Source: a virus
IMG/VR virus record: IMGVR_UViG_3300044630_002390
Coordinates: 1-63,637 of that record
Length of the DNA: 63,637 bases
Reading direction: 5' to 3' (one strand)
The translations under genes were made by a program, and so were the position numbers. The notes beneath the pieces are model-generated. The model saw only the letters and a program-made list of their open reading frames with translations, was not told the DNA's origin and did not search any database. Shown piece by piece: positions 1-63,637 of the stretch; positions within the stretch are counted from its first letter, which is position 1, and each line of letters begins with the position of its first letter.

Positions 1-40
1 GGGGGATTTTAAAAAGAAAAGTAAAAGGGAAAACAAATAT

Positions 41-646
41 ATGGCAACAGCAGTAACACAATCAGTACTCTTAAGACGTTCAAATTTAGCGGCAAAAGTA
101 CCTACAACCGACCAATTACAACTTGGTGAATTGGGTGTAAACACCACAGATGGTAGAGTATTTCTTAAAAAAGATAATGCTGGGACAGTAACGATTGAAC
201 AACTTGTTGTAACCGGTGCGGAAGTAACTGGTTCAATTAATATCTTAGGAACAGGTTCGTTTGGACAATTAGAAATCAATGGTGATGCAAACTTTGATGG
301 TAACACATACTTTGCAGGTCCAGTAAGTGGTGCATTTACAGGTTCATTTAGTGGTGATGGTAGCAACTTAACAGGTGTAACCGCATCAATGAGACCGGAT
401 GATTTTGATTTCAACTCTGACCCATTTGCAGGAACAATTGGATTTATTCAAGGTAGTGGTTCTCTTTACAAAGTAGCAACTGATGCAGATGCAATTGATT
501 TCAGATACAATGATTTAACTATTGCAACTATCACAGCAGAAGATGGGTTTAGTGGTAGTGTATATGGTATCGGTGATGTATTATCATTCAGTTCTTCAAT
601 TTATACTCAATTTGCAGCAGGTCCTGATGCAGGTGTTTGGGCATAA
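41..646 (+). CDS. short tail-fibre-like protein
   Basis: A 201-residue protein whose start (residues 1-45) has the fibre N-terminal pattern shared with the next genes: a basic SVLLRRSN segment, then GELGVNTTDGRVFLKK. Glycine/serine-rich beta-type sequence follows (GSFGQLEIN, SGAFTGSFSGDGSNLTG). The segment TGSFSGDGSNLTGV also occurs in similar form in the 804-3572 fibre, so the two are related. There is no C-terminal S74 chaperone, and the protein ends at GPDAGVWA. It is probably a short fibre or a fibre collar component. The ATG follows an A-rich leader. Role is inferred from relatedness and position; the receptor is unknown. Confidence 0.6.
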   Translation: MATAVTQSVLLRRSNLAAKVPTTDQLQLGELGVNTTDGRVFLKKDNAGTVTIEQLVVTGAEVTGSINILGTGSFGQLEINGDANFDGNTYFAGPVSGAFTGSFSGDGSNLTGVTASMRPDDFDFNSDPFAGTIGFIQGSGSLYKVATDADAIDFRYNDLTIATITAEDGFSGSVYGIGDVLSFSSSIYTQFAAGPDAGVWA

Positions 647-674
647 TAAAATTATAAAATAAAATATATAAATT

Positions 675-700
675 CCCTCACCTTAAAAGTGGGGGATTTT
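675..700 (+). terminator. intrinsic terminator after the first fibre gene
   Basis: A 7-bp stem (CCCTCAC with GTGGGGG, one T-G pair) closes a 7-base loop and is followed by ATTTTAATATTTATATT. The right arm GGGGGATTTT is identical to the first ten bases of the window, so a similar terminator may lie just upstream of base 1. Confidence 0.65.
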
Positions 701-735
701 AATATTTATATTATTTCGTTTTATTTTAATTTAAC

Positions 736-744
736 ATATTTATA
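736..744 (+). promoter_or_regulatory. late-promoter-like box ATATTTATA
   Basis: The nonamer recurs before structural genes of this window. Here it lies about 60 bases before the ATG of the 922-residue fibre and is followed at once by a palindromic hairpin. Assignment as a phage late promoter is inference from recurrence. Confidence 0.4.
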
Positions 745-768
745 AAGGTACTATATAGTACCTTTTTT
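744..768 (+). terminator. palindromic hairpin with T-run
   Basis: Positions 744-765 form a perfect 22-base palindrome (AAAGGTACTATATAGTACCTTT) whose end runs into six T residues. It looks like an intrinsic terminator. On the RNA, the centre TATATA would form the loop and GGTAC/GTACC the stem core. Because it lies downstream of the box at 736 and upstream of the ATG at 804, it could also sit at the 5' end of the fibre mRNA. Confidence 0.55.
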
Positions 769-803
769 CGTTGTTAGATAACACATAAAACGTTTCCATA
801 CAT

Positions 804-3572
804 ATGGCTCAAAACATTATACTAAAACGCTCAGCCGTTCCTGGTAGGGTTCCTGATACGGGTTCAATTAACTTAGGTGAAGTAGCAATTAATACCTTTG
901 ATGGTAAATTATATTTTAAGAAATCCGGCTCAGTAGAGTCAGTAGAAACAATAGTAACAACGGATTCAATTACATCTGGTTCATTATTCGTTAGTGATGA
1001 TATTACAATACAAAGAGATTTATATGTAGTTAGAGATGTAATTACAGATGGTGATATCGATGCAAGTGGTTCATTAAGTGGTAGTGGTTTATCAATTAAC
1101 GATACTTTAAACATTACACACAACAATTTTCAATTAAGTGGAAGTGCGGCAATCACCGGTAGTTTAACAGTAATGGGTGCGATTAATGCAACTCAATTCA
1201 ATATTAACATAATTTCATCATCGGTTATATTTGAAAGTGGTAGTTCTAAATTTGGTAATACATCCGATGATATACACCAATTCACAGGTTCAGTAAACGT
1301 AACTGGTTCATTTTATTTGAATGGGGCAGATTTAAGTCAAGGAAATAATAGTGGAAGTTTTAGTGGTTCTTTTCAAGGTGATGGTAGTGGATTAAGAGGT
1401 GTAGTAAGTGATGATATACCGAGAGATGGTTGGGATTATGATTCAAATAGTTCAGCATCTATAAGTGAATTTAACGTAACATCATCTAAATATTTAATAG
1501 ATTTTCAATGGGAACAAGAAGTAGGTTCACCGGTTGGTTATAAAGGATTTTTAGCAAATACAACTGGAAGTTCTCAAATTGTTCCTACAACCGAAGGTAT
1601 TAAGTTTATTGTAGGAAATCAATTAGTAGCAACGGTTGGTGCAGAAGGTATTAACGCAACTTTACCAAATGGAGTAGTAAGTAGTTCGGCACAATTGACA
1701 AGTTCATATGATAGTAGATATGTGTTAAGTGGTAGTATCACACAAACAACGTGGGATAACATTGAAAATAAACCAAATAACATTATTAGTTCTTCAACGC
1801 AAATTTCTAATTTAGGATATGCTGTAACGGGTTCTAATACGTTTGTAGGAACTCAAACAATGAGTGGTTCAATTATACCTGCAACGGATAATACATACGA
1901 TTTAGGTAGTGCAACGTATCAATGGAGAGATATATACGTTTCATCTGGTTCACTTTATATAGATGGAACAAAGGTATTGGGTTCAACTGGAAATGAGTTA
2001 CAAATTACAACTGATGTAGGACAATCAATTAAGATTTTAGAAGCAGGAAGTGATAGTATTATTTTACAATCTGCAGATGGTGATATTCAATTAAAATCAT
2101 CAGGTGGTGGTAACTTATTATTTGATCCAACAACTGGTTTAATTGATGTAAGAGGAACACTACAAATACAAAATGGTAATAAAATAACATCTTCTGATGG
2201 CAATGCAATTCAATTTGGTAATAACATTGGTATCACCGGTTCTATTGTATCAACAACAACTCCATTAGTAAGTGGTTCTTCACAAATTGATTTAACACAA
2301 ACAACTGGATATTCAACATTTAGTTCATCCGTTAATAGTAGAGTAGTAAATTTTGAAAGTAATAGTGGAACATATGCAACAACTGGTAGCAATACATTTA
2401 TAGGAACACAAACTATTACAGGTTCACTTTTCGTAAGTTCAAATTTAATAGTACAAGGTAGTTCATCTCTACAAAATATTACAGCATCGGCAGTATCAAT
2501 CGGTACTAACATTGTAAATTTAAACACAGCAACTCCGGCAATTAGATATGCTGGTTTGGTAATAGGTGATAGTGGTTCGGTGGGTGGTTCTGGTTCATTT
2601 TTGTATGATTCAGTACAAGATGAAATGTTATTTATTCATAGAGGAGATAGTAGTGTTGTAACATCTTCCGTTGCTTTAATGGGTCCTGAAACATATGATA
2701 ATTTAGGAAACGAAACATATCTTACAAATAATAGATTACCAAAAGGAACAGGTAAAGAACATTTAGTTGATTCAAATATTAGTGATGATGGTACTAAAGT
2801 AACTATTACAAATGGTTTAGATGTAACCGGTGCTTTAAGTGCTTCTACAATTACTGGATTTGGTAATGTAACAACATATAGTTCATCGGTAGAAACATCA
2901 ATAAGTGCATCTAACTATAATATTACAATAAACTCAGCAAGTGTAAGTTCATTAAGTACATCAGTAGATAGTAGATTAAGAAGTGAAGAATTTAAATCAA
3001 CTACGTTTGCAACAACCGGTTCTAATACATTTACTGGAACAATTTCAATTAATAGTGGTACTACGGGATTTTTAACATTAGGAGCAAGTAATTCTTATGG
3101 TAGTGTATCTAGTGGAGGTGGAGGAGCTACAATTTATTTAAATGGTGCAACGAGAGGAGGAACAACCTATGCGGCCTCTAACACATTAGTAGTTGCAACA
3201 GACGGTGAGTTTTACATAACAAATGGTGCAGCTAATTCTACTAAATTTTTATTAGCAAGTAATGGCAACGCCACTATATCTGGTACTTTTACAGAAACTT
3301 CTTCATTACGATATAAAGAAAATGTTGAAACTATTAAATATGGTTTAGATAAAGTTCTTCAAATGAGGGGTGTTACTTATAATAAAAAAGATAATGGTGT
3401 TAAAGAAGTCGGTGTGATTGCAGAAGAAATTTATGAAGTTTTACCTGAAGTAGTTTTAAAAAGTGAAGAAGGTGAAATAGATTCAGTTTCATATAGTAGA
3501 ATTACCGCAGTTTTAATCGAGGCAATAAAAGATTTAAAAAAAGAAATTGAAGATTTAAAAGCAAATAGATAA
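804..3572 (+). CDS. large tail fibre with C-terminal S74 chaperone domain
   Basis: A 922-residue fibre. Residues 1-45 hold the common N-terminus (IILKRSAVPGRVPDTG, GEVAINTFDGKLYFKK). The body consists of Ser/Gly/Thr-rich beta repeats (TGSNTFVGTQTMSGS, TGSNTFIGTQTITGS, FATTGSNTFTGT). Residues about 833-922 form an intramolecular chaperone of the peptidase S74/endosialidase type (SLRYKENVETI, KEVGVIAEEIYEVLPEVV, final coiled coil KDLKKEIEDLK). In that family the domain trimerises the fibre and then cuts itself off. The stop overlaps the next ATG by one base (TAATG), so the genes are translationally coupled. Likely host-receptor-binding fibre or fibre shaft. Confidence 0.8.
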   Translation: MAQNIILKRSAVPGRVPDTGSINLGEVAINTFDGKLYFKKSGSVESVETIVTTDSITSGSLFVSDDITIQRDLYVVRDVITDGDIDASGSLSGSGLSINDTLNITHNNFQLSGSAAITGSLTVMGAINATQFNINIISSSVIFESGSSKFGNTSDDIHQFTGSVNVTGSFYLNGADLSQGNNSGSFSGSFQGDGSGLRGVVSDDIPRDGWDYDSNSSASISEFNVTSSKYLIDFQWEQEVGSPVGYKGFLANTTGSSQIVPTTEGIKFIVGNQLVATVGAEGINATLPNGVVSSSAQLTSSYDSRYVLSGSITQTTWDNIENKPNNIISSSTQISNLGYAVTGSNTFVGTQTMSGSIIPATDNTYDLGSATYQWRDIYVSSGSLYIDGTKVLGSTGNELQITTDVGQSIKILEAGSDSIILQSADGDIQLKSSGGGNLLFDPTTGLIDVRGTLQIQNGNKITSSDGNAIQFGNNIGITGSIVSTTTPLVSGSSQIDLTQTTGYSTFSSSVNSRVVNFESNSGTYATTGSNTFIGTQTITGSLFVSSNLIVQGSSSLQNITASAVSIGTNIVNLNTATPAIRYAGLVIGDSGSVGGSGSFLYDSVQDEMLFIHRGDSSVVTSSVALMGPETYDNLGNETYLTNNRLPKGTGKEHLVDSNISDDGTKVTITNGLDVTGALSASTITGFGNVTTYSSSVETSISASNYNITINSASVSSLSTSVDSRLRSEEFKSTTFATTGSNTFTGTISINSGTTGFLTLGASNSYGSVSSGGGGATIYLNGATRGGTTYAASNTLVVATDGEFYITNGAANSTKFLLASNGNATISGTFTETSSLRYKENVETIKYGLDKVLQMRGVTYNKKDNGVKEVGVIAEEIYEVLPEVVLKSEEGEIDSVSYSRITAVLIEAIKDLKKEIEDLKANR

Positions 3573-4435
3573 TGGCAAATCTTACAAATCTTACTATAAA
3601 CGATACTGGTCATATAACATTACCATCGGGAACAACAACCCAAAGACCGGCATCACCAGCTACAGGATATATTAGATTCAATACTACATTGGGTATTATA
3701 GAATATTATAATGGTAGTTATTGGTTAGACTATACAACTGGTAAAATTTCAGAAAATGCTATTGTAACTTCAAATTTATTACTTCATTTAGATAGTAGTA
3801 AACCAACAAGTTATCGAGGTGGTAATATATGGTATGATATTAGTTCACAATGTGCACATGGAATATTTGTAAACGGACCAACCCATTCACCAACAGAGAG
3901 TTCGGGTGGAGCTGTTTCATTTGATGGAACTAACGATTATGTTAGAATTTCTACATTAAATACATTACCAACATCACAAATAACATGTGAGGCATGGATA
4001 AAGCCAACAAGAACGGTAAGTACTGGTACGGTACGAGGTGGAGTAATTTCAGCAACAAACACAATGTATTTGGGTTTATTTAATTCTGCAGATGGTGGTA
4101 GTACACACTCACTACATTGGGCAAATACCACTAATAGTAGTAGACCATATAGTGCAGATGGTAATATTCCTAATAATGTTTGGTCTCATATTGTAGGTAC
4201 GTGGGATGGTTCAACAAGTAGAGCTTATGTAAATGGTAGTCAAGTTTGGTCATCAGCACAAACCGGAACAATTGCCGCAGCAACATATGTAGTTGGAACA
4301 TATGGTAGTGGATTGACCGATGCTCTTCATAATTTTCAAGGACAAATTGCAATTGCAAGAATGTATAGTATAGGATTAAGTGGGGCACAAGTTTTACAAA
4401 ATTATAACGCACAAAAATATAGATTCGGACTATAA
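3572..4435 (+). CDS. short adhesin with LamG-like domain
   Basis: A 287-residue protein. Residues 1-50 are a shared N-terminus (LTINDTG, LPSGTTTQRP, GYIRFN, IEYYNGSYW) also found in the next two genes, probably the attachment part. Residues about 65-287 are a concanavalin A/LamG-type beta sandwich: LLHLDSS start, FDGTNDYV, CEAWIKPT, WSHIVGTWDG, AYVNGS, and the typical end IARMYSIGLSGAQVLQNY. LamG domains bind sugars, so a cell-surface glycan is a likely target. It starts inside the stop of the preceding fibre and its own stop overlaps the next ATG by one base. The sugar-binding role is inferred from the fold. Confidence 0.7.
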   Translation: MANLTNLTINDTGHITLPSGTTTQRPASPATGYIRFNTTLGIIEYYNGSYWLDYTTGKISENAIVTSNLLLHLDSSKPTSYRGGNIWYDISSQCAHGIFVNGPTHSPTESSGGAVSFDGTNDYVRISTLNTLPTSQITCEAWIKPTRTVSTGTVRGGVISATNTMYLGLFNSADGGSTHSLHWANTTNSSRPYSADGNIPNNVWSHIVGTWDGSTSRAYVNGSQVWSSAQTGTIAAATYVVGTYGSGLTDALHNFQGQIAIARMYSIGLSGAQVLQNYNAQKYRFGL

Positions 4436-5148
4436 TGGCAAGCTTAAAAAATTTAACAATCAATGATACTGGGTTTATCGGATTACCAACCGGTACTACT
4501 GGTGAAAGACCATCCGCATCAAATGGATATCTAAGATATAATAGTACATTAGGTAGACCCGAAGTTTATATCAGTAGTTGGTTAAATCCATATGCTAGAA
4601 CGGAAGGTTATTTACATTATTATGAAGGCAGAGATGCAAATTTATATACCGGAAATTGGAATAATAGTACAACCTATTCAATGTTAAATTTCGGTGGATT
4701 GGGACACATTACAGCACACGGTTGGACAACAGGCCCGGCAACATATACATTAACATTGGGTTCGATTCCAACACATACACAAGTTCGTTATGTAGTATTT
4801 TGGCATTTAGTAGATTCCGTAGATACTGAAACTAATAATTTATTTTTAATGAATTCTACTGGAACTGAAACTGAATTTTTAAGATTTACAAAAACATGGA
4901 ATGCAGTTCCATCAATATCTGTTTTACAATCCGGTGCAACTGCAACATGGAGTGGGTCAAAAACATATACACATACACCGTGGACAACTGCTACTGGTAA
5001 CCCAACTATACATGGATATTATGTTTTTGATAGTGGTTATTATGACCACACATCAACTTCATTTACTGCAAGACATGTATTGGGAGCAGACCAAGCTCAA
5101 GCGGATGAGGCAATGTATCTTTCACACGTTCAATTATGGATAAGATAA
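4435..5148 (+). CDS. short adhesin, shared N-terminus with unrecognised C-terminal domain
   Basis: A 237-residue protein that begins with the same module as its neighbours (SLKNLTINDTG, LPTGTTGERP, GYLRYNSTLG, EVYISSW). Residues about 55-237 are aromatic-rich and beta-like (YLHYYEGRDANLYTGNW, VRYVVFWHLVD, GYYVFDSGYYDHTSTSF) and do not match LamG or any family I recognise. The end, DEAMYLSHVQLWIR, resembles the edge strand of jelly-roll carbohydrate-binding modules, but this is only a hint. It is translationally coupled to both neighbours. Confidence 0.55.
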   Translation: MASLKNLTINDTGFIGLPTGTTGERPSASNGYLRYNSTLGRPEVYISSWLNPYARTEGYLHYYEGRDANLYTGNWNNSTTYSMLNFGGLGHITAHGWTTGPATYTLTLGSIPTHTQVRYVVFWHLVDSVDTETNNLFLMNSTGTETEFLRFTKTWNAVPSISVLQSGATATWSGSKTYTHTPWTTATGNPTIHGYYVFDSGYYDHTSTSFTARHVLGADQAQADEAMYLSHVQLWIR

Positions 5149-5149
5149 T

Positions 5150-6811
5150 ATGGCAAGTTTAAAAAATACAACAATAACAAGTTCTACGGGATATTTGGGA
5201 TTACCATCCGGAACAGGAACACAAAGACCATCACCAACAACTGGAATGATGAGATATAATTCAAGTCGTACTGAGGTTGAAGTATATGATGGAACTAAAT
5301 GGATGAGTGCACAAAAAAGAAAAGAAAATTATAGTACATCTGGTTTAGTTTGTTATATAGATGCAGGTGACCCTCAATGTTATAGTGGTAATGGTAGTAC
5401 ACTAACTGATTTATCAGGAAATTCAAATAATTTAACTCTACCTGGTTCCGGCGTAACATTTAACACAACCGGAGGAGGTTCTTTATATTTCGATGGAACT
5501 GCAAGAGCAAATGTTGCACATCATAGTTCATTAGATTTTACAAGTACACAACAATATACTGTTTTAATTTGGGTAAATCCATCATTGGGAGGAACAACTT
5601 GGCATGGATTAATAAGTAAAGGAAACTCACAACAATATGCTGCAACATTAAGAAGTGCATTTGGATATATTCATTATGAAACAAACTATTCATTAGGCGC
5701 GATAGATACACCAACAAATTCAATAGTAGGGAGTAAATGGCAACAAGTTGTTATTAGAAGTGATGGTTCGTCAAAAGCAACATTCATTGATACAATACGA
5801 TGTGCATATGTAACGGGAGCAGTTAGTTCAACTACAAATACCGAAACATTAAGATTTGGTGAAGGAAATGATGGTGAACTACTTATTGGGTATATAGGTG
5901 GTGTAATGATATATAATAGAGCATTAAGTGATGAAGAAATTGGAACTATATTTAATGAACAAAGAGGTAGATACGGAGTAGATGCTCCATTGGGTTCAGC
6001 ATTTAATCCAGCAGATTCGGCGCAAACAATAAAAACCTTAAATTCAAATGCACCAAATGGTGTATATTATATAAATTTACCCAGCATCGGCCCTAGAAAA
6101 ACATTTTGTATAATGGATAGTGCATTTGATGGTGGAGGGTGGATGATGGTAATGAAAGCCACAAGAGGAACTACTTTTAATTATGGGGCAAGTTATTGGA
6201 CTACACAAAATGTATTAAATCAAAATAACTTAAATCAAGATGATGGTGATGCTAAATATGATGCATTCAATTATTTCGAAGGTACGGATTTAATGGCTAG
6301 ATGGCCTGATATTGCAACAAGCGGAGGTAGTATTGCTGGAACAGGAACTTGGACATGGATGGAAAAAGGTTTTAATGGTGGTAGAGCTAGTACACGAACA
6401 AATTTAGTAGATTTTTTTACTAATGCAGGAACATACGAAAGTGGAGATGGTGGTACTTATGGTGGATATTTTTTAAGAGATGCAAAAACTTTTACTGGTT
6501 GGGCTAGTGGTATATTTTCAAGCCAGGTGGATATTAGATTTTACGGATTTAATTTTAGAAATAACCCAACATATTTTGGTGTAACCGATGCAAAAGTTAG
6601 ATGGGGGTTTGGTTGGAATGAGAATGGAGAAGGATTATATACATCTCCAGCCACTTTGGCTATTGGCCCATACAGAGGTTCGGACGATGTAAGTGGTGGA
6701 ATTGGTATGGATAGTAGATACGGAAACTATTCAGGTGGAGATATGATTGGGTGTTGTCAAGATACGACTGGTATAAATAGAAGTGCAAGAGTAGAAGTTT
6801 ATATTAGATAA
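5150..6811 (+). CDS. adhesin with LamG and fibrinogen-like domains
   Basis: A 553-residue protein in three parts. Residues 1-55 are the common N-terminus (SLKNTTITSSTG, LPSGTGTQRP, MMRYNSS, VEVYDGTKW). Residues about 65-280 are LamG-like (LVCYIDAGD, LYFDGTARANV, YTVLIWVNP, ending MIYNRALSDEEIGTIFNEQ). Residues about 300-553 look like a fibrinogen C-terminal-related domain (NGVYYINLPS, TFCIMDSAFDGGGWMMVMKA, later WGFGWNENGEG). The GGGW after an acidic stretch is the signature of that fold, which in animals binds acetylated sugars. The combination suggests a two-domain glycan adhesin on the tail. The product is virion-borne by context; its ligand is unknown. Confidence 0.65.
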   Translation: MASLKNTTITSSTGYLGLPSGTGTQRPSPTTGMMRYNSSRTEVEVYDGTKWMSAQKRKENYSTSGLVCYIDAGDPQCYSGNGSTLTDLSGNSNNLTLPGSGVTFNTTGGGSLYFDGTARANVAHHSSLDFTSTQQYTVLIWVNPSLGGTTWHGLISKGNSQQYAATLRSAFGYIHYETNYSLGAIDTPTNSIVGSKWQQVVIRSDGSSKATFIDTIRCAYVTGAVSSTTNTETLRFGEGNDGELLIGYIGGVMIYNRALSDEEIGTIFNEQRGRYGVDAPLGSAFNPADSAQTIKTLNSNAPNGVYYINLPSIGPRKTFCIMDSAFDGGGWMMVMKATRGTTFNYGASYWTTQNVLNQNNLNQDDGDAKYDAFNYFEGTDLMARWPDIATSGGSIAGTGTWTWMEKGFNGGRASTRTNLVDFFTNAGTYESGDGGTYGGYFLRDAKTFTGWASGIFSSQVDIRFYGFNFRNNPTYFGVTDAKVRWGFGWNENGEGLYTSPATLAIGPYRGSDDVSGGIGMDSRYGNYSGGDMIGCCQDTTGINRSARVEVYIR

Positions 6812-6833
6812 TTAAACAAAATATTAATTTAAG

Positions 6834-6842
6834 ATATTTATA
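6834..6842 (+). promoter_or_regulatory. late-promoter-like box ATATTTATA
   Basis: Exact copy of the recurrent nonamer, 18 bases before the ATG of the 934-residue fibre. No TTTG box stands about 20 bases upstream, so it does not look like a host-type promoter. Confidence 0.5.
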
Positions 6843-6860
6843 AAAAACATATAAGATTAA

Positions 6861-9665
6861 ATGGCATCATTATTTCAAATTAGGAGAGGAGAATCACTTA
6901 CCGGTTCATTAGAAAGTGGTGAATTATATTATGATATTGAATCTCAATCATTAGCATTAGGTACTGATATTGGTACTAATGTACAATTAGCAAAAATCGG
7001 TGGAATTAATAGTGGTAGTTTTAACGTAAGTGGAGATATTACATTAGGTGGTACTATTACAATTGGTGATAATACAAATGATAGTGTTATTTTTAATGCA
7101 GATTTAAGTTCTTCAATTATACCTGATGCAACTAATATATACGATTTGGGTTCTACATCTAAAGTATATAGAAATGTTTATGCAACATCTGGTTCATTTA
7201 CACAATTAACGGGCACTCTAAGTGGTTCGATTAATGGTATTGGTAATATAACAACATATAGTACATCCGTAGATAATAGGATAATTATAAATTCTCAAAG
7301 TGCATGGGGAGCATTCCAAAGTGCATCTTCATATAGTAGTAGTTTTTATACCACAATTAATAATACAACAGAAAGTGTATTAATAAATTCTCAAAGTGCA
7401 TGGGGAGCATTCCAAAGTGCAAGTGCATATAGTGCAAGTTTCTATACAACTATAAACACTAATATTGATAATATTGCTTCGAATAGTGCATCAGCATGGG
7501 GAGCATTCCAAAGTGCAAGTTCTTATAGTAGTTCATTTAGTTCATCCTTAAGTTCAGTAAGTTCTTCTATTAGTGGAACAATAGCAACATTATCACAAAG
7601 TGTATCTACTTCATTAAGTTTAGTAAGTGAATCAATTTATACAAGAGATTATAATCAAGATATAAATATTACCGTAAACTCTGCATCAGCATGGGGAGCA
7701 TTCCAAAGTGCTTCAGCATATAGTGCAAGTGCGGTAGCTATATTTGCAACAACTGGTTCAAATACATTTAATGGTTCTCAAATTATAAGTGGTAATGTAG
7801 ATATTACAGGAACAATTACCGCATTTGAAATTCATACAATATACCAAAGTTCCTCAGTAATATTCAGTAGTGGTTCTCAAACTTTCGGTGATCAACAAAG
7901 TGATAAAGTAAGTATTACAGGTTCATTAGAAGTAACTGGTTCAACTAACTTTACAGAATTAAGTGGTAGTTTAGCAACATACTCGCAATCAGTAGATAGT
8001 AGGATTAGTGCAAGTAATGCTATAACAAATTTATATAGTAGCAGTTTTTATACCACAATTAATAATGCAACTCAAAGTATATTAATAAATTCTCAAAGTG
8101 CATGGGGAGCATTCCAAAGTGCATCTTCGTATAGTGCAAGTTTACAAAGTTCAATATTAATAGTAAGTGAAAGTGCATGGGGAGCATTTCAAAGTGCATC
8201 TTCGTATAGTTCTTCGTTTAGTTCATCTTTAAGTGCAACTAGTGGAGCATTACAAACTTCAATTTTAAATATAAGTACATCCGTTTCCAATCTAAGTATT
8301 GCAGCGGGAGCAAACACTTCAACAAATAATACATTTACAGGATATAATACATTTACACAATATATAACTGGTTCTATAAGTGGTGCAGTGGATGGTATAG
8401 ATGTAAGAGATATATCTTCATCATTTAATAGTAGAATTAGTATAAGTGTAGCTAATGTAACAGAATTAAGTGCATCTATATATCAAACAGATGCAACACA
8501 ATCTACTAATATTTCTATAAACTCCGCAAGTGCATGGGGAGCATTCCAAAGTGCATCTTCGTATAGTAGTTCATTTGCAACATCTATTAGTGAAAGTAAT
8601 GCAGCAAGAATTGATTTAAGTTCAAGTATAGCAACAACTGATACAAACCAACAATTACAGATAACTTCTTTAATCACAAATTATGTATCAGCTTCAGTAG
8701 TAACATCATTATCAACATCAGTAGATAGTAGATTAGATTCATTGGAATTTAACGATACAACATATGCAACAACCGGTTCAAATACATTTAAAGCAAACCA
8801 AATTATTAGTGGTTCATTAAATGTAACAAATGATATTACAGCAAGTGGAAATTTATTTGTTAGTGGAACTATATACGCAACTGAATTACATACAATCATA
8901 CAAAGTTCATCTGTAATATTTAGTAGTGGTTCAAACCAAATTGGAGATCAACAAAGTGATATACTGACTATAACAGGTTCATTAAATCAAACTGGTTCAA
9001 CTTCGTTTAGTGAGTTAAGTGGTAGTTTATTTGCATTTAGTGCATCATTAAATAGTAGATTTGGTAATATTGGTACTGATGTAAATACATTAAGTGCATC
9101 TATATATCAAACAGATGCAACACAATCTACTAATATTTCTATAAACTCCGCAAGTGCATGGGGAGCATTCCAAAGTGCATCTTCGTATAGTGCAAGTGCG
9201 GCAACGGTAGCAATTACAAATGCAAATTCAGCAGCAGGTGCTTTAGCAAGTGCTTCGGCATACTCTGCAAGTGCAGTAACAACTTATGCTAAATTAGCGG
9301 TAGCAAATACATTTACACAAAACCAAATCATAAGTGGTTCGTTAAATGTAACCGGAGATGTAGTAGCATACTCAACATCGGATGAAAGATTAAAAGATAA
9401 CATTCAATTAATTTCTAATCCAATCCACAAAGTACAACAATTAAGAGGTGTCGAATTTGATTGGAATGATAAATCTATATTTAAAGCAGGTAAACATGAT
9501 TATGGTGTGATAGCTCAAGATGTTGAAAAAGTATTGCCTGAGTTAGTAAAAGAATCATCTACTGGTTATTTAGGTGTTGATTATGATAAGATTATAGGTT
9601 TATTAATTGAAGTTGCAAAAGAACAAGAAAAACGAATAAAAGATTTAGAAAATAAGATAGTTTAG
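6861..9665 (+). CDS. long repetitive tail fibre with S74 chaperone
   Basis: A 934-residue fibre. Residues 1-45 form a fibre N-terminus (LFQIRRGESLTGSLESGELYYD). The shaft carries eight copies of SAWGAFQSAS, usually followed by SYSSSF or AYSAS, separated by alpha-helical or coiled segments; two beta modules contain SSVIFSSGS and GDQQSD. Residues about 838-934 are the S74 intramolecular chaperone (TSDERLKDNIQLI, GVIAQDVEKVLPELV, final helix EQEKRIKDLENKI). The repeat number suggests growth by duplication, and a 102-bp perfect direct repeat inside the gene supports recent recombination. Probably a trimeric long tail fibre. Confidence 0.8.
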   Translation: MASLFQIRRGESLTGSLESGELYYDIESQSLALGTDIGTNVQLAKIGGINSGSFNVSGDITLGGTITIGDNTNDSVIFNADLSSSIIPDATNIYDLGSTSKVYRNVYATSGSFTQLTGTLSGSINGIGNITTYSTSVDNRIIINSQSAWGAFQSASSYSSSFYTTINNTTESVLINSQSAWGAFQSASAYSASFYTTINTNIDNIASNSASAWGAFQSASSYSSSFSSSLSSVSSSISGTIATLSQSVSTSLSLVSESIYTRDYNQDINITVNSASAWGAFQSASAYSASAVAIFATTGSNTFNGSQIISGNVDITGTITAFEIHTIYQSSSVIFSSGSQTFGDQQSDKVSITGSLEVTGSTNFTELSGSLATYSQSVDSRISASNAITNLYSSSFYTTINNATQSILINSQSAWGAFQSASSYSASLQSSILIVSESAWGAFQSASSYSSSFSSSLSATSGALQTSILNISTSVSNLSIAAGANTSTNNTFTGYNTFTQYITGSISGAVDGIDVRDISSSFNSRISISVANVTELSASIYQTDATQSTNISINSASAWGAFQSASSYSSSFATSISESNAARIDLSSSIATTDTNQQLQITSLITNYVSASVVTSLSTSVDSRLDSLEFNDTTYATTGSNTFKANQIISGSLNVTNDITASGNLFVSGTIYATELHTIIQSSSVIFSSGSNQIGDQQSDILTITGSLNQTGSTSFSELSGSLFAFSASLNSRFGNIGTDVNTLSASIYQTDATQSTNISINSASAWGAFQSASSYSASAATVAITNANSAAGALASASAYSASAVTTYAKLAVANTFTQNQIISGSLNVTGDVVAYSTSDERLKDNIQLISNPIHKVQQLRGVEFDWNDKSIFKAGKHDYGVIAQDVEKVLPELVKESSTGYLGVDYDKIIGLLIEVAKEQEKRIKDLENKIV
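7301..9175 (+). repeat. eight-copy in-gene repeat encoding SAWGAFQSAS
   Basis: The core TGCATGGGGAGCATTCC and close variants occur at about 7301, 7397, 7492, 7690, 8100, 8173, 8531 and 9155, each encoding SAWGAFQSAS. Spacing is irregular. One copy has CATTTC instead of CATTCC. Confidence 0.85.
8466..8567 (+). repeat. 102-bp perfect direct repeat, copy 1
   Basis: Begins TTAAGTGCATCTATATATC and ends CATCTTCGTATAGT. It is identical base for base to 9090-9191 within the same fibre gene. It spans a LSASIYQTDATQSTN segment plus one SAWGAFQSAS repeat. Confidence 0.9.
9090..9191 (+). repeat. 102-bp perfect direct repeat, copy 2
   Basis: Second copy of the block at 8466-8567. Recombination between the two would remove or add 624 bp (208 codons) in frame, changing shaft length without a frameshift. 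Confidence 0.9.
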
Positions 9666-9678
9666 TATTAAGATTTAT

Positions 9679-9687
9679 ATATTTATA
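9679..9687 (+). promoter_or_regulatory. late-promoter-like box ATATTTATA
   Basis: Exact nonamer 35 bases before the ATG of the 568-residue fibre, with no TTTG box at the host-type distance. Confidence 0.5.
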
Positions 9688-9722
9688 GACTAATAACAAA
9701 CTAAAAAAAAGAGTAAACTCAA

Positions 9723-11429
9723 ATGGGACTTAAATTTAGACGTGGTACGACCGCACAACAATCAGGTTCGTTAGCATTCGGTGAACCATATGTAAACACT
9801 ACATTGGGAACATTAGTAATTGGTGGAGCAACAGGTGATATCGTTTTATCATCAACTGGTACAGGAAGTACTGGAACATTCGGAGCTATTTCAGGTTCTG
9901 GATTAGATATCACAGGTAACGCAAATATTGCGGGTAATTTAACTTTAGGTGGACAATTAACAATCGGTGATAATACATCCGATACAGTTAATGTAGTTGC
10001 ATCATTAAGTTCATCACTTATTCCATCTGTGGATAACGTATTTGATTTGGGTTCTCAAACTAAAATTTGGAGAGACCTTTATATTTCAACTGGTTCAATT
10101 AATGTTGTTGCAGCCGGTGCAATATTATCATCTATTACAACAAATGCAGATGGTTCTCAAACTTTCCCTAATGGTTTATACTCTCAGGCAAATATAATAA
10201 TTGGTAGTGGTTCTTATGTTAATATAGGTAAATTCGAAATTGGTAGAAGAGGAGATACTCCTGATAATAATACTGTTTTAGGTATTGATGTAATGCCTGA
10301 TTTAACAACTGGTGAATTTAATACTGGTATTGGTAGAGGTACATTATATAATTTAACAACCGGTGGTAATAATATTGCAATGGGTGACCAAGCAGGTTAT
10401 TCAATGGTAAATGGTGTAGGAAATATCACAATCGGTAAAAGTGCAGCATTTACTTTAGCAGACCCAGGTGGTGTGAATGGACAACCTGTATCAAATACAT
10501 TCGTAGGTGATGGTGTAGGAGGTTATGTAAATAGTGGATTTTATACAACAGCAATTGGTGGTAATGCATTAAAAGGTAAAAGTGATGAAACGGATAGATT
10601 TATTAAAAATACAGCAATTGGATACGGTGCAGGTAGTTATCTAACCGGTATCGCAACGAATAACTTATATTTGGGTGCAAATGCAGGACCTTCTTCATAT
10701 ACGAATGAAAGTTATAAATTTTATGTTTCAAATGGTGAAGTGGGTGATCAACCATTTATGTATGGTGATATGACAAATAGTAGCAGAACATTGGATATCA
10801 ATGCATCTACAACTATATCTGGTTCATTAAGTGTTTCAACCTTAACCGGAATTGGTAATGTAACAACATATTCAACATCAGTAGATAGTAGAATTGTAAC
10901 CAACTTAAATTCTGCAGCTGGTGCTTTTGCAAGTGCTTCAGCATATAGTGCAAGTGCAGCAACTTCATTTAGTGCAAGTTTAGCTTCTCAAACAGCATTA
11001 TCTGCAAGTGCATTTACATCTTATGCTAAATTAGCAGGAGCAAATACATTTACAGCTAATCAAATCGTAAGTGGTTCTATCACAGCAACTGGTGATGTAG
11101 TAGCATATTCAACTTCAGATAAAAGACATAAGAACAACATTGTAAATATTACAGATGCATTAGCAAAAGTAACTAAATTAAATGGTGTAACTTGGGAATG
11201 GAATGATGATGTTGATACAGCAACTAAAGAAACACCTAAGACTGGTTTAATTGCACAAGAAGTACAAGAAGTTTTACCAGAAGTGGTGAAAGAAAGAGGA
11301 GATGGTTTCTTAGCATTAGATTATTCTAAAACAATAGGTTTATTGGTAGAAGCAATCAAAGAACAACAAACACAAATACATTCTTTAACTTTAGAAATCG
11401 AAAAATTAAAGAAGAATAATAGCTTATAA
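9723..11429 (+). CDS. tail fibre with YadA-head-like repeats and S74 chaperone
   Basis: A 568-residue fibre. Its N-terminus (LKFRRGTTAQQSGSLAFGEPYVNTT) matches the fibre family. Residues about 170-350 contain short left-handed-helix-like repeats around the pattern N-x-A-I/M-G (NTGIGRG, NNIAMGDQAG, NITIGKSAA, TTAIGGNA, NTAIGYGAG, NNLYLGANAG), as in head domains of trimeric autotransporter adhesins. A short coiled region with ASASAYSASA follows. Residues about 463-568 are an S74 chaperone (STSDKRHKNNI, TGLIAQEVQEVLPEVV, terminal coiled coil). The predicted product is a trimeric receptor-binding fibre. A glycosyltransferase gene begins two bases after its stop. Confidence 0.75.
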   Translation: MGLKFRRGTTAQQSGSLAFGEPYVNTTLGTLVIGGATGDIVLSSTGTGSTGTFGAISGSGLDITGNANIAGNLTLGGQLTIGDNTSDTVNVVASLSSSLIPSVDNVFDLGSQTKIWRDLYISTGSINVVAAGAILSSITTNADGSQTFPNGLYSQANIIIGSGSYVNIGKFEIGRRGDTPDNNTVLGIDVMPDLTTGEFNTGIGRGTLYNLTTGGNNIAMGDQAGYSMVNGVGNITIGKSAAFTLADPGGVNGQPVSNTFVGDGVGGYVNSGFYTTAIGGNALKGKSDETDRFIKNTAIGYGAGSYLTGIATNNLYLGANAGPSSYTNESYKFYVSNGEVGDQPFMYGDMTNSSRTLDINASTTISGSLSVSTLTGIGNVTTYSTSVDSRIVTNLNSAAGAFASASAYSASAATSFSASLASQTALSASAFTSYAKLAGANTFTANQIVSGSITATGDVVAYSTSDKRHKNNIVNITDALAKVTKLNGVTWEWNDDVDTATKETPKTGLIAQEVQEVLPEVVKERGDGFLALDYSKTIGLLVEAIKEQQTQIHSLTLEIEKLKKNNSL

Positions 11430-11431
11430 GA

Positions 11432-12436
11432 ATGTATGATGTATATTATACAACAGGTTTCGGAAATAAAGTAGGTGCTGGTAGTGATGTTTGGGTGAAC
11501 AATTTTGTAGAATATGTTGTTCCTCATTTAAAAGTAAAACCTATCCTACTTATACATAGAAAAAGACCAGATGATTTTGAGGGGGACAAGTTCCCCCTTG
11601 AAATTTATTGGCAAGTGGATGATAAAGATAAGTTCGATGAACTTATAAATAGTGCTCGGCGAATACACATACTACACGGACACTATTACCCTAACTCAGC
11701 AATCCTAAACAATTTGGACAAGATAGAGAGTTATGTAATGCATAATTCAATAGATATGTCTCTCAAAGCTGGCTTATTTTCAGATGCACCTGGTATGCAA
11801 CACTATGGTACAGATCCGGAATGGGAACTGAATATTATAGAAAAAGCTAAAAAGAGAATATGGATTGGATTATTTCAAACTCCTACTCACGCAAAATATG
11901 AGTTCATAGATATTCCAAATTATTATGATTTTCAACATAATTTAGAATTAAATGATAGTACAAAGGTAGGTTTTGCATCTAGAACGGAAACAAGAAAGAG
12001 AGTGTGGTATTTAGAAAACATAGATTGTTATTTATTTACAACATTAAAAGTTTTAAATAATATATGGGAGAAGGGATATGGGGTGAATTTCAAAAGAGCT
12101 AAACGATATATGTTTGATTATAGTAAATTAGATTGGTTTTATCGTTTAGAATGGGGGATTTCACATAGTTGTTTTAATTATGAACCATTTGGATATTCAA
12201 TATTTCAAGCGGTTGATTATGGAAAACTACCTATATTGAGTAAAGATTGGTTAAAAGATTTTAGTTATCCATTTAGAGCAGAAAGTAAAACAGAGTTTGA
12301 AGGAACGGTGCAGTGGATTAAAAATAGTGATTACGAATATAAAAAACATTGGTTCAATAAATTAAAAGAAAAAATGTTAGAGTATTCAAATAAAGATAAA
12401 TGGGTTAATAGTTTATTAGATATTTATAATAGTTAA
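11432..12436 (+). CDS. putative GT-B-type glycosyltransferase
   Basis: A 334-residue protein. The C-terminal part has the pattern of GT4-like retaining glycosyltransferases: CFNYEPFGYSIFQAVDYGKLPILS (residues about 245-268), corresponding to the E-x-F-G-x-x-x-x-E/Q donor-binding motif plus the G-x-P-V-I-like turn. The N-terminal half holds Rossmann-like strands (HILHGHYYP, SYVMHNSIDMS). It is transcribed with the fibre genes, two bases after one and 21 bases before the Hint-domain adhesin. Position suggests it glycosylates the Ser/Thr-rich fibres or alters a host surface sugar; neither is shown. No signal peptide is seen, so it acts in the cytoplasm. Confidence 0.55.
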   Translation: MYDVYYTTGFGNKVGAGSDVWVNNFVEYVVPHLKVKPILLIHRKRPDDFEGDKFPLEIYWQVDDKDKFDELINSARRIHILHGHYYPNSAILNNLDKIESYVMHNSIDMSLKAGLFSDAPGMQHYGTDPEWELNIIEKAKKRIWIGLFQTPTHAKYEFIDIPNYYDFQHNLELNDSTKVGFASRTETRKRVWYLENIDCYLFTTLKVLNNIWEKGYGVNFKRAKRYMFDYSKLDWFYRLEWGISHSCFNYEPFGYSIFQAVDYGKLPILSKDWLKDFSYPFRAESKTEFEGTVQWIKNSDYEYKKHWFNKLKEKMLEYSNKDKWVNSLLDIYNS

Positions 12437-12457
12437 AGAAAATAAAAAGGAAATAAT

Positions 12458-14143
12458 ATGCCAAAATCAAATTTAAGTTTAAGTAACTTATACAGATCGT
12501 GGAGTGGAACCGGTAGAACTTCACAATCATCATCATTAAACGCGGCAAATGGAATGGCGGGTACGCCGGTATCTATGAGTTCATTCTCAATAGATGGTGT
12601 AACGGCAACACTACCATTTACATATATTGTAGAAAACACATCCGAAAATGTAACATTTGCATTTACAGGAGCAGGTTTAGCATTTAACAATAGAGTTAGA
12701 ACACAAGGTAATAACTATCAGTTTTTGCTAGATTTTAATATGACACAATATGATTTTGAGGTTGGTACACGTGGTCAAACAACTGCTATTAATGCATTGA
12801 ATTTGGCAAATTCACCATCTTACACAGGTAGTGCTAATGGAAACCGATTAAGTGTATATTTTGAAGATGGTTACAACTCAGGTTCAACTGGAAACTATGG
12901 GTTTGAAAATAGAGCAGAAAAACAGATATATAGAGTAGATAGTTATAACTCTATTAACTCCGATATTTTATGTGTTGCAACTGATACTCAAATTTTATTA
13001 GCAGATGGAACATCAGTTGAAGCTGGTGATTTATATGTTGGTGATAGTATTAAAACATTTGTACCAGAAGGAATGCCATCATGGTTACCTGAAAACGATT
13101 TGGGTGAATGGTATTGGTGGTATCATACATCAGCTAGTGCTGGTGAAGTAGTAGATGCACAAGTTAGTAATATCTATTTCTCATTTATTGATCAATATGT
13201 ATCAATTAATGATGGTGCAATTAAAACAACACACGCTCATCCTTTCTATGCTTGGGATGCAATTACAAATACATACCAATTTACAAGAGCAGAGGATGTA
13301 GCAGAAGGTGATAAATTAATTAAATATAATAATCTAACTGGATTAATTGAAGAAATCGATGTTATAAATGTTGAATTCCATAATAGAAATTTAGAAATTG
13401 CAACAATTACCGTAGATGTAGCACATACTTTCTTAGCAAACGGATTTGTTTCACATAATAAAGGAGCAGCAAGTGCACCAATCCCATGGCAAAATTTAAC
13501 ATGTTATTTAGATCCACAATTCGCAAATTCATACAACGTATCAGGTCAAAGAGATTTAAATGATTTAAGTGGAAATACAACTGGTTTTAACCTACTTGGT
13601 GGTAATTCAAATCCCGCAAAGGTAGCACCTGTATTTAATACATCAACTCCAAAATCATTAACATTTGCAGCTAATAAATTAGGTGTTAAACAACCTGGAA
13701 ACCCAACCGGTACTAATCATACATTGTTTAACTCAACAACTGCAAATGGATATACTATTATTGCATTTGTAAAAAATAGTGCTGGTACTTTTTTTAGAAG
13801 AGATCCAGACTTTTTATTTGGTACCGCAACCGAGGGTGGTTTAGTAGCCTTCTGGCATACAACTGCAAATATAATTATAAATGTAGGATCACAAACTACT
13901 AGTGGTTGGAGAATGTATGCAGTAACAACAGGAGCAGGTACAACTAAAATATATAATAATAATGTAGAGATATATACGGCATCAGATGCTAAAGCTACTC
14001 ACGCTAACACTTCAACGGGTGATATAGAATTAATGAATGGTAACACTGGTGAATTAGGTTCATTCTTCTTCTATCAAAGAGCATTGAGTGCAACTGAAAT
14101 TGGAGTAATTTGGAATAACTTAAAAGGTAGATACGGATTATAA
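12458..14143 (+). CDS. LamG adhesin interrupted by a Hint (intein-like) domain
   Basis: A 561-residue protein. Residues 1-171 are a beta-rich N-terminal part (SNLSLSNLYRSWSG, FSIDGVTATLPFTYIV). Residues 172-334 form a Hint domain: block A at Cys172 (CVATDTQILLADGTSVEAGD), block B T258-H-A-H261, block F-like EIATITVDVAHTFLANG, and the end V-S-H333-N334. There is no homing endonuclease. The next residue is Lys335, not Ser/Thr/Cys, so normal splicing is unlikely and bacterial-intein-like cleavage is more plausible. Residues about 345-561 are a LamG-like domain ending FFYQRALSATEIGVIWNNL. The gene closes the adhesin block. The processing outcome is inferred. Confidence 0.7.
   Translation: MPKSNLSLSNLYRSWSGTGRTSQSSSLNAANGMAGTPVSMSSFSIDGVTATLPFTYIVENTSENVTFAFTGAGLAFNNRVRTQGNNYQFLLDFNMTQYDFEVGTRGQTTAINALNLANSPSYTGSANGNRLSVYFEDGYNSGSTGNYGFENRAEKQIYRVDSYNSINSDILCVATDTQILLADGTSVEAGDLYVGDSIKTFVPEGMPSWLPENDLGEWYWWYHTSASAGEVVDAQVSNIYFSFIDQYVSINDGAIKTTHAHPFYAWDAITNTYQFTRAEDVAEGDKLIKYNNLTGLIEEIDVINVEFHNRNLEIATITVDVAHTFLANGFVSHNKGAASAPIPWQNLTCYLDPQFANSYNVSGQRDLNDLSGNTTGFNLLGGNSNPAKVAPVFNTSTPKSLTFAANKLGVKQPGNPTGTNHTLFNSTTANGYTIIAFVKNSAGTFFRRDPDFLFGTATEGGLVAFWHTTANIIINVGSQTTSGWRMYAVTTGAGTTKIYNNNVEIYTASDAKATHANTSTGDIELMNGNTGELGSFFFYQRALSATEIGVIWNNLKGRYGL
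12971..13459 (+). other. Hint/BIL domain coding segment
   Basis: Encodes Cys172 to Asn334 of the adhesin, 163 residues, the size of a mini-intein without endonuclease. Cys at position 1, T-x-x-H in block B and His-Asn at the end are the residues known to catalyse N-S shift and Asn cyclisation in inteins. The +1 residue is Lys. Confidence 0.75.
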
Positions 14144-14165
14144 TATCGTTTGAGTAAAAAAATAT

Positions 14166-14174
14166 ATATTTATA
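14166..14174 (+). promoter_or_regulatory. late-promoter-like box ATATTTATA
   Basis: Exact nonamer 23 bases before the ATG of the 82-residue protein, within an A/T-only stretch. Confidence 0.45.
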
Positions 14175-14197
14175 TATAGAACAAATAAATAAAGATT

Positions 14198-14446
14198 ATG
14201 GCAAAAATTAAAGATGAGCAGTTACAAAAAATGAACGAATTGAGAGGGAAATATAATGAGCTAGTGTTTATTATAGGACAAAATCAAATCAGACAAAAAG
14301 AGTTAAAATTAGAAGAAGAAAGTATGTATGTTGAATTAGAAAAACTAAATTCAGAAGAACAACTATTTTTCGCTGATTTACAAAAAGAATACGGTGATGG
14401 TAATCTAGACACAACAACTGGAGAATTTACACCTAAAGAACAATAA
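14198..14446 (+). CDS. small coiled-coil protein, unknown function
   Basis: An 82-residue, highly charged protein that is almost entirely helical (EQLQKMNELRGKYNELVF, QKELKLEEESMYVELEKL), with a short non-helical tail (DTTTGEFTPKEQ). Heptad-like hydrophobic spacing suggests a coiled-coil dimer or trimer. It lies alone between the adhesin block and the sheath gene, flanked on both sides by late-type boxes, so it is likely expressed late and may be a virion or assembly component. I do not recognise a family. Confidence 0.55.
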   Translation: MAKIKDEQLQKMNELRGKYNELVFIIGQNQIRQKELKLEEESMYVELEKLNSEEQLFFADLQKEYGDGNLDTTTGEFTPKEQ

Positions 14447-14472
14447 TAATATATTTTTACAACAATGTTTGT

Positions 14473-14481
14473 ATATTTATA
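14473..14481 (+). promoter_or_regulatory. late-promoter-like box ATATTTATA before the sheath gene
   Basis: Exact nonamer 40 bases before the sheath ATG. The leader between them contains a clear ribosome binding site, AAGGAG at 14506-14511. Confidence 0.55.
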
Positions 14482-14521
14482 TTAGAATATTATAACATAA
14501 TTTATAAGGAGAAACAATAAA

Positions 14522-16777
14522 ATGGCTGAAAAATTAGTATCACCTGGTGTGTTTACAAGAGAAAACGATTTATCATTCATAGCACAAGGAGTTGGAGCTA
14601 TTGGTGGAGCAATCGTAGGACCTTTCAAACAAGGACCAGCGTTTAAACCAACAATCATCACATCACCTTCAGAGTTAGAAGACATCTTTGGTGCAGCTGA
14701 TGGTACATATTACACAGAATTAACCGCTCAAAACTATTTAAGAGAGACTGGTTTAGTAACTATTTGTAGAGTAGCAGGTATCGGTGGTTATACTGAAACA
14801 GCTCCTATTATATTAACAGCAACAAGTGGTGCAGTATCTGCATCAATTGGTATTGTATTTAATGCAAGTAGTGCTTCTAATGCAGGATTTACCGGAACAG
14901 TATTAACAACAAATACTAGTGGTGATTTCTTCATTTCAGGTTCAATTATCGGACAATATAGTGCATCAGTTGATCCAGCGGATAATATGGATATAGAAGA
15001 TGTATTCGGAACATCACCATTCGGTTCTAAAAAAGCATATGTATATGGTTTATTTAAGAATCATGGTATTACATTTGATGCAAATACAACTGTAACAGCA
15101 TCAGTAATTGCAAATCAAGACTTTACAAATGATGCAACTTACGCTTCTACACCATGGATTCAATCTCAATTGATTGGTGATAGTAGATTTAATTTAGTTA
15201 AGTTTCATACTTTAGCTGATGGTAATGTAGAAAATACAAGATTTAAAATTACAATTAGTAATGTTAAAGCAGCTGGTGATATCAATGGTTCTGATTTCGG
15301 AACATTCACCGTAGTTGTAAGAGATTTTAACGATACAGATAAAAGAAAAACAATTTTAGAGCAATTTAATAATGTAAATTTAGATCCATCATCAACTAAT
15401 TTTATTGGTAGAGTAATCGGTGATAGTTATACAACAATTGCATCTGATGGAAAGGTAACACAATTAGGTGATTGGGCAAATAAATCTAAATATGTAAGAG
15501 TAGAAGTTGATGGAGCAGCTCCAATTGTAGCAGTTCCATTCGGACATGATGCTTATACATTACCAATTGCAACAACAAGTACAATTTCTAATAGAATTCC
15601 AGCAGTTACTTATACAACAGCTTCATTGAGTTCTTCAGTATATGCAAGTGGTATTGATTTAGAAGGAAATACTGATAATAGTATTTATTTAAAACCATTA
15701 CCTGAAAGTGCTTTGACTGGTGCAAATGTTGCATTCGGTTTAGATTCACAAGTTGGTTTATCATTAACATCTTTAGCAAGTGCAGCTCAAATTTCTTATA
15801 GAACATTTACGGTAGCATTTCAAGGTGGATTTGATGGTATGAGTGCAGCAACACCAATTTATAAAGGTGCAGATATTAGTTCAACAAATGTTCAAGGATT
15901 TAACTTATCAACTTCTGCAGCAAGTGGTTCAATAGCATACAAAAAATGTTTAGATGCATTATCAAACACAGATGAGTATGATATTAACTTATTAGTATTA
16001 CCGGGTGTTAATCATAACAATCACTCAGCGATAACACAATACGCAATGGATATTTGTGAAAATAGAGCAGATACTTTTTATATTATGGATCCTGCAGGAC
16101 AAGAAGCATCAATTGGTGATGTAACAGCAGTTGCAGAATCATTAGATACTAACTATGCAGCAGTTTACTATCCTTGGTTAAAAACAATCGATACTAATAC
16201 TGGTAGATTAATTACAGTTCCACCTTCAGTTTTATTACCTAGAGTTTATGCAGCAAATGATGCAACAGCAGCAGAGTGGTTCGCACCAGCTGGTTTGAAT
16301 AGAGGTGGTGTAATTGGTGCAGCAGCTGTATTAAATAGATTAACACACGCTGAAAGAGATGAATTATACGAAGCAAAAGTAAATCCAATCGCACAATTTC
16401 CTGGACAAGGTATTAGTGCATTCGGACAAAAAACTTTACAGAGTAGACCATCTGCATTAGATAGAATCAACGTAAGAAGATTGTTAATCACAGTTAAGAA
16501 GTTTATCGCATCTACATCTCGTTTCTTAATATTTGAACAAAATACTACTGATACAAGAAATAGCTTCTTAAACACAGTTAACCCTTATTTAGAATCTATT
16601 CAACAAAGACAAGGTTTATACGCTTTCAGAGTTGTAATGGATGATACAAACAACACTCCAGATGTAATTGATAGAAACATATTAAAAGGTGCTATCTTCT
16701 TACAACCAACTAAAACTGCAGAATTCATTCAAATTGATTTCAATGTTTTACCAACTGGGGCAAGTTTTAACGCATAA
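14522..16777 (+). CDS. contractile tail sheath protein (gp18-like)
   Basis: A 751-residue protein with the T4-type sheath start (VSPGVFTRENDLSF, GAIVGPFKQGPAF, TSPSELEDIFG, ELTAQNYLRE, TICRVAG). The conserved C-terminal core includes DINLLVLPGVNH, YYPWLKTID, PPSVLLPRVYA, WFAPAGLNRGGV, and the end region RRLLITVKKFIASTSRFLIFEQNT, where sheath subunits interlock. Sheath subunits polymerise around the tube and contract to drive it into the host. AAGGAG lies ten bases before the ATG. The tube gene follows after 43 bases under a similar late-type box, the usual sheath-tube order of T4-like phages. Confidence 0.95.
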   Translation: MAEKLVSPGVFTRENDLSFIAQGVGAIGGAIVGPFKQGPAFKPTIITSPSELEDIFGAADGTYYTELTAQNYLRETGLVTICRVAGIGGYTETAPIILTATSGAVSASIGIVFNASSASNAGFTGTVLTTNTSGDFFISGSIIGQYSASVDPADNMDIEDVFGTSPFGSKKAYVYGLFKNHGITFDANTTVTASVIANQDFTNDATYASTPWIQSQLIGDSRFNLVKFHTLADGNVENTRFKITISNVKAAGDINGSDFGTFTVVVRDFNDTDKRKTILEQFNNVNLDPSSTNFIGRVIGDSYTTIASDGKVTQLGDWANKSKYVRVEVDGAAPIVAVPFGHDAYTLPIATTSTISNRIPAVTYTTASLSSSVYASGIDLEGNTDNSIYLKPLPESALTGANVAFGLDSQVGLSLTSLASAAQISYRTFTVAFQGGFDGMSAATPIYKGADISSTNVQGFNLSTSAASGSIAYKKCLDALSNTDEYDINLLVLPGVNHNNHSAITQYAMDICENRADTFYIMDPAGQEASIGDVTAVAESLDTNYAAVYYPWLKTIDTNTGRLITVPPSVLLPRVYAANDATAAEWFAPAGLNRGGVIGAAAVLNRLTHAERDELYEAKVNPIAQFPGQGISAFGQKTLQSRPSALDRINVRRLLITVKKFIASTSRFLIFEQNTTDTRNSFLNTVNPYLESIQQRQGLYAFRVVMDDTNNTPDVIDRNILKGAIFLQPTKTAEFIQIDFNVLPTGASFNA

Positions 16778-16789
16778 TTAAAAAAAGAT

Positions 16790-16798
16790 ATACTTATA
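16790..16798 (+). promoter_or_regulatory. late-promoter-like box, variant ATACTTATA
   Basis: Variant of the recurrent nonamer with C at position 4, 22 bases before the tube ATG. AAAGGAG at 16805-16811 is the ribosome binding site. The same variant occurs at 59960. Confidence 0.4.
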
Positions 16799-16820
16799 AT
16801 AAGTAAAGGAGAAATAAACA

Positions 16821-17309
16821 ATGGCTGACGTATTATCATTTGATAAGATATTCTATACAAACTTTGAACCTAAGTTACAAAACCGTTTTATTATGGAAAT
16901 CGATGGTATTCCATCTTTCATGGTAAAATCGGCAAACAGACCAAAGATTGAAAGTGAAGTAGTAGAATTAGATCATATCAACTTAAAGAGAAAAATTAAG
17001 GGTAAATCTAATTGGACTGACATTACAATCACTATGTACGATCCAATTGTACCGAGTGGTGCACAATCAGTAATGGAGTGGATTAGAACATCACATGAAT
17101 CTATTACTGGTAGAGATGGATACGCAGATTTCTATAAAAAGAATATTGATTTCTACGCTTTAGGACCTGTGGGTGATAAAGTTGAACAATGGAAATTAGT
17201 AGGTGCGTTTATTAGTAATGCAGAGTTTGGTGATTTTAACTGGAATACGAGTGATCCGGTAGAAATTACATTAACAATTACTTACGATTACGCAATCTTA
17301 GAATTCTAA
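16821..17309 (+). CDS. tail tube protein (gp19-like)
   Basis: A 162-residue protein matching the T4 gp19 tube family in size (163 in T4) and layout: FEPKLQNRFIMEIDGIPSFM at the start, VELDHINLKRKIKG, ITITMYDPIVPSGAQSVMEW, FISNAEFGDFNW, and the closing beta strand TLTITYDYAILEF. Hexameric rings of this subunit form the DNA channel inside the sheath. It directly follows the sheath gene and is followed by a strong terminator, so sheath and tube are a separate high-level unit. Confidence 0.93.
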   Translation: MADVLSFDKIFYTNFEPKLQNRFIMEIDGIPSFMVKSANRPKIESEVVELDHINLKRKIKGKSNWTDITITMYDPIVPSGAQSVMEWIRTSHESITGRDGYADFYKKNIDFYALGPVGDKVEQWKLVGAFISNAEFGDFNWNTSDPVEITLTITYDYAILEF

Positions 17310-17330
17310 TCTAAAGAAAGATATAAAAAG

Positions 17331-17361
17331 AAAAGGGAGACATTATTTGTTTCCCTTTTTT
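17331..17361 (+). terminator. intrinsic terminator after the tube gene
   Basis: An 8-bp stem, AAAAGGGA with TCCCTTTT, closes a 13-base loop and ends in a T-run. Confidence 0.8.
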
Positions 17362-17379
17362 ATTTTCATTATATTTATA
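17346..17379 (+). promoter_or_regulatory. candidate promoter TTTG-N20-TATATTTATA
   Basis: TTTG at 17346-17349 and TATATTTA at 17370-17377 are exactly 20 bases apart, matching the host-type grammar, and the second box is at the same time an exact late-type nonamer (17371-17379). The upstream box lies in the terminator loop. The ATG at 17398 follows 18 bases later. Confidence 0.5.
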
Positions 17380-17397
17380 TATACAAATATATAAGTT

Positions 17398-17799
17398 ATG
17401 ACATCAAAAGAATTCGTTATTTGGTTAAAAGGATTTACAGAAGGAGTGCATGAATTTAATATCACTCCAAAGCAATGGGATTTATTAAAAGAAAAATTAG
17501 CAGAAGTAAAGGATGATAGTACATTATCATCATTTCCATTTGGAGTTCCAAATACTGCACCAATACAAACATTACCACATATTACACCAGCTCCAACAAA
17601 TCCATATAGACCGTATGAAATTTATTGTGGAGATACTAATGGTACAACAATTACAACAACACCTGGGAGTGGTTCTATAACAATAGCTAATCCACCATTT
17701 GGATTTGGAACAACATCAACTGCCTATGGGTATCCTAGTGGTAGTACGTGGAGTTATACAACTACACAAACAGATGATGATTTAAAACCAAAAAAATAA
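17398..17799 (+). CDS. small conserved phage protein of unknown function
   Basis: A 133-residue protein. Residues 1-40 (TSKEFVIWLKGFTEGVHEFN, TPKQWDLLKEKLAEV) match a short helical module I recognise as common in small phage proteins of unknown role. The rest is low-complexity, rich in Thr/Pro/Gly/Tyr (FGVPNTAPIQTLPHITPAPTNPYRP, TTTTPGSGSITIANPPFGFG) and probably disordered. It lies between tube and hub genes, so a tail-assembly role is possible, but nothing in it shows this. Confidence 0.6.
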   Translation: MTSKEFVIWLKGFTEGVHEFNITPKQWDLLKEKLAEVKDDSTLSSFPFGVPNTAPIQTLPHITPAPTNPYRPYEIYCGDTNGTTITTTPGSGSITIANPPFGFGTTSTAYGYPSGSTWSYTTTQTDDDLKPKK

Positions 17800-17833
17800 A
17801 AAATAAATAGTTATATAAAACAAAGAAGTTATT

Positions 17834-18655
17834 ATGGAAGAAAACATACAAATACAAAGAGGTGGAACACCAACTACACCACCACAAATTCAACACAAAG
17901 GATTTGATTTCCCAACACAGGTAATATCTCTACCATCAGAAGGTAAGGTATATCCACAATCAAACCCATTAAGTAGTGGTAAAGTTGAAATTAAATATTT
18001 AACTGCAAAAGAAGAGGATATTTTAGCTGATAGAAACCTTATTAATAAAGGGATTGTATTAGATAAGTTATTAGAATCAATTGTAGTTCAACAAGGTGTA
18101 AATTCGGATGATTTAGTTGTTGGTGATAAAAACGCAATATACTTAGCTGCTAGAGTTTTAGGATATGGTCCTGGATATGATGTTGAAATTACAGATCCTT
18201 TTAGTGGTGAAAGACAAAAAGTTACAATTGATTTAACAGCTGTTCAAACTAAAGATATTGATTTTTCATTACTAAGTCCTGAAAATAGATATTCATTTGA
18301 ATTACCATCAGGAACTAAAATTGTGTTTAAGTTACTTACTCACAAAGATGAAAAAGATATTAATAATGAAATCAAAGCATTAGAAAGATTAACGAAAGGA
18401 AAGGCAGTATCATCAGAAGTTACAACAAGATTGAAATATATGATTGTTTCTGTTAATGATAATTCTGATAGAGGATATGTAAACGGATGGGTATCAAACC
18501 AATTCTTAGCAAAAGATGTAAAAGCATTCAGAAGTTACATTAAAGAGATATCACCGGATTTAGATATGAAATTTGAATTCACATCAGACATAACGGGTGA
18601 AACGGAGGCACTTGATATTCCTTTTGGAATCGACTTTTTTTACCCTTCCAACTGA
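17834..18655 (+). CDS. gp26-like baseplate hub / tail-assembly protein
   Basis: A 273-residue protein of the T4 gp26-type baseplate family: VISLPSEGKVYPQSNPLSSG, VEIKYLTAKEEDILADRNLI, the middle FELPSGTKIVFKLLTHKDEKDI, and the end LDIPFGIDFFYPSN. T4 gp26 is 208 residues; this one has a longer start with a disordered Q/T/P leader. It lies between tube and tape-measure genes, where tail-assembly chaperones usually sit. A run of seven T residues at codons 268-270, just before its stop, precedes an overlapping +1 open frame, suggesting that a fraction of ribosomes make a longer product. Confidence 0.75.
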   Translation: MEENIQIQRGGTPTTPPQIQHKGFDFPTQVISLPSEGKVYPQSNPLSSGKVEIKYLTAKEEDILADRNLINKGIVLDKLLESIVVQQGVNSDDLVVGDKNAIYLAARVLGYGPGYDVEITDPFSGERQKVTIDLTAVQTKDIDFSLLSPENRYSFELPSGTKIVFKLLTHKDEKDINNEIKALERLTKGKAVSSEVTTRLKYMIVSVNDNSDRGYVNGWVSNQFLAKDVKAFRSYIKEISPDLDMKFEFTSDITGETEALDIPFGIDFFYPSN

Positions 18656-18842
18656 TTATAAGAAACAATTATACGATGAAATTTTCTTTTTGGTATTTCA
18701 AGGTGGTGGAGGATTTACGTTCTCTGATGTTTGGTGTTTACCGATTCATATTAGAAGGATGTACGCAAATCAATTATATGAGATAAAGAAAAAAGAAAAC
18801 GAAGAAATTAATAAAGCAAATAGTAAAGTTAGGAGACGATAA
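18597..18842 (+). CDS. overlapping +1-frame hub-assembly ORF (gp51-like position)
   Basis: The frame is open for 81 codons from a GTG at 18597 and overlaps the gp26-like gene by 59 bases. The meaningful sequence starts near TLPTDYKKQLYDEIFFLVFQGGGGFTFSDVWCLPIHIRRMYANQLYEIKKK, with a charged tail. Possible starts are GTG 18597 or TTG 18612 (GGAGG three bases upstream, too close to be convincing). Alternatively it is reached only by a +1 shift at the T-run 18635-18641, giving a fusion of about 335 residues. In T4, gp51 follows gp26, so a hub-assembly role fits. Its stop codon is in the loop of the next terminator. Confidence 0.6.
   Translation: MKRRHLIFLLESTFFTLPTDYKKQLYDEIFFLVFQGGGGFTFSDVWCLPIHIRRMYANQLYEIKKKENEEINKANSKVRRR
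18635..18641 (+). other. candidate +1 frameshift site (T7 run)
   Basis: Zero-frame codons are TTT TTT TAC. Slipping forward one base on TTT gives next codon ACC, which enters the downstream frame exactly. The zero-frame stop TGA comes 12 bases after the run. Confidence 0.45.
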
Positions 18843-18856
18843 ACTCCTAACTTTTT
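18825..18856 (+). terminator. intrinsic terminator overlapping the end of the hub ORF
   Basis: An 11-bp perfect stem, AAAGTTAGGAG with CTCCTAACTTT, closes the 8-base loop ACGATAAA and is followed by TTTTTG-type T residues. The TAA stop of the preceding ORF lies in the loop. Confidence 0.85.
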
Positions 18857-18866
18857 GTTTTATATG

Positions 18867-18875
18867 ATATTTATA
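18867..18875 (+). promoter_or_regulatory. late-promoter-like box ATATTTATA
   Basis: Exact nonamer directly after the terminator and 7 to 13 bases before the two candidate ATGs of the next gene. Confidence 0.5.
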
Positions 18876-18882
18876 TAAAATC

Positions 18883-19098
18883 ATGTATATGGCTAAACAA
18901 TACGAAAAACTAAATGAAGGAATTTTAACTTCATTAGTTGATAATTTTTTCAAATCTTTACAAAAAGGTGCAACTGATGCATTTTTATCTAAGGTTAAAA
19001 AAGCAGATGTTCATCCTGAAGTACTTGCTAGTATGAAAAAGGTAGCAAATGAAACTGAGGAACTTAATAAAAAATTAAGAAAATATCATTTATTATAA
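18883..19098 (+). CDS. small helical protein upstream of the tape measure
   Basis: A 71-residue, lysine-rich, mostly helical protein (YEKLNEGILTSLVDNFFKSLQKG, LNKKLRKYHLL). Two starts are possible, ATG 18883 or ATG 18889 (AKQYEK); the second leaves more room after the late-type box. It ends four bases before the tape-measure ATG. I do not recognise a family. By position it may be a tail-assembly helper. Confidence 0.6.
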   Translation: MYMAKQYEKLNEGILTSLVDNFFKSLQKGATDAFLSKVKKADVHPEVLASMKKVANETEELNKKLRKYHLL

Positions 19099-19102
19099 CT
19101 AA

Positions 19103-21718
19103 ATGGCAAAAAGCACCTCTAATACATCTGGATTTTTACCAAACGAAGATGCGGTAAAAAGAATTAAAAATCTGTTAGAAGATATTTACAAATTAGAAAA
19201 AAATCTAACTAAAGAAGATACTGTCCAAAAAGAAATAATTGAAGAAAAACAAAAAAAATTAGCTGCATTACGAAAAGATTTAATTGCAAATAGAGGCATT
19301 GTAAAAAGTACAAATGTTTTAGAAGAACAACGATTGGAATCAATTGAAAGTTTATCTGCTAAAATAAAGGAAATGCCTAAAATATATGATGATTTTTCAA
19401 AAAAATTAAAAACATCAACATCGTTTGTAAACAAATTTTCAGAATATGCAAAAGATATTAATCATCAGTTTGGACAAGATGCATTTAATAATGCATCCAA
19501 ATCATTACAAACAGGTGTATCATTAATTTCAGATATGGCATTATTGAGTAAAGAAGATACCGATGCAATTATTAAAAAGAATTTTGAAATTGATAATAGT
19601 ATAAAAGCAATAGAAAAAGAAAAAGAACAACTTGCATATGCCGGTATGTTAACAACTGAGATGGCCAATAAATTTGATGAAGCTACTGGTTTTTTAAATA
19701 ATATGAGAGTTGAGGCAGGTAAATTTGCAGCACAATCAAAAGAATTTAAAGAATTATATGGAACATTAGTTGATGATTTAGATGGTACAAATAAGGCATT
19801 CAAAAAAATAACAACAACTATTGAATTAATGTTAAGTAATGGTAGAGTAGCAGCCGCTGCTTTATTATATGGTATTGGTAAAATCGTAGATGAATTTGGA
19901 GAATTAGGAAAAGAAATTGGAGTAGGTGTTACTCAAATGATAGGGTTAAAACTTCAGGCACTTACATTTAGTAAAATATTTGGTGAAACTTCAAAAGATG
20001 CAGTATTAGAATTACAGGCAGCATTAGGTGATACGAGAGCTACAACATTTGGATTAAATTTAGATGCAGCAACTTTAGCAGCAAACTATAAATTAACCGG
20101 AGATCAGGCGGCATATATAGCAACTGCATTTGGTAAAGTGAGTGGAAATAGTGATGAGGTTGGTAAAAATACATTAGCATTTACAAAACAATTAGCACTA
20201 AGTAATGGTATAATGCCAACTAGAGCATTTGAGGATATTGCTAATAGTAGTGAATTTGTTGCAAAATTTACAAATGAAAGTGGTAAAAATATTGGAACAG
20301 CAGCGGTAGCAGCAGGTAAATTGGGTGTAAACCTTAAAACAGCATCAACTATTGCAAATCATTTATTAGATTATCAAACATCAGTTGATAAAGAAATGGA
20401 AGCTAGTGTATTGTTAGGTAGAGAATTTAACCTACAAAAAGCTAGACAATTGGCATATGAAGGTGATATAGCAGGTTCAATGAAAGAAGCTTTAAATGCG
20501 GCAGGTGGTATAGATGAATTTATGAGTTTAGACCCAATCAGAAGGCAAGCTGTTGCAGATGCATTGGGTGTATCAGTAAATGAACTTCAAAAAATGGCAT
20601 CACAACAAAAGGATTTAAATGGAATGAATGGTGTGGGTGCACAAATATATAGTAGAATAGAAGAAACATTACAGGCATTAGGTAACTCATTAGGTGGAAA
20701 AATATTTAATGGTTTGGCAGCATTTGTAATGTTTGCAGGTCAATTAAATATGGCACTTATGGGCCCAAATAATATTTTAAAAAATATGGTTATGGGAATA
20801 TGGAATGGTGTAAAGGCAATGGGTTCATTTATAGTTCAGTTAGGAAAAGCAGCTGCAATGAAAATGGGATTGATGGGTCCTGAAATGGTAATGAGTAAGG
20901 CAGGTGATATGTATAGAGCAGATTCACCACAAGGTAAAGTAATTAAAACAGCAGCCAAAGAAAGAGCAAAAAAGGCAGCAATTACATCCGTAGCAGATAA
21001 TATTACACCACCCTCAAAACCAATTCCAACACCAACAGCTGGCAAAGCAGTAGGTACAACAAATTCATTAGGTGGAATAAATACTACTGGATTATTAAAA
21101 GGTGCAGCTGCAATATTAATAATGGCTGGAGCATTATATGTTTTAGGAGCAGCATTACAACAATTTAATTTAGTAGAACCTTCTTCATTATTAAAAATGG
21201 CAGGTGCATTAATAATTGTAGGAGCAGCAATGGTAGGATTATCCGCTATATTTGCAAACCCAATATTAGCGGCAGGTTTAGGTATCGCTACATTAGGAAT
21301 ATTAGGATTTGGTGCGGCAATTTATATGGTAGGTGGTGGTATAAAATTATTTAGTGAAGGAGTATCTATATTATCAGCGGCATTACCTATGTTAGCAACT
21401 AATTTAGCACCTTTAGTTTCTATGATATTACCTATATTTGGATTAGCAGCGGCAATAACGGCATTGAGTATATCATTAGCAGCGTTATCGGTAAGTGGAA
21501 CATTGGCACTTCCTGTATTAGCAGCAGTAGGATTAGCAGCAGGTGCAGCAACGGCAATATTCGGTAGTGAAAATGGTGGTGGTAATAATAACTCAGAACT
21601 ATTAGCAGAAATAAAAGCATTAAGAGCAGATTTAAATAGTGGAAAAGTAGCAGTGAATATGGATGGTAAAAAAGTAAATACAGCATTGGCAATCAACAAT
21701 AGAAGACAGGTAATGTAA
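19103..21718 (+). CDS. tail tape measure protein
   Basis: An 871-residue protein with the typical layout. A long charged helical N-terminus (residues about 10-330: LEDIYKLEKNLTKEDTVQKE, KSLQTGVSLISDMALLSK) is followed by a middle region rich in Ala/Gln. Several strongly hydrophobic segments lie at about 655-830 (LLKGAAAILIMAGALYVLGAAL, LIIVGAAMVGLSAIF, AAITALSISLAAL), and the C-terminus is short and polar (AEIKALRADLNSGKVAVN, NNRRQVM). Tape measures fix tail length and are thought to insert in the host membrane during DNA entry. It follows tube and hub-chaperone genes as usual. It is larger than T4 gp29 (590), implying a longer tail if scaling holds. Confidence 0.8.
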   Translation: MAKSTSNTSGFLPNEDAVKRIKNLLEDIYKLEKNLTKEDTVQKEIIEEKQKKLAALRKDLIANRGIVKSTNVLEEQRLESIESLSAKIKEMPKIYDDFSKKLKTSTSFVNKFSEYAKDINHQFGQDAFNNASKSLQTGVSLISDMALLSKEDTDAIIKKNFEIDNSIKAIEKEKEQLAYAGMLTTEMANKFDEATGFLNNMRVEAGKFAAQSKEFKELYGTLVDDLDGTNKAFKKITTTIELMLSNGRVAAAALLYGIGKIVDEFGELGKEIGVGVTQMIGLKLQALTFSKIFGETSKDAVLELQAALGDTRATTFGLNLDAATLAANYKLTGDQAAYIATAFGKVSGNSDEVGKNTLAFTKQLALSNGIMPTRAFEDIANSSEFVAKFTNESGKNIGTAAVAAGKLGVNLKTASTIANHLLDYQTSVDKEMEASVLLGREFNLQKARQLAYEGDIAGSMKEALNAAGGIDEFMSLDPIRRQAVADALGVSVNELQKMASQQKDLNGMNGVGAQIYSRIEETLQALGNSLGGKIFNGLAAFVMFAGQLNMALMGPNNILKNMVMGIWNGVKAMGSFIVQLGKAAAMKMGLMGPEMVMSKAGDMYRADSPQGKVIKTAAKERAKKAAITSVADNITPPSKPIPTPTAGKAVGTTNSLGGINTTGLLKGAAAILIMAGALYVLGAALQQFNLVEPSSLLKMAGALIIVGAAMVGLSAIFANPILAAGLGIATLGILGFGAAIYMVGGGIKLFSEGVSILSAALPMLATNLAPLVSMILPIFGLAAAITALSISLAALSVSGTLALPVLAAVGLAAGAATAIFGSENGGGNNNSELLAEIKALRADLNSGKVAVNMDGKKVNTALAINNRRQVM

Positions 21719-21719
21719 C

Positions 21720-23927
21720 ATGGGAAAATCTTTATTAGAATTATTAGGAGAAAGAAACGCTAGTACACCGGAAATTGTAAAACCTAAACCTGTCATTCCT
21801 TCAGTATTTGGTGATGTTATAAAAAAATATGCTGGAGATGAAATTTATACAAGAGAGGAAAAAAATGCAGCTCAAACTATAAATTTTATAAAGAATGTTC
21901 CAAAAATTTATGGATTAGATGCAAAACGAATTTTATTACAAAGAGACCCGCATGCAGATAAAGTATTAATTAAAAAAGCGGCCGGTGCAGTGGGTGGTTT
22001 ATTAGGACCTATTGGAGCAGGTGTTGGTAATTTTTTAGCAGATTTTAATCCAAAATATCCTGATGATTTTTTAGAAGGAGAAGCAACTGAACTTAAATTT
22101 AGTTTGTATTCTAAATTAATTAGTAGTGATTATGCTGGTGGTAAATATTATAATGGTGGTGTAAAAAATAAAAAATCTAAATTAGGTTCGTTTTTACAAG
22201 GAAATAGAACACCACAACAAATAAAAGATAATGCAGTAGCAGCAGCTAAAACAATGATAATTGGAGCAGCTATTGCAGGTGCTAAATCTTTATTAACGAG
22301 GAAAAAAAGGAGAAAGGACCCATCAAAAAGACCACCACCACCTGAGCCATTTTTTCCATCTACATTTGTATTAAATTCTAGTCCTAATGACGGTGAATTA
22401 GTTGCATTTAATCAATCACAACAAAGAAGAAATCGACAATTTCCTTTTAAATTTGGAAAAGAATTAGGTGTAACTAGTACAATAGTAATAGAGGCAGTAG
22501 ATAGCGAGAAAAGAAAAGATGAATTAGCTAGTTTAAATACGTTATATTCAGATCATTTTAATAAAAATTTAGATGTAAATAAAGATACAGATACTTTTTT
22601 GATGTATGATGCTAGTGCATATTATTCAGCATTACATTGGAGAGGACGTAAGAATAAATTCGGAGGTACAGTAGATCCATACGAAAGAATAGGTACTTAT
22701 AGTAAAGATGTATTAAGAATATTCGAAGCATCAAAAACAAATCCACAAACAGGTGAATTTACACCAGAAGAATGGACAAGATATGATACTATTAAACAAT
22801 ATGAAGATGCTAATCCTATTTGGGATAATATAATTCCTGATACTGGTTTATTACGATTTGGAACACAAAATGTAAGTAGTTTAGAATTAGGTGGACAAAT
22901 TAATTTAGAAACAAATAATTTAAGTAATTGGTTGAGTTATTGGCCAATTGGTGGTAGTGGTAGTGTAGATTATTCTAAATATTGGATTAAACCAGTTAGA
23001 TGGAATAGTAAAGAAGCTAAATATAGTGATCAGGTTAATGGTAATAATCTTAATAAAATCTTAGACCAGGATTATTATTTTGTTTCAGGTTCATTCCAAG
23101 CACAATCAAATACATTTGATAAAAAATATAATCCATATTTACAACAAAAAAGAGATGTTTTAGATACATCAAAATTTGGTGGTTCTAAAAATGATAAAGC
23201 AACTGATAGAATTAAATTTAAAATAGGTGGTGTATTATTAATCGGAACACTAACGGGTTTAACAGATGCAACTACACCAAATTGGAGCTCTATAAAAGGA
23301 GTTGGTAGTGGATTCCATTTTTATGGATACGATAATTGGGAAAGAGAAATTAGTTTTAGAATAAGATTATATGCAGAATCCGAAAGTGATTTAAAAAATA
23401 TATGGACAAAGGCAAATATAATAAAAGGATATACACTTCCAATTTCACGAAAGAATTTAGGTGTATTTGGTAACATTATTAAATTACAAATTGGTGATTT
23501 AATAAATGAAGATTATGGATTTTTAACACAATGTGAAATGAATGTATTAGATGAATCACCTTGGGAAATCACAAATGGTTTACAAAAACCATTTATATTT
23601 GATATAAATATTGCATATAAGGTAGTAAAGAATAAGGATGTTTTCCCACATTATCCGGTTCAACAAAAAGATTTAAAAGCATACGAAATCCAAACAAAAC
23701 CAGAAACAGCGCAACCAGTTGTTATTGGTGCACCACCTCAATTTGAAAAAACACAAACAGATGATCAATTAGATAGTTCACAATTACGTTCAACTGATAC
23801 ATCACCAATATTTAGAACTCGAGGAATACCAAGTGCACCAAATGTTCAACCAACTACTTTAGGTGGAACTACGAGAGTAGAACCAGATTCAATGCAGGCT
23901 TGGACTAGAGCAAGAAGTGTTGATTAA
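21720..23927 (+). CDS. large baseplate/tail-end structural protein, exact type unclear
   Basis: A 735-residue protein starting one base after the tape-measure stop. An N-terminal part with a Gly/Ala-rich possible membrane-like segment (AAGAVGGLLGPIGAGVGNFLADF, residues about 87-109) is followed by a basic stretch (LLTRKKRRKDPSKRPPPPEPF). A beta-rich region at about 520-640 (FHFYGYDNWEREISFRIRLYAES, FGNIIKLQIGDLINEDYGFLT, VLDESPWEITNGLQKPFIFDI) resembles tube-like or tube-initiator domains. The last 100 residues are polar and disordered. It lies between tape measure and LysM baseplate genes, so a baseplate or tube-junction protein is likely; I cannot assign a T4 counterpart. Confidence 0.5.
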   Translation: MGKSLLELLGERNASTPEIVKPKPVIPSVFGDVIKKYAGDEIYTREEKNAAQTINFIKNVPKIYGLDAKRILLQRDPHADKVLIKKAAGAVGGLLGPIGAGVGNFLADFNPKYPDDFLEGEATELKFSLYSKLISSDYAGGKYYNGGVKNKKSKLGSFLQGNRTPQQIKDNAVAAAKTMIIGAAIAGAKSLLTRKKRRKDPSKRPPPPEPFFPSTFVLNSSPNDGELVAFNQSQQRRNRQFPFKFGKELGVTSTIVIEAVDSEKRKDELASLNTLYSDHFNKNLDVNKDTDTFLMYDASAYYSALHWRGRKNKFGGTVDPYERIGTYSKDVLRIFEASKTNPQTGEFTPEEWTRYDTIKQYEDANPIWDNIIPDTGLLRFGTQNVSSLELGGQINLETNNLSNWLSYWPIGGSGSVDYSKYWIKPVRWNSKEAKYSDQVNGNNLNKILDQDYYFVSGSFQAQSNTFDKKYNPYLQQKRDVLDTSKFGGSKNDKATDRIKFKIGGVLLIGTLTGLTDATTPNWSSIKGVGSGFHFYGYDNWEREISFRIRLYAESESDLKNIWTKANIIKGYTLPISRKNLGVFGNIIKLQIGDLINEDYGFLTQCEMNVLDESPWEITNGLQKPFIFDINIAYKVVKNKDVFPHYPVQQKDLKAYEIQTKPETAQPVVIGAPPQFEKTQTDDQLDSSQLRSTDTSPIFRTRGIPSAPNVQPTTLGGTTRVEPDSMQAWTRARSVD

Positions 23928-23943
23928 TAATTAAAGATAAGAT

Positions 23944-24225
23944 ATGAGATACGATAAGTTAGAAATAGAAAACAAAAAAGGCAAAGGTAATGTATATGTA
24001 CCCCAAGCGTTACCATATATTCCACCGAGTGATGGTGATATTTTAATTTATACAACAGCGGAAGATAGATTAGATTTATTAGCATTATCATATTATAATG
24101 ACTCAAATCTATGGTGGGTAATTGCAATGGCTAATAATTTAACTGATATTGATTTAAAACTTAATCCAGGAACTCAACTTAGAATTCCAATGAGAGCAAG
24201 TGAAATAACACAATATTTAGGATAA
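23944..24225 (+). CDS. LysM-like baseplate protein (gp53-type)
   Basis: A 93-residue protein. The pattern TTAEDRLDLLALSYYNDSNLWWVIAMANNL followed by NPGTQLRIP is the LysM-like fold of small baseplate wedge proteins (T4 gp53 contains one; P2 gpX is another). The first 35 residues are an extended arm. Such proteins join inner baseplate parts and the sheath start. It lies between two large baseplate proteins and 15 bases before the next ATG. Confidence 0.75.
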   Translation: MRYDKLEIENKKGKGNVYVPQALPYIPPSDGDILIYTTAEDRLDLLALSYYNDSNLWWVIAMANNLTDIDLKLNPGTQLRIPMRASEITQYLG

Positions 24226-24240
24226 TAAAAAAATAAAGTT

Positions 24241-26403
24241 ATGTCTAGATTTCCATATATTACAGGTATCAAACAATCGATAGTTGATCAAATTCAAAAC
24301 ACATCAAAAATTGAAGCAGCTGGTGAAAAACCATTTATTCAATTTACTAATTTTATTGATGGTGATAATCAAATTTCATACAATAGTTATTTAACATATA
24401 AGTTAGATGAAGCAGTTTATGGTGCAAATAAGAAGCTTCAGAGATTTCCACCCGTTATAACAGGTTTAAGTGTAACTGCAGCCGGTAGTTTAGGTTCACT
24501 TAGAAAAGCAAAGGTAACTGTTAAATTTGCATCTACTCAGGATTTATTAGAACATAAGAATCATTTTAGAGTAGGAAACACACAATTAGTAACTTGGGGA
24601 TGGCTTAATAAAAATCAAAATTTTAGTGGAGATGGGCCACAAAGTAGAGCAATAGCAGAAAAAATTGTAAATAACATAAATGGATATATTGAATATACAA
24701 ATGAATTTAAAAATAATGTAGATTTTTTAGCAGGTATCCTTACTAATTTTAATATGGTAATAAATTCCGATGCAAGTGTAAATGTTGAATTTGAAATATC
24801 ATCTCCATCAGAATTAGTAGCATATTTAGAAATACATAAACAAGGAAAAACATCAAGTGTAGAAGCAAAAACCGAAGAAAAGGGAATGGTAGAAGTGCTT
24901 CAGGCATTGGATATAGAAGGAAGATTGATAGAATCTAAAGATAAAGAAATTCGTAATTATGTAATTAATTTAAAAGAAGATAGAGAAAGTAACTTGACTA
25001 CATTTGGTCAAACGGATGATAGCTATATTCAAATGGGATATGCAATAAACTCAATCGTTAATAAATTTAGGCAAACTACTGGTGATGCATATGGTGTTTT
25101 AGTAAATGTAGATATAGAAGAAAGTATTGCAAATTGTCATCCAAATATGATAAGTGTTACCGATAATGTTATATTTCCCAATAAAACAACAATGGGTTTT
25201 AAAGATTCAGTAGATTATGAGGGAGCAAGAGTAATTGAATGGGATTTAAAAAATACACAACCATTAGGTCCATTTAATTTTCAAAGAGATAATGTTGGTG
25301 ATATATTTCCAAGTGACCAATCTATTACTATATCGAATAATTTTTTCCAACCATTTAAAGCTGGATATATTAAAAACATATATTTAAAAACCCAATTTTT
25401 AAAAGAAATTGCAAAGGGTTCAAATACGGTACATGAATATTTAGAAAAAATAGTATCAGAGTTAAATATTGCAGGTGCGGGAATATATGAATTAGTAGTT
25501 AGAGAAAGTTTTAAAGAAAAAACAGGACAACACATTTATAGTATAGTAGATTTAACATTAGAACGAGATACAAACAACGACAAAGTATCTATTCCAAGTT
25601 TAGAATTATTTAGAGATACAAGTAGATTAATTGAATTTAGAGCTAATGCAGATTTACCAAAAGAATTAGCAACTATAATGATGATGGGTGGTGTAAATGC
25701 AAATACAACTACAACAAGTAGAAATAGGGAAATGGCAAAATATATGTTTGAAACCAAAAGTCCAGATCCTATTTTAAATTCAGTAAGAATTAATAATAAT
25801 ACAGTACAAGCAACTTTAACGGATAGTAGTGCTGATAGGCAACAAACATCAGTAACAACAGCTACGGAAGCAGGTGGCACAACACAACCAACAACTACAA
25901 CAGATCCAAAATCTAGTAATCCTAATTTTAAAGAAATATGGGAGGGATTTAAACGTGCAAATCCCAATCTAAGGCCAATAACAAGTCCAATAGAATCTAC
26001 AAGAAAATTAGTTACAGAGGCAGCAATATATTTGAAACTACCAGGTGCAAATAGAGTTAAATTATGTGCAAGTAAAAAATATGGAAAAGCTGGACAGCCA
26101 TATTTCGCAGTATTTACAGATGTTAGTTGTGTAAAAACCGTATATTTCGGAGAGAATTATAAAAGAAAAGATGCATTAGTTCCAATATCAGTAACAATGA
26201 CAATATTAGGATTATCAGGAATAACAATAGGACAAGCATTAGAATTAAATCCAACTCCGGTTCCTTGGTTAGATAGTGATATGGGATATTGGCAAGTAAC
26301 AAATGTAGAACATGAGGTAGATGATACAAGATGGACTACTGATGTAGAATTAAAATTTAGAGTTAGAGATAACAAAAAAAGAGATGAGGCTAGAAATAAA
26401 TAA
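24241..26403 (+). CDS. putative baseplate hub protein
   Basis: A 720-residue protein. Its N-terminal half has hub-like features: FPPVITGLSVTAAGSLGSLRKAKVTVKF, FRVGNTQLVTWGWLN and FLAGILTNFNMVINSDASVNVEFEI. The C-terminal quarter, after a Thr/Ser-rich linker (QTSVTTATEAGGTTQPTTTT), contains MTILGLSGITIGQALELNP and YWQVTNVEHEVDDTRWTTDVELKFR, typical of gpD/gp27-type hub or spike-holder proteins in which VEHE-type strands close the second tube-like barrel. No lysozyme domain is visible. Assigned by pattern and context. Confidence 0.55.
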   Translation: MSRFPYITGIKQSIVDQIQNTSKIEAAGEKPFIQFTNFIDGDNQISYNSYLTYKLDEAVYGANKKLQRFPPVITGLSVTAAGSLGSLRKAKVTVKFASTQDLLEHKNHFRVGNTQLVTWGWLNKNQNFSGDGPQSRAIAEKIVNNINGYIEYTNEFKNNVDFLAGILTNFNMVINSDASVNVEFEISSPSELVAYLEIHKQGKTSSVEAKTEEKGMVEVLQALDIEGRLIESKDKEIRNYVINLKEDRESNLTTFGQTDDSYIQMGYAINSIVNKFRQTTGDAYGVLVNVDIEESIANCHPNMISVTDNVIFPNKTTMGFKDSVDYEGARVIEWDLKNTQPLGPFNFQRDNVGDIFPSDQSITISNNFFQPFKAGYIKNIYLKTQFLKEIAKGSNTVHEYLEKIVSELNIAGAGIYELVVRESFKEKTGQHIYSIVDLTLERDTNNDKVSIPSLELFRDTSRLIEFRANADLPKELATIMMMGGVNANTTTTSRNREMAKYMFETKSPDPILNSVRINNNTVQATLTDSSADRQQTSVTTATEAGGTTQPTTTTDPKSSNPNFKEIWEGFKRANPNLRPITSPIESTRKLVTEAAIYLKLPGANRVKLCASKKYGKAGQPYFAVFTDVSCVKTVYFGENYKRKDALVPISVTMTILGLSGITIGQALELNPTPVPWLDSDMGYWQVTNVEHEVDDTRWTTDVELKFRVRDNKKRDEARNK

Positions 26404-26405
26404 TT

Positions 26406-26762
26406 ATGGAAGAGTCAATAATAAAAAATTACTTACAACTAAATACTAATGTAATATTTACAGATAATTTTAGTGCATTTCAACCAACTCCAAATGAACA
26501 GGATTATAAAAACGAATTTATTTATCGTTATTTTATAAGAAAAAGAAATCAGGACAATGGTTTAATATATGAAGTAAGTGCAGATACTTTTAAAGATTTT
26601 CAAAATAATCAATTATACTTTGGAACCAAAATTAAATGGAAAATAACAGGACAAATTGATGAAGTAAGTAAATTAAATCAACGTTCAATTGCATTTGGAA
26701 AACAAACACTTTCTAATTTAGATACTCATATAAAAAACTATACTAAGTTTTGGAAAGGGTGA
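26406..26762 (+). CDS. small protein of unknown function at the end of the tail operon
   Basis: A 118-residue protein starting two bases after the putative hub stop, so co-translated with it. It is mixed alpha/beta and aromatic-rich (FTDNFSAFQPTPNEQDYKNEFIYRYFIRKRN, LYFGTKIKWKITGQIDEV). No family is recognised. Position suggests a baseplate or tail-completion component. Confidence 0.6.
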   Translation: MEESIIKNYLQLNTNVIFTDNFSAFQPTPNEQDYKNEFIYRYFIRKRNQDNGLIYEVSADTFKDFQNNQLYFGTKIKWKITGQIDEVSKLNQRSIAFGKQTLSNLDTHIKNYTKFWKG

Positions 26763-26779
26763 TAAAAGTCATACTATTA

Positions 26780-26813
26780 TTTGGAAAGTAAAAAATAATA
26801 ACATATATTTATA
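26780..26813 (+). promoter_or_regulatory. dual-type promoter TTTG-N20-TATATTTATA
   Basis: TTTG (26780-26783, extended as TTTGG) and TATATTTA (26804-26811) are 20 bases apart, fitting the host-type grammar. The second box includes an exact ATATTTATA (26805-26813). The ATG is 18 bases further on, so the gene could be read by both early and late machinery. Confidence 0.6.
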
Positions 26814-26831
26814 ATAAATAAACAAAGTTAT

Positions 26832-27641
26832 ATGAGCAATTTCAAACATCTAACCGATTTAGAAGTACAACAAATTACATTCGATTGGAGATACAGAGGA
26901 TTCACCGTATTAGAATTATTAACCGAAGAAGAGGTTGATGAAGTAAACGCTGAATTAGAAAGATTAAGACAAGAAAGAATTGGTACAACTACCGAAGATG
27001 GCAAAGAGTGGGGTGAGTGGGATCCATTTGCATATCCACATAAACTATCACCTAAATTAGAAAAAATGTTTTGTCATCCAAAGATTTTGGAAGCATGTGA
27101 ATTTTTAATGGAAGGTGAAGTACAAGGAATGCAAACTTGGTGTTACTTTAAACCACCAGGACAATTAGGTAGAGACCAACATCAAAACGCATTTTATACA
27201 GGATGTGGACACAATGAAATTATCAACACTGCATTGGCGTTAGATAATCACGACCCTGAAAATGGTGCAGTATGGAACTACGAAGGTTCACATAGATTAC
27301 AAACTTTACCAATTGAAGTAGATGAAGATAGAACAAAAACAAATCCTACATTTTGGAGAAACGAAAGAGGTAAACCTTGTGTAATGCCTGAAGGACATGA
27401 TTTTAGAAAGGTAGAAGGTTATTTAAGAAAAGGACAAGTAGTATTGTTACACTCACATTGTGTACATGGTTCTGAAGCAAATAACTCAAATAGATTCCGT
27501 AGAAACTTATTAGGTGGTTATCTTAAAAAAGGAGCAATCTTTAATAAAGGTGGGCATATGAAAAGAGAACCAATTGATTTGCACGCATTAAAAGTAAAAC
27601 ATTGGACAGAATCAGATGAAAAGAATTTCGGTGGATTTTAA
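26832..27641 (+). CDS. PhyH-type 2-oxoglutarate/Fe(II) oxygenase-like protein
   Basis: A 269-residue protein with the phytanoyl-CoA dioxygenase fold pattern: RYRGFTVLELLTEEEVDEVN at the start, WCYFKPPGQLGRDQHQNAFY, LALDNHDPENGAVWNYEGSHRL, and HSHCVHGSEANNSNRFRRN. In this family iron is held by His-x-Asp and a distal His. Here the first motif is His117-Gln-Asn119, Asn in place of Asp; the distal His is H212, with Arg residues near 221-224 for the co-substrate. The change may alter or abolish catalysis. It stands alone between a promoter and a terminator. Substrate unknown; phage oxygenases of this group are usually uncharacterised. Confidence 0.7.
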   Translation: MSNFKHLTDLEVQQITFDWRYRGFTVLELLTEEEVDEVNAELERLRQERIGTTTEDGKEWGEWDPFAYPHKLSPKLEKMFCHPKILEACEFLMEGEVQGMQTWCYFKPPGQLGRDQHQNAFYTGCGHNEIINTALALDNHDPENGAVWNYEGSHRLQTLPIEVDEDRTKTNPTFWRNERGKPCVMPEGHDFRKVEGYLRKGQVVLLHSHCVHGSEANNSNRFRRNLLGGYLKKGAIFNKGGHMKREPIDLHALKVKHWTESDEKNFGGF

Positions 27642-27644
27642 TAT

Positions 27645-27671
27645 AAAGGGAGTTTAAATACTCCCTTTTTT
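27645..27671 (+). terminator. intrinsic terminator after the oxygenase gene
   Basis: A 9-bp perfect stem, AAAGGGAGT with ACTCCCTTT, closes the loop TTAAAT and is followed by a T-run. Confidence 0.88.
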
Positions 27672-27673
27672 AT

Positions 27674-27704
27674 TTTGATTTGTAACGAAAATAGATTATA
27701 TTTG
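27674..27704 (+). promoter_or_regulatory. host-type promoter TTTG-N19-TATATTTG
   Basis: The -7 box TATATTTG is a perfect match to the Bacteroidota consensus TAnnTTTG, with TTTG 19 bases upstream. The ATG begins only four bases after the box, so the transcript would be leaderless or nearly so. Confidence 0.75.
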
Positions 27705-27708
27705 TTAC

Positions 27709-29055
27709 ATGAGATTTGTAGAGGATAAATTTGATTTTGAAGATTTCTTACGAGAGTATAGAAAAGGTAGCAATAAAATATATGTTAGATTATCAGATGA
27801 TGAAAAACATTCAATGAATAATCGTATATCATTTATTTATATCCTTTCAGAAAATAATGAATATGTCATAAATGTAAACAATGGTGATGGGTTAGGAATT
27901 AAAGTAGAAGCACTATCACAATTATTAGATACAAAACATAGACAATTAGTATTCAATCTTAAATCAGTTCAACATCTATTACCTTTTAAAAATGCATTTG
28001 ATATGGATTTAGGTAGATTTGTTGGGTATGGTTATCATGATATTGAATTAGGTGATACTCAACTCAATCAATTTTACAAATCAAAGTTTAAAAATGAATC
28101 ATATTTGAACGATAGTATTCCAATGATGAAACAATTGGAACTAATAGGACAATATGTTAAAAAATGTTCAACTACAACTACATCAAACACCGATAAATTT
28201 ATAATCGATGCAACTGAAGCATTTAATTATATTGAACATAGTGGTTTGAAAGTAGATGAAGAATATCGTTTAACACTAAATCCAGTTCATTTAACGAAGG
28301 ATAACATAATTTATACTGAATATAACCTAATGACATCTACACTCCGACCATCGAACCGACATGGGGGTGTAAACTATGCAGCACTAAAAAAAGATACTGG
28401 TGTAAGAAAAGCATTTGTTAGTAGATTTGAGGGTGGAGAATTAATTAGTTGTGATTTTGAAGCATATCACCCTAGATTATTAATGGATATTATCTATCAA
28501 ACCAAACTTAATTCAAAGGTAGATATAAAACAAATGAAATGGATTAGTGATTTTTATGGTTGTGGATTAGATTTCTATACATGGATTGGTAAACAAATGG
28601 GTATTGATGACAGAAGTGAAGTAAAAACTTTAATATTCCAAAACCTGTATGGTGGAATTAGAAGTGAATTATTACATATTCCATATTTTAAAGAGATACA
28701 ACATCTTACTGATTTATTATATGATACGGTTACTAAAAATAAATGCATGTTTACACACTTATACCACATTCAGTTTAATGAAGATAGATTTGAACCTATA
28801 ACTCCTGCAAAAGTTTTAAATTATTACATTCAATCATACGAAACTGAACGAAATATACAGAAAATTTTAGATATTAAGGACATATTGAAAGGAAAATTAA
28901 CAAAATTGATATTATATACTTACGATGCATTTGTTTTTGATGTGCATCCACTAGAAAAACAATATTTATATAGTGATATCATCCCATTATTAAGAGGTGG
29001 ACATGGTAGGTATGAAGTAAAAACAACAACTGGCAAAAATTATGATGAACTTTAG
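27709..29055 (+). CDS. family A DNA polymerase-like protein
   Basis: A 448-residue protein. The polymerase signatures of the PolA family are readable in order: TSTLRPSNRHGGVNYAAL (cf. the R-x-S-S-x-x-P-N-x-Q-N-I-P element), motif A CDFEAYHPRLLMD with Asp249, motif B R302-x3-K306-x3-F310-x3-Y314-G315 (an exact match to the family pattern), and motif C LYTYDAFVFDV with Asp406 where VHDE is usual. Motif A has His254 in place of the usual Glu steric gate. The N-terminal 190 residues do not show a clear 3'-5' exonuclease, and the protein is half the length of PolI. It coexists with the family B polymerase at 51404. Possibly repair, specialised synthesis, or non-catalytic. Confidence 0.65.
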   Translation: MRFVEDKFDFEDFLREYRKGSNKIYVRLSDDEKHSMNNRISFIYILSENNEYVINVNNGDGLGIKVEALSQLLDTKHRQLVFNLKSVQHLLPFKNAFDMDLGRFVGYGYHDIELGDTQLNQFYKSKFKNESYLNDSIPMMKQLELIGQYVKKCSTTTTSNTDKFIIDATEAFNYIEHSGLKVDEEYRLTLNPVHLTKDNIIYTEYNLMTSTLRPSNRHGGVNYAALKKDTGVRKAFVSRFEGGELISCDFEAYHPRLLMDIIYQTKLNSKVDIKQMKWISDFYGCGLDFYTWIGKQMGIDDRSEVKTLIFQNLYGGIRSELLHIPYFKEIQHLTDLLYDTVTKNKCMFTHLYHIQFNEDRFEPITPAKVLNYYIQSYETERNIQKILDIKDILKGKLTKLILYTYDAFVFDVHPLEKQYLYSDIIPLLRGGHGRYEVKTTTGKNYDEL

Positions 29056-31264
29056 TTTAGAAAATCTTAACGAAATTATTGATGATGTTTTATTGGAATT
29101 TTGTGTTACATATCCAATTCCTGATTTCCAAAATGAGGAACAATTGTTACATTTAAAAACAATATTAGAACAATTTGGTGTAACAATACTAGATGATGCA
29201 GAATTAATGGAAGCTATATCATTAGCACCAAAGAAATTTACATTAGAAGCACCTATAAAAAACAAAGCAGTTAATCCAAAAGATAAAGTTAGAGTAGATG
29301 CACATAAAAAAGGATTAGAAGGTAAAGGTGGTAAAGCATATGGACCTAAAGGTAAAGATTTAATTACACACAGAAACCAAAATGGTAAATTAGTAGCAGT
29401 AAATCCACCAGTTAAAATAGGAAAGGCAGCACAACAACAAAAAGTTGCAGCACAACAAAAGAAAGTAGTAGCACAACCAAAGGCTACAACTAAACCAACT
29501 ACTAAACCAACTGATAAATTAAAAACTAAACTCCCACAACAAACTGCACCACAAGTACAACAAGGTGCACCTACTAGTGGTAAGAAGGTTAAAAAGGTAA
29601 ATGATTCTATTAGAAAAAAGGATAGTTTCAATACCGATAAATCAATGACAATTGGTTTAGATGATAAGACAAGTGAAGCAAGAGCAAAAGCAAACAAAGC
29701 TAAAAAAATAAATTCAAAGCCATTATTTTCAACAAAAGATACACAAACTATATTTGATGGTAAACCAAAATTCCCTAAAAAGTATTTAAAGGTTTTAGAA
29801 AGAATGATGCAGTATGGTAAAGAGAATATTACAATTACAACTCTTACCGATAAAGCAGGAGCAGGAACATTAGAATCAACTTGTGGTGAGATTGTGGGGA
29901 TGATAGGATTGAGTATTCAAGATGCTAGTAAAAGAGCAATGTTCTTTAGATTATTAAAAGCTAGAGCAGAACAAAATGGAAAGGCCGGCATATTAGATGC
30001 TAGTTGGGTTACAGCAGGTGAAGCACATTGTATTGCAAATGAAAGAAAATTAAAAAGAGATTTTCCAAATGGATATACAATTTTAAATACGTTTTGGGAT
30101 GTAGCAGATGAGGCAGCGGCAATTGGTGTTGAAGGATATAGGCAAAACAAAGGATTTTCTACTGATGTTAATATGTTGGTAATGGATAATAAAACCAAAC
30201 AAACTAAGTGGATAGAACCTTCATTAAAGAAAGATGAGGTTGTAAACTTATTAAACGGAACTACAAATAGAATCCGTTCAATTGCAGTATTGGCATCAAA
30301 GAAAGTAAGTAATAAAGAGAAGGATCAATACGAATCAGCAACAAAGGAATTAGAAGGAATGGGTGAGGTTAAGAAAGGAAAAACTCCGGAGTATGCTAGA
30401 AAAGAACAACTTCAAAAATATATAACAGGATTAGAGGAAAGAGTAAAAGCTGAAATTCCAAAAAATGCAAATGCAGAATATGCATATTCAGTACAAGAAA
30501 AGTTACATTCAACCGCTTGGGAAAATAAAGATGTAGTTAAACAAAGTAAATTATTGTTAAATGCATGGGCTAAATTAACTCCAAAACAAAAACAAGAAAG
30601 AGCTTTATCTATTATTGAAGAAATGGGGCAAAATGATAAAGGTGGATTAAGAGCTGAAATCGTAGATACTATTAATAAACTTTATAAAAATAAAGATTCA
30701 ATTAATGGATTAGATAGCATTGGACAAATCATAGGTGATAATACATCTAGAGGAAAACAAAAAGCATCTATGATTTTATTAAATTTAGGAAGTTCTACTG
30801 GTAAAGCAAATTCACTATCGACAGTAAGAGATAAAATATATAAAAATACATACGCACACTCAAAGGCAGCATCAGAATATCTATTATCTACAAATGAAAC
30901 TAAAACCGCATTATTAAGAAGTATTAGGGATGCATTTCCTGTAAAATCTTTATTAGAAGGTGAGGAAAATATGTTATTAGGTGATTTCAAAAAAGGAAAA
31001 ACACCGGGTACAAACATAGATCAATATGTATTACAGAGAGTATTTAACATTAAATCAGCTGAAGAATTCCAAAGTGGATTAAAAGTATTAGATACACCAC
31101 CACCACCACATATTAGTTTTATAGGTAAAGGTAAAAACTCAAAACCTATTGAAATTGCAGAAATAAAATCTCGTTCCGATGGTAAAGGATATGGTGGTAC
31201 ATGGAAATTGGAAATGAGTTTATCAAAAAAATTCGTTGAATTGTGTAAACAATACGATACATAA
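29042..31264 (+). CDS. large protein of unknown function with disordered basic region
   Basis: A 740-residue protein overlapping the polymerase-like gene by 14 bases. Residues 1-70 are acidic/helical (LENLNEIIDDVLLEF). Residues about 85-215 are low-complexity, rich in Lys, Gln, Ala, Pro and Thr (AAQQQKVAAQQKKVVAQPKA, TTKPTTKPTDK) and probably disordered and DNA- or protein-binding. Residues about 230-740 are a folded alpha/beta region (KPKFPKKYLKVLERMMQYGKEN, GILDASWVTAGEAHCIANERKL, GFSTDVNMLVMDN) ending IEIAEIKSRSDGKGYGGTWKLEMS. I recognise no family. It precedes proteins with capsid-targeting-like leaders, so an internal virion role is possible. Confidence 0.55.
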   Translation: MMNFSLENLNEIIDDVLLEFCVTYPIPDFQNEEQLLHLKTILEQFGVTILDDAELMEAISLAPKKFTLEAPIKNKAVNPKDKVRVDAHKKGLEGKGGKAYGPKGKDLITHRNQNGKLVAVNPPVKIGKAAQQQKVAAQQKKVVAQPKATTKPTTKPTDKLKTKLPQQTAPQVQQGAPTSGKKVKKVNDSIRKKDSFNTDKSMTIGLDDKTSEARAKANKAKKINSKPLFSTKDTQTIFDGKPKFPKKYLKVLERMMQYGKENITITTLTDKAGAGTLESTCGEIVGMIGLSIQDASKRAMFFRLLKARAEQNGKAGILDASWVTAGEAHCIANERKLKRDFPNGYTILNTFWDVADEAAAIGVEGYRQNKGFSTDVNMLVMDNKTKQTKWIEPSLKKDEVVNLLNGTTNRIRSIAVLASKKVSNKEKDQYESATKELEGMGEVKKGKTPEYARKEQLQKYITGLEERVKAEIPKNANAEYAYSVQEKLHSTAWENKDVVKQSKLLLNAWAKLTPKQKQERALSIIEEMGQNDKGGLRAEIVDTINKLYKNKDSINGLDSIGQIIGDNTSRGKQKASMILLNLGSSTGKANSLSTVRDKIYKNTYAHSKAASEYLLSTNETKTALLRSIRDAFPVKSLLEGEENMLLGDFKKGKTPGTNIDQYVLQRVFNIKSAEEFQSGLKVLDTPPPPHISFIGKGKNSKPIEIAEIKSRSDGKGYGGTWKLEMSLSKKFVELCKQYDT

Positions 31265-31280
31265 TTAAGGAAACAAAAAA

Positions 31281-31679
31281 ATGAAAACACAGTTATTATG
31301 TACATTTAGTACAAAAACCGATGTAGATAAACATATAGAAATAATAAAAAGTAATTATACTTTGGCATATAATTACATTTATATTTTACAAAACAAAAAC
31401 ATTCCAAATGAATTGTTTGTAACTTATAATGTAGTAGTAGAAAATGAACAACCAAACTTAGAAATGAAAACTATTTTGGTTCATAGAAAAAAACAAAGTA
31501 ATACATTGTATACAATCAATGCATTGAACAATGTTATTATGGAAGCTACGGGTGGGCAATTAGATAACAAATTTGAAGTAGATTGGGAACATTATAGAAA
31601 TTGTATTTTAGTTACAAATACAGAAGGTGTAAAGAAAATTTATACTAGAGTATTTGATGTAATAGATTTAAATAAATAA
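31281..31679 (+). CDS. small conserved-looking phage protein, unknown function
   Basis: A 132-residue alpha/beta protein (QLLCTFSTKTDVDKHIEII, LAYNYIYILQNKNIPNELFV, KTILVHRKKQSNTLYTINALN, FEVDWEHYRNCILVTN). The layout suggests a small ferredoxin-like fold, and similar proteins occur in T4-like phages without known function. It ends one base before the next ATG, so it is co-expressed with the leader-bearing protein that follows. Confidence 0.6.
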   Translation: MKTQLLCTFSTKTDVDKHIEIIKSNYTLAYNYIYILQNKNIPNELFVTYNVVVENEQPNLEMKTILVHRKKQSNTLYTINALNNVIMEATGGQLDNKFEVDWEHYRNCILVTNTEGVKKIYTRVFDVIDLNK

Positions 31680-31680
31680 T

Positions 31681-32013
31681 ATGATTAAGTTAAAAAGTTT
31701 ATTAAAAGAAGTAAAAGAAACATTTGAAAGTTTTGCAACCACTAGAGGTAAGGGTGCATCTAAGATTGCATCAACTGCAGAAGAAAAGGGTGGTTTATCC
31801 TTATTAACTTATGAACATTTTAAAGTTAAAGCACCTTACTACAAAAACGCAGTTGAAGGTAAATTCAATAAAGAATCAGCTATTAAAGAATATTGGGAAA
31901 CATTTGGTAAAATATCATTAGATATGGAACAAATGGAATTTCAAAGAGAAGTAGGTCGTTTAGAAGTATTAGGTGAATTATTAATTAGAGATAAGAATAA
32001 TAAAAATGATTAG
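31681..32013 (+). CDS. putative internal virion protein with capsid-targeting-like leader
   Basis: A 110-residue protein. It begins MIKLKSLLKE, then V; the same leader pattern M-I-K/R-L-K-x-L-L-x-E starts two other unrelated proteins here (32006 and 50835). T4 internal proteins carry a short N-terminal capsid-targeting sequence cut by the prohead protease after L/I-x-E, which fits LLKE. The remainder is helical and basic (TTRGKGASKIASTAEEKG, YYKNAVEGKFNKESAIKEYWETFG). It overlaps the next gene by eight bases. Packaging into the head is an inference. Confidence 0.55.
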   Translation: MIKLKSLLKEVKETFESFATTRGKGASKIASTAEEKGGLSLLTYEHFKVKAPYYKNAVEGKFNKESAIKEYWETFGKISLDMEQMEFQREVGRLEVLGELLIRDKNNKND

Positions 32014-32503
32014 ATTAAAAAATTTATTATCCGAAGACCTTCGTAAATGGTTTGGTAAAGGACCAGAAGGTTCAACTACCGGTGGTGGTTGGGATAGATA
32101 CAATACTAAAGGTGAAAAAGTTGGTAAGTGTGGTGATAGTAAAGAGGGTGATGCATACGCAGCTTGTTTATCAAAAGAGAAAGCGGCTAAATTAGGTAAG
32201 GATGGAATAGCATCATTTGTAAAAAGAAAGAGAGCAGCACAATCCGATGCAGGAGATGCAAAAAAAGGTGGTGAACAAAAAAAAGGACAAAAACCTACAT
32301 TTGTAAAAACAGGTGCTAGTGAAGGATTGGAAGAAAAGATAAATTTATTCTTAGAAAAAAATGTACCAACTGACCCCGCAAAATGGGCAGCATCTAAAGC
32401 AGCAGCTAAAAGAAAGTTTGATGTTTATCCTTCAGCATACGCAAACGGATGGGCTGCAAAAAATTACAAAGCTAAGGGTGGTGGTTGGAAAACTGAAAAA
32501 TAA
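32006..32503 (+). CDS. DUF5872-like basic protein with capsid-targeting-like leader
   Basis: A 165-residue, strongly basic protein. The leader MIRLKNLLSE fits the shared pattern and an L-x-E cleavage point. Residues 11-50 (DLRKWFGKGPEGSTTGGGWDRYNTKG, GKCGDSKEGDAYAACLSK) and the end (VPTDPAKWAASKAAAKRKFDVYPSAYANGWAAKNYKAKGGGW) are two modules I recognise from small DUF5872-type proteins of phages and large viruses. Function is unknown. High Lys content suggests nucleic-acid binding, so with the leader it may be a DNA-associated internal head protein. Confidence 0.65.
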   Translation: MIRLKNLLSEDLRKWFGKGPEGSTTGGGWDRYNTKGEKVGKCGDSKEGDAYAACLSKEKAAKLGKDGIASFVKRKRAAQSDAGDAKKGGEQKKGQKPTFVKTGASEGLEEKINLFLEKNVPTDPAKWAASKAAAKRKFDVYPSAYANGWAAKNYKAKGGGWKTEK

Positions 32504-32508
32504 ATAAT

Positions 32509-32955
32509 ATGATTATATGGTTAACCGGACAACCTGGTAGTGGTAAGACAGTATTAGCAGGTTGGTTAAGAAGTATTAGTAGTTTAAATAGTAGAATTGA
32601 AGTAATTGATGGTGATGATATACGAGAAATATTTGAAAACAAAGATTATAGTGAAGCAGGTAGAAGACGTAACATAGAGCTAGCACAGAATCTAGCATTA
32701 TTTCTACATAAAAAGAAATATAATGTTATAGTTTCATTAGTATCTCCTTATAGGGATCAAAGAGAAGCATTCAAAGAAACATTAGGAAAGGATTTAAAAG
32801 AGTTATATGTTCATTGTTCGGATGATAGAGGTAGAACTCATTTTCACGTAGAAAACTACGAACCACCTTTAGAAAATTTCATTGATGTAGACACTACGGA
32901 TGAAAGACCGTTTGAAACTTATGAGAAAATCAAAGAAAAATTAGGTTTATATTAA
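32509..32955 (+). CDS. cysC: adenylylsulfate (APS) kinase-like protein
   Basis: A 148-residue P-loop kinase. Walker A is GQPGSGKT (residues 7-14). DGDDIR at about 38 and YSEAGRRRNIELAQNLALFL at about 49 are the substrate-binding elements of APS kinases (normally D-G-D-x-x-R and F-S-x-x-x-R-x-x-N). The enzyme would phosphorylate adenosine 5'-phosphosulfate to PAPS, the sulfate donor. It is shorter than bacterial CysC (about 200) and lacks part of the lid, so a related small-molecule kinase is possible. It is followed by a nucleotidyltransferase and DUF2061 gene. Confidence 0.65.
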   Translation: MIIWLTGQPGSGKTVLAGWLRSISSLNSRIEVIDGDDIREIFENKDYSEAGRRRNIELAQNLALFLHKKKYNVIVSLVSPYRDQREAFKETLGKDLKELYVHCSDDRGRTHFHVENYEPPLENFIDVDTTDERPFETYEKIKEKLGLY

Positions 32956-32976
32956 AATAAATTGTAAATTAGAGTT

Positions 32977-33354
32977 ATGAAAAGAAAATACGCAATGTTC
33001 ATCGGAAGATGGCAAACTTGGCACGCAGGACACGAATGGTTAATTCGTCAACAATTAGACAAAGGAAAGGATGTTTGGGTAGCAATTAGAGATGTACCAG
33101 AAGATGAAAGTAATCCTAAATCAGCTTACAAAGTTATGATGGATTTAATGGAAGAACCATTTTTTCAAGAAAATATAGATAAAATTTTAGTAAGTATTAT
33201 TCCTGATATTGAATCAGTAAACTATGGTAGAGGTGTAGGGTATGAGGTTATTAATCATCCACCACCTGCAGATGTTGAATTGATTAGTGGAACTAAAATT
33301 AGAAAAGGTTATATGGATTCCAACGGAGATGTTATAGAATATGCCGTTGATTAA
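32977..33354 (+). CDS. cytidylyltransferase-like nucleotidyltransferase
   Basis: A 125-residue protein of the HxGH nucleotidyltransferase superfamily: FIGRWQTWHAGHEWLI with H16-x-G-H19, and ISGTKIR (residues 103-109) in place of the classic I-S-S-T-x-x-R. These motifs bind the nucleotide triphosphate and transfer NMP to a small phosphorylated or carboxylated acceptor. The acceptor cannot be read from sequence; sulfate- or NAD-related metabolism are options. A weak promoter-like box TAAATTAG lies four bases before the ATG. The end overlaps the next gene by 14 bases. Confidence 0.65.
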   Translation: MKRKYAMFIGRWQTWHAGHEWLIRQQLDKGKDVWVAIRDVPEDESNPKSAYKVMMDLMEEPFFQENIDKILVSIIPDIESVNYGRGVGYEVINHPPPADVELISGTKIRKGYMDSNGDVIEYAVD

Positions 33355-33547
33355 GAGACATATTGCCAAAACCATCTCATATCGAATTGTAAGTACCTTA
33401 GTTGGATTCTTATTAATGTGGTGGATAAGTGGTTCAATAAAAGTAGGTGCCGCATTTGGTGTAGCAGAATTGATTTACAAACCAATTCAGTATTATCTAC
33501 ATGAAAGAGTTTGGTATAAATGGATTAAGTACGGACTTAAAAAATAA
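33341..33547 (+). CDS. DUF2061 small membrane protein
   Basis: A 68-residue protein matching the DUF2061 pattern: KRHIAKTISYRIVSTLVGFLLMWWISGS, then AAFGVAELIYKPIQYYLHERVWYKW. Two hydrophobic segments (about 12-31 and 35-50) suggest an inner-membrane hairpin. In bacteria DUF2061 is often found next to or fused with sulfate-activation genes, and here it follows an APS kinase-like gene, so the association is kept on the phage. Exact function unknown. Confidence 0.75.
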   Translation: MPLIKRHIAKTISYRIVSTLVGFLLMWWISGSIKVGAAFGVAELIYKPIQYYLHERVWYKWIKYGLKK

Positions 33548-33560
33548 AAACATTATTATA

Positions 33561-34121
33561 ATGATAAACTATACTACTATACCAAATTTTCTATCAAAAA
33601 AAGAATGTGAAGATTTGTTACAATTTTCATTAACCAAAGAATTGAAACCAGCATTGGTAGGTGGGGACAATGGTTTGAATCTAAAAAGTAGAAAATCAAA
33701 TATATTTTTCTATGATTATAGTTTAGATTTTCCAAATTTAAATGAAAAATTAATTAATATTTTTAAAAAAGAAGTAAATGTAAAAGGTTATAATATTGAT
33801 TTTACGAATAATCAATTTCAATTTACAGAATACACAACAGACGGATATTATAATTGGCACGAAGATTCTGCAGAGGGAATCTATCAAGAAAGATATTGTT
33901 CAATGGTTATACAATTAAATGAAGAATATACAGGAGGTGAATTACAAATAAAAGATAAAGATGATAATGAAATAACATTAGAAAAGGGATTGGGTAATCT
34001 ATTTATTTTTTATTCACACTTAACACATAGAGTAAAACCGGTAATATCAGGAACTAGATACTCATTGGTTAATTGGTTTAGGCTAACACCAATAGAAAAT
34101 TTTAAAAAAACATTAATATAA
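33561..34121 (+). CDS. 2OG-Fe(II) oxygenase (prolyl-4-hydroxylase-like)
   Basis: A 186-residue protein from ATG 33561; an upstream in-frame start at 33501 would overlap DUF2061 and adds unrelated residues. The double-stranded beta-helix signature is complete: H100-E-D102 in YYNWHEDSAEG, TGGELQIKD, distal His156 in SHLTHRVKPV, and Arg166 in SGTRYSLVNWF for 2-oxoglutarate. It resembles PiuC/P4H-type hydroxylases common in T4-like marine phages. The substrate may be a protein or a nucleic-acid base; not visible from sequence. It sits in the sulfate-related group, perhaps by chance. Confidence 0.8.
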   Translation: MINYTTIPNFLSKKECEDLLQFSLTKELKPALVGGDNGLNLKSRKSNIFFYDYSLDFPNLNEKLINIFKKEVNVKGYNIDFTNNQFQFTEYTTDGYYNWHEDSAEGIYQERYCSMVIQLNEEYTGGELQIKDKDDNEITLEKGLGNLFIFYSHLTHRVKPVISGTRYSLVNWFRLTPIENFKKTLI

Positions 34122-34123
34122 TC

Positions 34124-34131
34124 TATAAATA
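34124..34131 (+). promoter_or_regulatory. TATAAATA box inside a small inverted repeat
   Basis: The exact T4 late-promoter core TATAAATA lies 21 bases before the ATG at 34153, framed by AATCT and AGATT (34120-34136), which can pair. It differs from the ATATTTATA form used elsewhere, so the assignment is weak. Confidence 0.3.
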
Positions 34132-34152
34132 CAGATTAAAAAAATAAGTTAT

Positions 34153-34461
34153 ATGCCAGCAAAACCAAAAATTAGTAAAGAAGAATACTCATTTTCAGGA
34201 ACACCCGAATACACAATACCAATTCGTAAAGAAACGGAGATGGTCAATGGCCCTAAACATTACGGAGGAGTAGACAATCCATACGAAGTAATTAAAGTAT
34301 GTGAAGCATGGGGATTAGACAAGGATGCATACCTATTTAATGTAGCAAAATATATAGCAAGAGCAGGTAAAAAAGACCCTCAAAAAGAACTAGAGGATTT
34401 GAAGAAAGCGGTATTTTATTTAGAAAGAAAGATAAAAAATTTACAAAATGAAACTAATTAA
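34153..34461 (+). CDS. DUF3310 protein
   Basis: A 102-residue protein. VNGPKHYGGVDNPYEVIKVCEAWGLDKDAYLFNVAKYIARAGKK followed by KELEDLKKAVFYLERKI is the DUF3310 pattern found in many phages, often called nucleotide-kinase-like without proof. It is helical, with conserved H-Y, W and K-Y-I-x-R. It overlaps the next ORF by 14 bases. Confidence 0.8.
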   Translation: MPAKPKISKEEYSFSGTPEYTIPIRKETEMVNGPKHYGGVDNPYEVIKVCEAWGLDKDAYLFNVAKYIARAGKKDPQKELEDLKKAVFYLERKIKNLQNETN

Positions 34462-34696
34462 ATCAGAAAAATTATTAGAATTATTAGAAGGAATAGGTGT
34501 TGTTATGCGAATAATGGCATTTGGTATGTTATCTATAATGGGAAAGGATACTCCATTCTTTTGGATGTGGGTATGGAATAGTATTGATGCACTAATATTA
34601 ACTTATTGTGCATGGGAAAGAGATAATAGACCTTATATTTTACTCAATATCTTTTGGCTAATCGTTGGAGTCATTGGCATATATAATTCCCTATAA
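34448..34696 (+). CDS. small membrane protein
   Basis: An 82-residue protein with two or three hydrophobic helices (GIGVVMRIMAFGMLSIMG, FFWMWVWNSIDALILTYC, ILLNIFWLIVGVIGIY). No signal peptide or known family. Co-translated with DUF3310 through a 14-base overlap. Confidence 0.65.
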   Translation: MKLIKSEKLLELLEGIGVVMRIMAFGMLSIMGKDTPFFWMWVWNSIDALILTYCAWERDNRPYILLNIFWLIVGVIGIYNSL

Positions 34697-34698
34697 TA

Positions 34699-34730
34699 TT
34701 TGGTAGTTTCAAATAATTATCGTATCTTTA
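34699..34730 (+). promoter_or_regulatory. host-type promoter TTTGGTA-N-TATCTTTA before gp32
   Basis: TTTG at 34699-34702 (extended TTTGGTAG) and TATCTTTA at 34723-34730 are 20 bases apart. It starts the replication cluster beginning with the single-strand binding protein and leaves a leader of about 95 bases. Confidence 0.75.
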
Positions 34731-34736
34731 TTGTAT

Positions 34737-34831
34737 AGGAATTAAGAAAATCGATATTTATACGTGAGATTAAATCGCGATAATCTTAAAACTTAAAACA
34801 AACAATTTTTAAAACTTAAAACAAAAACAGC
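34737..34831 (+). promoter_or_regulatory. gp32 mRNA leader with possible autoregulatory operator
   Basis: A possible stem AGATT (34767-34771) with AATCT (34782-34786) has in its loop CGAT (34778-34781), which can pair with upstream ATCG (34750-34753). Downstream comes an unstructured stretch with a direct repeat of TTAAAACTTAAAACAAA (about 34786-34826) up to the ATG. T4 gp32 represses its own translation by binding a folded element followed by UUAAA-type repeats. Layout is seen; regulation is inference. Confidence 0.5.
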
Positions 34832-35689
34832 ATGAACATTAATGCAATCAAGCAACGTCTTAATTCGTTGCAAAACACTTCGAAGAAAACGGACTCATTG
34901 TGGAAAACCAAACCTGGTAAATACCAAGTTCGTATCGTACCTTACAAATTCAATAAAGAAAATCCTTTCATTGAATTGTTATTTCACTACAACATTAACA
35001 ACAAAACTTATTTGAGTCCAGCTTCTTTTGGAAGACCTGACCCAATTTTAGAGTTCGCAGAGAAACTTAAGAAATTAGGTGATACTGAGAATTGGAAAGC
35101 GGGTAAGAAAATGGAACCAAAGTTAAGAACATTCGCACCGATTATCGTAAGAGGTCAAGAAAATGAGGGTGTTAAATTTTGGGGATTTGGTAAGACTGTG
35201 TATCAAGAAATTTTAGCTATCGTAGCTGATCCTGATTACGGTGATATTACTGATGAAACAAATGGTAGAGATATTGTTATTGAAATTGTAGAAGAAGCAG
35301 GTAAAACATATCCTGAAACTCGAATCAGAGTAAAACCAAATGTATCTTTATTACATGATAATTCTGCAATCGCATCTAAATTATTAGATGAACAAACTGA
35401 TATTACAGATATCTATTCGGAATTATCTTATGCAGAATTAAAGACTGTGTTAGAAAATTGGTTAAATCCAACTGCAGTAGTTGAAGATGAAAACCCAACT
35501 CCTTCAGTATCTCAACAAACATTAGCTCCTCAACCAAAGAAAGTTGAAGAACAATTGGTAAGTAAAGATGCGGCACCTGAAATTGGTGGTACCGGTATCA
35601 TTAACGATTTACCTTGGGATGAAGAAACACCTGCACCAGCACCTAAAGTAGATGTGGCAGCAGCATTTGATGATTTATTTAATTCATAA
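34832..35689 (+). CDS. 32: single-strand DNA-binding protein (gp32-like)
   Basis: A 285-residue protein (T4 gp32 is 301). It begins with a short basic segment containing KQRLNSLQNTSKKTDSLWK, then the core PGKYQVRIVPYKFNKENPFIELLFHYNIN, SFGRPDPILEFAEKLKKLGD, KFWGFGKTVYQEILAIVADPDYGDIT, and RIRVKPNVSLL. The C-terminal third is acidic and ends AAAFDDLFNS, the tail that in T4 recruits replication partners. The protein contains no cysteine, so the zinc ribbon of T4 gp32 is absent. It is first in an operon with UvsX and RNase H. Confidence 0.9.
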   Translation: MNINAIKQRLNSLQNTSKKTDSLWKTKPGKYQVRIVPYKFNKENPFIELLFHYNINNKTYLSPASFGRPDPILEFAEKLKKLGDTENWKAGKKMEPKLRTFAPIIVRGQENEGVKFWGFGKTVYQEILAIVADPDYGDITDETNGRDIVIEIVEEAGKTYPETRIRVKPNVSLLHDNSAIASKLLDEQTDITDIYSELSYAELKTVLENWLNPTAVVEDENPTPSVSQQTLAPQPKKVEEQLVSKDAAPEIGGTGIINDLPWDEETPAPAPKVDVAAAFDDLFNS

Positions 35690-35694
35690 TTATT

Positions 35695-36816
35695 ATGGCT
35701 AAAATTGACTTAGCACAAGAAATAGCCGACAGTTTAAACAAAAAGTGGAAAGACCAAAAGGTTGCCTTCTTTTTGGATGATGATTCTGATGGAGCCCCAA
35801 CCAATGTACCAGGTTGGGTTTCCACCGGAACAGCAATGTTAGATGTTGCTATTTCTAATAGACCTTATGGGGGTTTACCCGTAGGAAGAATCACGGAAAT
35901 TACCGGATTAGAACAAAGTGGTAAATCACTTTTATCAGCTCACTTATTAGCTGAAACTCAAAAGCAAGGTGGGGTAGCAGTATTGATTGATACCGAAACC
36001 GCAGTAAGTAGAGAATTCTTTGATGCAATTGGAGTAGATGTTTCTAAATTGTTATACGTTTCAGTAGACACAGTTGAAGATATTTTTGAAACAATTGATA
36101 CAATCATAGAGAAAGTTCGTAAGGGTGATAAAGATAGATTAGTTACAATCGTAGTCGATTCAGTAGCCGCAGCATCAACTAAAAAGGAGATGGATGCGGA
36201 TTATGATAAAGATGGTTACGCAACTGACAAAGCTATTATCATTTCAAAAGCAATGAGAAAGATTACTAATGTAATTGGTAGACAAAAAATATCAGTTATC
36301 TTTACTAATCAGTTACGACAAAAGTTAGGTGTTATGTTCGGAGATCCTTGGACTACATCAGGTGGTAAAGCATTAGCATTCCACGCTTCGGTTCGTATTC
36401 GTTTAAAGAATATGGGACAGATTAAAGCAGGTGAGAGAATCATTGGTATCAAAGTAAGAGCACAGGTTATTAAGAATAGATTAGGACCACCATTACGTTC
36501 AGCAGATTTTGATATATTCTTTGATAGAGGTATTGATAATTTCGGTGGATGGTTAAAGGTGATGAAAGATAACAAATTAGTTAAGCAAGGTGGGGCATGG
36601 TACGAATACATTGACACTGATACTGGTGAAGTTATTAAATTCCAATCAAAAGATTTTATTCAGATGATGGGAGTTAGAGATGAATTAAGAGACCAAATTT
36701 ATAGAAAGATTTGTGAATCAACAATCTTACAATATAAGAAGGAAGGAATTGATCCGGATGAAATTACATATGATAGTGGTGGTGAAATACCAGAACCAGA
36801 TATCGAAACAGAATAA
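35695..36816 (+). CDS. uvsX: UvsX RecA-like recombinase
   Basis: A 373-residue protein (T4 UvsX is 391). It has Walker A GLEQSGKS (about 71-78), a Walker B strand LVTIVVDSVAA, the loop region MDADYDKDGYATDKAIIISKAMRKI, and ISVIFTNQLRQKLGVMFGDPWTTSGGKALAFHASVRIRL, where TNQ and the GGKAL stretch match RecA L2. It polymerises on single-stranded DNA and drives strand exchange for recombination-dependent replication. It follows gp32 by five bases; its partner UvsY is not seen in this window. Confidence 0.93.
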   Translation: MAKIDLAQEIADSLNKKWKDQKVAFFLDDDSDGAPTNVPGWVSTGTAMLDVAISNRPYGGLPVGRITEITGLEQSGKSLLSAHLLAETQKQGGVAVLIDTETAVSREFFDAIGVDVSKLLYVSVDTVEDIFETIDTIIEKVRKGDKDRLVTIVVDSVAAASTKKEMDADYDKDGYATDKAIIISKAMRKITNVIGRQKISVIFTNQLRQKLGVMFGDPWTTSGGKALAFHASVRIRLKNMGQIKAGERIIGIKVRAQVIKNRLGPPLRSADFDIFFDRGIDNFGGWLKVMKDNKLVKQGGAWYEYIDTDTGEVIKFQSKDFIQMMGVRDELRDQIYRKICESTILQYKKEGIDPDEITYDSGGEIPEPDIETE

Positions 36817-36822
36817 AGGTTT

Positions 36823-37851
36823 ATGAACGAAACATACAAAAAGTTACTAAACGAGGTAGAGAAAGACCATCAGCAATTAGGAAAAGAAAAGGTATTAATT
36901 GTTGATGGTCTTAATACCTTTATAAGAAGTTGGACAGTAAATCCTACTATGGATGATAACGGAGACCACATTGGTGGTATCGTTGGATTCTTAAAAGGAA
37001 TTGGGTTTGCTATTAGAGAACAAAATGCAACTCGTTGTATTATTGTATTTGATGGTAAAGGTGGTTCTAAAAGTAGAAAGGATTTATTTAGTGGTTACAA
37101 AGAGAATAGAGGTAACAATCGTTTTAGAGTGAATAGAGCATACTCAGATTTGATGAATAAAGAAGAAGAGGGTGTATCTATGAAACGACAAATGATTGGT
37201 TTAATCGAACTGCTAGAGTACCTACCGGTGGAAATAATGTTATACGATAACATTGAAGCAGATGATGTTATGGGCTATATTGCATCACAACTTTTAAAAG
37301 AGGATGAATTGGCAGTTATTATGAGTGCCGATAAAGATTTCCTACAATTAGTAAATGAAAGAGTCACAGTTTATTCCCCAACAAAAAAGAAAGTTTACGA
37401 TACGAAATTGGTTTTGGATGAGTATGGTGTTCATCCCTCAAATTTTATGGTTTATCGTACTCTTGATGGTGATAAGTCCGATAACATTGATGGTATTTCT
37501 GGGTGTGGGCTTAAGACTATTGTTAAGAGATTTCCAGAGGTGGTTGAGGAAACAGAACTTACGATAGATAAAATGTTTGAACTATGTGAAGAACGCAGAA
37601 GTGAAAACAAAATCTATGACAAAATATTAGATGGTAAAAAATTAGTAGAAAGAAATTTTAAACTAATGCAATTATCCGATCCAGATATACCTTCTAATAA
37701 GAAATTAACAATTAACCAAAAATATTTGGATAATTCAGCAAAATTGGATAAATTAGGATTCATTAAAAAGGCAATGGGAATGCGAACTATTAATTCATTC
37801 GGTGATGTTAATAGTTGGATTCAAAGTACATTCGCCAAATTACATAAATAA
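36823..37851 (+). CDS. rnh: RNase H / 5'-3' exonuclease (FEN family)
   Basis: A 342-residue protein of the phage T4 RNase H/FEN family. Acidic metal-binding residues are visible in LIVDGLNTFIRSW, CIIVFDGKGGSKSRKDLF, NIEADDVMGYIA and IMSADKDFLQL, and the helix-hairpin-helix DGDKSDNIDGISGCGLKTIVKRF follows. It removes RNA primers from lagging-strand fragments. The neighbours, gp32 and UvsX upstream and helicase downstream, fit the replication operon. Confidence 0.9.
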   Translation: MNETYKKLLNEVEKDHQQLGKEKVLIVDGLNTFIRSWTVNPTMDDNGDHIGGIVGFLKGIGFAIREQNATRCIIVFDGKGGSKSRKDLFSGYKENRGNNRFRVNRAYSDLMNKEEEGVSMKRQMIGLIELLEYLPVEIMLYDNIEADDVMGYIASQLLKEDELAVIMSADKDFLQLVNERVTVYSPTKKKVYDTKLVLDEYGVHPSNFMVYRTLDGDKSDNIDGISGCGLKTIVKRFPEVVEETELTIDKMFELCEERRSENKIYDKILDGKKLVERNFKLMQLSDPDIPSNKKLTINQKYLDNSAKLDKLGFIKKAMGMRTINSFGDVNSWIQSTFAKLHK

Positions 37852-37877
37852 AAAAAATACATGGAGGAAACAAACCT

Positions 37878-38030
37878 ATGAAATGTTTAAAAAGTACAAA
37901 GACTGGTAAAATTATCAGAGTATCAAACAAAGAAGCTTACAACGCAACAAGTGAATGGAAATTCATTCCTAAGAGTGAATGGAAAGCAGAAGTAAGACCA
38001 TCTAAAAAAGAAGAAAAAGAAAGTAAATAA
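37878..38030 (+). CDS. small basic protein between RNase H and helicase
   Basis: A 50-residue ORF: MKCLKSTKTGKIIRVSNKEA, then WKFIPKSEWKAEVRPSKKEE. This short K-x-G-K-I-x-R-V ... W-x-(Y/F)-x-P-K-S-E-W-K pattern is one I recognise from small conserved phage proteins of unknown function. GGAGG lies 11-15 bases upstream (37862-37866), and the stop overlaps the helicase ATG by one base (TAATG), which supports translation. Basic charge suggests nucleic-acid or protein contact. Confidence 0.7.
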   Translation: MKCLKSTKTGKIIRVSNKEAYNATSEWKFIPKSEWKAEVRPSKKEEKESK

Positions 38031-39388
38031 TGCAAGCAGTAGACACATTAGAAAAATTTGGACAATCGTACCAATCTAAAGTCATAGCTGCATTATTATC
38101 CGACCTACCATTTCTTAACCAAGTTTCAGAAATTACTAGTAAGGATTATTTTGAGAGTGAACAGGATAAGTGGATTATTGAATCTATTTTGGATTACCAA
38201 AGTAAACAATTCGCTGCACCTACTCTTGATGTATTCAAAGTAAAGTTATCATCTCTAAGTTCCGAATCACAAAAGAAACAAATCGTAGATAGAATCAAAC
38301 AAATCTATGATGTATTCGGTGCAGAGGATATGGAGTTTGTAAAACAAGAATTCATTAAATTCTCAAAGTTTCAGAAACTAAAAGCCGCAATATTTCAATC
38401 AGTAGACCTAATCAAATCCGAAAAAAGTTGGGATGAGATAGGAGTTGTAGTTCAGAACGCATTAAGGGCGGGAATGGAAAACAATTTAGGACATGATTAC
38501 TATAAGGATATTGCAATGAGAATGGAAGTTACAAAGAGAAGTTCAGTACCAACTGGATGGAAACCTATCAATGAATTAATGGATGGAGGTTTAGGACCAG
38601 GTGAATTGGGAGTAATTGTAGCACCGAGTGGTGTGGGTAAGACTTGGGTATTGTGCAAAATTGCAGCCGATGCGGTAAGAGCAGGTTACAATGTGATGCA
38701 TTATACTTTAGAGCTATCCGAAATCTATGCGGGAACAAGATACGACACTATTATGACTGGTATTCCATCTAACGAATTAAGAGATAGAAAGGAAGAAGTT
38801 GTAGCTAAACTTAAAAACCACAAAGCAAATCTAATGGTGAAATATTATCCACCGAGAGGAGCAAGTACTAAAACAATCAAAGCACATTTAGATAAGTACA
38901 AAGGATTTGGATTTAAACCAGATTTAATTATCATAGATTATGCGGATTTATTAAAGCCGGTAAACAAAAGAGATAGTACATACGCAGAATTAGGTGGTGT
39001 GTATGAAGAAATTAGAGGATTGAGTGGTGAGTTAGGTGTTCCAATTTGGACAGCATCACAAACAAATCGTTCAGCAATTGATTTCGAAGTTATTCAAGCT
39101 GATTCAATTGCCGATTCTTATGCAAAAGTAATGACAGCAGATTTCATTATGAGTGTAAGTAGAAAAGCAAAAGATAAATTAAGTAACACAGCAAGGTTTC
39201 ACGTTATGAAAAATCGTTTTGGAGCAGATGGATTAACATTCCCTGCGAAAATGGATACTATGGTTGGATTGATAGATGTATTTGAACCACAATCATCGGA
39301 TGGTGTGATGGCCCAAAAGGAATCTAATAATGGAAGTAACTTAGAAAAGAAACTTTTGCATAAAAAATATATTGAAAATATGGGTTAA
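38030..39388 (+). CDS. 41: DnaB-like replicative helicase (gp41-like)
   Basis: A 452-residue protein. The N-terminal helical domain (KVIAALLSDLPFLNQVSEI, YFESEQDKWIIESILDY) is followed by the RecA-fold C-terminal domain: Walker A APSGVGKT (198-205), the H1a-like VMHYTLELSEIYAGTRYD, Walker B DLIIIDYADLLKP, and WTASQTNRSAID (H3). Such hexamers unwind the fork ahead of the polymerase. T4 gp41 is 475 residues. The gene is coupled to the preceding small ORF. Confidence 0.9.
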   Translation: MQAVDTLEKFGQSYQSKVIAALLSDLPFLNQVSEITSKDYFESEQDKWIIESILDYQSKQFAAPTLDVFKVKLSSLSSESQKKQIVDRIKQIYDVFGAEDMEFVKQEFIKFSKFQKLKAAIFQSVDLIKSEKSWDEIGVVVQNALRAGMENNLGHDYYKDIAMRMEVTKRSSVPTGWKPINELMDGGLGPGELGVIVAPSGVGKTWVLCKIAADAVRAGYNVMHYTLELSEIYAGTRYDTIMTGIPSNELRDRKEEVVAKLKNHKANLMVKYYPPRGASTKTIKAHLDKYKGFGFKPDLIIIDYADLLKPVNKRDSTYAELGGVYEEIRGLSGELGVPIWTASQTNRSAIDFEVIQADSIADSYAKVMTADFIMSVSRKAKDKLSNTARFHVMKNRFGADGLTFPAKMDTMVGLIDVFEPQSSDGVMAQKESNNGSNLEKKLLHKKYIENMG

Positions 39389-39544
39389 TAAGTATAAAAC
39401 AATGTGAAAAAAAATATGAAAAAAAGTAGGTTTTTTTTATCCAAAATTGGTATCTATATATGAATATACCGATAGTTATAATTACTTTTCACACTTTTAT
39501 CGAAAAAAGTTTTATTTATTAATCTTACAAAAAATTACAAAAAA
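39389..39544 (+). other. 156-base A/T-rich leader before the ribonucleotide reductase
   Basis: The stretch is non-coding. It contains T8 and A8 runs, GTGAAAA near 39404 and TTTTCAC near 39485 as distant inverted arms, and TTGG (39447-39450) 22 bases before TAGTTATA, a poor promoter match. No B12 riboswitch consensus is seen although the next enzyme uses that cofactor. Confidence 0.4.
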
Positions 39545-41401
39545 ATGGACATTTCACAAAGAATCCTTTCGGACATTACGGTGTATATGAAATACGCAAA
39601 ATATCAACCGGAATTAAAAAGGAGAGAAACATGGGACGAATTGGTTACTAGAAATATGAATATGCATATTAAAACGTATCCAAATTTAGAGCAAGAAATT
39701 AGAGAAACGTATAAATTCGTTTATGACAAGAAAGTTTTACCATCAATGCGTTCAATGCAGTTCGCCGGTAAACCAATTGAAATGTCACCAAATAGAATCT
39801 ACAATTGTGCATTTGCACCGATTGATGATTGGAGAGTATTTTCAGAAATTATGTTCCTACTTTTAGGTGGAACAGGTGTAGGATATTCAGTACAAAAACA
39901 TCATGTAGATGCATTGCCTGAAATTAGAAAACCAAATGCAGACAAAACTCGTAGATTTCTTATTGGAGATTCTATCGAAGGATGGGCGGATTCAATTTCA
40001 GTATTAGTAAAATCATATTTCTTTGGTGGTTCAAAGCCAGTATTTGATTTTAGAGATATTAGAGCTAAAGGTGCTCGTTTAATTACAAGTGGTGGTAAAG
40101 CACCAGGACCTCAACCCCTAAAAGAATGTTTGATTAAGATTGAAGGTATCTTAGATTCAAAGAAAGATGGTGATAAATTAAAACCAATTGAAGTTCATGA
40201 TATTGTGTGCCATATTGCAGATGCAGTATTGGCAGGTGGTATCCGTAGAGCAGCATTGATTTCTTTGTTCTCTGCAAATGACGAACAAATGATTAGTTGT
40301 AAGAGTGGTGCATGGTGGGAAACAAATCCACAAAGAGGTAGAGCAAATAACTCAGCAGTATTAATGAGACATAAAATTGACAAATCGTATTTTATGGACT
40401 TATGGAAAAGAATTGAAGCAAGTGGAGCAGGTGAGCCTGGTATCTACTTATCAAACGACAAAGATTGGGGAACTAACCCATGTTGTGAAATTGCATTAAG
40501 ACCTTTCCAATTTTGTAACTTATGTGAAGTGAATGTAAGTGATGTAATTGACCAGGATGATTTAAATGCAAGAGTAAAAGCAGCATCATTCATCGGAACA
40601 TTACAAGCAGGTTATACTGATTTCCACTATCTTCGTCCAATCTGGCAAAGAACAACTGAAAAAGATGCACTTATTGGTGTATCTATGACAGGTATCGGAA
40701 GTGGTGCAGTTTTGAAAATGAATATGAAAGAAGCGGCAAAAGTTGTAAAAGAGGAAAATAAAAGAGTAGCAGATATCTTAGGTATCAATCATTCAGCAAG
40801 AACTACAACGGTTAAACCAGCAGGAACAACCTCATTAACATTAGGTACAAGTAGTGGTATTCACGCTTGGCATAATGATTACTATATTCGTAGAGTAAGA
40901 GTAGGTAAGAACGAATCAATCTACAATTATTTATTATTAAATCATCCTGAATTAGTAGAAGATGAATACTTTAGACCACATGATACTGCGGTAATTGGTA
41001 TTCCACAAAAAGCACCATCGGATGCAATCTTTAGAACTGAATCTCCAATTCAATTATTAGAGAGAGTTAAAAGAGTTCATAGTGAGTGGATTAAACCAGG
41101 TCACAGAAACGGAAACAATTCACACAATGTATCTGCAACGGTTTCTATTAGAGAACATGAGTGGATTGCAGTTGGTGAGTGGATGTGGGAAAATAAAGAA
41201 TATTACAACGGACTTTCAGTATTACCTTACGATGGTGGAACTTACATTCAAGCACCATTTGAAGATTGTACAAAAGAAAAGTATGAAGAATTAATGAAAG
41301 TTCTGCATGATGTAGATTTATCACAAGTGATTGAGTTAGAAGATAACACAGATTTAAGTGGTGAAGTAGCATGTGCAGGAGGTGCTTGTGAAGTTAAATA
41401 A
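39545..41401 (+). CDS. nrdJ: adenosylcobalamin-dependent ribonucleotide reductase (class II)
   Basis: A 618-residue, single-chain class II reductase. The substrate-site NCAFAPIDD, the GGTGVGYSVQKHHV element, N311-P-C-C-E-I-A-L with the candidate thiyl cysteine, KPAGTTSLTLGTSSGIH, and the redox pair near the C-terminus (CAGGACEVK) are all present. It makes deoxyribonucleotides from ribonucleotides using coenzyme B12, so it works without oxygen or a metal-radical subunit, but depends on host or environmental cobalamin. The DUF5522 gene starts inside its 3' end and thioredoxin, its likely reductant, follows. Confidence 0.9.
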   Translation: MDISQRILSDITVYMKYAKYQPELKRRETWDELVTRNMNMHIKTYPNLEQEIRETYKFVYDKKVLPSMRSMQFAGKPIEMSPNRIYNCAFAPIDDWRVFSEIMFLLLGGTGVGYSVQKHHVDALPEIRKPNADKTRRFLIGDSIEGWADSISVLVKSYFFGGSKPVFDFRDIRAKGARLITSGGKAPGPQPLKECLIKIEGILDSKKDGDKLKPIEVHDIVCHIADAVLAGGIRRAALISLFSANDEQMISCKSGAWWETNPQRGRANNSAVLMRHKIDKSYFMDLWKRIEASGAGEPGIYLSNDKDWGTNPCCEIALRPFQFCNLCEVNVSDVIDQDDLNARVKAASFIGTLQAGYTDFHYLRPIWQRTTEKDALIGVSMTGIGSGAVLKMNMKEAAKVVKEENKRVADILGINHSARTTTVKPAGTTSLTLGTSSGIHAWHNDYYIRRVRVGKNESIYNYLLLNHPELVEDEYFRPHDTAVIGIPQKAPSDAIFRTESPIQLLERVKRVHSEWIKPGHRNGNNSHNVSATVSIREHEWIAVGEWMWENKEYYNGLSVLPYDGGTYIQAPFEDCTKEKYEELMKVLHDVDLSQVIELEDNTDLSGEVACAGGACEVK

Positions 41402-41579
41402 AGATGATAAGGAATTATATTATTTGGAAAATGGTAAAGTGGTGTTCACTCCTGAGTATCACCTTCAACGAGGTGATTGCTGTGGGAGTGGGTGCCGCCA
41501 TTGTCCATATATTCCAGTTGGTATAAAAGGAAATAAACAAATAAAAACAAAAGAAAATGGTAGTAGTGAAGAAATTTAG
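41388..41579 (+). CDS. DUF5522 Cys-rich small protein
   Basis: A 63-residue protein. The start chosen is GTG 41388, preceded by AGGAGG at 41377-41382; GTG 41373 and 41382 are alternatives. VVFTPEYHLQRGDCCGSGCRHCPY is the DUF5522 signature, with CC-x-x-G-C-x-x-C-P as a likely metal site. The family is known mainly from Bacteroidota chromosomes and its function is unknown. It overlaps the reductase by 14 bases and thioredoxin by 23, which places it in a redox unit. Confidence 0.7.
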   Translation: MKLNKDDKELYYLENGKVVFTPEYHLQRGDCCGSGCRHCPYIPVGIKGNKQIKTKENGSSEEI

Positions 41580-41829
41580 TGCAACATGGTGTGGACCGTG
41601 TAGAGCATTAGCACCGGTTATGGGGCAAATTAAAGAAAGTTATGTTGGTAATTCAAATGTAGTATTTGAAGAATATGATGTAGATGTATATAACGAAGAA
41701 ACTCAAAAATATGCAGTAACATCAGTTCCAACAATCATCATTGAAAAAGATGGTGAAGTAGTAGAACGTTTTACTGGGTTAAGTTCTAAGATAGCATATG
41801 TAAATGCTATAAATGAATCCTTAAAATAG
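41557..41829 (+). CDS. trxA: thioredoxin
   Basis: A 90-residue thioredoxin-fold protein. W11-C12-G-P-C15 is the active site; VTSVPTIIIEKDG supplies the cis-proline loop, and VVFEEYDVDVYNEE precedes it. It is slightly shorter than E. coli thioredoxin (109). It probably reduces the class II reductase encoded just upstream, with which it is co-transcribed through overlapping genes. Confidence 0.92.
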   Translation: MVVVKKFSATWCGPCRALAPVMGQIKESYVGNSNVVFEEYDVDVYNEETQKYAVTSVPTIIIEKDGEVVERFTGLSSKIAYVNAINESLK

Positions 41830-41860
41830 TTGGATTTATCAAATAAGTTTCGTAAATTAG
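41830..41860 (+). promoter_or_regulatory. host-type promoter, weak: TTGG-N19-TAAATTAG
   Basis: TTGG (41830-41833) and TAAATTAG (41853-41860) are 19 bases apart. The ATG follows after six bases. The same -7 octamer occurs at 32965-32972, four bases before another ATG. Confidence 0.5.
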
Positions 41861-41866
41861 AGTTAT

Positions 41867-43099
41867 ATGTATTTAGATTATTTTGATCAATTTAAGAATA
41901 TGTCTCCATATCTGTATATTAACGCAGAACAATGGAATCATATCAAAGAAACTTATAGTAAAGAAGATGTGTGTGAGTCCTTAGCTAAAATAGCTATGGA
42001 CTACCCACTTCCATATCAAGAAATTAGTGAAGAAGATGCAAGAAAAGAATATCTAGCATTGAAAGCAACTAGATGGAATGAATTACTTAGAGATGATGAG
42101 TGGTTTATCCGTAAAGCGGGTGATAGTAAATTCGGATTAGGATTTGAAGATAAGCAATTATATTTTAGACGAGTTAATACTGGAAACCAAGCATCAAATT
42201 ATTTCCAACAAGCTAATAGATGGGGTGTAGATGGAACGGTATCACCAGGTCCTGATAGAACTTGGAGAACCTATGAGTTTATGTATACCTTAATGGGTGC
42301 AATGTATACTTTAAAGTTTGATGAAGTAAATAGAGGAAGTTTAAGAGTAGCATTATCACTTCGTAAATATATTTGTTCTCAGTTCAAACCAAATGTAGCA
42401 AAAGCATTATACGATTATTTCAAAGCAGAGACCGTATTAGATTTTGCAGCAGGATGGGGTGATAGATTATGTGGTTTCTATGCAAGTGAATATGGTAAAC
42501 ATTATGTTGGTATAGATCCTCGTAAAGAAAACCATCCAATTTATAGACAACAGGCAGACTTCTACGAAAAGAATAATGGATTTTTTGAAATTGAAAAACA
42601 ATCTACTTTTGTGGAGAGTCCTGCGGAAGATTTTGATTACGAAGGATATGATGAATACTTTGATATTGCATTTACAAGTCCACCTTACTTTAGTGTAGAA
42701 CGATATTCATATGATGATACTCAAAGTTGGATTAGATATAAAACAATTGATGAGTGGAATGAATTATTTTTACACAGAGCATTGGGAAAGATTTGGAAAA
42801 CTCTTAAAAAGGGTGGAACATTGATTGTAAATATTGCAGATGTTTATGCAAGTTCAAAAGGAACGGATAAAGGGTATAGAGCAATCACTACTCCTATGAA
42901 CGAATTCTTGGAGAAACAAGAGGGGGCAGAATACTTAGGATGTATGGGTATGGAAATGGCAAAAAGACCTGGTTCTGCAGGTGCAGGAGCAATAATAGAG
43001 GGTGATGAGGATAGATACACCGAAGAAGCATTAGAAAAAGCAAGAGAAGCAGCTGATAAAACATTTTGTGAACCAATGTGGGTATGGCGAAAAAACTAA
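41867..43099 (+). CDS. SAM-dependent methyltransferase with TSPPY motif
   Basis: A 410-residue protein. Motif I is DFAAGWGDR (from Asp192) and the catalytic motif IV is T270-S-P-P-Y274. The order I then IV and the S-P-P-Y form fit amino-methyltransferases acting on adenine N6 or cytosine N4 in DNA. The N-terminal 150 residues (PYLYINAEQWNHIKETYSKE, ATRWNELLRDDEWFI) may recognise the target. A second such enzyme lies at 54704. No restriction enzyme is nearby, so it probably protects phage DNA or marks it. The next gene starts inside its 3' end. Confidence 0.75.
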   Translation: MYLDYFDQFKNMSPYLYINAEQWNHIKETYSKEDVCESLAKIAMDYPLPYQEISEEDARKEYLALKATRWNELLRDDEWFIRKAGDSKFGLGFEDKQLYFRRVNTGNQASNYFQQANRWGVDGTVSPGPDRTWRTYEFMYTLMGAMYTLKFDEVNRGSLRVALSLRKYICSQFKPNVAKALYDYFKAETVLDFAAGWGDRLCGFYASEYGKHYVGIDPRKENHPIYRQQADFYEKNNGFFEIEKQSTFVESPAEDFDYEGYDEYFDIAFTSPPYFSVERYSYDDTQSWIRYKTIDEWNELFLHRALGKIWKTLKKGGTLIVNIADVYASSKGTDKGYRAITTPMNEFLEKQEGAEYLGCMGMEMAKRPGSAGAGAIIEGDEDRYTEEALEKAREAADKTFCEPMWVWRKN

Positions 43100-43836
43100 A
43101 AGTATTATACACAAACGGAGATTCAGTTAGTTGGGGTTCAGAATTAAAGGACAGAACTAATAGATTCTCTACATTAATAGCCAAAGAAAAAGATTTGGTA
43201 GATTTTAATGTAGCTAGTAGTGGTATATCTAATGATAGAATTTTTAGAAATACTATGAGAGATGTTTGTAAATTCTTAAATGGTGAACCAATATACAATG
43301 AAGAATTAGGTTATGTTAAAGTAGATGAAATGTTTGTTTTACTTTCATTTACTGCACCGACTAGATTTGATTATTTTGATGGTGAGGTTTTTATTAGAGA
43401 ACATTTGTGGTCAGATAAAGATAAATGGGGTAGAACTGATGCAAATAAACAAAATGATAATAAATATGTTATAAATCATTCACATTTAGCACCTTCTTTC
43501 GTTAGAATATTTCAACAAATAATATCCCTAACAAGTTTTCTTAAATCAAATAATATTCCGTATCTTTGTATAAATGCATTCTTTGAATATAATATTGCTG
43601 AGATAGCAGATGTAAACAAAAATATAAATGCTGATAAAGTATCTAATCAGTTTGATGATATTGAAGATTATTTTGGTTTATTAGATTTATATAAACATAT
43701 TCCACAATCATTTAAGGATATAAACTTAACAACGTATTTAAAAGAGTTCAATGATGTAGATATGTTTGAAGAAAGAGGACATCCATCACCAAAAGGACAC
43801 AGAGCAATAGCAGAATTATTAAAAAATAAAATTTAA
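43084..43836 (+). CDS. SGNH/GDSL hydrolase-like protein
   Basis: A 250-residue protein from ATG 43084; GTG 43078 is a possible earlier start. The block VLYTNGDSVSWGSEL with Gly-Asp-Ser14 is the GDS nucleophile block, NVASSGISNDRIFR resembles block II/III, and RGHPSPKGHRAIAELL near the end (His233/His239) resembles block V with the catalytic His. Such enzymes remove acyl groups from sugars or lipids. No signal peptide is seen. It overlaps the methyltransferase by 16 bases. Confidence 0.6.
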   Translation: MAKKLKVLYTNGDSVSWGSELKDRTNRFSTLIAKEKDLVDFNVASSGISNDRIFRNTMRDVCKFLNGEPIYNEELGYVKVDEMFVLLSFTAPTRFDYFDGEVFIREHLWSDKDKWGRTDANKQNDNKYVINHSHLAPSFVRIFQQIISLTSFLKSNNIPYLCINAFFEYNIAEIADVNKNINADKVSNQFDDIEDYFGLLDLYKHIPQSFKDINLTTYLKEFNDVDMFEERGHPSPKGHRAIAELLKNKI

Positions 43837-43839
43837 AAA

Positions 43840-44964
43840 ATGTTACCAAAAGAGAATTACAGATTATATAGTCCAGCACATGGTGGAGAATTTCCAGTTG
43901 AGAAATACCTATCAGAAAAGACAGGACATTCAGTTAATTGTGTTTACTATGGTAGTGGTGTTGTGTTCGATACGAAAGTAATTGAATATTTAAAAAATAA
44001 TGGAGCAAAATCTATTTATGAAAAAAGACATTACTATGAACCTGATACATTTTCTGTTACTGAAATGTTTGAATTACAAATAGGTGAACACGTAGCGGTA
44101 ATTGGTTTTTCAAATAGAGCAGATGATGATTATCCTGGTGAAGAACCAGATGAAGAAAAAATATCAAAGTTAAAATCAGCACCTTTAAAGGGATGGATTA
44201 CTACTACATCACCTATTGATGATGTGTTCAAACGATTACCTGAACTATCAACTTTTACAAAGAAAGATATGAAAGGACAAATTCATTTATTAAAATCAAC
44301 ATCATATGGGTTTGAAACTGAAGCATTTGATTTGGGTAAACCAATAATTGATTTAGATTTAAATTACGGAACTGATTTTAGTAAGATGCATACAAATATT
44401 GTTGAAACTATTCAAGGTAAAAACGATAACAAAGCTAAATTAGTATTGTTACACGGATTGCCAGGAACAGGAAAGACAACTTATTTGAAATACTTAGCAC
44501 ATGAATTGGGAAAGAAAGTTTTATTCTTACCACCAATTATGGCAGAGAGTATTGTTAATCCAGATTTTGTTCCTTTCTTAATGGAGAACAAAGATTGTGT
44601 TTTGATTATTGAAGATGCTGAGAAAGTAATCGGAGATAGAAATAATAGTGGTAGTTCAGTTGGAGTTTCTAATCTATTGAACTTAAGTGATGGTATTTTA
44701 GGTGATATTTTAAACATACATGTAATTGCTACTTTTAATATGGATAAAGAAAAGATTGATAGTGCATTATTAAGAAAGGGTAGATTGATTGCAGAACATA
44801 AATTTGGTAAGTTAAGTTTAGAAGATACACAAACTTTACTAAAGAAATTGAATAAACAAACTGAAACAACCGAAGGATTGACATTAGCTGAGATTTATAA
44901 CATAGATAATCAGCAAGACAAATCAGAGGAAGATAGACCTACAATTGGGTTTAAAAGATATTAA
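43840..44964 (+). CDS. AAA+ ATPase of unknown target
   Basis: A 374-residue protein. Residues about 200-350 form an AAA+ module: Walker A GLPGTGKT (206-213), Walker B CVLIIEDAEKVIG, sensor 1 HVIATFNMD, and RKGRLIAEHKFGKLS with the arginine of the second region of homology. The N-terminal 195 residues (SPAHGGEFPVEKYLSEKTGH, MFELQIGEHVAVIGFSNRADD) are not recognised. The arrangement recalls BCS1- or protease-type AAA proteins rather than a clamp loader. The C-terminal tail is acidic. It is last before the RNA island. Confidence 0.75.
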   Translation: MLPKENYRLYSPAHGGEFPVEKYLSEKTGHSVNCVYYGSGVVFDTKVIEYLKNNGAKSIYEKRHYYEPDTFSVTEMFELQIGEHVAVIGFSNRADDDYPGEEPDEEKISKLKSAPLKGWITTTSPIDDVFKRLPELSTFTKKDMKGQIHLLKSTSYGFETEAFDLGKPIIDLDLNYGTDFSKMHTNIVETIQGKNDNKAKLVLLHGLPGTGKTTYLKYLAHELGKKVLFLPPIMAESIVNPDFVPFLMENKDCVLIIEDAEKVIGDRNNSGSSVGVSNLLNLSDGILGDILNIHVIATFNMDKEKIDSALLRKGRLIAEHKFGKLSLEDTQTLLKKLNKQTETTEGLTLAEIYNIDNQQDKSEEDRPTIGFKRY

Positions 44965-44972
44965 TATTTATA
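44964..44972 (+). promoter_or_regulatory. late-type box ATATTTATA before the RNA island
   Basis: An exact nonamer overlapping the end of the AAA+ gene, about 100 bases before the tmRNA. It could add late transcription of the RNA genes, or be chance in A/T-rich DNA. Confidence 0.3.
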
Positions 44973-45014
44973 AAAGGTTGATAATCAACAAGTTATAAAA
45001 AAATACCTTAAATA

Positions 45015-45046
45015 TTTGGTAAATTAAGATAATTGTTGTATCTTTG
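45015..45046 (+). promoter_or_regulatory. host-type promoter of the tmRNA, TTTGGTA-N-TATCTTTG
   Basis: TTTG (45015-45018) and TATCTTTG (45039-45046) are 20 bases apart; the -7 octamer is a perfect TAnnTTTG. The tmRNA 5' end is predicted 25 bases further on. Confidence 0.8.
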
Positions 45047-45070
45047 TTAAAGAGAGTTCATTGAAATATT

Positions 45071-45436
45071 GGGGATGCTATGGAATTGATTGCAATGTAA
45101 ATGGTAGTACCACACGTGGAGAGAAGTGCTAGTTCTCCTTAAATCTGCACAAAACAATAACTGACGAAATGTCAACTATGACTTACGATGACCTTATGGC
45201 CTTCGTAGGTATGGATTACGCTGTAGCAGCATAACCAATCCCGTACACATCATGGGACTTTAAATAGAATGTGAAACTAAGTTTACCGAAACTTTAAATC
45301 GGTTGGTGGAAAGTTGGACTAACCATCCGACCTCAATTATTTTGGAAAGTGAATAAGATTAAACTTTATCTAAACGTGTGATATGCTGGTATTATTAGTT
45401 CTTTGTAAGACACGAGTTCGAGTCTCGTCATCTCCA
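45071..45436 (+). ncRNA. ssrA: transfer-messenger RNA (tmRNA)
   Basis: A 366-base RNA. The 5' GGGGATG pairs with 3' CATCTCC (one G-T) as an acceptor stem, discriminator A at 45436. The T arm is ACGAG, loop TTCGAGT, CTCGT. The D-like start TGGAATTGATTG is typical of tmRNA. A tag frame ends at TAA 45232-45234 and reads ...DLMAFVGMDYAVAA, close to the ANNYALAA-type degradation tags of bacteria. GGAGA/TTCTCC (45118-45138) and CCGA/TCGG arms suggest the usual helices and pseudoknots. It frees stalled ribosomes and tags incomplete proteins. No encoded CCA. The resume codon is not identified. Confidence 0.87.
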
Positions 45437-45442
45437 CAATAT

Positions 45443-45514
45443 CGCGGTGTAGAGCAGAGGTAGCTCACTAGGCTCATAACCTAGGGGTCAGTGGTTCGAA
45501 TCCGCTCACCGCAA
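45443..45514 (+). tRNA. initiator tRNA-fMet (CAT)
   Basis: Acceptor CGCGGTG with CACCGCA leaves C1-A72 unpaired, the hallmark of bacterial initiator tRNA. The anticodon loop is CTCATAA (CAT at 45475-45477), stem CTAGG/CCTAG. The T arm AGTGG/CCGCT with loop TTCGAAT is standard in form. Discriminator A, no encoded CCA. Confidence 0.9.
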
Positions 45515-45621
45515 CAAATGTTAGGGTTGAAGCCATCAAATAATAAAACCGATTGAGTGGAGCCAGACCATTAAGGAAAGGCATAAAGCCGGACACCTTA
45601 ACAAAAAAATCCCCAAAGAAA
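45515..45621 (+). other. structured spacer between initiator tRNA and the next promoter
   Basis: No tRNA or ORF. TTAAGG (45571-45576) pairs with CCTTAA (45596-45601), enclosing GGC/GCC (45580-45582 with 45588-45590). The string TGAAGCCAT recurs at 48514 in another inter-tRNA spacer. It may be a processing element of the RNA precursor. Confidence 0.4.
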
Positions 45622-45653
45622 TTTGGTAGATTGAAAAACTTAATGTATCTTTA
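45622..45653 (+). promoter_or_regulatory. host-type promoter TTTGGTA-N-TATCTTTA
   Basis: TTTG (45622-45625) and TATCTTTA (45646-45653), 20 bases apart. Predicted start near 45660, exactly at the foot of a 9-bp hairpin. Confidence 0.7.
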
Positions 45654-45659
45654 CTATAT

Positions 45660-45705
45660 AAGATTGAAACTTATAGGTGATGAAAGATACTCGGTATTCA
45701 ATCTT
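45660..45705 (+). ncRNA. candidate small hairpin RNA
   Basis: AAGATTGAA (45660-45668) pairs perfectly with TTCAATCTT (45697-45705) around a 28-base loop. It begins at the predicted transcription start of the promoter at 45622 and lies just upstream of the promoter of the large RNA. It has no T-run, so its end is unclear; it may be a separate small RNA or the 5' part of a longer one. Confidence 0.45.
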
Positions 45706-45728
45706 GGGAGAAAAAAGTTGTAAAAATA

Positions 45729-45760
45729 TTTGGTAAATTTAATGTTTTAATTTATATTTA
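45729..45760 (+). promoter_or_regulatory. host-type promoter of the large RNA, TTTGGTA-N-TATATTTA
   Basis: TTTG (45729-45732) and TATATTTA (45753-45760) are 20 bases apart. No ORF of meaningful length follows before the terminator at 46924. Confidence 0.75.
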
Positions 45761-45766
45761 CATATA

Positions 45767-46957
45767 TATAACAACAAAGAAGTTCTTTAAATTATTAAAA
45801 ATATTCTATATAGTAACCTTGTGTTACATAATAGCTACCGGCCGCATATGGTCGTTAAATAAACTACGAAAGTAGGATAAAGTGGGTGTATTAAGTGATA
45901 CGCCGGCGGCTCCTTCCCCGTAAGGGAGAATAGCTTAAGTATGCAAGTGGGATATTATTTAGGCTTTGTAAGTGGGGGTAACACTACCATTGAAGAGTTT
46001 GAGTAACTAGGGTATTGTAGATACTTTAGTTGAGGTGGGAACACCAATAAGAATAACCCATAGAATATCAGTAAGAAGTGTAGACTTAATCCCTCTACAT
46101 AATTGCGGTATTCATTATTAGAGTGGTCTTAACATCAAACTATACGAAAGGTAGTAAGATAAGACTGTGTACAGGTGGTGCTGTTACTATCCTTTTATAA
46201 ATCGTACCAACGATTATAAATGAAGATGACTCAAAATAACGCAGTAGGGATATTGCATCGAGTAGTATAGTATTTCGTTGTTCAAAAGATAACGGAGCTG
46301 GTGGCAAACCACTACTTGAATCATTCTACAAAACTAAAACTCAATTTTTTATTTCGGTATAAAAAACTACAATTAAAAATTAAGCTTAAGTGTTTGCCAG
46401 TTATAGACGAAAGGTGTGTACATAGTTAAGAGTTGTTCTTAGCCACGATACTTCCGCAAGAAGTCTGTGATTCTTTCGAAAAACTTCTAATCCCGCAAGG
46501 ATTAATTAGGCTGATAGGTTTAAAGAAGCGTAGTAAAAAGAGAGTAGTTTATAACTCAAAGATTGGTTGACTCAATTAACCCACATTGAATTGGTACTAC
46601 TCAAAAGGTGGTGGAAACGGAAGGAACTAATAATCTTTCTAAAGCTGGTTCTCAATATGGAGTATTCTCATCCCTATTTTATTTTATCATAATGGTTAGA
46701 GTTGGTTCGATTCCAATAATGATAGCAAAGTAATTTATCGAGGCTTGTATTAACCGGAGCATGACTTGACGTGGCGTATTTTGAAGATTGATTACTTTTT
46801 TAATTCGATTATAGTTATAACAAATGAAAGCATTAACATTACATACACTTTGTAGCACACCGAATCAGATTTGGGGTGGCAGAGATATGTAAAGTTAGGC
46901 TAGATTTATATTAAGAATTTTAGAAAACCCTGACTTTAATTAGTTGGGGTTTTTTGT
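45767..46957 (+). ncRNA. large structured non-coding RNA candidate (GOLLD/ROOL-like)
   Basis: About 1.19 kb between a host-type promoter and a 12-bp terminator, free of ORFs of 60 codons or more on either strand. Many compact hairpins are readable: CTAC-GAAA-GTAG (45864-45875), CCC-GTAA-GGG (45917-45926) and GGTG-GGAA-CACC (46034-46045), all GNRA loops; CGGCC/GGTCG (45839-45854); TTATAA-ATCGT/ACGAT-TATAA (46195-46219); GTGG/CCAC (46301-46312); CTTC/GAAG (46451-46463); TAATCC/GGATTA (46488-46504); and a tRNA-like T arm (46702-46716). Giant GOLLD and ROOL RNAs sit beside phage tRNA genes in the same way. Class membership is a hypothesis; a group I intron remnant is less likely because no exon flanks it. 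Confidence 0.65.
46924..46957 (+). terminator. intrinsic terminator of the large RNA
   Basis: A continuous 12-bp stem (AAAACCCTGACT with AGTTGGGGTTTT, two wobble pairs) closes the loop TTAATT and runs into T6. The next tRNA begins five bases later. Confidence 0.88.
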
Positions 46958-46961
46958 TTTT

Positions 46962-47033
46962 GGGATGGTAGCTCAGCGGCAGAGCAGATGACTGTTAATC
47001 ATCAGGTCGAGATATCGTAATTCTCCCTTCCCT
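46962..47033 (+). tRNA. tRNA-Asn (GTT), atypical T arm
   Basis: Acceptor GGGATGG/CCTTCCC with one T-T mismatch; D arm GCTC/GAGC; anticodon stem GATGA/TCATC with loop CTGTTAA (GTT at 46994-46996). The T arm is degenerate: GAGA/TCTC with a loop that reads ATATCGTAAT instead of TTCGAAT, so function may be impaired. Confidence 0.7.
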
Positions 47034-47052
47034 CAATTGTTTATTTGATATG

Positions 47053-47125
47053 CAGATGTCGTATAATGGCTCATTACTCCTTCCTTCCAAGTAGGAGACG
47101 GAGGTTCGATTCCTCTCATCTGCTC
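47053..47125 (+). tRNA. tRNA-Gly (TCC)
   Basis: Acceptor GCAGATG/CATCTGC; anticodon loop CTTCCAA in stem CCTTC/GTAGG with one T-T mismatch; T arm GGAGG-type with loop TTCGATT; discriminator T. Confidence 0.85.
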
Positions 47126-47204
47126 AAACGGTTACCAATCCGGAACACGCCTGGAAGTTTAGTGTATTAGCACACCGGGAAATGGTGATAACAAAATTGG
47201 AAAT

Positions 47205-47277
47205 TGTCGGATGGTGTAATTGGTCAGCACAATAGATTTTGATTCTATTAGTTTTGGTTCGAGTCCAGGTCCGATAA
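47205..47277 (+). tRNA. tRNA-Gln (TTG)
   Basis: Acceptor TGTCGGA/TCCGATA with one G-T; D stem GTGT/GCAC; anticodon stem ATAGA/TCTAT, loop TTTTGAT (TTG at 47239-47241); T loop TTCGAGT; discriminator A. Confidence 0.87.
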
Positions 47278-47282
47278 CAAAA

Positions 47283-47356
47283 TGGGAATTAGCGTAGTCC
47301 GGTATCGCGCTAGCTTTGGGAGCTAGAGGCCGTAGGTTCGAATCCTGCATTCCCAA
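47283..47356 (+). tRNA. tRNA-Pro (TGG)
   Basis: Acceptor TGGGAAT/ATTCCCA; anticodon stem CTAGC/GCTAG, loop TTTGGGA (TGG at 47317-47319); T loop TTCGAAT; discriminator A. Confidence 0.9.
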
Positions 47357-47361
47357 CATAT

Positions 47362-47434
47362 AGGAATATAACTCAGCTGGTAGAGTGCTAATCTGATACG
47401 TTAGATGTCACAAGTTCGAATCTTGTTATTCCTA
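47362..47434 (+). tRNA. tRNA-Ile (GAT)
   Basis: Acceptor AGGAATA/TATTCCT; D stem ACTC/GAGT; anticodon stem CTAAT/GTTAG, loop CTGATAC (GAT); T arm ACAAG/CTTGT with loop TTCGAAT; discriminator A. Confidence 0.9.
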
Positions 47435-47440
47435 CACACA

Positions 47441-47511
47441 TCCGGTTTGGTGCAATGGTAGCATGTAGGTCTCCAAAACCTTTGATTACAGTTCGAGTCT
47501 GTAAACCGGTG
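47441..47511 (+). tRNA. tRNA-Trp (CCA)
   Basis: Acceptor TCCGGTT/AACCGGT with T1-T72 mismatch; anticodon loop CTCCAAA (CCA at 47473-47475); T arm TACAG/CTGTA, loop TTCGAGT; discriminator G as expected for bacterial tRNA-Trp. Confidence 0.87.
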
Positions 47512-47516
47512 CAAAT

Positions 47517-47589
47517 AGTTTCATAGTGAAATGGATTATCACACAACACTACGAATGTTGGATTGTGGGTTCGAATCCTACTGAAACTA
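47517..47589 (+). tRNA. tRNA-Arg (ACG)
   Basis: Acceptor AGTTTCA/TGAAACT; anticodon stem CAACA/TGTTG, loop CTACGAA (ACG at 47551-47553), where A34 is normally changed to inosine by TadA; T loop TTCGAAT; discriminator A. Confidence 0.9.
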
Positions 47590-47595
47590 CAATAA

Positions 47596-47666
47596 GGTGA
47601 GTTGTCCGAGTGGCTAGGGGGAGGTCTGCAAAACCTCTTACATTGGTTCGAATCCAATACACACCT
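47596..47666 (+). tRNA. tRNA-Cys (GCA)
   Basis: Acceptor GGTGAGT/ACACACC with an A-A mismatch; anticodon stem GAGGT/ACCTC, loop CTGCAAA (GCA at 47628-47630); T arm ATTGG/CCAAT; discriminator T, the identity base of tRNA-Cys. Confidence 0.87.
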
Positions 47667-47673
47667 CGAAAAT

Positions 47674-47745
47674 GTTGAGCGTAGCCTAATGGTAGGGCAA
47701 AAGTTTGTGGCACTTTGTGTGTGGGTTCGATTCCCATCGTTCAAC
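47674..47745 (+). tRNA. tRNA-His (GTG) with G-1:C73
   Basis: Begins with the extra G typical of tRNA-His, pairing with C at 47745. Acceptor TTGAGCG/CGTTCAA; anticodon stem AAAGT/ACTTT, loop TTGTGGC (GTG at 47707-47709); T loop TTCGATT. Confidence 0.88.
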
Positions 47746-47750
47746 CAATC

Positions 47751-47835
47751 GGAAAGATGGGTGAGGGATTTAAACCAGCAGTTTACTAAACTGCCGACTG
47801 TTAAAGGTCCGTGAGTTCGAATCTCACTCTTTCCG
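47751..47835 (+). tRNA. tRNA-Ser, anticodon ACT
   Basis: Class II tRNA: acceptor GGAAAGA/TCTTTCC, D region GGGTGAGGGATTTAAACC, anticodon stem GCAGT/ACTGC, loop TTACTAA (ACT at 47785-47787), variable arm GAC/GTC, T loop TTCGAAT, discriminator G. It looks like the usual tRNA-Ser(GCT) with G34 changed to A. Confidence 0.85.
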
Positions 47836-47842
47836 CATAAAT

Positions 47843-47917
47843 ACCGGTATGGCGGAATTGGCATACGCAGTGGTCTTAGAAGCCATACAATTATAGGTTC
47901 GAATCCTATTACCGGTA
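47843..47917 (+). tRNA. tRNA-Leu (TAG), short variable arm
   Basis: Acceptor ACCGGTA/TACCGGT; D region GCGGAATTGGCATACGC as in tRNA-Leu; anticodon loop CTTAGAA (TAG at 47877-47879); T loop TTCGAAT; discriminator A. Only six bases (ACAATT) stand between anticodon and T stems, whereas leucine tRNAs normally carry a long variable arm. Confidence 0.83.
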
Positions 47918-47975
47918 CAAAATGTACTTTTTTTCGATTTTATCAAAAGTCCCAAAATTTTTTTGAGGGAAATTT

Positions 47976-48007
47976 TTTGGTATATAGGAAAAATTAGTGT
48001 ATCTTTA
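47976..48007 (+). promoter_or_regulatory. host-type promoter TTTGGTA-N-TATCTTTA inside the tRNA cluster
   Basis: TTTG (47976-47979) and TATCTTTA (48000-48007), 20 bases apart. It would restart transcription for the second half of the tRNA cluster. Confidence 0.75.
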
Positions 48008-48013
48008 AGATAT

Positions 48014-48125
48014 AAGGTTGATTGGGAAACTAAATAGGAAACTATGGCGTGAGGAGGGTAAAATCCAAAGTAATGCCAATCATAAAAGTAGTCGTCCACG
48101 CACCCATCTTCTACTTTCCTTAAAT
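48014..48125 (+). ncRNA. structured RNA segment upstream of tRNA-Glu
   Basis: No ORF or tRNA in 112 bases after the promoter. TGATTGG (near 48022) can pair with CCAATCA (near 48075), GCGT with ACGC, and AAAGTAG with CTACTTT (near 48086 and 48112). It may be a separate small RNA or a processed leader. Confidence 0.4.
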
Positions 48126-48197
48126 GCTCAGTTCGACTAAGGGTTAGGTCACATCCCTTTCACGGATGTAATACGGGTTCGAATCCCGTACTGAGTA
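48126..48197 (+). tRNA. tRNA-Glu (TTC)
   Basis: Acceptor GCTCAGT/ACTGAGT with G1-T72; D stem GACT/GGTC; anticodon stem CATCC/GGATG, loop CTTTCAC (TTC at 48159-48161); T arm ACGGG/CCCGT; discriminator A. Confidence 0.88.
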
Positions 48198-48202
48198 CAA
48201 TA

Positions 48203-48275
48203 GCCCGAGTAGCTCAGCTGGTAGAGCAACTGATTTGTAATCAGTAGGTCGTAAGTTCGATTCTTATCTTGGGCT
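48203..48275 (+). tRNA. tRNA-Thr (TGT)
   Basis: Acceptor GCCCGAG/CTTGGGC; anticodon stem ACTGA/TCAGT, loop TTTGTAA (TGT at 48236-48238); T arm GTAAG/CTTAT, loop TTCGATT; discriminator T. Confidence 0.9.
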
Positions 48276-48349
48276 CAAAAAGTTCCGAGCTTTGCAAGGC
48301 TAAAGTAATGATGTACACATTACACGATAGGAAGGGAAACCTATCAAAA
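48276..48349 (+). other. spacer with consecutive hairpins
   Basis: No tRNA. GTAATG/CATTAC (perfect, loop ATGTACA) and GATAGG/CCTATC (perfect) stand in a row, preceded by AGC/GCT. None has a T-run, so they are more like processing or small-RNA elements than terminators. Confidence 0.4.
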
Positions 48350-48423
48350 GGAGTGGTAGTTCAGTTGGTTAGAATGCTGCCCTGTCACGGCAGAGGTCGC
48401 GGGTTCGAATCCCGTCCACTCCG
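48350..48423 (+). tRNA. tRNA-Asp (GTC)
   Basis: Acceptor GGAGTGG/CCACTCC; anticodon stem CTGCC/GGCAG, loop CTGTCAC (GTC at 48384-48386); T loop TTCGAAT; discriminator G, as usual for Asp. Confidence 0.92.
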
Positions 48424-48428
48424 CAATC

Positions 48429-48500
48429 GGTCTGTTAGTTAAATGGATATAACTTCTCACTTCTAATGAGATGTTCGTGGTTCGATTCCACGACGGACTA
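48429..48500 (+). tRNA. tRNA-Arg (TCT)
   Basis: Acceptor GGTCTGT/ACGGACT with two G-T pairs; D stem GTTA/TAAC; anticodon stem TCTCA/TGAGA, loop CTTCTAA (TCT at 48462-48464); T arm CGTGG/CCACG; discriminator A. It reads AGA/AGG, the frequent arginine codons of this A/T-rich genome. Confidence 0.88.
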
Positions 48501-48552
48501 CGTGGGTTTCGGTGATGAAGCCATAAAGAGAGATAGATGTTTCTCATTCACT

Positions 48553-48589
48553 AAAATAGGTAGGTGATTCCACACCTGCTTATTTTTTT
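48553..48589 (+). terminator. intrinsic terminator inside the tRNA cluster
   Basis: A 12-bp stem (AATAGGTAGGTG with CACCTGCTTATT, two wobble pairs) closes the loop ATTCCA, followed by a T-run. The next tRNA starts four bases later. Confidence 0.8.
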
Positions 48590-48592
48590 ATT

Positions 48593-48666
48593 GGGAATGT
48601 AGCTCAGTTGGTTAGAGCAAATGACTCATAATCATTAGGTCTTTGGTTCGAACCCAGACTTTCCCA
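48593..48666 (+). tRNA. tRNA-Met elongator or tRNA-Ile2 (CAT)
   Basis: Acceptor GGGAATG/CTTTCCC with one T-T mismatch; D stem GCTC/GAGC; anticodon stem AATGA/TCATT, loop CTCATAA (CAT); T loop TTCGAAC; discriminator A. Fully paired 1-72, so not an initiator. Whether the C34 is changed to lysidine (Ile2) cannot be told here. Confidence 0.85.
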
Positions 48667-48673
48667 CAAAGTA

Positions 48674-48705
48674 TTTGGTAAATAAATTTATTTTTTGTAT
48701 ATTTA
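48674..48705 (+). promoter_or_regulatory. host-type promoter TTTGGTA-N-TATATTTA
   Basis: TTTG (48674-48677) and TATATTTA (48698-48705), 20 bases apart. The ATG of the next small gene begins seven bases after the box. Confidence 0.75.
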
Positions 48706-48712
48706 AGATACA

Positions 48713-48868
48713 ATGGAAATTACAAAAGAAAATATTAGTAAATTAATTGGAAAAGAAGTTTCCGGTTATGTCTATACAAAAGATAAAAAGACTGGGGTAA
48801 CAATTATTAAAGTAAATCCATCTATAAAAGAAGAATCTATAAAAATTAAAATAAAAATTAAAAATTAA
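48713..48868 (+). CDS. small basic protein of unknown function
   Basis: A 51-residue ORF: MEITKENISKLIGKEVSGYV, YTKDKKTGVTIIKVNPSIK, ending in an alternating Ile/Lys strand (IKIKIKIKN). Supported by its own promoter seven bases upstream and by a further ORF six bases downstream. No family is recognised; the strand-rich pattern suggests a small beta protein. Confidence 0.6.
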   Translation: MEITKENISKLIGKEVSGYVYTKDKKTGVTIIKVNPSIKEESIKIKIKIKN

Positions 48869-48873
48869 AAGTT

Positions 48874-49131
48874 ATGTTTTGGACCTATTACGCAATTTGT
48901 GTTATTTATTGTTTCTATCAACTATTCACAAAATATCAAGAAAGATATAATGATGGTATGATTGGATTATCACCGGGATTGGATGCAATTATGGTAGTGA
49001 TTATGGCTTGGATTCTTGCACCTGTTGATGTATCTTTAACTTGGATTCGTTGGTATAAAGATGCAGAGGAAGCAAGAAGAAATCAAAGTAAATTTGATAT
49101 TAAAATAGATAAAGACGATAATATATTTTAA
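48874..49131 (+). CDS. small membrane protein
   Basis: An 85-residue protein. One hydrophobic helix at residues about 2-18 (FWTYYAICVIYCFYQLF) and a second at about 36-57 (GLDAIMVVIMAWILAPVDVSL), then a charged tail (WYKDAEEARRNQSKFDIKIDKDD). It probably sits in the inner membrane with the tail in the cytoplasm. No family is recognised. Only eight bases separate it from tRNA-Ser. Confidence 0.65.
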   Translation: MFWTYYAICVIYCFYQLFTKYQERYNDGMIGLSPGLDAIMVVIMAWILAPVDVSLTWIRWYKDAEEARRNQSKFDIKIDKDDNIF

Positions 49132-49139
49132 TATTAAAG

Positions 49140-49224
49140 AGAGAGTTGGCCGAGTGGTTGATGGCACCAGTCTTGAAAACTGGCAAGTGTAACAGCTTCT
49201 GGGGTTCGAATCCCTAACTCTCTG
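49140..49224 (+). tRNA. tRNA-Ser (TGA)
   Basis: Class II: acceptor AGAGAGT/ACTCTCT; anticodon stem CCAGT/ACTGG, loop CTTGAAA (TGA at 49174-49176); long variable region; T loop TTCGAAT; discriminator G. Confidence 0.92.
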
Positions 49225-49236
49225 CAAAAATAAAAT

Positions 49237-50262
49237 ATGAAGTTCTTAATTACATCAGGTTGTTCATTTACATCAGCACATAGAGTTAATTATCATAGAA
49301 AAGATGATGAGTTCTTAAAAGATGAACCTAAATTTTGGTATTATACACATTGGATTCAGAAAAACAAACCTGAATTGAAAATTTATAATATGGGTAGTCC
49401 TGGTAATAACAACTCAATCATAGCTCGTTCTGCAATTTACAAAGCAAAACAATTAATTAAAGAGGGTGTTCCTTCAAACGAAATCGGTATAATCATCCAA
49501 TGGTCATCTTATTTTAGACGTTCGCATTTTATTTCAAATGATATAAAAGAATTTATTCCATTTGATGAACATAAAGATTATGTAAACGATTATTTAAGAG
49601 AAAAAATAGAACCAGGTGAAAATGGGTATTGGATGAATTTAGCAATACCAGATATGAAATATTCATCAATGGAAAAAGATAATAAGAGAATGTTTAAATA
49701 CAATCAATCTTATTTAGAAACACTTTATAATGATGAAAGTAGATATTTTGAATGGTTAGAATATTTTGATTATATTATTAATTTTTGTAAGGCAAATGAT
49801 ATTCAATTAAAATGTTTCTTTATGCATAATTCATTTTCAGCACAATATGATTATGGATTAATGCCAGGAAATTATAATGATGGTAATGCAATGATTAAAG
49901 GTATATTTGATGATAAAAATATATTTAATACATGGAATGAAACTCGATATAGAATCGACAATTATCCATATACAAAATATCTTTATAATTCAATAGATTG
50001 GGATAAATATTGTTGGTTCTTTAATGAAGATGGATTACATAAAATGGGTGGTGTATTTGAATGGACAATTAGAAATCAGGTAAAAAGTAGTGATGAAAAT
50101 TTCAATCCATTATTTATGGAATATGAAGATTTTGGTTCACAATCTAAATTAGAAGATGCAATTATAAATGGTAAAATGGGATGGACAGGACACGTTAGTA
50201 GTTGTAATTACAAAAAGTTTACAGAAGAAGTTATTTTAAAATGGGACATGTTCCAAAAATAG
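49237..50262 (+). CDS. SGNH-hydrolase-like protein
   Basis: A 341-residue protein. It starts FLITSGCSFTSA with Gly-Cys-Ser10-Phe-Thr in the position of the GDS nucleophile block. NMGSPGNNNSIIARS resembles the block with conserved Gly and Asn, and FNEDGLHKMGG near the end may hold the catalytic His. Many T4-like phages carry this G-C-S-F-T variety; substrates are unknown, though acyl removal from surface sugars is plausible. It is distinct from the shorter relative at 43084. No signal peptide. Confidence 0.55.
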   Translation: MKFLITSGCSFTSAHRVNYHRKDDEFLKDEPKFWYYTHWIQKNKPELKIYNMGSPGNNNSIIARSAIYKAKQLIKEGVPSNEIGIIIQWSSYFRRSHFISNDIKEFIPFDEHKDYVNDYLREKIEPGENGYWMNLAIPDMKYSSMEKDNKRMFKYNQSYLETLYNDESRYFEWLEYFDYIINFCKANDIQLKCFFMHNSFSAQYDYGLMPGNYNDGNAMIKGIFDDKNIFNTWNETRYRIDNYPYTKYLYNSIDWDKYCWFFNEDGLHKMGGVFEWTIRNQVKSSDENFNPLFMEYEDFGSQSKLEDAIINGKMGWTGHVSSCNYKKFTEEVILKWDMFQK

Positions 50263-50271
50263 TGTATATTT

Positions 50272-50838
50272 ATGAGTATGAGAATTAAATTATTTGTTGC
50301 ATTACCAAGTGAATTTCCAAAAGAAAAAGCACCTTTAGGAGTAGATGTTATTTATACCGGAGTTGGTAAAATAAATGCAGCAATTAAAGCAACTGAAATA
50401 CTTAAGGAATTATCACCATCAGAAACCATAGTTATTAATTATGGAAGTGCAGGTGGGCATATTAGTATGATAAATAATTTGTTCAAATGTAAAAATTTTG
50501 TACAAAGAGATATGGATGCCAGACCATTTGCTAAAAAAACAATTACTCCATTTGATGAAGTTGTTTGGAATAAATTACATTTAGTAAATGATTCTATTGA
50601 TTTTAATGGATTAGGATACCATACATGTCATACACAAGATCGGTTTGAACAATCACCGAATAGAATTTCCGATATGGAAGCATATTCAATAGCAAAAGTA
50701 TGTAAAATTTACGGATTTGATTTTACAGCATATAAATTTATATCAGATGATGGTAATCATGAGGATTGGACAAAAAATCACAATAAAGGAATTGAACTAT
50801 TTTTACAACAATTAAAAGATGATTTTAAAATATCGTGA
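50272..50838 (+). CDS. nucleosidase of the MTA/SAH type
   Basis: A 188-residue protein of the purine nucleosidase superfamily: LFVALPSEFP at the start, YTGVGKINAAIKATEIL, TIVINYGSAGGH, the base-binding block SDMEAYSIAKVC (Met-Glu for ribose), and FISDDGNHEDW with the catalytic Asp. It would split methylthioadenosine or S-adenosylhomocysteine, the by-product of the two methyltransferases in this window. It is shorter than E. coli Mtn (232), so specificity may differ. Two ATGs (50272 and 50278) are possible. Confidence 0.7.
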   Translation: MSMRIKLFVALPSEFPKEKAPLGVDVIYTGVGKINAAIKATEILKELSPSETIVINYGSAGGHISMINNLFKCKNFVQRDMDARPFAKKTITPFDEVVWNKLHLVNDSIDFNGLGYHTCHTQDRFEQSPNRISDMEAYSIAKVCKIYGFDFTAYKFISDDGNHEDWTKNHNKGIELFLQQLKDDFKIS

Positions 50839-51365
50839 TAAAATTAAAAAAATTATTAAAAGAGATAGAAAGTGGCCCTTATGAATATGGGTGTGTAATG
50901 TTATATTTTGATTTTGAAGAAACTTTTATAACAAAAGCAATATCCGATTCTGATTTATATGATGATGGTAGTGGTAAGTATGGAAAAGAAACTGAACCAC
51001 ATGTAACCCTATTGTATGGGTTACATTCTAATGTCACTCCACAAATTATTCAACAAATCTTAGATACAATTCATTTTGGAGATATAACTTTAAATAATAT
51101 TTCTTATTTCACTAATGCAGATTATGATGTATTAAAGATGGATGCAAGTGGTGACGGGTTAGAAAAAGCTCACGCAATTTTAAGTAAATTACCAAACTCA
51201 AATGAGTATGATGAATACTATCCACATATGACAATTGCATATTTACAAAAAAATAAGTGGCAAAAATATATTCCAAAATTACAAAGTTTCACAACAACGG
51301 TAACACCACTATTCGCAATTTATTCAGTTCCGAGTGGTAAAAAATACAAATTAAAGATAAAATAA
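50835..51365 (+). CDS. 2H phosphoesterase with capsid-targeting-like leader
   Basis: A 176-residue protein starting at GTG 50835, overlapping the nucleosidase stop. Two H-x-T motifs, P55-H56-V-T58 and P130-H131-M-T133, define the 2H phosphoesterase (2'-5' RNA ligase-like) fold. Relatives in phages cut 2',3'-cyclic bonds or cyclic oligonucleotides used by antiviral systems such as CBASS; this is family knowledge, not shown here. The start MIKLKKLLKE matches the leader of proteins at 31681 and 32006, so it may be packaged and injected. Confidence 0.7.
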   Translation: MIKLKKLLKEIESGPYEYGCVMLYFDFEETFITKAISDSDLYDDGSGKYGKETEPHVTLLYGLHSNVTPQIIQQILDTIHFGDITLNNISYFTNADYDVLKMDASGDGLEKAHAILSKLPNSNEYDEYYPHMTIAYLQKNKWQKYIPKLQSFTTTVTPLFAIYSVPSGKKYKLKIK

Positions 51366-51366
51366 T

Positions 51367-51397
51367 TTTGTAATCTAAGAGTTATTCGTTATCTTTA
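51367..51397 (+). promoter_or_regulatory. host-type promoter TTTG-N19-TATCTTTA before DNA polymerase
   Basis: TTTG (51367-51370) and TATCTTTA (51390-51397), 19 bases apart. The polymerase ATG at 51404 comes six bases after the box, leaving almost no leader. Confidence 0.75.
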
Positions 51398-51403
51398 GAT
51401 CAT

Positions 51404-53929
51404 ATGTATCAAAACGTCTATTTACAAAAAGGAAAAGATTTAGTTCATCTTTGGGATGATAAATTAGGTTATCAAACATTCCCTTACAAAACATTTAATT
51501 ACGCCTACGCACCGGCAGAAAGAGGTCAATCAACTGCATTAGATGGTACGAAAGTAACTAAAATCTATGAGTTTGAAAAGGATGATCCGGCATATTACGA
51601 AACGGATGTACCAGAAACAACACGTATCTTAGTAGATTTATATTCAGAAAGTGATTTACCATCGGAAGGACATGTGGTGATGACATTTGATATTGAGGTA
51701 GAAATGGAAACAGGTCTGCCTGATACCGATAAAGCTGAGAATGAGATTACGGCAATAGCAATGCACGATGGGGCAACGGATACTTACTACGCATTGATTT
51801 TAGATAAAGGTGGTAAGTTACAATCAACAATCAAAAAAGATAATAGAATTATTAAAGCATTCAAAACCGAAAGGGAAATGTTGAATGCCTTCTTAACTAT
51901 TTACGAATACATACATCCAACAATATTAACAGGTTGGAATGTAGATGCATTTGATATTCCGTACTTATTCAATCGTTTGGCAAATGTATTGGGTAAGCAA
52001 AACGCATATAGATTATCACCGATTAGAGATGGTTTCTATTCACCTTACCGAAAGAAGTGGAGTTTTGCAGGTGTATCTATTTTGGATTACATTACATTAT
52101 ATAAAAAGTTTACTTATTCATTAATGCCTTCATACGCATTGAACTATATTGCAAAGCAGGAATTGAGTAGAACAAAATTAGAATACGAAGGAAGTTTGGA
52201 TGATTTATTCAGAGATGATATTGAGAAGTTTATTGAGTACAATATTATTGACGTTGAGTTAGTTGTTGAGTTTGATAAAAAATTACAATACATTGACTTG
52301 TGTCGAGGTATTTGTCACGCCGGACATGTACCATATGAGGATTATTGTTTCTCATCAAAATATTTAGAGGGAGCATGTTTGAACTACTTAAAGAAAAGAA
52401 ATTTAGTAGCACCGAACAAACCAGCAGATAGAAGGGAGCAAATGGAGGCTTTGAAGGAAAGTGGTGAGCAGGGTTTCATTGGAGCATATGTAAAAGATCC
52501 AATACCAGGTAAATACGATTGGTTATATGATTTGGATTTAACATCACTATATCCATCAATCATTATGAGTTTGAATATCAGTCCTGAAACAAAGGTGGGT
52601 AAGATTGCAAACTTTGATGCAGAGGCATTTGTTAAGGGTGATTATAGAGTATGGAATATAGAACATACAGCTCTTAACTATACTACCGAAGAATTGAGAA
52701 AAGAATTGAATGAGGAGAATTTATCTATATCATCTAATGGGGTATTGTACACACAAGAGAAAGTAGGATTGATTGCAGATATCCTAAATGAGTGGTTCTC
52801 TCAACGTGTGGAGTTTCGTAAGTTAGAGAAAAAATATGGTAAAGAAGGTGATAAAGCAAAGCACGCATTCTACGCAAAAAGACAGTTAGTACAAAAAATC
52901 TTATTGAACTCTTTATATGGAGTATTAGGATTACCTGCATTCCGTTTTTATGATGTGGATAATGCAGCAGCCGTAACTACAACAGGTCAGACGGTAATTA
53001 AGAATACAGCAAAGATGGTAAACATTAAGTACAATAAGGAGTTGAGTACGAATGAAGATTACAACATTTACATTGATACGGATTCAGTATTCTTTTCAGC
53101 ATTACCATTAGTTAAACATAGGTTTCCAAATTGGGCAGAGTTTGATGATGCAGCAATGACAGAAAAGATTGATGAGATAGCAGGTGAAGTACAAGATTTC
53201 TTAAATAAGTTCTATGATATGATGTCGGATAAGTTCTTTAACATTAAGAAACACAGATTTGAAATTAAGAAAGAGTATATCAGTAAGGCAGGTATTTGGA
53301 TTGCAAAGAAACGATATGCACAATGGATAGTTGCAGCGAATGGTTTACCGATGGATAAATTGGATGTAAAAGGTTTAGATGTAGTTCGTTCATCATTCCC
53401 CAAAGCATTTCAAGATTTTATGGCTAGAATGTTAAGAGATATTCTACAAGGTAAATCGAATGATGCAGTAGATACTGAATTAAGAGATTTCAAATTATCA
53501 TTAGCGGGATTAGATGTGGCACTTATTGCAAAAGGTGGAGCAGTAAAAGAGATTAGTAAGTATGATAAAGGGGGTAAGAATAAGATATTAGGAGATTTTG
53601 AGAAAGGAACGCCTGCACACATTAAAGCAGGTATAACTTACAATAGATTACTTAAACACTTTAATTGCCCTTTCAAATATGAACCAATGAAAAATGGTGA
53701 TAAGATTAAGTGGGTATATCTAAAACAAAATCCATTGAGTTTAGAAACAGCGGCATTCAAAGGTTATCAAGACCCTCCTGAAATAATGGAATTTATCCAA
53801 AAGTATATTGATGTGGATAAGATATTTGAAGCAGAATTAGAAAACAAAATGGATGATTTCTATAATGCATTAGGTTGGGAAAAATCATCATTCAGTTCAA
53901 AGAAATTAGAGGAATTTTTCTCCTTTTAA
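51404..53929 (+). CDS. 43: family B replicative DNA polymerase (gp43-like)
   Basis: An 841-residue polymerase (T4 gp43 is 898). The proofreading domain has Exo I FDIEVE with D96 and E98. The polymerase domain has motif A DLTSLYPSIIMS (Asp378), motif B QKILLNSLYGVLG, motif C Y556-I-D-T-D-S with D558 and D560, and the KKRYAQWIV element. The C-terminus ends KKLEEFFSF, which resembles a clamp-binding peptide. Clamp and clamp loader genes follow. Translation starts six bases after the promoter box. Confidence 0.95.
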   Translation: MYQNVYLQKGKDLVHLWDDKLGYQTFPYKTFNYAYAPAERGQSTALDGTKVTKIYEFEKDDPAYYETDVPETTRILVDLYSESDLPSEGHVVMTFDIEVEMETGLPDTDKAENEITAIAMHDGATDTYYALILDKGGKLQSTIKKDNRIIKAFKTEREMLNAFLTIYEYIHPTILTGWNVDAFDIPYLFNRLANVLGKQNAYRLSPIRDGFYSPYRKKWSFAGVSILDYITLYKKFTYSLMPSYALNYIAKQELSRTKLEYEGSLDDLFRDDIEKFIEYNIIDVELVVEFDKKLQYIDLCRGICHAGHVPYEDYCFSSKYLEGACLNYLKKRNLVAPNKPADRREQMEALKESGEQGFIGAYVKDPIPGKYDWLYDLDLTSLYPSIIMSLNISPETKVGKIANFDAEAFVKGDYRVWNIEHTALNYTTEELRKELNEENLSISSNGVLYTQEKVGLIADILNEWFSQRVEFRKLEKKYGKEGDKAKHAFYAKRQLVQKILLNSLYGVLGLPAFRFYDVDNAAAVTTTGQTVIKNTAKMVNIKYNKELSTNEDYNIYIDTDSVFFSALPLVKHRFPNWAEFDDAAMTEKIDEIAGEVQDFLNKFYDMMSDKFFNIKKHRFEIKKEYISKAGIWIAKKRYAQWIVAANGLPMDKLDVKGLDVVRSSFPKAFQDFMARMLRDILQGKSNDAVDTELRDFKLSLAGLDVALIAKGGAVKEISKYDKGGKNKILGDFEKGTPAHIKAGITYNRLLKHFNCPFKYEPMKNGDKIKWVYLKQNPLSLETAAFKGYQDPPEIMEFIQKYIDVDKIFEAELENKMDDFYNALGWEKSSFSSKKLEEFFSF

Positions 53930-53930
53930 A

Positions 53931-53962
53931 TTTGGTAGATTGGAAATAAAATCGTATATTAG
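53931..53962 (+). promoter_or_regulatory. host-type promoter TTTGGTA-N-TATATTAG before the clamp gene
   Basis: TTTG (53931-53934) and TATATTAG (53955-53962), 20 bases apart; ATG 22 bases later. Confidence 0.65.
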
Positions 53963-53984
53963 ACATATAAATAAAACATAAATT

Positions 53985-54704
53985 ATGAACAAAACAAGAA
54001 TTACACGCTTTATCTCTAAGTATAACTTAGCAGGATTAGTTGAATCGGTTTCATGGAATACCGATGGCCAGAAATTATCTACTCGTTTTATCGCAGATGA
54101 TAAAACAATGTTAGGTGAAATCATTTTAGATAACTTTACTTTTGAAAATGCAGAGTTGGGTATCTATACAACTTCTAACTTAAACAAAATGTTATCAGTA
54201 TTAGGTGATGATATTGATTTAGAAGTTCAAAAAGTAGAAGATAAATCTATTGCATTGGGTTTATCAAGTGATGATACTAAAGCTAGTTATCAATTAGCAG
54301 ATTTAAGTGTTATCCCAAATGTACCGGAATTAAAATCATTACCTCCATTTGATATTGAGATTGATTTAGATGGTAAGTTTATTGAGAAGTTTGTAAAAGC
54401 TAAAAACGCATTGAGTGATATCGATACATTCACTGTCTTAACTGAAAAAGGTAATTTGAATTTAGTGATTGGTTATTCTAATGTAAACTCAAATAGAATT
54501 ACTTTCAAAGCAAAAGAAGGATATGGTGAGGAAGTAAAAGCAATTTCATTCTCAGCAAAGTATTTGAAAGAAATATTAAGTGCTAACAAAGAAGCTACAT
54601 CAGCAAAACTATTGGTATCAACAAAAGGTTTAGCTCACATCCAATTCATCATTGATGATTTTGTTTGTAAGTATTATTTAGTTGAAGTTCAGTTATCAGC
54701 ATAA
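53985..54704 (+). CDS. 45: sliding clamp (gp45-like)
   Basis: A 239-residue protein (T4 gp45 is 228) with the layout of phage clamps: TRFIADDKTMLGEIILDNFTF, ELGIYTTSNLNKMLSVLGDD, IALGLSSDDTKASYQLADLSVI, and the end HIQFIIDDFVCKYYLVEVQLSA. The ring holds the polymerase on DNA and in T4 also activates late transcription, which is relevant to the late-type boxes found here. The stop overlaps the next ATG by one base. Confidence 0.92.
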   Translation: MNKTRITRFISKYNLAGLVESVSWNTDGQKLSTRFIADDKTMLGEIILDNFTFENAELGIYTTSNLNKMLSVLGDDIDLEVQKVEDKSIALGLSSDDTKASYQLADLSVIPNVPELKSLPPFDIEIDLDGKFIEKFVKAKNALSDIDTFTVLTEKGNLNLVIGYSNVNSNRITFKAKEGYGEEVKAISFSAKYLKEILSANKEATSAKLLVSTKGLAHIQFIIDDFVCKYYLVEVQLSA

Positions 54705-56269
54705 TGAATTACGAAAAGAAATATTTTTACGAGAGGAGTGGGTGGTTCTATGATGAACATGTAAATCTTAAATACGAAGAAGTATTAGAGATGTCATTTC
54801 CTGATTTTGAGGCATGGGTTGCTATGTTCCGTAAGACCGCTAAGGATCAATGGGATGCAACCGGTGCACCTCCTAAAATTGGTGTAGATGAAGCAGATAT
54901 CATAGAGAACTTTTCTAAATTACAAGGTTATAGAATTAACAAGTTTGAAGAAAAAGATGATGACGGAAACGAAGTCATCTTTAACTTCAACAAATTTGCA
55001 ACACCTGTAAATCAATTCTTTCCTGCAATGTATAAGACTGGTATCGGTGGTAGTACATACGACAAACCAAAACCATCTATTTACGATATATTTACAGATG
55101 ATACATATCTACCTGAGTTTACAAAACAAATGCGAAGATTGACTAGACAAGATGGTATGTATCGTTTCTCTAAAACTCTTCATAAAGATAATGTAGAGTT
55201 TCATAATTCACACTTAGCAACTGGTAAGGAGTGGATTGAGAAATGGCAAAATGGTGATAAAGGAGAGGGATTAGGATTCGCCCTATCACAAGCAGATAGT
55301 AGAATTCCATCATTACCAATTTCAGCTGAAGAAGTAAAAGAGTTATATAAAAGTGGTGTATTGGAATATAAAAATATATCTTCATTAAAAACAGCAGATT
55401 GGGGTGAGAATATAGACAACTTAGTTGATTTACCTAAACAACCAATTCAAATCAGGGTGTACCCATTGGGTCAGAGAATATTTCCTGAAGCAACAGCCGC
55501 ATTTAGAATTGGTATGGGTTCTCAACCAGCGGTAAACTTTCCACCACTAACTGCAAAGTATCTTTATGAAAGGTTTACGAATCATATTAAAGACCAGGAT
55601 AAAATTAACATATACGACCCTTCGGCTGGCTGGGGTGGTAGAATATTAGGAGCATTGAGTGTAGGTGATAGAAATATACATTATATAGGAAATGACCCTA
55701 ATACGGAAAACTATATAGATGAAATACAAAAGAGTAGATACGAATATTTGGCAGAGTTTTTTAATTCACAAGTACCTGGTGTGGCAAATCCGTTTTGGGG
55801 ACATCAGAATACTTATGAAATTTTTAGAACAGGTAGTGAGATAATTTCAAATGAACCGGAGTTTCAAAAATACAAAGGTAAGTTAGATTTTGTATTCACT
55901 TCACCACCATATTTTGACAGAGAACGATATTCAGATGATGATACACAATCATTTAAGAAGTTCAATTCATACGAAAGTTGGAGAGATGGATTTTTAAGAC
56001 CTACTTTAACAACCGCATTTGAATACTTAAGAAATGATAGATATATTTGTTGGAATATTGCAGATATTAAAATAGGAAAAGATAAGTTTTTCCCATTAGA
56101 ACAAGATAGTATTGATATTCTTACAGAGTTGGGAATGGAATACAAAGATAAGTTAAGAATGACAATGAGTCCAATGACAGGGGTAGATATGAGTGGTGTG
56201 AAGAACTCTATGAAATTAGAGGGAACTTCATACAAATACGAACCAATTTTTATATTTTATAAACCATAA
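54704..56269 (+). CDS. second SAM-dependent methyltransferase with TSPPY motif
   Basis: A 521-residue protein. Motif I is DPSAGWGGR (from Asp305) and motif IV T399-S-P-P-Y403, followed by FDRERYSDDDTQSF, almost the same as the segment after SPPY in the 41867 enzyme. The long N-terminal part (residues 1-290: FPDFEAWVAMFRKTAKDQWD, ATAAFRIGMGSQPAVNFPP) is different and may set specificity. Likely an amino-methyltransferase for DNA bases. Its coupling to the clamp gene suggests methylation tied to replication. No nuclease partner is seen. Confidence 0.75.
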   Translation: MNYEKKYFYERSGWFYDEHVNLKYEEVLEMSFPDFEAWVAMFRKTAKDQWDATGAPPKIGVDEADIIENFSKLQGYRINKFEEKDDDGNEVIFNFNKFATPVNQFFPAMYKTGIGGSTYDKPKPSIYDIFTDDTYLPEFTKQMRRLTRQDGMYRFSKTLHKDNVEFHNSHLATGKEWIEKWQNGDKGEGLGFALSQADSRIPSLPISAEEVKELYKSGVLEYKNISSLKTADWGENIDNLVDLPKQPIQIRVYPLGQRIFPEATAAFRIGMGSQPAVNFPPLTAKYLYERFTNHIKDQDKINIYDPSAGWGGRILGALSVGDRNIHYIGNDPNTENYIDEIQKSRYEYLAEFFNSQVPGVANPFWGHQNTYEIFRTGSEIISNEPEFQKYKGKLDFVFTSPPYFDRERYSDDDTQSFKKFNSYESWRDGFLRPTLTTAFEYLRNDRYICWNIADIKIGKDKFFPLEQDSIDILTELGMEYKDKLRMTMSPMTGVDMSGVKNSMKLEGTSYKYEPIFIFYKP

Positions 56270-56272
56270 TAA

Positions 56273-56698
56273 ATGAGAACATACATAAAAAAATTACATC
56301 CAAACGCGGTTATACCTACATATGCAAAGCAAGGTGATGCTGGGATGGATTTAGTAGCAACTGAAATTCTAAACGAAGAAGCATTTCAAATTACATACGG
56401 AACAGGATTAGCAATGGAAATCCCATTAGGATTTGTAGGATTAGTTTTCCCACGTTCATCAATTAGAAAATACGATTTAAGTTTAACAAATTGTGTGGGT
56501 GTAATTGATAGTGGATATAGAGGTGAACTACAAGCCACATTCAGAAAGGAAAGAGGAGTTGCATCTACGAAATATGAAGTAGGTGAAAGAATTGCACAAA
56601 TTATGATTATTCCACATCCAGATATTACCTTTATAGAAACCAATGAGCTTTCTGAAACCGATAGAGGTGAAGGTGCCTTTGGTTCAACAGGCAAGTAG
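56273..56698 (+). CDS. dut: dUTP diphosphatase
   Basis: A 141-residue trimeric dUTPase. All five motifs are readable: GDAGMDLVA, PRSSIRK, GVIDSGYRGELQ, GERIAQIMI and the C-terminal RGEGAFGSTGK arm. It turns dUTP to dUMP, keeping uracil out of DNA and supplying the thymidylate route. The next gene starts two bases after its stop. Confidence 0.95.
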   Translation: MRTYIKKLHPNAVIPTYAKQGDAGMDLVATEILNEEAFQITYGTGLAMEIPLGFVGLVFPRSSIRKYDLSLTNCVGVIDSGYRGELQATFRKERGVASTKYEVGERIAQIMIIPHPDITFIETNELSETDRGEGAFGSTGK

Positions 56699-56699
56699 T

Positions 56700-57923
56700 A
56701 TGATTTATTTACATGGACCATTTGATAGTTCAACTAATAGAGCATTATTTTATAATACAAAATGGTGGGATTTATATCATAGATTTTTAGTATTAGAACC
56801 ATCACATGAAATTGGAGATGAGCTAAGAAAAACTTTACATACGGAACAACGTGATTTTTTTGTAGAGAGTGCTTTTATTTATGATAGAGAATTTGAATTA
56901 GTAGAAGAACCAGGATATCATATTATTCCTACCAATTTGATGGGATATCAATCTAATATTGCAGAAGCTATTAAAAAATATCCAAATAATAAATACTACA
57001 TATTTGATACTGCAAATTTAGAACCATATAATATTTTTGATAATATAGGTTATATTAAAAATAACCCTAATTGTATTTTTTACACTACACTAATAATCGG
57101 TGAACCTAATAAACTTTTTGATTTTGGATTTATATTAAGAAAATTCATAGCAAACAGAATTGTATTACAACATTATCAATGTAATGATATTTTTAAGAAT
57201 ACTAAAAAATCATATAGATTAGATTTATCAGTTAGAAATTTTCCTCAAAAAGATGAAAGGGTTGAGTTATTAAAAGTTTTACAAAATTATCAAAAGGATA
57301 ATATTAATCTTAGAGTAAATGATTACTATGTAAATAGGATGGAGCAATTATATGAATTTGCAACAAAACATAATAACGCAAATAAATTAGATCAATACAA
57401 AAATGAATTTAAGTTATTAGATAGATTAAAACAAAGTTTAGTGCCAACTACTACATTAGTAGCTGGACAACAGGAACATATTGGGGCAATGAAATTAATT
57501 GATGTTACACTTTCATCGGATATACAAATTATGTTTGAATCCAATCAAAATGGATTATATATACCAAATGAAAAAGAATGGTGTAACATTACTGAGAAAA
57601 CAATTGATAATTTATTAATTGGTAAACCATTCATAATTTGTAGTAAAGTAGCATATGATTTTTTAAAACACTTTGGACTTGAAACATATGAAACTGAATT
57701 AAAAATAGATTATGATGAAATTTGGGAAAATCCAGATTTTATAGTTAAAAATTTAACTAAGAATATAATCCGTATTTCAGAAATGGAACAAAATGAATAT
57801 GAGATAATCTTAAATGAATGTGCTATAGCAGCCGAAACAAATAGACAAAAATGTTTGGAATATATCGAAGAAAACACTATCTTAGATAATATAATAGATG
57901 ATTACACTTTAAATTTTATATAA
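56700..57923 (+). CDS. putative glycosyltransferase-like protein
   Basis: A 407-residue protein from ATG 56700; the frame is open further upstream inside dut, but the start IYLHGPFDSSTNRALFYN looks natural. The C-terminal part has CNITEKTIDNLLIGKPFIICSKVAYDFLKHFGLETYE, the pattern (T-E-K-T ... G-K-P-F-I ... L ... G-F/L-x-T-Y) I associate with putative glycosyltransferases of marine phages and bacteria. The N-terminal half is not recognised. It is translationally coupled to the clamp-loader gene, an odd place for such an enzyme; it might act on DNA bases or host glycans. Confidence 0.4.
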   Translation: MIYLHGPFDSSTNRALFYNTKWWDLYHRFLVLEPSHEIGDELRKTLHTEQRDFFVESAFIYDREFELVEEPGYHIIPTNLMGYQSNIAEAIKKYPNNKYYIFDTANLEPYNIFDNIGYIKNNPNCIFYTTLIIGEPNKLFDFGFILRKFIANRIVLQHYQCNDIFKNTKKSYRLDLSVRNFPQKDERVELLKVLQNYQKDNINLRVNDYYVNRMEQLYEFATKHNNANKLDQYKNEFKLLDRLKQSLVPTTTLVAGQQEHIGAMKLIDVTLSSDIQIMFESNQNGLYIPNEKEWCNITEKTIDNLLIGKPFIICSKVAYDFLKHFGLETYETELKIDYDEIWENPDFIVKNLTKNIIRISEMEQNEYEIILNECAIAAETNRQKCLEYIEENTILDNIIDDYTLNFI

Positions 57924-58873
57924 TGAGCTTCTTTGAACAAGACAAAGCAACAAAAAAAGAAAATAGTTTGTGGGTAGAAAAATACAGACCACAAACATTA
58001 AAAGATTATATTGGTAACGAACTTCTTAAGGAAAAAGTTCAAAGTTACTTAGATAATAATGATGTTCCACACTTACTATTATATGGTAAAGCTGGGACAG
58101 GCAAAACAACATTGGCTAAAATTATCGCAAACACAATTGAATGTGATTATATGGTAATTAACGCATCAGATGAAAACAATGTAGAGACAGTTCGTAATAA
58201 AGTAAAAAACTTTGCAAGTGGTGCAAGTTTTAAAGGATTTAAGATTATCATATTAGATGAGTTTGATTATATGACACCAAACGCACAGGCTATTCTTAGA
58301 AACTTAATGGAAACATTTAGTAGACATACTAGATTTATCTTAACGTGTAATTATCATGAAAAAATTATTGAACCAATTTTATCGCGTTGTCAAACTTTTG
58401 CAGTAAATCCTCCATCAAAGAAAGAAGTGGCAGTGCATGTTTCGGATATCTTAAATAAAGAAGCTATTAAATTTGATATAAAGGATTTAGCAGATATCAT
58501 TACAAATTTTTATCCAGATATAAGAAGGGTTATGAATACCTGTCAATTACAATCATCTAAAGGTGAATTAAAAATTGATAGACAAACTATTTTACAGGCT
58601 GATTTCAAAAATAAAATTGTAGATATATTAGCAGGTGGTGAGGAAAAGAGAAATGCATATATTCAAATCAGACAATTAGTGGGTGATAATAAAGTAAATG
58701 ATTTCGCAGAACTATATTCAACCTTATACGAAAGATTAGATGATTACGCAGCAGGAAATACGGCAAATGTAATCTTAGAATTATCACAAGGACAGTTTAG
58801 AGATGCATTGGTTATCGATAAAGAAATCTGTTTTATGGCAACAATTATAGCAATTATAAACATTATTAAATAA
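57923..58873 (+). CDS. 44: clamp loader large subunit (gp44-like)
   Basis: A 316-residue AAA+ protein (T4 gp44 is 319): WVEKYRPQTLKDYIGNELL, Walker A GKAGTGKT (55-62), Walker B IIILDEFDYMT, sensor FILTCNYHEKIIEPILSRCQTF with the S-R-C motif for trans-acting arginine. With gp62 (59451) it opens gp45 and loads it on primed DNA. The start overlaps the preceding stop by one base. Confidence 0.93.
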   Translation: MSFFEQDKATKKENSLWVEKYRPQTLKDYIGNELLKEKVQSYLDNNDVPHLLLYGKAGTGKTTLAKIIANTIECDYMVINASDENNVETVRNKVKNFASGASFKGFKIIILDEFDYMTPNAQAILRNLMETFSRHTRFILTCNYHEKIIEPILSRCQTFAVNPPSKKEVAVHVSDILNKEAIKFDIKDLADIITNFYPDIRRVMNTCQLQSSKGELKIDRQTILQADFKNKIVDILAGGEEKRNAYIQIRQLVGDNKVNDFAELYSTLYERLDDYAAGNTANVILELSQGQFRDALVIDKEICFMATIIAIINIIK

Positions 58874-58880
58874 ATAAAAT

Positions 58881-59195
58881 ATGGCAAAGAAAGAGGAATT
58901 TAAATTAGCAAAACCATTAGGTGATAGAGTTCTAATTGAAATTGAAACGAAAGAAAAGACAGTGGGTGGTATTATCATTCCTGATTCGGTAAGAGTAGGT
59001 GATAATAAGATTGGAAGGGTCGTAGCAGTTGGTGACGGTGTGTATACCCATAGTGGAGTTAAAGTTCCAATGACAATTAAACCAGGTGATAATGTATTAC
59101 TACCTACCGGAGAAATGAGTTTACAAAGAATTAAATTAGAAAACAATGATTATCTTTTGTGTAGAGAGATGGATTTACTAATGGTAATCAGATAA
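58881..59195 (+). CDS. GroES-like co-chaperonin (gp31 role)
   Basis: A 104-residue Cpn10 protein: KPLGDRVLIEIETKEKTVGGIIIPDS (mobile loop with G-G-I-I-I), RVVAVGDG, IKPGDNVLLP, and the final DLLMVI. Closer to bacterial GroES than to T4 gp31, but may serve the same task of folding the major capsid protein with host GroEL. It sits between the two clamp-loader genes. Confidence 0.92.
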   Translation: MAKKEEFKLAKPLGDRVLIEIETKEKTVGGIIIPDSVRVGDNKIGRVVAVGDGVYTHSGVKVPMTIKPGDNVLLPTGEMSLQRIKLENNDYLLCREMDLLMVIR

Positions 59196-59206
59196 AAATA
59201 TAAGAT

Positions 59207-59464
59207 ATGCAACCAATGGATTTATCAAACTTAGGACAACAATCAGCAGCACAACCTGATTTAAGTAAAACAACGGCATTAGAATGTAAGTGTGGTGGAC
59301 AATTTTTCTCACCTGCTATTCATTTTAGACAAGAAAGTGCATTAGCAAGTACAAGTGGACAATCACAAACTATTCCGGTAGAGGTTTATTTGTGTATTGA
59401 TTGTGGTGAAGTATTTGACCAGTTATTACCAAAATCATTAAGACCAGATAATGGCCAAGATTAA
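59207..59464 (+). CDS. small zinc-ribbon protein
   Basis: An 85-residue protein. C-x-C-G-G (ALECKCGGQFF) and C-x-x-C-G (YLCIDCGEVFDQLLPKSL) supply four cysteines for one zinc. The first 25 residues are polar and flexible. The gene precedes and overlaps the gp62-like gene by 14 bases. T4-like phages keep a small transcription factor (gp33) near replication genes; similarity to that is not shown. Confidence 0.7.
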   Translation: MQPMDLSNLGQQSAAQPDLSKTTALECKCGGQFFSPAIHFRQESALASTSGQSQTIPVEVYLCIDCGEVFDQLLPKSLRPDNGQD

Positions 59465-59939
59465 AAAAGAAACAAATGAAGTTACAGCAAAGAGATTGGG
59501 ATTATTTGACCATATCTCAGCTGTAACGGAATATCAAGATCCGGAGTATTGGGATAAAATATCAGATGATGATAAAAAGACATTTGGTAACTTTATTATA
59601 CAAAGGTATCTATCTATGAATCCTGATTGGATAGAGTGGATGGCAGATGTGCAACCATATATTCAATCACTACCAAATGAATATTTCTATCGTTTTTTTA
59701 TTGATATGATTCCACCTAAAAAATATTATCTAAAGTATATTAAAGGTAGAAAGGCAACTGAATACGAAGACTGGTTAATGGAATTAATTATAAAAGAATA
59801 TATGTGTTCCTCTAAAGAGGCATGTGATTATTTAGAAATATTATACAACACTAGAGACGGTAGAGAACAAATTCAATCTATTTGTCAAAAATACGGAATT
59901 GATAAAAAACTAATAACATCGCTTAAGTTAAAAATCTGA
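59451..59939 (+). CDS. 62: clamp loader small subunit (gp62-like)
   Basis: A 162-residue protein (T4 gp62 is 187). LGLFDHISAVTEYQDPEYWDKISDDDKKTFGNFIIQRYLSMNPDW and the helical follow-up YFYRFFIDMIPPKKYYLKYIKG match the gp62 family. It forms the single non-ATPase subunit of the clamp loader. Unlike T4, gp44 and gp62 genes are separated by GroES and a zinc-ribbon gene. Confidence 0.85.
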   Translation: MAKIKKETNEVTAKRLGLFDHISAVTEYQDPEYWDKISDDDKKTFGNFIIQRYLSMNPDWIEWMADVQPYIQSLPNEYFYRFFIDMIPPKKYYLKYIKGRKATEYEDWLMELIIKEYMCSSKEACDYLEILYNTRDGREQIQSICQKYGIDKKLITSLKLKI

Positions 59940-59959
59940 TAATAATCAGTATTTATTCT

Positions 59960-59968
59960 ATACTTATA
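59960..59968 (+). promoter_or_regulatory. late-promoter-like box, variant ATACTTATA
   Basis: The same variant as before the tube gene, 20 bases before the ATG at 59989, followed in both places by AGTAAA(A)GGAG. Confidence 0.45.
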
Positions 59969-59988
59969 TAAGTAAAAGGAGTAAATAA

Positions 59989-60639
59989 ATGAAAGCAAAG
60001 TTATTAGAATTAAAAGAAAATTGGAATGATATATTTATATCATTTCTTGCATACATTGGATTGGCATGGGTAATAATTGCATTACTATTCCAATTTACAA
60101 TGATTGGTTTACATTATACTGGAAGTGATATTCCTACTCAAGTTGGAAATTGGTTCGATCATAAATTTAATGGTTCGTTTAAAAATATGCCAGGTAATAT
60201 TTGGTATAACGCAGATGAACACATTTGGGTTGAAAGTGTTACTAATGAAGTTAAGATTGGTAAATTAGCAGGTAATAGAAAATTAGAGTTCGGAGTAAAA
60301 AATATATTAGAAGAATTCTTACAAGAAAAAGAGTATAACCTATCTCCAACTTCAACTAATAAATTATTAGTACAAATTATATTTTTAGATGTTCTTACAA
60401 CAAAAAAGAATGTATCTGTTTTTCATAAAAATGAAGAAGAAGTTGTAATTCGATTAAGAGGAGTATTGAAATCTCCTGGTAAAAAAGATAAAGTAGTTAT
60501 TGTAGAAGAGTCCTCATCAGAAATTTCAATGAGTACATTGATAGTGGATGAAGGTGGTGGTTTTAATCAAACAAGTTTAAGTAATGCACTTAAAAAAAGT
60601 TGTGATAAACTAATCACTAAATTATCAGAGGTTAAATAA
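59989..60639 (+). CDS. membrane-anchored protein of unknown function
   Basis: A 216-residue protein. An amphipathic start is followed by one clear membrane helix at about 17-38 (FISFLAYIGLAWVIIALLFQF). The remainder is a soluble alpha/beta domain (KLEFGVKNILEEFLQEKEYNL, KLLVQIIFLDVLTTKKNVSVF, ALKKSCDKLITKLSEVK). A strong ribosome site AAAAGGAG precedes the ATG. No family is recognised. It heads a short late-type operon with secreted proteins. Confidence 0.6.
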   Translation: MKAKLLELKENWNDIFISFLAYIGLAWVIIALLFQFTMIGLHYTGSDIPTQVGNWFDHKFNGSFKNMPGNIWYNADEHIWVESVTNEVKIGKLAGNRKLEFGVKNILEEFLQEKEYNLSPTSTNKLLVQIIFLDVLTTKKNVSVFHKNEEEVVIRLRGVLKSPGKKDKVVIVEESSSEISMSTLIVDEGGGFNQTSLSNALKKSCDKLITKLSEVK

Positions 60640-60641
60640 AA

Positions 60642-62294
60642 ATGAAGAAATTCTTTATTATTTTAGGGGTAACAATACTATCCCTATTAGCATTTACAGC
60701 AAATGCACAATTAAATATTAGTCAATCATTAACTCCAACAACTGGATTAAAAGTTGGTGATACGATTACGATTCGATATAATCTAACAAAAGGAGACACT
60801 ATTGTTAATCCTCGTTATCTTTGGTTTAGATACCAATTTAACAATAAGGCATTGACTTACCTTTCAACTGAATTTAATCAGGGTGCATCAACACAAACAT
60901 TTTATACAGGTTGGGCTAATTATAAGTTCACTCCAAATGTAGGTGCAAATGATAACGCTTTGAATTTACAATATAGTTTGAGTCCTTGGAATTATGCAGT
61001 AAATGCAGATTGGAATGTTGGTCAATTAACAATTCAAAGAGCAGACCGTTCTATTACTGGATTGTTGGCAACACAAAAATACATTTTAAAAGACCAAAAT
61101 ACTTATAACAACATTTTCAAAATAGACTTAGCAACTGGTACTGATACAACTGGTGCAAATGTTGGTACTATTACCGGTGGTGGGTTTTCATCTATATCAA
61201 ATGTAACAGGTAACACATCTCAATTTAAGGTAAGAGTTCTATTCCCACAAGGATATGCAATTAGTGACCATAATGTTCAATTGATGAGATTGAAAACAGA
61301 TGGTAGTGGTGATATTGATTGGTCACAACAACCTATTACACAAGCTGCATTAGATGCAAGTGGTGAGGTAATATTCACATCAGGAGTTAAAGTTGGTGAT
61401 AGTGTTGGTGTATTTATATCGCCTGCTTCTCAAAAGACTTGGATGAATAATGTAATCACAGTTTCAGATGCATATAAAGCATTTTTAGGACACTCTCAAA
61501 CTGATATTACTGGAACTGCAAACTTCTTTACAAGACCTGTTTTGGAAAGAAAAATAGGTAATGTAACAAAGAACGATATGACATTCAACGAAGCTGACTC
61601 ATATAACTTATTTGCATATGTAATCGGACAAGATGTATCTACAAATGCATTTATCCCAACATCAACTTCAACTTCGTGGAGATGGCATAGTGGTTTGTTG
61701 AATCAAAGTTGGTTAGATGGTGTTACTAAGAATAGAGTATATGTTACGGCTCCATCACAAACCGTTGATGCGGTATTTGCATGGGCAGGTGATTTAAACT
61801 GGTCACACTCATCACATCCTGACACAATTGCAACTAGAATTACACAAGGTACTTTTACAAACTCAATAAACGATAGAAACTTCCAATCACTTTCAGTAAA
61901 ATCAATGTCATATACTCAACCTACATTTGAAAAGGCAACATTGGGTATTAACTCTACTTTGGAAAATGGTAAAGTTATATTAACTGCAACATTGACAAAA
62001 GAAGGATTGGCGGGTTTACAAGTTATTATGAATTATGACGAAAGTAAATTAACTTTAGATAATGTTTCATTTGATGCAGGAAGTACAATTACAAACTTCT
62101 CAACTCGTGATGGTAGTAGATTAACATTTGGTTCTATTGACCAATTAAAGACAGCAAGAATCAAAGTAGGAACACCATATAGATTAGTATTCACACCAAA
62201 AGAAACTTTAACAAATACTGCAGGATTATTCTATTTTATATTAGCAGATGCAGTTGATGGTTTGGGTAAGAAAGTTGATTTGACAATAGAATAA
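60642..62294 (+). CDS. secreted protein with cohesin-like C-terminal domain
   Basis: A 550-residue protein with a typical Sec signal peptide: KKFFIILGVTILSLLAFTANA, cut probably before QLNIS. The mature part is beta-rich. Residues about 25-140 (LTPTTGLKVGDTITIRYNLT) and about 435-550 (KATLGINSTLENGKVILTATL, GLQVIMNYDESKLTLDNVSF) resemble cohesin-type sandwiches. Secretion to periplasm or surface is unusual for a phage protein expressed late; it might alter the host envelope or block superinfection. The membrane-anchored gene ends two bases before it. Confidence 0.6.
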   Translation: MKKFFIILGVTILSLLAFTANAQLNISQSLTPTTGLKVGDTITIRYNLTKGDTIVNPRYLWFRYQFNNKALTYLSTEFNQGASTQTFYTGWANYKFTPNVGANDNALNLQYSLSPWNYAVNADWNVGQLTIQRADRSITGLLATQKYILKDQNTYNNIFKIDLATGTDTTGANVGTITGGGFSSISNVTGNTSQFKVRVLFPQGYAISDHNVQLMRLKTDGSGDIDWSQQPITQAALDASGEVIFTSGVKVGDSVGVFISPASQKTWMNNVITVSDAYKAFLGHSQTDITGTANFFTRPVLERKIGNVTKNDMTFNEADSYNLFAYVIGQDVSTNAFIPTSTSTSWRWHSGLLNQSWLDGVTKNRVYVTAPSQTVDAVFAWAGDLNWSHSSHPDTIATRITQGTFTNSINDRNFQSLSVKSMSYTQPTFEKATLGINSTLENGKVILTATLTKEGLAGLQVIMNYDESKLTLDNVSFDAGSTITNFSTRDGSRLTFGSIDQLKTARIKVGTPYRLVFTPKETLTNTAGLFYFILADAVDGLGKKVDLTIE

Positions 62295-62295
62295 T

Positions 62296-62949
62296 ATGAG
62301 TTATTTAGTAGCCAACATACCACCAATTGAAGTCTTAGTAGATAAGAAATTTTTATACGATTTTCAAAAAGATGAGAAAGGTAATTATTTGGGTGATGGT
62401 GAATGGGAAACGGGACATTGGGTAAGTGTTAAATCAATTGCAAATCGTGCATTGTTATTTGAAACTTACATTGATGCATTTGGAGCAGTATATGACAAAT
62501 TACCTATCCACGCATTCCGTTGGAGACCATTAGAAACGACAGATAGGGTGTTTCCTTTGGACTTCTTACAACTTTGGGATTGTCTATCATATAACATATC
62601 AGTTATCGAAAAAAGGGTTCTAAGGGGTGTTAAAACCTATACCACAATGAAAGACCATTCGGTAATAGAGGGTGATTATCTATTTACAATTGATACATCA
62701 CATTCTGACCCAAATGAAATAGATTGTGGATGGAGTGAAACACCAAACGAACATAAATGTTATAATGTATCTAAATTGGAAAATGGTCAACTATGTGCAC
62801 AACCAAATAATAGAACAAGATTTCACCAACCAAGTAGAACTGCAGATATTACTCAAATACCTTACTTTAGATATTCTACAAAAGTGTGGAAATGTGAAGA
62901 TTTTGGTAAATGGAGGCCCTCGGACATAAATTGGGATTATACCACATAA
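62296..62949 (+). CDS. unknown protein, no signal peptide
   Basis: A 217-residue protein, rich in Trp, Tyr and His, with six cysteines concentrated in residues 98-203 (WDCLSYNI, EIDCGWSE, EHKCYNVS, GQLCAQP, VWKCEDFG). VPP-type start (NIPPIEVLVDKKFLYDFQKDEKG) and IHAFRWRPLETTDRVFPLDF in the middle. I do not recognise a family. Lying between two secreted-protein genes, it starts one base after the previous stop. Confidence 0.6.
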   Translation: MSYLVANIPPIEVLVDKKFLYDFQKDEKGNYLGDGEWETGHWVSVKSIANRALLFETYIDAFGAVYDKLPIHAFRWRPLETTDRVFPLDFLQLWDCLSYNISVIEKRVLRGVKTYTTMKDHSVIEGDYLFTIDTSHSDPNEIDCGWSETPNEHKCYNVSKLENGQLCAQPNNRTRFHQPSRTADITQIPYFRYSTKVWKCEDFGKWRPSDINWDYTT

Positions 62950-62950
62950 T

Positions 62951-63637
62951 ATGAAACATCTATTAGTTATATTATTTTTATTAACATCATTTTTAGGGTT
63001 CGGACAAAGTGTATCTGCTCCGGACTCTAAATCGTTTATACCATCCACTACCGGACAAGATGCAAGTGGATTTGTATTGAGTGGATTTAGTTCTACTGCA
63101 ACACTATTAGCATCAATCAGTTTAGTTAATCCACCATCAGGTACAACATTCGTATTAAACACAACAACAGGTTTAACTGCCGCAAGTGGATTTACTTTAA
63201 GTGGTAATAAGACTCGTTTAGTAGTAACGGGAACAATGGTAGATATTAACACCGCATTGGCATCACTTAAAGTAAACACAGGTTCTATAAAAGGAAATGT
63301 TTTATTATCTGTGGCAGCAACAATCAATCCAACGGGATATTTCTACAATGGTGTAAACGGACATTTTTATAGACCAATATCAACCGGAGCAACTTATACA
63401 AACGCAAGAATTTTATCCGAAGCAACAACATTCAAAGGACAAAAAGGATATTTAGTAACAATCACTTCCGCAGATGAAGATTTGTTTATTTTTAATAATG
63501 TTCCACAAAGTAGTATTTGGTTTGCACTAACGGATGAAGAAACGGAAGGTCAATGGAAAATTGATGCCGGTCCTGAAAAAGGAACTCTAATCAAAACATC
63601 AAACGGGCAAACTGCAGGAAACATACAAGGACAATAC
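62951..63637 (+). CDS. secreted C-type-lectin-like protein, 3' end outside the window
   Basis: Open for 229 codons to the window end. A signal peptide is clear (KHLLVILFLLTSFLGFGQS). Residues about 25-125 are beta-rich, with SGFVLSGFSSTATLLASISL and TALASLKVNTGSIKGNVLLS. From about residue 138 a C-type-lectin-like domain starts: GHFYRPISTGATYTNARILSEATTF, KGYLVTITSADEDLFIF, IWFALTDEETEGQWKIDAG. In bacteria such domains bind sugars or proteins. It begins one base after the preceding stop; its end and cysteines cannot be judged. Confidence 0.65.
   Translation, partial: MKHLLVILFLLTSFLGFGQSVSAPDSKSFIPSTTGQDASGFVLSGFSSTATLLASISLVNPPSGTTFVLNTTTGLTAASGFTLSGNKTRLVVTGTMVDINTALASLKVNTGSIKGNVLLSVAATINPTGYFYNGVNGHFYRPISTGATYTNARILSEATTFKGQKGYLVTITSADEDLFIFNNVPQSSIWFALTDEETEGQWKIDAGPEKGTLIKTSNGQTAGNIQGQY

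Follow-up and report, generated by a model that had tools for sequence, protein, structure and literature searches.

Copies of tmRNA, the RNA that rescues stalled ribosomes, are carried by some phages and are usually seen there as aids to host ribosome rescue. What a phage gains from the peptide tag that such an RNA encodes is the question raised by a locus in a 63,637-base virus record (IMG/VR IMGVR_UViG_3300044630_002390; the whole of this stretch is called the window below). The window encodes a tail sheath protein, a tail tube, a RecA-like protein, a DnaB-like helicase, a clamp loader and a family B DNA polymerase whose closest named relative, 51% identical, is that of Microcystis phage Mel-JY01; judged by these genes it is therefore a fragment of a T4-like myophage. 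Its host is probably a member of the Bacteroidota, as indicated by the promoter type and the resemblance of the tag to tags of that phylum. We also note a 2'-5' RNA ligase/2H phosphoesterase protein (50835-51365) that weakly resembles anti-CBASS Acb1 (E 2e-5, under the Pfam cut-off).

A one-piece tmRNA gene and its neighbours

ARAGORN places a tmRNA with the tag DEMSTMTYDDLMAFVGMDYAVAA at 45071-45437 on the forward strand, and model positions 1-374 of Rfam family RF00023 align to 45071-45439 (85.8 bits, E 7.5e-32), above the family's gathering score of 47. The two agree with the initial annotation, which had proposed a phage-encoded tmRNA with all of its parts readable; the acceptor strands, the T arm and the tag stop lie where it had put them. 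The features of the region are:

45015..45046, + strand: putative Bacteroidota-type promoter, with -33 element TTTG at 45015-45018, a 20-nt spacer and -7 element TATCTTTG at 45039-45046 (sequence; relatives)
45071..45436, + strand: one-piece tmRNA gene, discriminator A at 45436 (ARAGORN, Rfam RF00023, covariation)
45071..45077, + strand: 5' acceptor strand GGGGATG, with its partner CATCTCC at 45429-45435 (sequence; paired in 101 of 101 relatives)
45118..45150, + strand: pseudoknot PK1, S1 45118-45123/45133-45138 and S2 45126-45129/45147-45150 (stems covary)
45163..45234, + strand: tag reading frame DEMSTMTYDDLMAFVGMDYAVAA-stop, resume codon GAC (ARAGORN; relatives' tags; peptide-level selection)
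45166..45213, + strand: phage-specific extension of the tag, EMSTMTYDDLMAFVGM, flanked by the resume Asp and the host-like end DYAVAA (conservation, selection, no bacterial match)
45412..45428, + strand: T arm ACGAG-TTCGAGT-CTCGT (sequence; T stem paired in 101 of 101 relatives, with compensatory changes)
45443..45515, + strand: tRNA-Met (CAT), first of 18 tRNAs, 6 nt after the tmRNA (ARAGORN)
46258..46674, + strand: conserved 3' domain of GOLLD RNA, 276.8 bits (Rfam)

The 7-bp acceptor stem and the 5-bp T stem are fully paired in all 101 distinct relatives, and compensatory base changes are present at acceptor pairs 4-7 and along the entire T stem. PK1 is likewise present in all 101, with both stems covarying, and in 66 of them 11-12 nt separate its end from the resume codon (12 nt in the window). 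Alanyl-tRNA synthetase charges tmRNA through the G3.U70 pair; this pair is G45073.U45433 in the window tmRNA and is invariant among the 101 relatives. CCA is not encoded, as CAA comes after discriminator A45436. Because the relatives keep the paired stems and G3.U70, and because the tag frame is selected as a peptide (below), the window tmRNA is not a chance resemblance.

The element upstream of the gene has the form TTTG-N20-TAnnTTTG, which we take to be the Bacteroidota promoter type. The same element stands upstream of many relatives' tmRNAs (often as TAnnTTTA rather than TAnnTTTG), in agreement with the host-type promoter that had been proposed from the window. Near-identical promoter-like elements, TTTG-N20-TAnnTTT[GA], occur three times within 750 bases (45015-45046, 45622-45653 and 45729-45760), and they precede, in this order, the tmRNA, the stretch that follows tRNA-Met, and GOLLD.

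The tmRNA heads an array of 18 tRNAs (ARAGORN) that reaches 49225. GOLLD, which probably begins near 45760, lies between the tmRNA and the tRNA block. Of 13 large relatives 9 have it, in most cases on the tmRNA strand and some 1-1.5 kb past the tmRNA, and so by its position in these contigs it is a frequent tmRNA neighbour; GOLLD is known to form a 14-mer RNA cage and to lie near tRNA islands (PMC12286853). The stretch between tRNA-Met and GOLLD (45520-45700) has no long frame and no Rfam match at gathering score, and may be another RNA. The minus-strand frames at 47159-49227 lie opposite the tRNA array and contain GNRTHTQ, GIEPTHK and the like; they are spurious ORFs of the kind commonly read antisense to tRNA genes.

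The tag, its spread and its exchange

The window tag has 23 residues (24 with the added Ala). A scan of IMG/VR gave at least 234 viral contigs with the long-tag form E[LMK]ST[MWF]T[FY][DE]D..M..FVGADYA[VL]AA, and a wider motif was confirmed in 219 viral contigs there, the two sets overlapping. The 44 distinct tags read by ARAGORN begin E[LMK]ST[MWF]T[FY] and usually continue [DE]D[LAV]M[AS]FVGADYA[VL]AA. Among 61 distinct 22-codon cores of the tag frame, pS is 0.47 and pN 0.12, a pN/pS of 0.26 that is descriptive, since pairs of related sequences are not independent. Synonymous sites are near saturation in this frame, the other two frames have no such pattern, and E, S, T, T, M, F, D and A never change at their respective positions in the 61 distinct coding sequences. 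The peptide has thus been preserved while its codons changed, and we therefore conclude from these comparisons that the tag is kept as a peptide along its entire length. The earlier proposal that the tmRNA carries a tag of its own, whose frame should recur in related phages, is borne out.

The initial annotation had singled out the AVAA ending as unusual, and here we differ from it: the relatives end AVAA, ALAA or AIAA, host tags end ALAA, AMAA or RLAA, and the terminal Ala-Ala is retained in the phage tag. By these alignments the notable part of the tag is its first 17 residues, not the AVAA ending. In the extension, a Thr-x-x-Asp/Glu capping box with an almost invariant Gly after it suggests a short helix; an amphipathic helix was considered and rejected, as the moment of the window tag is not significant (30% of shuffles are as high). 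Three tags (L005, L006 and L007) end DLAIA, one residue shorter and without Ala-Ala, and a weaker ClpXP signal is expected of them.

Bacterial tags differ. A search for the tag motif in 84,980 bacterial and archaeal species genomes gave 12 raw matches, none of which was confirmed as a tag (about 16 chance matches are expected by a rough estimate), and a tag profile run against 395 Bacteroidota genomes found no tag, only one weak match within a 1062-aa frame. None of 60 evenly sampled Bacteroidota tmRNAs has the long tag; where readable, their tags are 9-10 residues long (ADDYSYAMAA, GENNYALAA and DNNYSYRLAA, for example; three of the 60 calls look like wrong frames). The host type is thus a short tag with a Y/F-A-x-A-A end, and at 23 residues the phage tag falls outside its length. 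Conversely, host-like tags of the GExNYALAA type are present in only 12 viral contigs. Within the searched collections the long tag is, by these matches, restricted to phages. Its being more than twice the host length, strongly conserved and found in no searched bacterial genome suggests that these phages have changed the mark that the cell puts on unfinished proteins. No INPHARED record of a cultured phage has the tag, and we found no description of the family in the open-access literature. Other long tags of unrelated sequence, 22-33 residues by ARAGORN with provisional frames, were seen among viral tmRNAs sampled through their 3' ends (L168, L203, L209, L212, L214 and L222), and long tags may be common in phages.

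When phages were retrieved by the AAA+ gene upstream of the tmRNA instead of by the tag, most proved to have the long tag. Two in this set, L019 and L021, have the short host-like tag GEFNYAIAA (read by hand, ARAGORN's tags there being wrong frames), and a third contig has GEYNYAIAA. Phage L021 and its long-tag sister L020 are 98% identical in the promoter, 72-76% at the ends of the tmRNA and 93% in a common insert, but only 39% identical from the tag through the next pseudoknots. Since the same promoter and backbone carry either a long or a short tag, the tag region has, on this sequence evidence, been replaced on a common backbone, and tag cassettes are exchanged among these phages. The insert, about 90 nt long and >90% identical among the tmRNAs of L020, L021, L023 and L025 (columns 317-405 of alignment A4), occurs with both tag lengths and is absent from L019; it is possibly mobile.

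What the extension may do

We regard the locus as a functional tmRNA from a T4-like phage that infects Bacteroidota; it would use host SmpB, and its tag would combine a ClpXP-readable end with an added phage-specific binding segment. We give this reading a probability of about 0.7. The tmRNA would be transcribed from the host-type promoter, and host enzymes would mature the RNA and add its CCA; charged with alanine through G3.U70, it would be brought to stalled ribosomes by host SmpB. SmpB is encoded by none of the 13 large relatives (contigs of 115-238 kb that are themselves fragments), from which we infer that host SmpB, AlaRS and EF-Tu serve it. Translation would resume at GAC, so that Ala plus 23 residues are appended to the stalled product. 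The DYAVAA end, a host-type degron with an Ala-Ala terminus, should be readable by host ClpX; terminal Ala-Ala is the strongest ClpX-read part of the E. coli degron (PMC7652416). As EMSTMTYDDLMAFVGM is conserved though unneeded for the reading of DYAVAA by ClpX, it would make a second contact: a determinant of the phage's own, in all likelihood a short binding element, by which tagged products gain an extra handle. With such a handle, a protease could capture the products faster or in preference to others, or they could be routed to a partner blind to host tags. A more far-reaching version, which we offer tentatively and with the odds somewhat against it, is that the phages have put in place of the host proteolysis tag one that carries an extra signal of its own, for a phage- or host-encoded partner blind to host tags, so that rescued proteins in the infected cell meet a different fate and tag cassettes are traded as hosts or defences change.

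Three candidate partners were considered and rejected. SspB is the adaptor that binds E. coli tags; as a reader of the extension it was sought in 61 Bacteroidota genomes and 14 phage records and found in none. Phage ClpP fares little better, ClpP-family proteins being present in only 2 of the 14 phage records; those of the two tag-bearing records (L528-L530, in G005 and G013) may serve as proteases in head maturation. The AAA+ protein encoded upstream of the tmRNA (43840-44964) accompanies only 3 of 160 tag-bearing loci, many of which have short flanks, and so is no general partner of the tag.

The strongest competing account, though an unlikely one, is that the extension protects tagged phage products or re-routes them, letting them escape ClpXP or reach another protease. 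The phage-only distribution of the tag, the altered ends DLAIA (L005-L007) and AVSA (L196), and the ClpP-family proteins just mentioned would fit, but nearly all tags retain the host-like Ala-Ala end and no common phage protease or adaptor was found. Slightly less probable still is an ordinary degron lengthened just to fill the ClpX channel, its sequence having no separate message. ClpX does engage degrons of about 5 and about 20 residues differently (PMC7652416), and the tag with its added Ala is 24 residues long; length alone, however, does not predict residues fixed in 61 coding sequences whose synonymous sites are near saturation. We think it very improbable that the tmRNA is a decoy that titrates SmpB without completing rescue, as was proposed for the TLD-only RNA of phage DS6A (PMC4131195). 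That precedent and the lack of SmpB in the 13 large phage contigs speak for a decoy, which would need neither a selected tag frame nor PK1, yet both are conserved. Finally, a small free-standing protein that happens to sit in the tmRNA is scarcely credible: the frame has several ATG codons, but the one at tag position 3 is missing in E[LK] tags, that of STM gives way to W or F in relatives, the start of the frame keeps a fixed spacing to PK1 and AATAA, and the frame has a tag-like end.

If the locus is, as we prefer, a working tmRNA with an added binding segment, then the phage would gain from the fate of the tagged protein, beyond the release of the ribosome, because the tag is more than twice the host length, selected as a peptide, confined to phages in our searches and swapped with a host-like tag. 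The long tag, the short tag and a linker placed on one backbone would make a clean test of why phages carry tmRNA, and the long tag may prove useful in Bacteroidota as a new degron or binding peptide.

Relation to known tmRNAs

Phage tmRNA as such is already known, and what stands out here is the long conserved tag. In a published survey, 402 of 18,146 phage genomes had a tmRNA (PMC9004378), so that of the initial annotation's description of phage tmRNAs as known but rare the first part stands and the second is relative. Huge phages also have tmRNA and may have SmpB with it (PMC7162821). The mycobacteriophages of the Bxz1 group and Wildcat, and Bacillus phage G, encode tmRNA as the window phage does (PMC4131195), and in Wildcat it is the most highly expressed lytic gene (PMC7474061); their host phyla differ from the probable one of the window phage, and the likeness lies in the presence of the gene, not in the tags (a putative Bxz1 tag gave no match). 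Methylophage Melnitz and pelagiphage Mosig are, like the window phage, T4-like aquatic phages with a tmRNA, but theirs is permuted, two-piece, riboswitch-linked and of alphaproteobacterial type, whereas the window tmRNA is in one piece (PMC9004378).

The one-piece ssrA RNA of the Bacteroidota (RF00023) shares with the phage gene the G3.U70 tRNA-like domain, PK1, the resume codon and the A-x-A-A end, and some of its tags also begin with Asp (DNNYSYRLAA); its tags have 9-10 residues as against 23, and the STMTF..LM segment is in no sampled bacterial tmRNA. Also close are the short-tag tmRNAs of L019 and L021, which resemble the window in the promoter, the tRNA-like domain, the 3' half and the AAA+ gene upstream (and, in L019, GOLLD downstream), and which differ from it in that the tag and the adjoining pseudoknots have been replaced and the tag is of host type.
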